From a virus, in IMG/VR virus record IMGVR_UViG_3300008459_000363, positions 1 through 24,791 of that record: 24,791 nt of DNA; one strand, given 5' to 3'. The notes beneath the pieces are model-generated. The model was not told the origin of the DNA and did no database searches. It saw only the letters and a list, made by a program, of their open reading frames with translations. The position numbers and the translations under genes are program-made. Shown here one piece after another: positions 1-24,791 of this stretch. Position 1 is the first letter of the stretch. Every line of letters begins with the position of its first letter.

Positions 1-510
1 TTAAATACCTTCGTGGGCCCTGCTTCAAAGGTTAGTTTAATGATACCTGCTGGTATATCCCAAATAGGATTTCAAATCATAATGGCTGCAAATGCTACCG
101 GTGAATCTTGGTTAATAGATGATGTGGAGTTGATAGAAGGTTGTTATTGTCCACTACCAATAACATTATTAGAATTTAAAGGTAAGCAAGTTGGTAAGTC
201 GATTAAACTTGAATGGACCACATTAACTGAAACAAGTAATGATTATTTTACAATATATCAGTCACCCCATAATTTAGAATATTGGTATTTAGTTAACAAT
301 GTGCCCGGTGCTGGTAATAGCAATCAACCTATAACATATAGTTTTATTGATAATACACCAAAAAACGGTGTTAATTACTATGTTTTATCACAAACAGACT
401 ATGATGGTACAAGAGTTCAATATGGTCCAATTGCTGTACAGTTTGTAGAAATTCCACAATACAATGTGTGGGATCATTATAACTTTTTAGGTCAACAAAT
501 TAAAAAATAA
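1..510 (+). CDS. C-terminal fragment of a Bacteroidota-style secreted/adhesin-like protein
   Basis: The frame is open from base 1, so the gene starts upstream and 169 residues are visible. Residues 1-47 look like the end of a jelly-roll or cleaved-adhesin-type carbohydrate-binding domain, ending in the IDDVEL strand. A CYC motif (48-50) leads into LPITLLEFKGK and a fibronectin-like region (about 55-148) with the WTTLTETSNDYF, GAGNS, YSFIDNTP and YYVLSQTDYDG signatures. That order is typical of secreted Bacteroidota proteins just before the type IX secretion sorting domain. The last 20 residues (YNVWDHYNFLGQQIKK) resemble only the final strand of such a sorting domain, so it is much reduced. 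In a phage this suggests a host-derived adhesin or receptor-binding part; that role is inference. An internal GTG at 13 is probably not the start. Confidence 0.7.
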   Translation, partial: LNTFVGPASKVSLMIPAGISQIGFQIIMAANATGESWLIDDVELIEGCYCPLPITLLEFKGKQVGKSIKLEWTTLTETSNDYFTIYQSPHNLEYWYLVNNVPGAGNSNQPITYSFIDNTPKNGVNYYVLSQTDYDGTRVQYGPIAVQFVEIPQYNVWDHYNFLGQQIKK

Positions 511-515
511 TCTGA

Positions 516-523
516 TATTTATA
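516..523 (+). promoter_or_regulatory. Candidate late promoter box TATTTATA
   Basis: The octamer TATTTATA lies in the 26-nt gap before the M15 peptidase gene and ends 13 nt before its ATG. It is one of five near-identical boxes at block starts in this window. Its reverse complement equals the T4 late -10 box. Promoter function is inferred from position and repetition. Confidence 0.5.
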
Positions 524-536
524 ATAAAGTTATTGC

Positions 537-1007
537 ATGATTATGTTATCACCACACTTGAGTCTTGATGAAATGACAAGATCAAGCACAGCTAAGAGAC
601 TAGGTATAGACAATAAACCTACACCTGAGCATCTTAATAATTTAAGGTTATTAGCTGTTAAAATATTTGAACCAATCAGACAACATTTTGGTAAGCCAAT
701 TTTTATAACATCTGGATATCGTAGCAGAGAATTAAATGCTGCAGTACCTGGGTCTTCTCGTACATCACAACATTGTACCGGTGAAGCTATGGATCTTGAT
801 CAGGATGGTCAACACTACGGTATAACAAATGTAATGGTGTTTAATTACATAAAAGATCATTTAGTATTTGATCAATTAATATGGGAATATGGTACCACAC
901 AAAACCCAGACTGGGTTCATGTATCATACGAGTCTACTGGTGGGCAAAGAAAACAGATACTAAAAGCCACTAGAGTCAATGGAAGACCTTACTATCAATC
1001 CTACTAA
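537..1007 (+). CDS. M15 family zinc peptidase, probable endolysin
   Basis: This 156-residue protein matches the small M15 D-Ala-D-Ala carboxypeptidase/endopeptidase family (Peptidase_M15_3 type), which cuts peptidoglycan stem peptides. The hallmarks are visible: SGYRS at 59-63, the zinc-binding stretch SQHCTGEAMDLD at 77-88 (ligands H79 and D86) and WVHVSY at 126-131 (ligand H128). E117 in LIWEY is a candidate general base. There is no signal peptide, so release to the wall would need a holin or the tail. It covers the whole family domain with nothing fused, which fits a stand-alone lysis enzyme. An in-frame ATG two codons in (543) is an equally possible start. It is distinct from the VanY-like domain in the second hub gene. 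Confidence 0.88.
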   Translation: MIMLSPHLSLDEMTRSSTAKRLGIDNKPTPEHLNNLRLLAVKIFEPIRQHFGKPIFITSGYRSRELNAAVPGSSRTSQHCTGEAMDLDQDGQHYGITNVMVFNYIKDHLVFDQLIWEYGTTQNPDWVHVSYESTGGQRKQILKATRVNGRPYYQSY

Positions 1008-1036
1008 TAGGTTTGGAATCCTTAAAATTTATTTGT

Positions 1037-1204
1037 ATGTTTAAGAATACAAAAAAGCTACAACAATACTACGATGAGCAAGAAATTGGAGCCGAAGGTT
1101 CTATCTACCTCTCAGACAAAGACCGTAAAATCTTACAAAAGAAGGCAAAAAAGGAGGTCAAAAGAGGTGGAAAAAAAACTTATCGTAATGAATCAGAATG
1201 GTGA
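1037..1204 (+). CDS. Small basic hypothetical protein
   Basis: A 55-residue Lys-rich protein starting MFKNTKKLQQYYDEQ. The frame can be extended to a TTG at 1013, but the ATG at 1037 is the simpler start and leaves a normal short gap after the peptidase gene. The C-terminal half (KDRKILQKKAKKEVKRGGKK) is highly charged and probably helical. It overlaps the next gene by 38 nt in another frame. I do not recognise the family. A role in nucleic-acid binding is possible from charge alone but unproven. Confidence 0.5.
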   Translation: MFKNTKKLQQYYDEQEIGAEGSIYLSDKDRKILQKKAKKEVKRGGKKTYRNESEW

Positions 1205-1343
1205 GTATTTTTCTGGTTTTGAGCGTGGTAGATTTAAATGGTCTTTTTCATTAAACGAAGCTAAACCTTTAGATAGGGTTGAGCAATGTGAAACTATTAT
1301 AAGGCATGAGCCTTTAATGGACATAATCTATGACTATGTTTAA
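1167..1343 (+). CDS. Small conserved-looking hypothetical protein, GTG start
   Basis: A 58-residue protein. The frame extends up to an ATG at 1074, but the upstream part is only Lys/Arg-rich shadow of the previous gene. I prefer GTG 1167, which sits 9 nt after AAGGAGG (1151-1157), one of the few Shine-Dalgarno-like sites in the window. The product then starts EKKLIVMNQNGEYFSGF, a compact strand pattern followed by FKWSFSLNEAKPLD, like the short phage domains of the form 'I.NG.YF.GF...KWT.D..EAK'. ATG 1188 is an alternative. The end overlaps the phosphoribosyltransferase start by 14 nt. Function unknown. Confidence 0.55.
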   Translation: MEKKLIVMNQNGEYFSGFERGRFKWSFSLNEAKPLDRVEQCETIIRHEPLMDIIYDYV

Positions 1344-1833
1344 TGTTCTATATAGTGCATCACAAATAGCTGACAAGGTTAGTGAATGTGCTTTATTTAT
1401 TGATAACATTGCACTAAACAATAATGTAGTGCTATGTCCAATTCAGCAGTCAAGTTTTATGTTCGTTGCAGATGTATCAAAACAATTGCAGTCTAATGTG
1501 TTTATGGATTCTTGTGGTGTTAGTAGATATGCCGATGATGGTACTGCTGATGAGTTATATATGTACAAAGGTGCAGATGCTAGACTTATAAACAATAAAG
1601 TTGTTATTGTTATTGATGTGCTGTGTAATACTGGTACATCTTTGGATTTTGCTGCAAGACTAATAAAGCAAATGGGTGCTATAAAAGTATATACTGTATC
1701 ATTACTCACTAGACAGTTTTCAGTACATAAACCTGACTGGAAAGGATTTACAATTTCTGATGAATCAGTTTATGGCTATGGCATGGATCAAAATCAAAAA
1801 CACAGAACATTACCATTTATAGCATATGAGTAA
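1330..1833 (+). CDS. HGPRT-like phosphoribosyltransferase with altered PRPP loop
   Basis: This 167-residue protein resembles type I phosphoribosyltransferases, closest to hypoxanthine-guanine enzymes, which join a purine base to PRPP. The C-terminal half is recognisable: KPDWKGF (134-140) and ISDESVYGYGMDQNQKHRTLPFI (142-164) parallel the HGPRT segment holding the purine-contacting Lys, metal-site Asp and Arg. The PRPP loop, VVIVIDVLCNTGTS (91-104), departs from the usual E-D-[IV]-[IV]-D-T-G: the first acid is Ile, the catalytic Asp position is Cys/Asn, and there is one extra residue. The fold is fairly clear; normal catalysis is doubtful. It could be purine salvage for phage DNA synthesis or a nucleotide-binding relic. 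It overlaps the following gene by 8 nt. Confidence 0.72.
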   Translation: MTMFNVLYSASQIADKVSECALFIDNIALNNNVVLCPIQQSSFMFVADVSKQLQSNVFMDSCGVSRYADDGTADELYMYKGADARLINNKVVIVIDVLCNTGTSLDFAARLIKQMGAIKVYTVSLLTRQFSVHKPDWKGFTISDESVYGYGMDQNQKHRTLPFIAYE

Positions 1834-2134
1834 GAAAATCAAACTACAGTATCCATTTAATGACGCAGCTTGTTTAGAGGTAGAATATAGACCTGGTAAA
1901 TGGGCTAGAGTAACTTGCAATCATTTTAGATCAAGTACTGGCAATCGTAGAATTGATGGTGAATTGTACAATGGACCTGTTTATTATGAAGGTACAAATC
2001 AGAGATATCTGAAAAAGAAAGGTGAGCCTTTTAGACTTGTTAACGTAGAAGAGTTGAACCTTAAACTAAGAAAACCTAAAAAGGTAGAATCTGAAATTAT
2101 TAGATTTTATGATCGTGATGAAAAGTATAGATAG
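1826..2134 (+). CDS. Hypothetical protein
   Basis: A 102-residue basic protein, MSKKIKLQYPFNDAACLEVEY at the N-terminus, with a strand-rich middle (GKWARVTCNHFRS, RRIDGELYNGPVYYEG) that suggests a small beta-barrel, and a charged C-terminal tail. Its ATG overlaps the end of the phosphoribosyltransferase gene by 8 nt, so the two are probably co-translated. I do not recognise the family and assign no function. Confidence 0.6.
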   Translation: MSKKIKLQYPFNDAACLEVEYRPGKWARVTCNHFRSSTGNRRIDGELYNGPVYYEGTNQRYLKKKGEPFRLVNVEELNLKLRKPKKVESEIIRFYDRDEKYR

Positions 2135-2152
2135 TTTTAATCCAAAGAACAC

Positions 2153-2160
2153 TATTTATA
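2153..2160 (+). promoter_or_regulatory. Candidate late promoter box TATTTATA
   Basis: This exact TATTTATA octamer, preceded by C, lies in the 39-nt gap before the 48-residue gene and ends 13 nt before its ATG. The spacing is the same as at the box before the M15 peptidase gene. Function is inferred. Confidence 0.5.
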
Positions 2161-2173
2161 CTAAAACACACAC

Positions 2174-2320
2174 ATGGCCAAAAAAACAAAATCCACAGGA
2201 TCTGAAAGCAGATTCAAGAAAAAAGCAAAAGTAAGTAGACCCGGAGTACATTCAAAGAAAAAGACCAGTAAATTGAAGAGTTCTAAAAATTATAAAAAGA
2301 AATATAAAGGACAGGGTTGA
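2174..2320 (+). CDS. 48-residue Lys-rich protein
   Basis: A complete small gene (ATG to TGA) directly behind a candidate promoter box. The product begins MAKKTKSTGSESRFKKKAK and ends KLKSSKNYKKKYKGQG; about 40% of residues are Lys or Arg. The tail pattern (K-T-S-K-x-K-x-S-K-x-Y-K-K-x-Y-x-G-Q-G) resembles very short basic proteins I recall from marine tailed phages, none with a known role. It may bind nucleic acid, by charge only. The motif-linked start and clean stop support a real gene despite the size. Confidence 0.65.
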   Translation: MAKKTKSTGSESRFKKKAKVSRPGVHSKKKTSKLKSSKNYKKKYKGQG

Positions 2321-2362
2321 TTTTCTGAAAAAAAAATGGTAACTTAAAAATAAAAAATCGTT

Positions 2363-2617
2363 ATGATTCTAACAACAACTATTATCTCAGTAGCGTTTAT
2401 CGCATCAGTACTGTATTTATCGTTTAAACTAAAAGCAGCCAATAGTAAATTACAAGACTATGTTGCTAAATACGAAAGCGTAAAAGTATATGCCGAGTCA
2501 ATTGCAAAGCAAACAGTAGCAGCTACGCCCACTAAGCGTATGACTAGTAAGAAGGCAACGACACCGGTTACAACCACAACACCTGCCAAGCGCGGTAGAA
2601 AGCCAAAAACAAAGTAA
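2363..2617 (+). CDS. Membrane-anchored protein with Lys/Thr/Pro-rich, AT-hook-like tail
   Basis: An 84-residue protein with a hydrophobic helix at about 4-21, a heptad-like stretch at about 22-50, then a low-complexity Thr/Pro/Lys tail ending AKRGRKPKTK. The KRGRKPK core (76-82) resembles an AT-hook, a minor-groove DNA-binding motif. The N-terminus has no cleavage site, so a single-pass inner-membrane protein is likely; whether the tail faces the cytoplasm is inferred from its positive charge. A spanin or holin partner is an alternative for a small one-helix phage protein, though nothing specific supports it. The next gene begins one base after the stop. Confidence 0.6.
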   Translation: MILTTTIISVAFIASVLYLSFKLKAANSKLQDYVAKYESVKVYAESIAKQTVAATPTKRMTSKKATTPVTTTTPAKRGRKPKTK

Positions 2618-2618
2618 A

Positions 2619-3032
2619 ATGCCTTGCTTGAGTCAGTTGATATCTAATCAGTTCCTTAAGAATACACATAAGGAACTGCAACTTGCACGAACTGCATTAT
2701 CGACACCAGCTATGCCAGAACCAGGTTTATTGCCTTTTACAAAAAGTGATAAAAAGGCATTGTATAAGTATTACGAGGAGCTTTTAGGTTTTAAGGATAG
2801 CTATGGTGACATGGAGAGTGATGATTATGATATGCTTTACTGTATTCAGGATAGTTATATAGTGTGGATTGCAACGAGAAACAAAAAGTCATATCACGAA
2901 GCGTTATTAGATTCAATATACACTAATGGTGATATACCTTTTTACCAGGCAAGACAGTTTATTAATAACAGACTATACTACGTGGCAATGTATGATTTAA
3001 CGTTTAGAATACAGCCACTAACAAAAAACTAA
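2619..3032 (+). CDS. Hypothetical protein with an RNA hairpin near its start
   Basis: A 137-residue protein rich in Tyr, Asp and Leu, probably all helical, with KSDKKALYKYYEELLGF and YQARQFINNRLYYVAMYDL as its most distinctive segments. No catalytic motif, signal peptide or membrane segment is seen. It starts one base after the stop of the membrane-protein gene, which suggests translational coupling. The first 60 nt hold a perfect 10-bp inverted repeat, listed separately. Family not recognised. Confidence 0.6.
   Translation: MPCLSQLISNQFLKNTHKELQLARTALSTPAMPEPGLLPFTKSDKKALYKYYEELLGFKDSYGDMESDDYDMLYCIQDSYIVWIATRNKKSYHEALLDSIYTNGDIPFYQARQFINNRLYYVAMYDLTFRIQPLTKN
2649..2678 (+). repeat. Perfect inverted repeat within the 5' coding region
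   Basis: CAGTTCCTTA (2649-2658) and TAAGGAACTG (2669-2678) are exact reverse complements separated by 10 nt. In mRNA they would form a 10-bp stem with a 10-nt loop beginning 30 nt after the start codon of the 137-residue gene. There is no U tract, so it is not a standard terminator. It could be a translation or RNA-processing signal, or chance. Confidence 0.55.
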
Positions 3033-3035
3033 CAA

Positions 3036-3224
3036 ATGAAAAGTAAAAGTTATGTTGAAGATCAGCTTAATAGAGCTGAATCAGGATTAAGCAATTTAAT
3101 CAACGATCTAGACAATAATCGACCCTATGTAACAAAAGAGTATATTAGGGAGAGGTTGGATCAAATCCAAAAAAGTGTTATCTTAACTCAGAATAGAATT
3201 GTATTGGAGGATGAAAACTCTTGA
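3036..3224 (+). CDS. Small helical hypothetical protein
   Basis: A 62-residue protein whose pattern (YVEDQLNRAESGLSNLINDL, then EYIRERLDQIQKSVILTQNRI) suggests a two-helix coiled-coil hairpin. It starts 3 nt after the previous stop and overlaps the next gene by 14 nt. No known motif; role unknown. Its position within a tight run of small genes and its clean start and stop are the main support. Confidence 0.55.
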   Translation: MKSKSYVEDQLNRAESGLSNLINDLDNNRPYVTKEYIRERLDQIQKSVILTQNRIVLEDENS

Positions 3225-3615
3225 GTGTAGTACTTGTGGATTGGAAATGAAGGTATCAAATGATGTCTTATCAGTAACTTGTTGTTACTGTATAAATGAG
3301 ATGTTGATGATGCAAGAACCACCTACACAAAAGAAAAAAATTGGTTATCCAAAAGGTTGGCGGTTTATGGCCGAGTTTGTACACGCTGATGGTACTGTTT
3401 ATCATAGAGGTGTAGAACAACCTACCTTAAAAGGTAAACTAACTCCTACACCAATAATTGAAAAGCCAAAAAAGACTAAAAAGCAGAGAGAGCAAGAAAA
3501 GATGTCTTTAATGGATGAGTACACAACACTTAAAAAGAAACTCAAAACTGAAAAACGAAAAACAGTTAGAAAAAAGATTGAGTTAAGATTAAATAAATTA
3601 TCAAAATTACTATAA
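3211..3615 (+). CDS. Zinc-ribbon protein with basic C-terminal tail
   Basis: A 134-residue protein from ATG 3211 (a TTG at 3199 is possible but less likely). Residues near the start hold two Cys pairs, CSTC and CCYC, spaced as in a zinc ribbon or treble clef. A central segment, GYPKGWRFMAEFVHADGTVY then HRGVEQPTLKG, looks like a conserved small domain, and the last 60 residues are very Lys-rich and helical. Similar CxxC plus P-[KR]-G-W-x-F-M-x-E-F proteins occur, as I recall, in T4-like marine phages without known function. Binding DNA, RNA or RNA polymerase is plausible by analogy with other phage zinc ribbons. GGAGG lies directly against the ATG, too close to act as a normal ribosome site. 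Confidence 0.62.
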   Translation: MKTLECSTCGLEMKVSNDVLSVTCCYCINEMLMMQEPPTQKKKIGYPKGWRFMAEFVHADGTVYHRGVEQPTLKGKLTPTPIIEKPKKTKKQREQEKMSLMDEYTTLKKKLKTEKRKTVRKKIELRLNKLSKLL

Positions 3616-3619
3616 GGTT

Positions 3620-4348
3620 ATGAATTTAACAGCAGAACAATTAGTCGAGAATTACAACAAGTTTCTCGAATATATTGATTTACACATTACCGGTGAAAGA
3701 CAGTCTAATTTAAGACAGCTATACCTAGATCACCAGGAAAGAATCATGCTAATGCCAGCATCATCAAAGGAACATCATCACAATGCATTTCCAGGTGGTT
3801 ATGTATTACACGTAATGAATGTTATTGAGGCAGGATTCAAGGTTATTGAAACTTGGAAAGCGATGGGTGCTGATATTGACTTCACTATGGAGGAGTTCGT
3901 GTTTGCAGCTATTAACCATGATTTGGGTAAAATAGGTGATGAGGATAATGAAATGTACATACCACAAGATTCTGACTGGCACAGAAAGAATCAAGGAGCT
4001 TTGTATAAAATGAATCCATTACCTGAGTTCATGCTGATACCAGATCGCAGTTTATTTTTATTACAGCAACGTGGTATTCAGGTATCATTAAAAGAGTGGT
4101 TTGGTATTAAATTACATGATGGGTTATATGATGAGTCAAATAAACCATATTACATTGCCTACGATAAGAACGCAAGACTAAGATCCAACCTACCATATAT
4201 CCTACACCAAGCAGATAGCATTGCAGCTAAGGTGGAATATGAACAGTGGTTAAAAGGCAGTACTAAACCAAAGATTAGTCATAAAACAGATACCACTGAT
4301 CCGCATAAGCAAGAATTGTTGAACGTGTTTAATGATTTGTTCAAATGA
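3620..4348 (+). CDS. HD-domain metal-dependent phosphohydrolase
   Basis: This 242-residue protein has the HD-superfamily metal site: H64 in GGYVLHVMNV, H100-D101 in AAINHDLGKIGD, and D199 in HQADSIA. H166-D167 (KLHDGLYD) may add ligands. An extra cluster, EHHHNAFPGGY (51-61), precedes the first His and is characteristic of a phage HD group. Family members remove phosphate from nucleotides or cyclic signalling molecules; the substrate here cannot be read from sequence. With the phosphoribosyltransferase upstream it may adjust the nucleotide pool, or it may degrade an alarmone or cyclic nucleotide defence signal. Its stop overlaps the next start at ATGA. Confidence 0.82.
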   Translation: MNLTAEQLVENYNKFLEYIDLHITGERQSNLRQLYLDHQERIMLMPASSKEHHHNAFPGGYVLHVMNVIEAGFKVIETWKAMGADIDFTMEEFVFAAINHDLGKIGDEDNEMYIPQDSDWHRKNQGALYKMNPLPEFMLIPDRSLFLLQQRGIQVSLKEWFGIKLHDGLYDESNKPYYIAYDKNARLRSNLPYILHQADSIAAKVEYEQWLKGSTKPKISHKTDTTDPHKQELLNVFNDLFK

Positions 4349-4647
4349 TCTATCTACTAATCTTTTTCATATTAACCACAATTATATTTGGTTATCTCAG
4401 TTATGTTAACTATATTAAGTACAATAAAGCACTTAAATATAGTGAAGCGTATGTGTTATTTGTGTCTAATCTTTGGTATAGATTCACCGATACAAAAAAT
4501 AAAATGGAAGAAATTGATCGTAGAGGATCTTTTAGAGCGGATGACGAAGTTGGACATACATTTACCTCACTACAAGATTGCATAAACGATCTATATGAAT
4601 TTATCACAAAATATGTCAACAAAGAGGAAGCCAAAGAGCAAAAGTAA
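4345..4647 (+). CDS. Single-pass membrane protein with D-R-R-G-S-F motif
   Basis: A 100-residue protein with a strongly hydrophobic N-terminal helix (1-20), a short Tyr/Lys linker, and a soluble part holding IDRRGSFRADDEVGHTF (57-73). That 'DRRGSF..DDEVG..F' block followed by a helix is, from memory, a recurring motif in small T4-like phage proteins encoded close to the gp55 sigma gene; no function is known to me. It starts at an ATGA overlap with the HD gene and its 3' end overlaps the sigma gene by 35 nt, so all three are probably expressed together. Confidence 0.65.
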   Translation: MIYLLIFFILTTIIFGYLSYVNYIKYNKALKYSEAYVLFVSNLWYRFTDTKNKMEEIDRRGSFRADDEVGHTFTSLQDCINDLYEFITKYVNKEEAKEQK

Positions 4648-5314
4648 GAAAATGTACTTCGGCCCTGAGGTTGAAGAAGCCATAATCAGATATAATGATT
4701 GTGTTGATCAAATGGAGAGAAGTAGAATCTACGATACTGAAATAAAGTATGCATTTGAAAAACTAACTGAGAATATCATTCACACTTTTAAATTTTATTA
4801 TACTGATGGACAAGATATTAAAACAGTACAACACGATGTTATATCTTTCTTAATAGAAAAGCTACCAAAGTTTACTGCTAATAAAGGTAAGGCTTTTAGC
4901 TATTTTTCAATTGTAGCTAAAAACTACTTGATCCTACAAAACAATAAGAACTTCAAGAAGTTAGTGGATACAACTCAGATCGATACTGTGTCTGATAGTA
5001 TTGAGGCAGTTCAAACTAATACAGACTTGGATAAATTTATGCATCATTACATAAATTACTGGGATGATAATTTAGAAAAGCATTTTCCAAGAAAGCAAGA
5101 TAGACAAGTAGCAGCTGCTTTAGTTGAGTTGTTTCGCAAAAGAGAATCTCTTGAAATCTTCAATAAAAAAGCTTTATACATTTACATCAGAGAAATGTCA
5201 AATGCTTCAACTCAGCAGATAACTAAAATGGTGAAGGTTATGAAAGAGAAGTATGTGAGATTGTATAGTGCATACCTTGAGTACGACTACATACCTGAGA
5301 ACAGAGACTATTAA
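4613..5314 (+). CDS. 55: T4 gp55-like late transcription sigma factor
   Basis: A protein of about 233 residues resembling the highly divergent sigma factor gp55, which directs host RNA polymerase to phage late promoters together with the sliding clamp. Signatures are the basic N-terminus ending KKMYFGPEVEEAIIRYNDC, the ENIIHTFKFYYTDGQDIKT block, and a region-2-like core (HDVISFLIEKLPKF, NKGKAFSYFSIVAKNYLI) matching the core-binding and -10-recognition helices of sigma-70. There is no region 4, as expected for gp55. Three in-frame ATGs (4595, 4613, 4652) are possible; 4613 keeps the basic leader typical of relatives. The next gene starts at a TAATG overlap. The likely targets are the TATTTATA boxes in this window. 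Confidence 0.85.
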   Translation: MSTKRKPKSKSKKMYFGPEVEEAIIRYNDCVDQMERSRIYDTEIKYAFEKLTENIIHTFKFYYTDGQDIKTVQHDVISFLIEKLPKFTANKGKAFSYFSIVAKNYLILQNNKNFKKLVDTTQIDTVSDSIEAVQTNTDLDKFMHHYINYWDDNLEKHFPRKQDRQVAAALVELFRKRESLEIFNKKALYIYIREMSNASTQQITKMVKVMKEKYVRLYSAYLEYDYIPENRDY

Positions 5315-5568
5315 TGTTAATTATAGTTAAATACGAAGATTTAAAAGACTTGCTTACAAGTGATCTAGAAGCCTGGATGCAAGTTAGTGGTGGTCCTAAT
5401 TTAGACGCTTTTGAATTTGATCCACAGTTAGTGGATAAGTCCATATTAGATGCCAAAGGATACTACACCGATAGAGATGCTTGGTTAGCAGGTGTACAAA
5501 TCAAAAAATTACAGAAATACTTACAGGAACAATTAAGCAATCCAGTAAAAGCGTCACAAAATAGTTAG
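5314..5568 (+). CDS. Hypothetical protein downstream of gp55
   Basis: An 84-residue protein, MLIIVKYEDLKDLLTSDLEAW at the start, with an acidic middle (NLDAFEFDPQLVDKSILDAKG) and a helical, Gln-rich end. Its ATG shares one base with the sigma-factor stop (TAATG), so translation is probably coupled. Its location suggests, but does not show, a role in late transcription (T4 also encodes the small co-activator gp33); no gp33-specific feature is recognisable. Last gene before a candidate promoter. Confidence 0.6.
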   Translation: MLIIVKYEDLKDLLTSDLEAWMQVSGGPNLDAFEFDPQLVDKSILDAKGYYTDRDAWLAGVQIKKLQKYLQEQLSNPVKASQNS

Positions 5569-5573
5569 TAGCC

Positions 5574-5581
5574 TATTTATT
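5574..5581 (+). promoter_or_regulatory. Candidate late promoter box TATTTATT
   Basis: The sequence CTATTTATTATAAAAG spans the 25-nt gap before the hub block. The box differs from the other four only in its last base and ends 12 nt before ATG 5594. It would drive the small helical protein and the hub and spike genes. Function is inferred. Confidence 0.42.
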
Positions 5582-5593
5582 ATAAAAGTAGGC

Positions 5594-5935
5594 ATGAATA
5601 CTGATTTTATTGTTTTCGACGACAAAAAGTTTTCTGATCTATTGAGAGATATCTATATCAACTCAAAGAAAAAAGAAACACAAATTAATGGATTAATTGA
5701 TGGCTTAAAACCGCTAATAAAAAATGTAGCGGATGCATCAATGATGGTACCTTTGATTAAGGAATACTTAGAGGTATCAGTAAAAAACGATGAGCATTTA
5801 GTTAGATTAGCAAGCATAGTACAAAGATTACTAATAGCAGCAGATAAAGGAGATAAAGACGATGGTCTATTATCAGACGCTGAGCGTAAACAGCTACTTA
5901 GTGAGGCCCAAGATCTACTTGATAAAAATAGATAA
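5594..5935 (+). CDS. Small helical protein at head of hub operon
   Basis: A 113-residue, mostly helical protein. Its conserved-looking core is INSKKKETQINGLIDGLKPL (about 22-41), continuing through a second amphipathic helix pair and an acidic C-terminus (DAERKQLLSEAQDLL). It has no Cys, no membrane segment and no enzyme motif. The next gene, the first hub protein, begins on its last stop base (TAATG). By position it may be a hub assembly factor or a small structural component, comparable to the small hub-assembly proteins of T4, but I see no sequence link to any of them. Confidence 0.6.
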   Translation: MNTDFIVFDDKKFSDLLRDIYINSKKKETQINGLIDGLKPLIKNVADASMMVPLIKEYLEVSVKNDEHLVRLASIVQRLLIAADKGDKDDGLLSDAERKQLLSEAQDLLDKNR

Positions 5936-7461
5936 TGTCTGCAAATGGCTCTTATTTTAAAGGGTGGTCAAGTACACTACCCTACATACCAAGTGGCTTA
6001 CCTTATCAAGGCAGTAGCTGGCTAAGGATTGGTCAGGTTCTCAGTGTTGATTATAAAAACGAGCTTGGTAAGATAAGAGTGCGATTATTTGGAATTGCAA
6101 AAGAGGACAATGATGATGATATCAACGTGGAAGCATATCCCGTTGACATGAACATGGTTAAGTATCCATTACCGGGTGAGTTAGTACAGCTTGTTGTTGG
6201 TATACAAGCACAAACTAGAAAATCAAAATTCACAAACACATACTATTACATCAGTGTACTTGCAACAAACAGAAGCATAACATTTAATAGTGATCCTTAC
6301 ATAGGAAGAACATTACCAGCTAACATAGCTGAATTAACCTATTTTACTCCGGACTATAATAGTCGCTTTGAAAAAAAGCTACAAAATTTTGATTCCTTTA
6401 TAAGTAAAACAGAAACTGGTAATGTTGTTAAAAATAAACCATCTCTTAAACCAAGTGAGGGGGATATTATAGTACAGGGTAGGTTTGGTTCAAGAGTTAG
6501 ATTAGGTAGTACGTCAGTAGCAGTTGACTTGCTTAGCATATTAGAAGATGGTGTTCCCAATGAATGGTCTGAAAGAGGAGGGGCTGCTGGAGATCCCATA
6601 ATGATACTATCAACGGATAGAGCAACTACTGATGAAATTACTTATGAGCAATCAGATGAGACAGATTCTATAGTTTATGTATCATCACAACAAACCATAC
6701 CAGTATCACTATCCACATCAGCACAACTTAAATCACACATCTATTTATATAATATAGCAGACTTAACTACTAACGATGATCAAACTGATTTTATGGAAAC
6801 AAAACCAGAACCTCCACAATTAAGTTATCCAATTATTGAATTGAACCTAGGCTTTAGTGGTAGTTATGATAGTAGCGACTTCGGTAAGTTGGTAGGGTTA
6901 GTTATTGATAATTTTGAAGGTGGTTACTTTCATCCAAAAATGTTACAAGATGGCAGAGTTAGGGATAGTAGATATGCTGGCAGTGGTGAAACTATGTTTG
7001 GAATCGATAGAAAAACCGGTGGAACATTAAACACATCACCAGCAGGCAAACAGTTTTGGGCATTGATAGACGCAGCAAATGCTGCTAATACATGGCCATG
7101 GAATCACTTTGGTGGTAATTTAGCACCACAACTAAAAGAGTTGGTTGGGCAAATGATGGAACCACATTACACTTCACTATTGTCAAGGAGATTTTCTCAA
7201 GCTGAGATGCAAGTAATTAATAGTGACCCAAGATTAGTCATGCACTTTGTTTATGCTTCGTGGAATGGATCAGGTTGGTTTGCTAAATTTGCATCAGATG
7301 TAAAAAAAGCAATACAATCTGGAATTGTAGATAAAGATCAATTAGCTGCAATCACAATAAAATCAAGAACTGAAGAGGGTCTGAGGGAAGGATCTAGTCC
7401 TAATAGTCTCATAGCTCAAGGAGGTAGAAAAATGGAACAACTTTATACTAGACTAGCATAA
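5935..7461 (+). CDS. 5: Baseplate hub/spike protein with C-terminal lysozyme-like domain (gp5-like)
   Basis: A 508-residue protein. Residues 1-290 match the next gene product closely: SYFKGWSSTLP, then an OB-fold-like segment with GKIRVRLFGI, KYPLPGELVQLV, TYYYISVLATNRS and FNSDPYIG, then EGDIIVQGRFGSRVRLGSTS and GGAAGDPIMILS. This resembles the N-terminal barrel of T4 gp5. Residues 315-508 form an enzyme domain: VIDNFEGGYFHP with candidate catalytic E328, then GSGETMFGIDR (350-359), the 'EGG ... G.T.FGI' pattern of GH108-like phage lysozymes. It should cut peptidoglycan glycan strands during tail penetration, as the gp5 lysozyme does. A roughly 14-residue insert near residue 196 is absent from the paralogue. 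Start and stop are TAATG/short-gap junctions. Confidence 0.82.
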   Translation: MSANGSYFKGWSSTLPYIPSGLPYQGSSWLRIGQVLSVDYKNELGKIRVRLFGIAKEDNDDDINVEAYPVDMNMVKYPLPGELVQLVVGIQAQTRKSKFTNTYYYISVLATNRSITFNSDPYIGRTLPANIAELTYFTPDYNSRFEKKLQNFDSFISKTETGNVVKNKPSLKPSEGDIIVQGRFGSRVRLGSTSVAVDLLSILEDGVPNEWSERGGAAGDPIMILSTDRATTDEITYEQSDETDSIVYVSSQQTIPVSLSTSAQLKSHIYLYNIADLTTNDDQTDFMETKPEPPQLSYPIIELNLGFSGSYDSSDFGKLVGLVIDNFEGGYFHPKMLQDGRVRDSRYAGSGETMFGIDRKTGGTLNTSPAGKQFWALIDAANAANTWPWNHFGGNLAPQLKELVGQMMEPHYTSLLSRRFSQAEMQVINSDPRLVMHFVYASWNGSGWFAKFASDVKKAIQSGIVDKDQLAAITIKSRTEEGLREGSSPNSLIAQGGRKMEQLYTRLA

Positions 7462-7463
7462 CT

Positions 7464-8870
7464 ATGTCATCAGGAGGTGGATCATATTTTAAAGGTTGGG
7501 CAAGTACACTCCCACACATACCATCAACACCAGTTGGTAATGACTTCCGTGAAATATGGATGGGGCATGTATTGGAAATTGATTACACTAATGAAATAGG
7601 TAAAATCAGAGTTCGATTAGTTGGAGTGTCTAAAGAACAATCAGACGACGACATACAAATATATGCATACCCAGCAGATTTAAACATTATAAAATATCCA
7701 CTACCTGGAGAATTAGTTTATTTGGTAGAGGGACTTCAGGGTAGTACTTACAAAAGCAAATTTGCATCTACATACTACTACATAACAACAATATCAAGTA
7801 ATCGTAGTGTAACATTCAATAGTGATCCATATATAGGTCAAACGGTACCCGAAAAAATTGCGAGCACAATATATACACCAGAGTATGAACATAGATTTGA
7901 GAAGAAGTTAGATTCTCCGGAAAGTTTTATACAAGGTAATAATAAAATTAAAGGAAAGGCACCTCTCAAACCATATGAAGGTGATTTCATACTACAAGGT
8001 CGCTTTGGATCAGCACTACGTTTAGGTAGTACGAGTACCACAAAAGCAAATGAGTGGTCTTTAAATGGTGGAGCAGCAGGTAATCCAATTATGATACTGT
8101 CTGTTAATAGAGCAACATCTGATGATACACATTCTGAAAAAGTAAACGAGATAGATTCAGCAATTTATTTATGTACATCACAAGCAGTGCCAGTTAAGAT
8201 AGCATCATCGCAGGATCTTAAATCTCATAAATACAGATATGATGTTAAGACTAATGAAGGAGACTTATTCCAATCAGTAGAAGATATAACACGAGCATTG
8301 GAGACAGAAGCGCAAGAAGCACAAGAAGCGGATAGAGATAATGCTGGTTTTGATACGGGTCAAATTAATCCAAATCTACCTGCAGGAACAAATGGTAACT
8401 TATCACAATCCCAGCTTAAAAAGACCACAATGGGTATCACGCTGGAAATAGAAGCAGCAGAAGCGTGGGATAGACTAGTGGCAGCTGCAAGAGCAGATGG
8501 TGTTCCGGATATAAGTGCATCAGGTGGATATAGACCATATGCAACTCAACAAGCAATATTTGATTGGGACTTGTATGTAGCTACGGGTGGATCTAGGACT
8601 GATACAAAACCAACACCAGGAGCCAAGAGAAAGAAAAAAGGAAGTAATGGATCTGTGGCAGTAGCATTCCCAGGAACATCTAACCATGGTTGGGGTAGAG
8701 CGGTGGATGCATCTGGTAAGAAATTTAAAAAGTGGTTAAAGGTGAATGGATGGAAATATGGATGGTCCTGGTACGAAGGTAGATCTGTAGGTGAGGATTG
8801 GCATTTTACATACACAAAAGATACTGCATTGTTAAAGAGCTATGTAAGCTATACTGATTGGAATACGTAA
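7464..8870 (+). CDS. Baseplate hub paralogue with C-terminal VanY/M15B peptidase domain
   Basis: A 468-residue protein starting 2 nt after its paralogue. Residues 1-270 repeat the shared hub part (SYFKGWASTLPHIP, GKIRVRLVGV, KYPLPGELVYLV, TYYYITTISSNRS, FNSDPYIG, LQGRFGSALRLGSTS, GGAAGNPIMILS). A Gln/Glu/Ala linker (ETEAQEAQEADRD) leads to a complete M15B domain: SGGYRPYATQ (353-362), NHGWGRAVD (407-415; zinc ligands H408 and D415) and EDWHF (444-448; base E444, ligand H447). M15B enzymes cut D-Ala-containing peptide stems. The shared N-terminus puts it at the baseplate hub, so this tail would carry a peptidase beside the glycosidase of its neighbour. The enzyme assignment is strong; co-assembly is inference. 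Confidence 0.83.
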   Translation: MSSGGGSYFKGWASTLPHIPSTPVGNDFREIWMGHVLEIDYTNEIGKIRVRLVGVSKEQSDDDIQIYAYPADLNIIKYPLPGELVYLVEGLQGSTYKSKFASTYYYITTISSNRSVTFNSDPYIGQTVPEKIASTIYTPEYEHRFEKKLDSPESFIQGNNKIKGKAPLKPYEGDFILQGRFGSALRLGSTSTTKANEWSLNGGAAGNPIMILSVNRATSDDTHSEKVNEIDSAIYLCTSQAVPVKIASSQDLKSHKYRYDVKTNEGDLFQSVEDITRALETEAQEAQEADRDNAGFDTGQINPNLPAGTNGNLSQSQLKKTTMGITLEIEAAEAWDRLVAAARADGVPDISASGGYRPYATQQAIFDWDLYVATGGSRTDTKPTPGAKRKKKGSNGSVAVAFPGTSNHGWGRAVDASGKKFKKWLKVNGWKYGWSWYEGRSVGEDWHFTYTKDTALLKSYVSYTDWNT

Positions 8871-8886
8871 ACAAAATTAATACAAA

Positions 8887-9690
8887 ATGGAATTACAACA
8901 AAAAGTAGATAGACTCTTTCAAGTAAATTTGACTGGCCAAGAAACACAACGGTCAATAAAAGATGTTCTACAATTAAATAAAACAAACAATGGTCACAGA
9001 AATGCTTATGCTAATGGCAGTTCTGTTATTATTAATTCCGATAGACTTATCTTTAATGCAAAGAAAGATCATTTGTTTTTGTGTGGTAATGAAGGTGTAA
9101 CAATAACATCACCAAAGTCAGTGCACATTGATGCAGATGATGATGTTTACATATTTTCAAACACAGGAGAAATTTATTTAGGATTACCTAATAGAGGGGA
9201 GAAGTATGATCAATTACCTGCACCTAAAACAAAAGCAGACGCAACACTCAACTATGCTTACGAACCAATGGTACTGGGTTTAAAATTAGCAAATCTACTA
9301 GAGGACTTTATTGTAATTATGAGAGATGCAGTAATCCGTACACCATCTGGAGACGGTAGGATGTCTGTTGAGATGATGTATAATTTAGAAAGTTTACAAT
9401 CTAGAATACCTGAAATGCTGTCTACAGTTGCATTTATAGAAGGTATATCTCACGATAAACCAGATGCAGCACCACAAGTACCATCGGGTACAGATGACCC
9501 AGCACAGCTACCAACACCATCTCTATTAACTGAAATAGCAACGGCAGGAAATACAACATCAGGTACAACAACTACAGCAACAAACACAAATTTAAATAAC
9601 ACTGTTGCACCAGTAATACTACCACAAAGTTTATTAAACGCTATACAAGGCAATATGTCTAATAATCCAGATGGACCAATAACACAATAA
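8887..9690 (+). CDS. Tail spike (needle) protein with beta-helix segment
   Basis: A 267-residue protein. Residues 44-101 show short alternating strands (SSVIINSDRLIFNAKKDHLF, GVTITSPKSVHIDADDDVYI, GEIYLG) like the intertwined trimeric beta-helix of the T4 gp5 C-terminus and VgrG spikes. A helical block follows (PMVLGLKLANLLEDFIVIM, 127-145), as commonly found after such spikes, and the last 70 residues are Thr/Ala/Pro/Asn-rich and probably disordered. T4 gp5 holds barrel, lysozyme and spike in one chain; here the spike appears to be a separate gene right after two barrel-plus-enzyme genes. It lacks an obvious His/Cys iron-binding tip, so a PAAR-like tip may be encoded elsewhere. Confidence 0.7.
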   Translation: MELQQKVDRLFQVNLTGQETQRSIKDVLQLNKTNNGHRNAYANGSSVIINSDRLIFNAKKDHLFLCGNEGVTITSPKSVHIDADDDVYIFSNTGEIYLGLPNRGEKYDQLPAPKTKADATLNYAYEPMVLGLKLANLLEDFIVIMRDAVIRTPSGDGRMSVEMMYNLESLQSRIPEMLSTVAFIEGISHDKPDAAPQVPSGTDDPAQLPTPSLLTEIATAGNTTSGTTTTATNTNLNNTVAPVILPQSLLNAIQGNMSNNPDGPITQ

Positions 9691-9691
9691 T

Positions 9692-10237
9692 ATGAAATTT
9701 GTAAAATATCACAATGTTGTAGTACCATCGGCAGTAAAAGACAGCTTTGCGGCATTGGCAGAAAAGGTCTATGCCAATATAGGTTTTGTAATTGAGCCAA
9801 TGGATGGGTTTAAGACAAAGGAACAAGTAATTCAAGAGTTGAGAGGCAGAATAAAAAGTCCAGATAAATTAAAAGTAGATGATGATCAATATGTTGAAAT
9901 CTTGGCTGCAACATCTCCTCTAAGCTTTGAACCACCCCTAATTGGCAACACAACAGCATTAAGAGATCCAAGTGGCCAAGAGATAGTATTCACAATACCA
10001 AACAAAATACCAGGTGATCCTAGATTAAGTGGTAGAATTGTGCAGATAGGACCAAAAAATCTAATCAATCCAACATTACTGTATTTTCTTGTACAGAATG
10101 CTGGATCTTATGGATTTTTACATTATGGACCAAAAGATCCATCCATATGGTATTGGAGAGGTGATAAAACACCACATACCTACACACCACAGGAAACTGT
10201 GTCAACATTTACAAACGAATTATCCTACTTGCTATAA
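9692..10237 (+). CDS. Baseplate-block protein resembling an M15 peptidase without catalytic residues
   Basis: A 181-residue protein starting 1 nt after the spike stop and ending in a TAATG overlap. Its C-terminal half parallels the M15B domain of the second hub protein in order and spacing: PRLSGRIVQI (110-119) against NHGWGRAVDA, then LVQNAGSYGF (133-142) against the WL..NG..YGW helix, then SIWYW (151-155) against EDWHF. Each zinc or catalytic position is changed: His to R111, Asp to Q118, Glu to S151, His to Y154. If the alignment is right it is a pseudoenzyme with a structural or cell-wall-binding role. The similarity is short, so an unrelated baseplate protein remains possible. Confidence 0.55.
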   Translation: MKFVKYHNVVVPSAVKDSFAALAEKVYANIGFVIEPMDGFKTKEQVIQELRGRIKSPDKLKVDDDQYVEILAATSPLSFEPPLIGNTTALRDPSGQEIVFTIPNKIPGDPRLSGRIVQIGPKNLINPTLLYFLVQNAGSYGFLHYGPKDPSIWYWRGDKTPHTYTPQETVSTFTNELSYLL

Positions 10238-13092
10238 TGCCAATAAATTTCGAGCTAACATTTACACAACCGTTTTTAACACAGCTAGACACCGGCCAAC
10301 CTCGTGGCAGTGCTGATATGGCTCGCTTTATAACTCAAAACTATGTTAGGACTCTGAGAACAGGATTACCAGGAGGTGGAACAGTACCACCAACATTACC
10401 TGCACCTGGCCTTGGATCACCTCCACCACCTTTTCCAATACCAAGTGTACCGGTAAACAACATACTCACACGTCAAAGAGCTATGCAAAGGATACTGCAA
10501 ACTTATTTTGAAGCAAGGGAAGTGTTGATTATGCAAGGGGACATTAAATCTACAATAAAATCCATAGCACTGCTAGTCAAGAAAGCGGCAACATTTAGAA
10601 GACAGATTAATGAACTAATAGCTAGAGCAGCAGAAATACAAAAGCAAATACTAGAATTACCGCTGTTATTAGAGGAAATTAAGAATGCTTTAATAGAAGT
10701 GTTGGATCGAGAGTTTTCAACTCTTGAAAGTTTGTTTTTTGGTTTAGATAAGTTTAGATTACAACTTACAACTACGGAATTTAACGCCAGATTCAGTAAT
10801 GAGTTAGCTTTAATATCAACACTTAGAAATTTTAAGATAACTTTAAACATAAGAGATTATCAGGTATTAGCAGAAATACTAAACACATTAGATTATAGAA
10901 TTACTCAACTACCATCCGCGGATGATGGTTCTGAGGAAGAGGTCTTTAAAAAGTTTTTAGCACAGCAAATACAATCATCGTTAAGACTTATTATAAACGT
11001 AGCTAATGCATTTGTATCACCTGATCAATACATCAACTACTTTAAGGATTTGGCTAACGTAGACAAGAAGTTAACACCGGTATTACTGATATTGTATAGG
11101 TTTGATACTATTAAAAGAAAACTAGAACCAGCTTTTATAAAACTAAGAAGAAGAATACAAGAAGCTATACTCAAATTAACATCAAAGATAGAGCAGAAGT
11201 TAGCTGAAAAGAAATTACAATTACGAGAAAAATTAAAAAAACTAGCAAACAAACAAGCTGGCACAGGAAAAAAGAGCATTTATGCAAAAGCTGGTAAAAT
11301 TATAAGTGACTTTAAGAAGAAGTACCTTAAGAAGATAAAGCAGGTTAGAACAACAATATCTGATGTACAAATTATAGTTGACACAGCACAAAGGCTCATA
11401 ACTAACGCAACAAGGTTCAGAGTGGATTTGGAGCGTTTTGCATTAGTTGGTTTTGAAGAATACATTGAGAGAACAAAGCAAGATGTGTTATACACACTAA
11501 CACCAGAAGCAAGTAATCAATTAGTATTGGCGGAGATGAATAAGATATACAGTGATATTGGCTTAAAGAATCCTAAAATTCAGCAAATTATAAACAGAGT
11601 TGTTATTAACAAAGCAGTGTCACCTTTTGTGTTTTTAGATTACCTACAACAAAAACCAAATGATGCAATACAAGTCTTGAATAGCTTTGAGTCCCTTGTA
11701 AGAGACGCTGTCACATTAGCAGAAAAAGTGCAAAATCTAGTTAATAAGAAGTCTGTTAAAAATAAAACTAGTTTCATAGGACCTCCTGCAATAGAGAATC
11801 CGACTGTAGGTGATGTGTTATTATTAGCAATTAAACATTTAGAGGATCAAATTAGAAAATTACAAAAGAAGATTTCTGATTTCATAGCAAAGCAACAAGC
11901 AGCACTCAATAAGACCATACAGAGAATAAAGGATGATATTGAGATGAAGCTTATTATGCTTGTACCTTTAAAGAGTGATTTAAAGGATGGCAAAACAAAG
12001 GCAGAAATTATACGAGCAAAAAAAGAGAAGATTAAAAATACAAAAAATAAGATACAAACAACACTCAAAACAATAAACACTTTTACAACCAAGATAATAC
12101 CTGGAGCAGCAACTATAGCAGACAATCTACTAAAGCAAAATTGGCGATATACGGCCAATCAAGGACCGTTAACACAGTTGATTGATGGTGTATATGATGT
12201 AAAAAAGTTGTATATTGCTACCGGAGCAGAAAGACGTGTCTTAGATCAAAGAAAAAATAAATTAAAGGATGATATAAGATCCTATTATTTTGGATTGGAG
12301 TTGTTGTTGGATTTGTTTATCAACATAGCTACACAAATGGCTAGTACAAACTTTCTAAAGGATTTTAAGGATAGATTAAGTAACAGACTAACACAGGGTT
12401 ATGTTGATTTTTATAACAAAATATCACAAATACCTAAATTAAAAAATGCAAGTTTGAAGCAAATAATAGAATTCTTTGAAGACAGAGCATCTTTTCGTGT
12501 ATTGGAAAAGTCTTATATAAGAACGCTTCTAACAGATTTAGAAGCAATCTACTTTGCAGACAGTAGAGCATTTTTAATGCAATTCACAGAAAACCCACTA
12601 ATACAAAAGGTGTTTCCAAACGCTACAATGTCAATGGACATAATGCTTGTTACAATATTTGAAGGTATTAGAAAGTTGGCAAACAACATTAAAACCGAAC
12701 TGAACAAATTATATACTAACACAGTTAAACCACTGTTTGATAGAATAAACGAAAAACGATTAAAAATAAAAAAAGATATTGAGGATTGGTTAAAAGAACA
12801 CGTTGTTAAAAGAGCATTAAATTTGGATTTAAAGTTAATGAGTATTGCATTTAACTTAGCAACAAGAGCTTTTTGGACTGGATTTAGCTGGACAACACTC
12901 AACGGAGTCAGATACACTTGTTTGAATATACTACCATTTAAACCACTACTTGCAAAAGCAGATGAAGGTGCATCTAGATTAGTCAGAGAGTTGGCAACCA
13001 ACTTAAATTTGCAGTTGATTGGTATGAACGGACTAGTTTCACCACCACCACCAACTGGTATACCACCATTCCCATTTGTAGGATATAGGTAA
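10237..13092 (+). CDS. Large helical tail protein, candidate tape measure
   Basis: A 951-residue protein, by far the most helical in the window, with long Lys/Glu/Leu heptad runs (for example about 90-160, 280-400, 530-640 and 830-880). Pro-rich segments flank it: VPPTLPAPGLGSPPPPFPIP near 50-70 and a C-terminal SPPPPTGIPPFPFVG. No enzymatic motif or clear membrane segment was seen. Length, coiled-coil content and location among tail genes suggest the tape-measure protein, which sets tail length and sits inside the tube bound to the hub. At about 1.5 Angstrom per residue it would span roughly 140 nm. It could instead be an elongated baseplate component; in T4 the tape measure (gp29) is encoded among other hub genes. 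It begins at a TAATG junction. Confidence 0.5.
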   Translation: MPINFELTFTQPFLTQLDTGQPRGSADMARFITQNYVRTLRTGLPGGGTVPPTLPAPGLGSPPPPFPIPSVPVNNILTRQRAMQRILQTYFEAREVLIMQGDIKSTIKSIALLVKKAATFRRQINELIARAAEIQKQILELPLLLEEIKNALIEVLDREFSTLESLFFGLDKFRLQLTTTEFNARFSNELALISTLRNFKITLNIRDYQVLAEILNTLDYRITQLPSADDGSEEEVFKKFLAQQIQSSLRLIINVANAFVSPDQYINYFKDLANVDKKLTPVLLILYRFDTIKRKLEPAFIKLRRRIQEAILKLTSKIEQKLAEKKLQLREKLKKLANKQAGTGKKSIYAKAGKIISDFKKKYLKKIKQVRTTISDVQIIVDTAQRLITNATRFRVDLERFALVGFEEYIERTKQDVLYTLTPEASNQLVLAEMNKIYSDIGLKNPKIQQIINRVVINKAVSPFVFLDYLQQKPNDAIQVLNSFESLVRDAVTLAEKVQNLVNKKSVKNKTSFIGPPAIENPTVGDVLLLAIKHLEDQIRKLQKKISDFIAKQQAALNKTIQRIKDDIEMKLIMLVPLKSDLKDGKTKAEIIRAKKEKIKNTKNKIQTTLKTINTFTTKIIPGAATIADNLLKQNWRYTANQGPLTQLIDGVYDVKKLYIATGAERRVLDQRKNKLKDDIRSYYFGLELLLDLFINIATQMASTNFLKDFKDRLSNRLTQGYVDFYNKISQIPKLKNASLKQIIEFFEDRASFRVLEKSYIRTLLTDLEAIYFADSRAFLMQFTENPLIQKVFPNATMSMDIMLVTIFEGIRKLANNIKTELNKLYTNTVKPLFDRINEKRLKIKKDIEDWLKEHVVKRALNLDLKLMSIAFNLATRAFWTGFSWTTLNGVRYTCLNILPFKPLLAKADEGASRLVRELATNLNLQLIGMNGLVSPPPPTGIPPFPFVGYR

Positions 13093-13107
13093 AATTATTA
13101 ACTAAAC

Positions 13108-13115
13108 TATTTATA
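13108..13115 (+). promoter_or_regulatory. Candidate late promoter box TATTTATA
   Basis: CTATTTATAAAG lies in the 30-nt gap between the long helical gene and the wedge block; the box ends 7 nt before ATG 13123. The short distance implies a very short or absent mRNA leader if it is a -10 element. Function is inferred. Confidence 0.48.
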
Positions 13116-13122
13116 AAGAAAG

Positions 13123-13548
13123 ATGAATACGAAAGAATTTATAAAGGCATTAAGAGCAGTTATCCGAGAAGAGGTTAGAGCAGCTGTTAGACAAGAGATG
13201 TCTGCTATACTAGTTGAAACAAAACAGCCACAAAAATTGTATAACCAAAAACAAGTTATACCAAATAAGCAGACACCGGTGAAAACAATAACCGGTAATC
13301 CTATATTGGATCAGGTGCTGAGCGAAACAACACTAACACCAGAATTTAAGCAATCTGCCGATGTTGGATACGATGATTTTAGCTTTACAACAAATGATGT
13401 AAAAGCACCAGTAAGTATGATGAACATGGATATAGCCGATGATATTGAGCAAGATTTACCATCATCTACAAGCACACTGCCGTTTATGAAAGATTACTCA
13501 CAATTAATGAAAAAAGCTGATGCTATATCGGCACAAAAGCAGTTCTAA
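13123..13548 (+). CDS. Small protein with N-terminal amphipathic helix, head of wedge operon
   Basis: A 141-residue protein. It begins with a strongly charged helix (MNTKEFIKALRAVIREEVRA, then AVRQEMSAIL) and continues as a probably disordered Gln/Lys/Thr-rich linker, with a short NPILDQVLSET motif (59-69) and an acidic C-terminal part. Similar layouts (EFIK.IR..IREEVR helix, then N-P-[IL]-L-D-x-V-L) occur, as I recall, next to gp25 in marine T4-like phages, without known role. It could be an assembly or scaffolding factor for the wedge. gp25 starts on its last stop base (TAATG). Confidence 0.62.
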   Translation: MNTKEFIKALRAVIREEVRAAVRQEMSAILVETKQPQKLYNQKQVIPNKQTPVKTITGNPILDQVLSETTLTPEFKQSADVGYDDFSFTTNDVKAPVSMMNMDIADDIEQDLPSSTSTLPFMKDYSQLMKKADAISAQKQF

Positions 13549-13973
13549 TGCCAACAGATATAAGACTTAATCCATTAGATTTAGCTAAGGACAGAGCTAT
13601 AGGTATTGATTTACCTATTTTTGGTGATTATGGTAGTGCAATTAAACTGAACTACACAACGCTGGATCAGGCAGCTGCGAATGCTAAAAATTTATTGTTA
13701 ACAAATCATGGTGAGAGGGTAATGTTGCCATTATTTGGCTGTAATCTCTATAAGTCTTTGTTTGAAAATAAAACAGAATTACTAGTAGATACTGTAAAAA
13801 CAACTATTGAAGATCAATTTGAGTATTGGTTATCTTACATATTTATAAACGAACTAGAGGTGATCGTGGATCAAGATTACAATAAACTATTTGTTAGTAT
13901 AACAATTAGTCTTAAAAACAATCAATTTGACACCAGGTCCATACAACTTGAAATAACACGAGCAACTATATAA
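13548..13973 (+). CDS. 25: Baseplate wedge protein, gp25/GPW family
   Basis: A 141-residue protein of normal length for the gp25/GPW (PF04965-type) family. This is the sheath-like wedge subunit that starts sheath assembly and is conserved in T4, P2, R-type pyocins and type VI secretion. Family features are the central helix NAKNLLLTNHGERVMLPLFG (45-64), with G55-E56-R57 and P61-L-F-G64 as the signature, the following LYKSLFE, and the C-terminal strands (LEVIVDQDYNKLFVSITISL, then TRSIQLEI). It is bracketed by TAATG junctions and is immediately followed by gp6, the canonical order in contractile tail systems. Confidence 0.9.
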   Translation: MPTDIRLNPLDLAKDRAIGIDLPIFGDYGSAIKLNYTTLDQAAANAKNLLLTNHGERVMLPLFGCNLYKSLFENKTELLVDTVKTTIEDQFEYWLSYIFINELEVIVDQDYNKLFVSITISLKNNQFDTRSIQLEITRATI

Positions 13974-15865
13974 TGAGTATTATAACAAAAGATGTAACAA
14001 AAGAAGTTAGGTACATTGGTAGAGACTTTGACCAGTTAAAAGCTGGTTTAATAGATTTTACAAAAAAATACTACCCAAATACTTATAACGACTTTAACGA
14101 AGCCTCACCAGGCATGATGTTCCTAGAAATGGCAGCATATGTTGGTGATGTACTCAACTATTATATAGACTCACAGTTAAAGGAATCTTTAATACTACAC
14201 GCTCAAGAAAGAAAAAACTTACTTGACTTAGCACAAGCGTTTGGATATAAACCAAAAGTATCAGTACCAGCTTTAGTGGATATTGATGTTTTTCAGTATC
14301 TACCACCAACAGGCTCAGGAGCAAACACAGAACCAGATTATGATTATGCTTTAAGATTGCAGGCGGGAATGGTTGTTAAAAGCACATATAACAACACAGA
14401 ATTTATTATACAAGAAAGTGTTGATTTTAGTGTAGATGATTATAATTCACCAAGAACTGTAACCGTAGCACAAATCAATAGTGGAACGGGAGCTGTGGAG
14501 TATTATTTAGTGAAAAAAACATACAAAGCAATATCAGCAACACAAACAACAGCAAATTTTACTTTTACTACACCTAAAAAGTTTGACAAGATAAAACTAG
14601 AAGCAGAGAACTTAATAGGTGTACAATCAGTAGTGGATTCTGATAACAATGTTTGGACAGAAGTACCATATTTAGCACAGGACACAGTTTTTCAGAAAGT
14701 AGAAAATGTTGCCTACAACAATCCAGACAACTATGTAACTACACAAGACAATCCTTACTTATTAAGATTGTTAAGAGTACCACGTAGATTTGTTAGTAGA
14801 GTTGTAGAAGATGGTTTAGAATTACAATTTGGATCTGGTATAAGCACGTCACCTGGCGAGGAATTATTACCAACACCAGAAAACATAGCATTATCTTTAC
14901 CAACAGGTATCGAAAATACAGATATTGACTTTGATTCAGTTAGTCCAATATTCACATCAGCTTATGGACAAGCACCGGCAAACACAACATTAACAGTAAC
15001 CTACTTAACTGGAGGAGGTGTTGCATCCAATGTACCATCAAATACCATAACAGACATTGTTGACAGAGTTGTAACAAACACACTACCAAGTGGAACACCA
15101 ACATTAAACAATGTGATATTAAACTCATTAGCAGTAAATAATTCAGTAGCAGCTACTGGTGGTCGATCACAAGAAACTATAGAGGAAATAAGACAAAATA
15201 CTCTAGCCCAATTCATGTCACAGCAGCGTGCTGTAACAAGAGAAGATTACATATTACGAGCATACGCAATGCCAGCATCGTTTGGCAGTGTTTCTAAAGC
15301 ATACATTACACCGGACGAACAAGAAAACTTGTCAACTGTCGAAGTAAATGACAAAATTAAGAATCCACTAGGATTGAATATGTATGTTTTAGGTTACGAT
15401 GCAGAAAAGAGATTAACAAGAGTTAATGGTACTGTGAAAGAAAATTTAAAAAATTATCTTAGCCAGTATAGAATGTTAACAGATAGCATTAACATTAGAG
15501 ATGCGTTTATCATAAACATAGGTGTTAATTTGTCAATAATAGCTTATCCAGGATATAATGGTAATGAAGTTATTGCCAATGTGCTAAAAGGACTAAAAGA
15601 GCATTTTGATACTGATAGATGGCAAATAAATGAGCCTATATTGTATAGTGACATATATGCTAAGGTGATGCAGATAAGAGGTGTACAAGCAATTAGCGGT
15701 ATAAAATTCACAAACCTATACAATGAAGTGCTTGGCTACTCTAATGTAATGTATGATATAAAAAATGCAACTAAAAATGGAGTAGTATACCCGAGCTATG
15801 ATGCAAGCATCTTTGAAGTAAGGTACCCAGACGAAGATATTAAAGTAAGACTCTCAGGATTTTAA
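13973..15865 (+). CDS. 6: Baseplate wedge protein, gp6/baseplate-J family
   Basis: A 630-residue protein of T4 gp6-like length. The N-terminus (YIGRDFDQLKAGLIDFTKKY, NDFNEASPGMMFLEMAAYVG, DVLNYYIDSQLKES) is typical of T4-like gp6. The baseplate-J core is at about 394-445 (GGRSQETIEEIRQNTLAQFM then SQQRAVTREDYILRAYAMP), and the C-terminal domain holds DAFIINIGVNLSI, the HFDTDRWQINEPILYSDIYA block and MQIRGVQAISG. In T4, gp6 dimers form the inner iris of the baseplate joining wedges around the hub. It starts at a TAATG junction with gp25, with which it interacts in related systems. Confidence 0.9.
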   Translation: MSIITKDVTKEVRYIGRDFDQLKAGLIDFTKKYYPNTYNDFNEASPGMMFLEMAAYVGDVLNYYIDSQLKESLILHAQERKNLLDLAQAFGYKPKVSVPALVDIDVFQYLPPTGSGANTEPDYDYALRLQAGMVVKSTYNNTEFIIQESVDFSVDDYNSPRTVTVAQINSGTGAVEYYLVKKTYKAISATQTTANFTFTTPKKFDKIKLEAENLIGVQSVVDSDNNVWTEVPYLAQDTVFQKVENVAYNNPDNYVTTQDNPYLLRLLRVPRRFVSRVVEDGLELQFGSGISTSPGEELLPTPENIALSLPTGIENTDIDFDSVSPIFTSAYGQAPANTTLTVTYLTGGGVASNVPSNTITDIVDRVVTNTLPSGTPTLNNVILNSLAVNNSVAATGGRSQETIEEIRQNTLAQFMSQQRAVTREDYILRAYAMPASFGSVSKAYITPDEQENLSTVEVNDKIKNPLGLNMYVLGYDAEKRLTRVNGTVKENLKNYLSQYRMLTDSINIRDAFIINIGVNLSIIAYPGYNGNEVIANVLKGLKEHFDTDRWQINEPILYSDIYAKVMQIRGVQAISGIKFTNLYNEVLGYSNVMYDIKNATKNGVVYPSYDASIFEVRYPDEDIKVRLSGF

Positions 15866-15867
15866 TT

Positions 15868-16953
15868 ATGATACACAGTATATTTGGAACATATGATAAT
15901 ACAATGTATGAGCAGTATTCAGAAAGGAATACTGGTCTAGATAGCGTAATAGATCTATCAAAAGTTGTATTACCATCAGGAGTCTATAACAATAGAGCGT
16001 TGTTGTCTTTTGATCTAACAACAATATCACAATCTGTAGCCGCAGGTGAAATAACAAATGCTAAGTATTACTTAAATCTCTATACAGTAGAAGCACAAGA
16101 GGTACCAACTACTTACACAATACAAGCATTCCCAGTATCACAAAGTTGGGTATCTGGTATTGGAAAGTATAACAACAAACCAGAAACAACTTATGGATCA
16201 AGTTGGACAAACAGATCCAACTCATCACTAAGCTCTGTTGAATGGTTAACATCTTCTTTTGTAGCAAATACAACTGGTAGTACATCACTCGTATCAGGTG
16301 GTGGTACATGGTACACAAACTACAATTGTACACAAAGCTACAATTACTCTTCAACAGACATCAGAATAGATGTTACGAGCATTGTTAGTGCTTGGTTAAA
16401 TGGTACTATACCAAATAATGGCTTTTTAATTAAAAAATCACAAGAGGATGAAAATAGTACAGATCGATTCACAATACTAAAGTATTTTTCATGTGATAGT
16501 CACACAATTTATCAACCAAAACTGGAAGTGGCTTGGGAAGACGCAACCTTTACAACAGGTTCGTTAACACAGCCAACAGCAAATAAAGCTATTTTAGTTT
16601 ATCCAAAGAACTTAAAGCAGGCATATAAAGAAACCTCAAAGATTAGAATAGACGTTGGTGTTAGAGAGAAGTTTCCTCAAATAACATTTGCAACTCAAAG
16701 TAATTACTTAACGGTTAATTATTTACCATCATCCTCATTTTACTACAGTGTTCAACACGCAGACACACAAGAAACGGTTATACCATTTGATGATACCTAC
16801 ACAAAAGTTAGCTGCGATTCCAGTGGGAATTTTGTAAAACTTTGGTTAGATGGGTTACACCCAGAAAGATATTACAAGCTACTTTTCAAAGTAGAGAAGG
16901 ATGGTACTGAAGAGTACTACGATAACAATTACATATTTAAAGTTGTTAAATGA
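15868..16953 (+). CDS. DNRLRE-domain-like baseplate/tail protein
   Basis: A 361-residue protein starting 2 nt after gp6. Residues about 41-224 follow the DNRLRE-type beta-sandwich pattern: NRALLSFDLTTIS, AKYYLNLYTV, YTIQAFPVSQSWVSGIGKYN, then KPETTYGSSW, IRIDVTSIVSAWLNGT, PNNGFLIK, and IYQPKLEVAW. That domain is common in secreted bacterial and archaeal surface proteins and is thought to bind carbohydrate or act as a structural module. The C-terminal 130 residues look like a further beta domain (YSVQHADTQETVIPFDDTYT, YYKLLFKVEKDG). The position directly after gp6 is where T4 has gp7, but no gp7 similarity is apparent. The stop overlaps the next start by 4 nt (ATGA). Confidence 0.6.
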   Translation: MIHSIFGTYDNTMYEQYSERNTGLDSVIDLSKVVLPSGVYNNRALLSFDLTTISQSVAAGEITNAKYYLNLYTVEAQEVPTTYTIQAFPVSQSWVSGIGKYNNKPETTYGSSWTNRSNSSLSSVEWLTSSFVANTTGSTSLVSGGGTWYTNYNCTQSYNYSSTDIRIDVTSIVSAWLNGTIPNNGFLIKKSQEDENSTDRFTILKYFSCDSHTIYQPKLEVAWEDATFTTGSLTQPTANKAILVYPKNLKQAYKETSKIRIDVGVREKFPQITFATQSNYLTVNYLPSSSFYYSVQHADTQETVIPFDDTYTKVSCDSSGNFVKLWLDGLHPERYYKLLFKVEKDGTEEYYDNNYIFKVVK

Positions 16954-19900
16954 GAACATTAGATGGAAGACTGCTTGCTGATCTTAATGACAATGTTCCG
17001 GCACTTATAACAGGAAGTGTTGATTCACTGTCGACATCCAGTATAGACGAAAATACAACAAGCTACGTACTACTTCCGGAGAGAATAAATGCTATACCAT
17101 TTATATCAACATCCATTTACAATAGTAGCACACCACAAATCAAACCAATTCAGTTCAACGACCCTGGCAAACAAAATCTATTCATAGATGCTCAGGGTGT
17201 GGTAAAAGTGGCAGTTGGTACAAATTTTACATTTAAGCTCAAAGCACAACAGCCACCCATTTACAATATTGAAAATGGAGTACCTACTATTTACAATGAC
17301 CAAACCAAGTTAGTATATTTGTGGCAAAAAGATGGCACAGACATTACATTAGATGAGGATCAATTAAGACCAAACAGTGCGGTTAGAGTACAAGGACAGT
17401 ATGGTGAAGAACTAGCATTCACAAATGTATCACCTAAATTCACTGGAACCTATGTCTGCATTGTGTCAAATGATATAGGATCAACAGAATCTGAACAAAT
17501 TACACTTGAAGTTTATAATCCAGATATTGAGGATAGTTTCTACAAAAACATAATAACAAATCCATACGGTAAAGATGGAACGGATGGATGGTCTTCACCA
17601 GACCAAGAGCTACTTGTTGATAGGTTAAGTAATACTGATTTTAAGAATTTTAGTCAGCCTTGGAGTGTTGATCTATTTGGATACAGTAAAGATATGATGT
17701 ACCCAAGACCATATCATATTAACACTTACCATGTAAGAAATAGTAATTTTGCACAAGATCTACTCCAGGAAGGTTACTATTTTACAAGAGAAAGATTCAA
17801 ATACAAAGCTAAAGATGGTAAATCCATCATTAACGCATCATACGATGTTGACTTAACCAATGTACAAGATTACATACAAGGATCTATATATGGTATTGAT
17901 GGTGTTCGTGCTATATTTGGTTGTTATATAGGTAATGCTATTAGTAAGTTTAGAGCAACACTATTAAACGCATTGATAACAAAGAGATCCTCAAAGTTTG
18001 CATTGCTACCAAGCAGGCCAAGACTTGATATTATAAATGTACTATTGGCCGGTGTACCTTTAATAAGTGAAGAGGTAAAAGTGGTAATAACAGAATATGA
18101 CAATGAAACACCACTACTAAGCACAATTAATGGACAGTCATATCCAGGATATGTTATGTATGATCCTTGGACCAACACACTTCGAAATACAAGTGGACCA
18201 TATGATATAGCAGCAGGGATTCCTGGAGCTGTCAATGTACCGGCTTTTGGAAATGAGGTTAAAATTATTAATGCAATACAAGCAGGATTATTATATCCAA
18301 GTGAAAAGTTTGTACCAACCTATGGACAATATTCACAATTTAATAGATTGGTTATTGATAAACTGAATTTTAGAACTAATAAGATTCGAATTAATTTATA
18401 CTTTGAAGCTTTTCACGACGTCTTATCAGTAATTAATAAAGATCACGTTGATAATAGTGATGAGTGTTTTGAGTATGTTCCATGGGATTGGATACAATTA
18501 CCACTTCACTGGCCATCAACACCAACAGATTTTGCAACTGACCCAGCCTCCGGTAATCATTTATCTATTGATTGGTATAATCAAACAATCTTAAATATAC
18601 CAAAAGAGGAACCATTTAGATATGCAACACAGCTAGGTCAACCAAGAGCAATGGCAACCGGATTTAATCTTGTATTATTTCCTTTGGAGCCAACATCAAC
18701 TGCAAAAACAGACTATTACACAAAAACAATACTTGCACCAATAGATCAAGTACAGCAGTATCCAGAACTAGAAATTGGTACAACTATAACATCAGAGATA
18801 GGAACTTATTTAGGATCTATATCAGATTATGAGTATGAGATTATTGGTGTTGATATAGCAAACAGATACAATCTACCATTTGGGGTACCTAATAATAGTG
18901 AGTTTAATAAAGCACAGGGAGGTGTTGCATCAAGAACGACAGTGACAACTTATAGATATAAAAAAGCTCACACAGAACCTTTTCCGGAGCCTTTAAATTT
19001 TACATCATCCATCTGGCAGCCGTACGCTCTCAGTACTAATCAGGATTTCCAATTTGGACAAACACCAACAGCAGATTATGTTGTTATATACAACTCATCT
19101 TCTGGAGATTTATTTGGATCCAATTTGGCTCAAGTTATTGGTAATATTGAGTCTAACGTGATAAAGTATACAAACAATCTAGTAACAGAAGTACCACTAA
19201 CATTTAGTACATCATCCATAGCTAAGTATCAGTACCTAAAAAAGATGGGCTTCACCCTAAACTTAACTGGGGAAGATTATGGTATAGCTACAACAGAATC
19301 CTTATCATCATTAACTATACCAGAACGAAAAGATACGCTACTACAAGATTGGCGCACATTAAAAAGTAGTGCTGGAAATGTGCAGTATTACTATAGATTG
19401 TTGGAGAAAGTAGATCGAAGTTCACTATTATCAACTTTTGGATATGTGCCGAACATGAGAGCATCACAACATTTTATATACAACAATGATTTTTCATCAT
19501 CATGGTCAGCTGGAACCAACCTACAATACAGTCCTGCAGACAGTAAGCTCAATTTAAGTGATCGTTTTATATTTACAAGTGAGTCAATATATGAACAAAA
19601 AAGACTATATTCTGGATCATCATCTACACAAGATGCTGGTCAGTTCTATGAGACAAGAGCTAAACAAAACGCAGAATTAAAATATCTTGTTGATGGACAG
19701 TTTACGTGGGTAGTATCTGTAAACGGTGCTGAAAAAGATTTGCGTACAAAAGTGGAACAAGGATATACATCAACATATCCAACTTTATCACCAACTGGAG
19801 CAGGGACTAGTACCGGTACCGGAATTGATTATATAATTAGAACATCCGGCAAAAGTTTGGATCGAGTAAAACTACAATCGGTTGTTATTGATGGAACAAT

Positions 19901-19991
19901 TAATACACCAAGTGTAATAGTAATACCAAGTAAAAGGAAAATATATTACTTTATTTACAAATACACTGATAATGTCTTAAATGAATACTAA
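16950..19991 (+). CDS. Giant baseplate/tail protein with Ig-like domain (copy 1)
   Basis: A 1013-residue protein, mostly beta. Residues about 83-189 form an I-set-like immunoglobulin domain (LVYLWQKDGTDI, ELAFTNVSPKFTGTYVCIVS, NDIGSTESEQITLEV). A domain beginning YKNIITNPYGKDGTDGW (198-214) follows; the 'N..G..G..GW' start and later VDLTNVQDYIQGSIYGIDGV, RAIFGCYIGNAIS resemble a galactose-binding-type sandwich. The rest shows no recognised motif. The same order recurs in the next protein. Ig-like domains are known on phage tail and capsid proteins and often aid surface attachment. Size and position after gp6 suggest a wedge or peripheral baseplate component, functionally comparable to T4 gp7/gp10, but this is inferred. 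It ends in a TAATG overlap. Confidence 0.65.
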   Translation: MRTLDGRLLADLNDNVPALITGSVDSLSTSSIDENTTSYVLLPERINAIPFISTSIYNSSTPQIKPIQFNDPGKQNLFIDAQGVVKVAVGTNFTFKLKAQQPPIYNIENGVPTIYNDQTKLVYLWQKDGTDITLDEDQLRPNSAVRVQGQYGEELAFTNVSPKFTGTYVCIVSNDIGSTESEQITLEVYNPDIEDSFYKNIITNPYGKDGTDGWSSPDQELLVDRLSNTDFKNFSQPWSVDLFGYSKDMMYPRPYHINTYHVRNSNFAQDLLQEGYYFTRERFKYKAKDGKSIINASYDVDLTNVQDYIQGSIYGIDGVRAIFGCYIGNAISKFRATLLNALITKRSSKFALLPSRPRLDIINVLLAGVPLISEEVKVVITEYDNETPLLSTINGQSYPGYVMYDPWTNTLRNTSGPYDIAAGIPGAVNVPAFGNEVKIINAIQAGLLYPSEKFVPTYGQYSQFNRLVIDKLNFRTNKIRINLYFEAFHDVLSVINKDHVDNSDECFEYVPWDWIQLPLHWPSTPTDFATDPASGNHLSIDWYNQTILNIPKEEPFRYATQLGQPRAMATGFNLVLFPLEPTSTAKTDYYTKTILAPIDQVQQYPELEIGTTITSEIGTYLGSISDYEYEIIGVDIANRYNLPFGVPNNSEFNKAQGGVASRTTVTTYRYKKAHTEPFPEPLNFTSSIWQPYALSTNQDFQFGQTPTADYVVIYNSSSGDLFGSNLAQVIGNIESNVIKYTNNLVTEVPLTFSTSSIAKYQYLKKMGFTLNLTGEDYGIATTESLSSLTIPERKDTLLQDWRTLKSSAGNVQYYYRLLEKVDRSSLLSTFGYVPNMRASQHFIYNNDFSSSWSAGTNLQYSPADSKLNLSDRFIFTSESIYEQKRLYSGSSSTQDAGQFYETRAKQNAELKYLVDGQFTWVVSVNGAEKDLRTKVEQGYTSTYPTLSPTGAGTSTGTGIDYIIRTSGKSLDRVKLQSVVIDGTINTPSVIVIPSKRKIYYFIYKYTDNVLNEY

Positions 19992-22450
19992 TGTTAACAG
20001 GAAGCTTAAATTTTGTAAGAGATAAGAATCAAAAGTATAACACTGAGTTTAGATTGTATCCAAAAACTCAGAAGACACCTCTATTCATACAGACACCGGT
20101 AGAAAAATTTGAACAGTTTACATGGATATCTGAATATAGTAGTCCAGCAGATTACACACTCAAAAGAATAAGACAATCAGGTAATGTTGTGGGTATGTTG
20201 GAAGGAACTGCCTTTCAAGTAAATTTAAAGGCTGTTGATCCAACAAACCTTTTTAGCATAACAGATGATAGTAACCTAACATATATCTGGAAAAGAGATG
20301 GTGCAGTGTTGTACGAGTATAGCAGCCAAAATAATCTCAGAGGCACAAGTTTATTACAAATAACAAGTGAATCTTGTACAAGGGATATATCAGGTTTATA
20401 CGAACTAGAAGCTAGTAATCGGTTTGGAACAACAATATCTGAACCACTAACAATAGATGTTGTTAATCGCAAATATCACCCATATCTCTACAAGAACTTA
20501 TTAATAAATGGCTCGGGAGAGCAGGGAACTAGTGAGTGGACAACTGATAGCGATATAGCAGTAAAAACACTATCTAATCAAAATAGAAATCAAGCAAGTA
20601 TACCACAACAGCTATACGAAGTAACATTCACATCACCATACCCAGACGACTTTTATTTCTCATCCTATGGTAATGAAACAACGTTAGCAGAATGGTTTAG
20701 TAAAACACAAGATGCAAGTCAATTCAACTTTGCACAAAACCAACTGGGCCAATATAACAAGTGGATTATTAAAAATTTTCATCCATGCTTAGTACCAACT
20801 GATGGAGCCATACAAAATGGTGTTAGAATCACTGGTCCACAAGACAGCTTTTTCCCAAGTTGGGATTATATTGACACATACAATAAAAATGGGTCACTAT
20901 ACACATTAGGAAATATAGTCAACAAAACAAAAACATACATAACAAGAGACAAGATAAAGTTTTCAGTTTTTGGTGGTAAAGCAAAGAGCATAGCGTACCA
21001 GGATATACAAGTTAATGATATATCAGGTATGATTGATGGTGAATACTATGGTATTGATAAGTTAGTTGCACACTTCTTTGCCTATGTTGGTATTGGTATT
21101 TCTGGTTACAAATTAGAGTACGAGGATGCTAACACGGGAGCAGTGGTTGAAGAAAATACCATACCAGTTAGTTTGTATAACTACAAAGTTGGATCATTAA
21201 CAGACAAACCAGCATTGATACCATTACTACCAAACGCAGCACAATACACAAATGCAATTGGTAGCTACAATGATGGTAGCAGAGATAAATTTGCAGTAAA
21301 AATTAAAAAAGGAACAAAGATTAAACTAACACCAGTCACATATGACAAAACTGATATTAGATTAGACTTCCTATCCATTAATGGTGAGGTTATTAGTAGT
21401 GAGACTATACAAGGACCAACTGAAAGAGATATATGGGCAGTTAAAGAAAAGTTTTTCATGCCATATTATATTGGTAATTTATATGGTTGGTGCACTGACG
21501 CATCAGATCAGGAGTTCTACTTTTATAGCCAGTCATTTACAACAATAGACGCAATCAGAGGTGTAGATGACCCATCTAAACAAGTAAAAGATACACATGC
21601 TGAATGGGTACAAAAATATCACTATGGTCTTATTGATAGTGAGTGGGAGGTTGCAAGAAGAAACTCGGGAGTCAAATTAATTACAAAAAAACCTAGTGAC
21701 CGAGAGGCTAAAGAAGAAGCTATAGAAAGATATGGTTTTAATAGATCTTTCCTTGAGCAATATGGTGAAACTAGAATACCATTGTGGTATATTGATGGTA
21801 TAGTCGGATCACGCTATGACAGAGGTGCAGCGGCATTCTTTGGCATACAAAAAAATGTTGTAGTTCCTAGAGGAACAAGATCAATTAGAGTAAATATTAT
21901 TTTCAATCACACATCGGAGGCTTTGTATGATTCCAATCCAAAAGTTAAAAACTGGAATAAACAAACACTGTATTATGATTATTTTACTAGAGGTCAAGCA
22001 GGAGACAAGTTAACAGAATATGGTAATCCAAGATGTGGTGTAACAGCAACCCATCTATCCTTACACCCAGATGTTGTACAGATATCAGAAGACTACAATA
22101 CTTATGAGGTTAATCTTACTGGAAGTGTTTGGTTTCAAGAGTTGCAAAGATTAAATAACCACAATGAGTACAATTCAGTTCAACCAACCTCCTACGATAT
22201 AGGTAATTTAACTTACAAGTATAGTTTATCAACAATACCACAAATACAGTCATTAAACAATATACCATCACCTATATCAGTGGCGGATATAGCTGTATTA
22301 TATGGTCAAACAAATCCATATACACTGAACACCGGATCAGGTGTACCAATTCCCGATCCAACTCCAGAGCAACCACAAGGAACACAATTTAGTGGAACTG
22401 AAACATCCGGATCAGCTGAAGCACCAATAGCTGAATCTGAGCAAGGTTAA
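19991..22450 (+). CDS. Giant baseplate/tail protein with Ig-like domain (copy 2)
   Basis: An 819-residue paralogue of the preceding protein. Ig-like domain at about 66-158 (NLTYIWKRDGAVL, SGLYELEASNRFGTTIS, EPLTIDVV), then YKNLLINGSGEQGTSEW (167-183) opening a galactose-binding-like domain that includes KSIAYQDIQVNDISGMIDGE, YYGIDKLVAHFFAYVGIGIS. The Tyr-x-Cys of copy 1 is Tyr-x-Leu here, and neither copy has a full Ig disulfide pair. The C-terminal 45 residues (from about TNPYTLNTGSG) are Pro/Gly/Ser/Glu-rich and likely flexible. It probably assembles beside copy 1 in the outer baseplate; whether either binds host surface sugars is unknown. It is the last gene before a candidate promoter. 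Confidence 0.65.
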   Translation: MLTGSLNFVRDKNQKYNTEFRLYPKTQKTPLFIQTPVEKFEQFTWISEYSSPADYTLKRIRQSGNVVGMLEGTAFQVNLKAVDPTNLFSITDDSNLTYIWKRDGAVLYEYSSQNNLRGTSLLQITSESCTRDISGLYELEASNRFGTTISEPLTIDVVNRKYHPYLYKNLLINGSGEQGTSEWTTDSDIAVKTLSNQNRNQASIPQQLYEVTFTSPYPDDFYFSSYGNETTLAEWFSKTQDASQFNFAQNQLGQYNKWIIKNFHPCLVPTDGAIQNGVRITGPQDSFFPSWDYIDTYNKNGSLYTLGNIVNKTKTYITRDKIKFSVFGGKAKSIAYQDIQVNDISGMIDGEYYGIDKLVAHFFAYVGIGISGYKLEYEDANTGAVVEENTIPVSLYNYKVGSLTDKPALIPLLPNAAQYTNAIGSYNDGSRDKFAVKIKKGTKIKLTPVTYDKTDIRLDFLSINGEVISSETIQGPTERDIWAVKEKFFMPYYIGNLYGWCTDASDQEFYFYSQSFTTIDAIRGVDDPSKQVKDTHAEWVQKYHYGLIDSEWEVARRNSGVKLITKKPSDREAKEEAIERYGFNRSFLEQYGETRIPLWYIDGIVGSRYDRGAAAFFGIQKNVVVPRGTRSIRVNIIFNHTSEALYDSNPKVKNWNKQTLYYDYFTRGQAGDKLTEYGNPRCGVTATHLSLHPDVVQISEDYNTYEVNLTGSVWFQELQRLNNHNEYNSVQPTSYDIGNLTYKYSLSTIPQIQSLNNIPSPISVADIAVLYGQTNPYTLNTGSGVPIPDPTPEQPQGTQFSGTETSGSAEAPIAESEQG

Positions 22451-22466
22451 TCATAAATAAAATAGA

Positions 22467-22482
22467 TTGATATTTATATCAA
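22467..22482 (+). repeat. Perfect inverted repeat abutting the last gene's start codon
   Basis: TTGATATTTATATCAA has exact 7-bp arms (TTGATAT and ATATCAA) around a TT centre and ends on the base before ATG 22483. It encloses the TATTTATA box. It could be an operator overlapping the promoter or a chance extension of an AT-rich box. Confidence 0.5.
22471..22478 (+). promoter_or_regulatory. Candidate late promoter box TATTTATA
   Basis: An exact copy of the octamer in the 32-nt gap before the large tail-protein gene, ending 4 nt before its ATG. It lies inside the 16-nt inverted repeat. If used as a -10 element, the transcript would start at or inside the start codon region, implying leaderless mRNA or a different role for the box. 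Confidence 0.45.
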
Positions 22483-24791
22483 ATGCCTACATTATCTAAT
22501 TTTACAACAACGTACGATCCAGCAAGTAGCGTATCAATATTTGGTACAATGCCACCACAACTTGGCGTGTATCCAAATGATGCAATATTACTAGACATAT
22601 ACAATTTTACAAATGATTATTTAGAAACTGTATTTAGAGCTAGAAATTATAGTAGACAAGATTATACTATTAGTATAGATGTTGAAGCTGCGTTAAGAAA
22701 TCAAAGCTATCTATCAGGTAGATACAATGTAACAGCAAAATTTCTTAGAAATTACTTAGGATCTGCAGATGGAGATAAACTTGTTATACAAGAGGTATCT
22801 ACCGATCGATTAGAGATTAGAGTAACCCCAGTTAGAATACTGGAAAATATTAACAACAATTTTGAAGACTTTTTTCAATTTGGGTTTTTTCAAGTTGATA
22901 AGAAAGAAGTTCTTCCAAATCTATATGTCTTCAAGGACAACTTCACATACTTTAAGGTATTTGATTATGTACAAGATCCTTTTACATTTCCAAATGCACC
23001 TTTTAGTATCATTTTCAAATTAACATCACCACTACCACCAGATTTACAGGTAGATGATTTAATTTGGGTAGCACAAGAAGTGTCTCAACCAATAAAGGAT
23101 GGTGTAACAGTTATACCACCTGCACGACAGTTAAATGTAACAACAATAGCTGGTCCAAATTTTGACATAGCTACACAAAATACAACAAACAACGTTTCAG
23201 ATTATAAAGACTGGAATGATGTATTATCTACAAATACAGACACGTCCCTAAGTGTCATAAACAAACTATTTAGTGGATCGTTAATCGAAGGTGTAGAGTT
23301 GAATATTGACTTTAGACAATTTGAAAATTTCATACATTTTGGATCCGCAGAAGAGAGATTAAGAAACTTCCAATACAAAATGGAGCTCCTAGAGTATTAT
23401 GATTCTAGGATATATACATTATCACAATCTTATAATGGCAGCGGAAATTCAGCATTAACAGCATCTGCTGAATATGTGGCAAATATACTTGATGCAAAGA
23501 CCAAGAAAAACGCATTGTTAGGTGGTTTTGATACTTATGAAAAGTATATTTTTTATGAGAGTTCGTCATATGTAACAAATTCGTATGGTGAATTTTATCC
23601 AACAACCTGGCCAAAACAAAACAGCAGTAAACCATACGTAAATTACTCTGTTACATCGTCAGAAGCACAGTCTTGGTTTAATGGTATTGTGTCTTCTGCA
23701 AGTATGTATGATTTAAACAACATGAACTCGCTTAGGAAGATGGTACCAGAGCATGTTTATGTTGACCCAAGTAATGATCAATACATATTATTTGTTGATA
23801 TGATTGGTCATTATTTTGATCTGATATACGCATATGTAAATCAACTAACGTATATTAATAAAAGATATGAATCCTTAACAGAAGGATTTGCTAAAGATCT
23901 AGTTTACTCTGTTGGACAAAGTTTAGGTCTAAATGCTGAAAACGGTGCAGTGCTTAATGATCTTTGGTCATATTTCTTAGGTACCACTAGAGATGGAGCA
24001 CTACAATCACCAACATATGCTGCTTCGGTGGAAGATAGAACAAAGGAGGTTTGGAAAAGAATAATTGCAAATTTACCTTATCTGTTAAAGACCAAAGGAA
24101 CTGCAAGAGGTATCAGAGCTTTGATAAACTGTTACGGTATACCAAGCACAATACTAAGAGTTAGAGAATTTGGTGGTCCAGAACCAACATACTTCTCAGC
24201 AACACAAGAAGAATATGATCAATTCTACTATGGATTAAAAATAAGCGGAAGTTATCAAGTAACAATACCAAACATAACATCTGCAACAGCACTAGAATTA
24301 AGGTTTAGGCCAGATACCTCCATACTCACATCATCTGTTAGTTATGGATTAATGAGTGGACCAATGTCGGTCACATTCAACCCAGTTGCACAGACTGTAA
24401 CAGTTGGATCACAAACAATTAGTAATGTACCAATCAATGAGACTGATGTAGATTGGTGGTATTTGTTGATAAATGGTGGTAGCAAGGCTTATATAGCAGC
24501 AAATAGATACGGACAGGTTCTACTTTACTCTAGCTCCGCTAGTCCTGGATCCTTATCAAACGCGAATGCAGTAATACCCGCAGCAACTAATCCATTTATT
24601 GGACTTATAAATGAATTTAGAATTTGGAATAAAGCTATTGATCTAGATGTATTTGAAAACCACGTATTAGCACCAACAAGTTTCCAAGGTCCATCTGACG
24701 ATGCTTTAGTTGGTAGTACATCTTCTTTCGATACATTAGTTGCAAGATTCACCTTTGGATCTGATGGTAAAAAGTTTGATGCTTCGGTTGT
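22483..24791 (+). CDS. Large tail protein with LamG-like lectin domain, truncated by the window end
   Basis: An open frame of 769 codons from ATG 22483 with no stop before the edge; the C-terminus is missing. The N-terminal 190 residues are beta-rich and unassigned. A helical middle (about 300-570) ends in NLPYLLKTKGTARGIRALIN and CYGIPSTILRVREFGG (531-565), a motif I know from tail proteins of marine T4-like phages and reminiscent of P2 gpI-type baseplate proteins. From about 587 (SGSYQVTIP) a concanavalin/LamG-like sandwich follows, with ALELRFRP, DWWYLLINGG and LINEFRIWNKAI, typical of lectin folds that bind glycans. It probably links fibres to the baseplate or acts as a receptor-binding protein. 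The start lies 4 nt after a candidate promoter box. Confidence 0.72.
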   Translation, partial: MPTLSNFTTTYDPASSVSIFGTMPPQLGVYPNDAILLDIYNFTNDYLETVFRARNYSRQDYTISIDVEAALRNQSYLSGRYNVTAKFLRNYLGSADGDKLVIQEVSTDRLEIRVTPVRILENINNNFEDFFQFGFFQVDKKEVLPNLYVFKDNFTYFKVFDYVQDPFTFPNAPFSIIFKLTSPLPPDLQVDDLIWVAQEVSQPIKDGVTVIPPARQLNVTTIAGPNFDIATQNTTNNVSDYKDWNDVLSTNTDTSLSVINKLFSGSLIEGVELNIDFRQFENFIHFGSAEERLRNFQYKMELLEYYDSRIYTLSQSYNGSGNSALTASAEYVANILDAKTKKNALLGGFDTYEKYIFYESSSYVTNSYGEFYPTTWPKQNSSKPYVNYSVTSSEAQSWFNGIVSSASMYDLNNMNSLRKMVPEHVYVDPSNDQYILFVDMIGHYFDLIYAYVNQLTYINKRYESLTEGFAKDLVYSVGQSLGLNAENGAVLNDLWSYFLGTTRDGALQSPTYAASVEDRTKEVWKRIIANLPYLLKTKGTARGIRALINCYGIPSTILRVREFGGPEPTYFSATQEEYDQFYYGLKISGSYQVTIPNITSATALELRFRPDTSILTSSVSYGLMSGPMSVTFNPVAQTVTVGSQTISNVPINETDVDWWYLLINGGSKAYIAANRYGQVLLYSSSASPGSLSNANAVIPAATNPFIGLINEFRIWNKAIDLDVFENHVLAPTSFQGPSDDALVGSTSSFDTLVARFTFGSDGKKFDASV

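Follow-up and report, generated by a model that had tools for sequence, protein, structure and literature searches.

Two adjacent genes in a viral contig raise the question of how one tail tip might come to carry two kinds of peptidoglycan-cutting enzyme. Within the stretch of DNA analysed here (24,791 nucleotides, hereafter the window), hubA (5935-7461, 508 aa) and hubB (7464-8870, 468 aa) adjoin each other on the plus strand as intact open reading frames, with baseplate genes (gp25-like and gp6-like wedge) in their neighborhood. A preliminary description had taken them for paralogues alike in their N-terminal halves, and protein alignment bears this out (52% identity and 69% positives over 299 aa, E=1e-100). 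Each comprises a core (hubA, 5935-6780, residues 1-282; its paralogue in hubB, 7464-8267, residues 1-268) and a C-terminal head (hubA, 6844-7458, approximately residues 304-508; hubB, 8376-8867, residues 305-468), all on the plus strand. The likeness ends where the heads start, and the heads are unrelated to each other. No third copy of the core was found in the 24.8-kb window, even at relaxed thresholds. The reading we favor, at a probability of roughly 60%, is that hubA and hubB are paralogous subunits of one central-spike ring, most simply a mixed trimer in 2:1 proportion. As to a bacterial host, the sole match in genome contigs was a short contig of an Actinomycetota MAG. The window also holds a separate M15_3 peptidase gene (537-1007; PF08291, 70.8 bits), which is probably an endolysin.

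By prediction, the cores correspond to the OB barrel and neck of a gp5/VgrG/P1-type central spike from a contractile tail, in keeping with the hub barrel that had been expected of the N-terminal halves. In AlphaFold models of hubA and hubB (mean pLDDT 83), residues 27-258 fold into an OB barrel followed by a neck, with pLDDT over 90 across most of the OB barrel. Over these residues, the best tail-related match to the core was a phage P1 baseplate chain (9vzk_q), followed by a Streptomyces injection system (CIS, 9gtr), VgrG, AFP, and T4 gp5, and the hubA model aligns to the T4 gp5 structure 1k28 across both domains. These matches are of modest strength (Foldseek E 0.0012-0.0024 at best; VIA Z about 6-7) and partly context-based, and we count this against the mixed trimer; they are backed independently by the many relatives in which needle sequence is fused to the C terminus of the same core in one open reading frame. 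In both chains the OB barrel comes first, from about residue 27 onward, and there is no gp27-like hub domain. The needle is likewise not in the same chain, as it is in gp5 and VgrG spikes, and is encoded by a separate gene (8887-9690, plus strand), a split of spike from core that goes beyond the preliminary description.

The two heads appear to be different wall enzymes, as had been proposed. That of hubB is predicted, from sequence and model, to be a VanY/M15B zinc peptidase: residues 326-451 match VanY (PF02557) at 53.1 bits (Pfam cut-off 25), and model residues 300-462 match VanYB with Z 11.7. H408, D415, E444, and H447 all lie where they had been placed, and the motifs SxHxxGxxxD and ExxH (here SNHGWGRAVD and EDWH) are intact; these zinc and catalytic motifs are kept in three relatives (L003, L009, and L011). 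The hubA head is a putative lysozyme-fold muramidase with E328 as its catalytic Glu. Its predicted residues 304-508 match lysozyme folds (VIA; pesticin Z 8.2, GH24 endolysins Z 7.2-7.6), and within its motif EGGYFHP..SGETMFGID both E328 (in E-G-G-Y) and the SGETMFGID residues (S350, E352, T353, G356, and D358) are invariant in 24 aligned members. The lysozyme-like character first suggested for this domain therefore stands, on predicted fold and invariant Glu, but membership of Pfam GH108 does not. Neither the hubA head nor its 23 aligned relatives match PF05838 (GH108) or any other Pfam family, and since the hubA head has no meaningful match in Pfam, PHROG, or NCBIfam, the GH108 label is not supported by sequence and was dropped at that level.

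A search of viral contigs found the hubA-head family at 37 loci. Some members are standalone proteins, others form the end of longer ones, and one sits on a needle paralogue (L218). The 24 aligned members have E-G-G-Y, P, M, S-x-E-T, G, and D columns in common, and sequence searches of solved structures with the family gave chance matches only. The family, with its motif EGGYYHPNM..SGETMFGID..NGxGWF, is present in at least 24 distinct phage proteins (window 6844-7458, alignment A5) and has no counterpart in Pfam, PHROGs, or NCBIfam.

The central spikes known so far sit on the tail axis as trimers. In the arrangement we propose, the common core (OB barrel plus neck) would make a ring of C3 symmetry, set between tail hub and needle, the latter being a separate protein. 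Because a trimer has three chain positions, duplication of the core would let one ring hold different wall enzymes, and the two genes of the window imply a 2:1 mix; that a trimer built from two genes requires a 2:1 or otherwise mixed stoichiometry is a second point we count against this reading. The ring would bear a lysozyme-like head through hubA and a VanY-type peptidase through hubB, and we infer that upon contraction the needle would breach the outer layer while, around it, glycan and stem peptide would be cleaved by the heads.

Close relatives retain the pair of cores with varying armament. L003/L208 has the same pair with both cores armed as in the window, L009 has a bare core followed by a core-VanY protein, and L011 has a core-VanY protein followed by a bare core. 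As L009 and L011 each arm one of two cores, the core pair is kept more strictly than the enzyme pair. Whether relatives always keep both copies, a point raised in the preliminary description, thus has a divided answer: two or three cores are kept, but both enzymes are not always kept. Between the window and L208, dN/dS is 0.081 for the hubA core and 0.085 for its head, 0.131 for the hubB core and 0.075 for its head, and 0.063 for the needle. These values (0.06-0.13) indicate that hubA and hubB are under purifying selection in cores and heads alike, and together with the divergence between hubA and hubB they rule out a recent, decaying duplicate.

Many other relatives have one core and one needle, with GH108 (PF05838) encoded separately and a VanY domain in the gene that comes next. 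Standalone neighbor genes in L013 and L017 match PF05838, and in L013, which has a single core, standalone GH108 and VanY (8715-10058 and 6921-7847) are on neighboring genes. Glycan-cutting and peptidase functions close to the tip are hence common in the group, and their placement on paralogous ring subunits would be a derived state. The 181-aa gene that follows the needle in the window (9692-10237, plus strand) resembles the N-terminal part of VanY-bearing proteins of single-core relatives. Its longer relatives have a C-terminal VanY domain that is absent in the window, and the gene may have lost its enzyme when hubB gained one. The occurrence of muramidase and VanY on separate neighboring genes in many relatives makes a covalent link to the ring unnecessary, and could suit a different account in which the second core serves outside the mature ring, in an auxiliary structural role or as a chaperone, and its head is a released enzyme. 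However, both cores are equally conserved and selected, with OB and neck segments kept, and triplets with orthologous slots (below) are stable; we consider this account very improbable.

We surveyed copy number in 96 distinct loci, a non-random sample from searches seeded with these genes, using as upstream boundary the 113-aa gene (5594-5935, plus strand, in the window) that lies directly 5′ of the first core gene in the relatives read. Single cores are fused to the needle at 42/96 loci and unfused at 36/96, with a separate needle detected in 34 of these 36. Two tandem cores occur at 4/96 loci, three at 10/96, and two or three needles at 4/96; none of the 96 has four or more copies, and none has both layers multiplied. 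Three tandem cores lie upstream of one separate needle in L210, L229 (L130), L236, L238, L239, L243, L245, L287, L290, and L291. C-terminal enzymes differ between copies in most three-core loci. Conversely, a single core is accompanied by three tandem needles in L231 and L235, L230 has three needles on a contig without a core, L218 has two needles, and L237 is cut by the contig end; the heads on these needle paralogues are Phage_lysozyme2, M15, VanY, SGNH-like, and the lys5 family. Loci with exactly three tandem cores or needles, and with swapped heads, were not part of the preliminary description. Because the three-copy loci come from few lineages, the limit of three rests on about five independent multi-copy origins. 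Protein searches of 50,697 phage records found no isolates with multi-copy cores or needles.

This range of copy numbers bears on a second account, that hubA and hubB each form a homotrimer and that the rings are piled between tail hub and needle, with three rings at three-copy loci. Stacking is favored by the fact that the cores are complete OB-plus-neck units and that homotrimers are the rule in solved relatives. In gp27-gp5 and in VgrG, the OB ring sits on the tail hub above and runs into the neck below, and a spike ring that docks and continues in this way leaves a second OB ring without an obvious site. Stacking would also leave unexplained both the copy limit of three and the lineage that triplicated its needle instead of its core, and we regard it as unlikely.

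Phylogenies and head comparisons show that positions within the triplets are stable and that their heads are exchangeable. In the core tree, p1, p2, and p3 each form single groups within L229/L243/L245 and within L236/L238/L239, and the needle tree likewise unites each of p1, p2, and p3 across L230/L231/L235, p2 with weaker support (89/85). The slots in these three-core and three-needle groups are therefore orthologous, and the triplets are old and maintained. The three cores of L210 sit in the window clade of the core tree, so its third core arose separately and the number three has been reached at least three times. The hub2 proteins of L236 and L238 have cores that are 75% identical but M23 and VanY heads, respectively; those of L243 and L290 have cores 70% identical and unlike heads, and L231 and L235 share 50-56% identity in their needles, with heads that are unlike at each of the three positions. 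In the reverse case, window hubB and L011 hub1 are 45% identical in their cores and 70% in their heads. No direct match was found between two heads of one locus. Curated or near-curated head matches comprise M23, VanY, M15_4, Phage_lysozyme, Phage_lysozyme2, and GH19, while the SGNH-like, CHAP/NlpC-like, and L,D-transpeptidase-like heads, together with part of the GH24-like ones, were assigned solely by eye. One needle head, GGHGAYWPKG...GIHYSSFRARG (L231 5663-7027 and L246 112-1479), has no Pfam match above cut-off. Charge and slot-diagnostic columns, examined for signs of a fixed interface, showed no complementary pattern.

Another possibility is that each virion uses a homotrimer of one paralogue, chosen at random or by regulation, such that virions carry different enzymes. 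Conservation and co-transcription of both copies would suit this account, as would the reported ability of T6SS to use alternative VgrG versions. Against it, the headless cores retained in L009, L011, L236, and L238 would give enzyme-less virions, copy number stops at three, and hubA and hubB lie 2 bp apart on the same strand with no sign of switching; we judge it a shade less probable than stacked rings. Both of these accounts are less economical than the mixed trimer. Bare cores should be retained if the ring requires the core copy as such, and the maximum of three copies, the multiplication of one layer only, the stable slots, the exchangeable heads, and the bare copies all fit one mixed trimer. 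We further give slightly better than even odds to a broader proposal, that in several lineages of uncultured contractile-tailed phages a homotrimeric spike repeatedly became a mixed trimer by duplication of core or needle, with chain positions serving as slots for exchangeable enzymes and three genes yielding an A:B:C trimer with broken threefold symmetry.

Several known systems resemble the window in part. T4 gp5 likewise has an OB domain, a lysozyme-fold head, and a triple-stranded needle at the tail tip and is trimeric, but it is one gene, a homotrimer, and carries one enzyme, whereas the window has a separate needle and an OB-plus-enzyme part in two paralogues. Heterotrimers of VgrG have been proposed in Vibrio cholerae and Aeromonas dhakensis, although the apparent heterotrimer requirement in A. 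dhakensis was later attributed to effectors and not to VgrG itself (PMC8668125). Like V. cholerae VgrG1/2/3 (T6SS), a set of paralogous spike subunits that differ in their C-terminal domain or lack one, hubA and hubB are paralogous spike chains whose C-terminal domains differ. Unlike VgrG, a bacterial machine component with hub, OB, and needle in one chain, the window encodes tandem phage baseplate cores without hub domain or needle, all predicted to deliver wall enzymes. The tail-tip ring protein gp15 of Anabaena phage A-1(L) has glycan-cutting and peptidase activity (PMC10966104), but both reside in one chain of a homotrimer, and it is the hub that bears the enzymes, not a set of spike paralogues. 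CBB_240 of phage CBB, a gp5 OB protein with lysozyme and a weak M23 match for which two enzymes were suggested (PMC5259590), is also a single chain from a single gene. The nearest isolates, Microcystis phage Mel-JY01 and Flavobacterium phage immuto, have a homologous core, the 113-aa neighbor, and baseplate synteny, but a single copy of the core, which in Mel-JY01 is fused to needle sequence, with an enzyme on a neighboring gene. Adjacent "lysozyme" and "carboxypeptidase" virion proteins of Cyanophage S-SCSM1 differ in their N-terminal parts and are not core paralogues. The literature searched, with most subscription journals outside it, contains no phage heterotrimeric hubs or spikes and no spike paralogues with different wall enzymes, in agreement with the preliminary description, which knew of no described example; one-chain dual enzymes and VgrG heterotrimers are the known precedents.

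If the mixed trimer is correct, the phage tail tip would be a rack holding up to three exchangeable wall-cutting tools instead of a symmetric trimer, and such a tip would have arisen independently in several lineages. This would explain how a phage can bring several enzyme types through a single needle, and it would link symmetry breaking to the number of gene copies, a link open to direct test. The loci are also a source of tail enzymes not yet classified, among them a family with a lysozyme fold that Pfam lacks.
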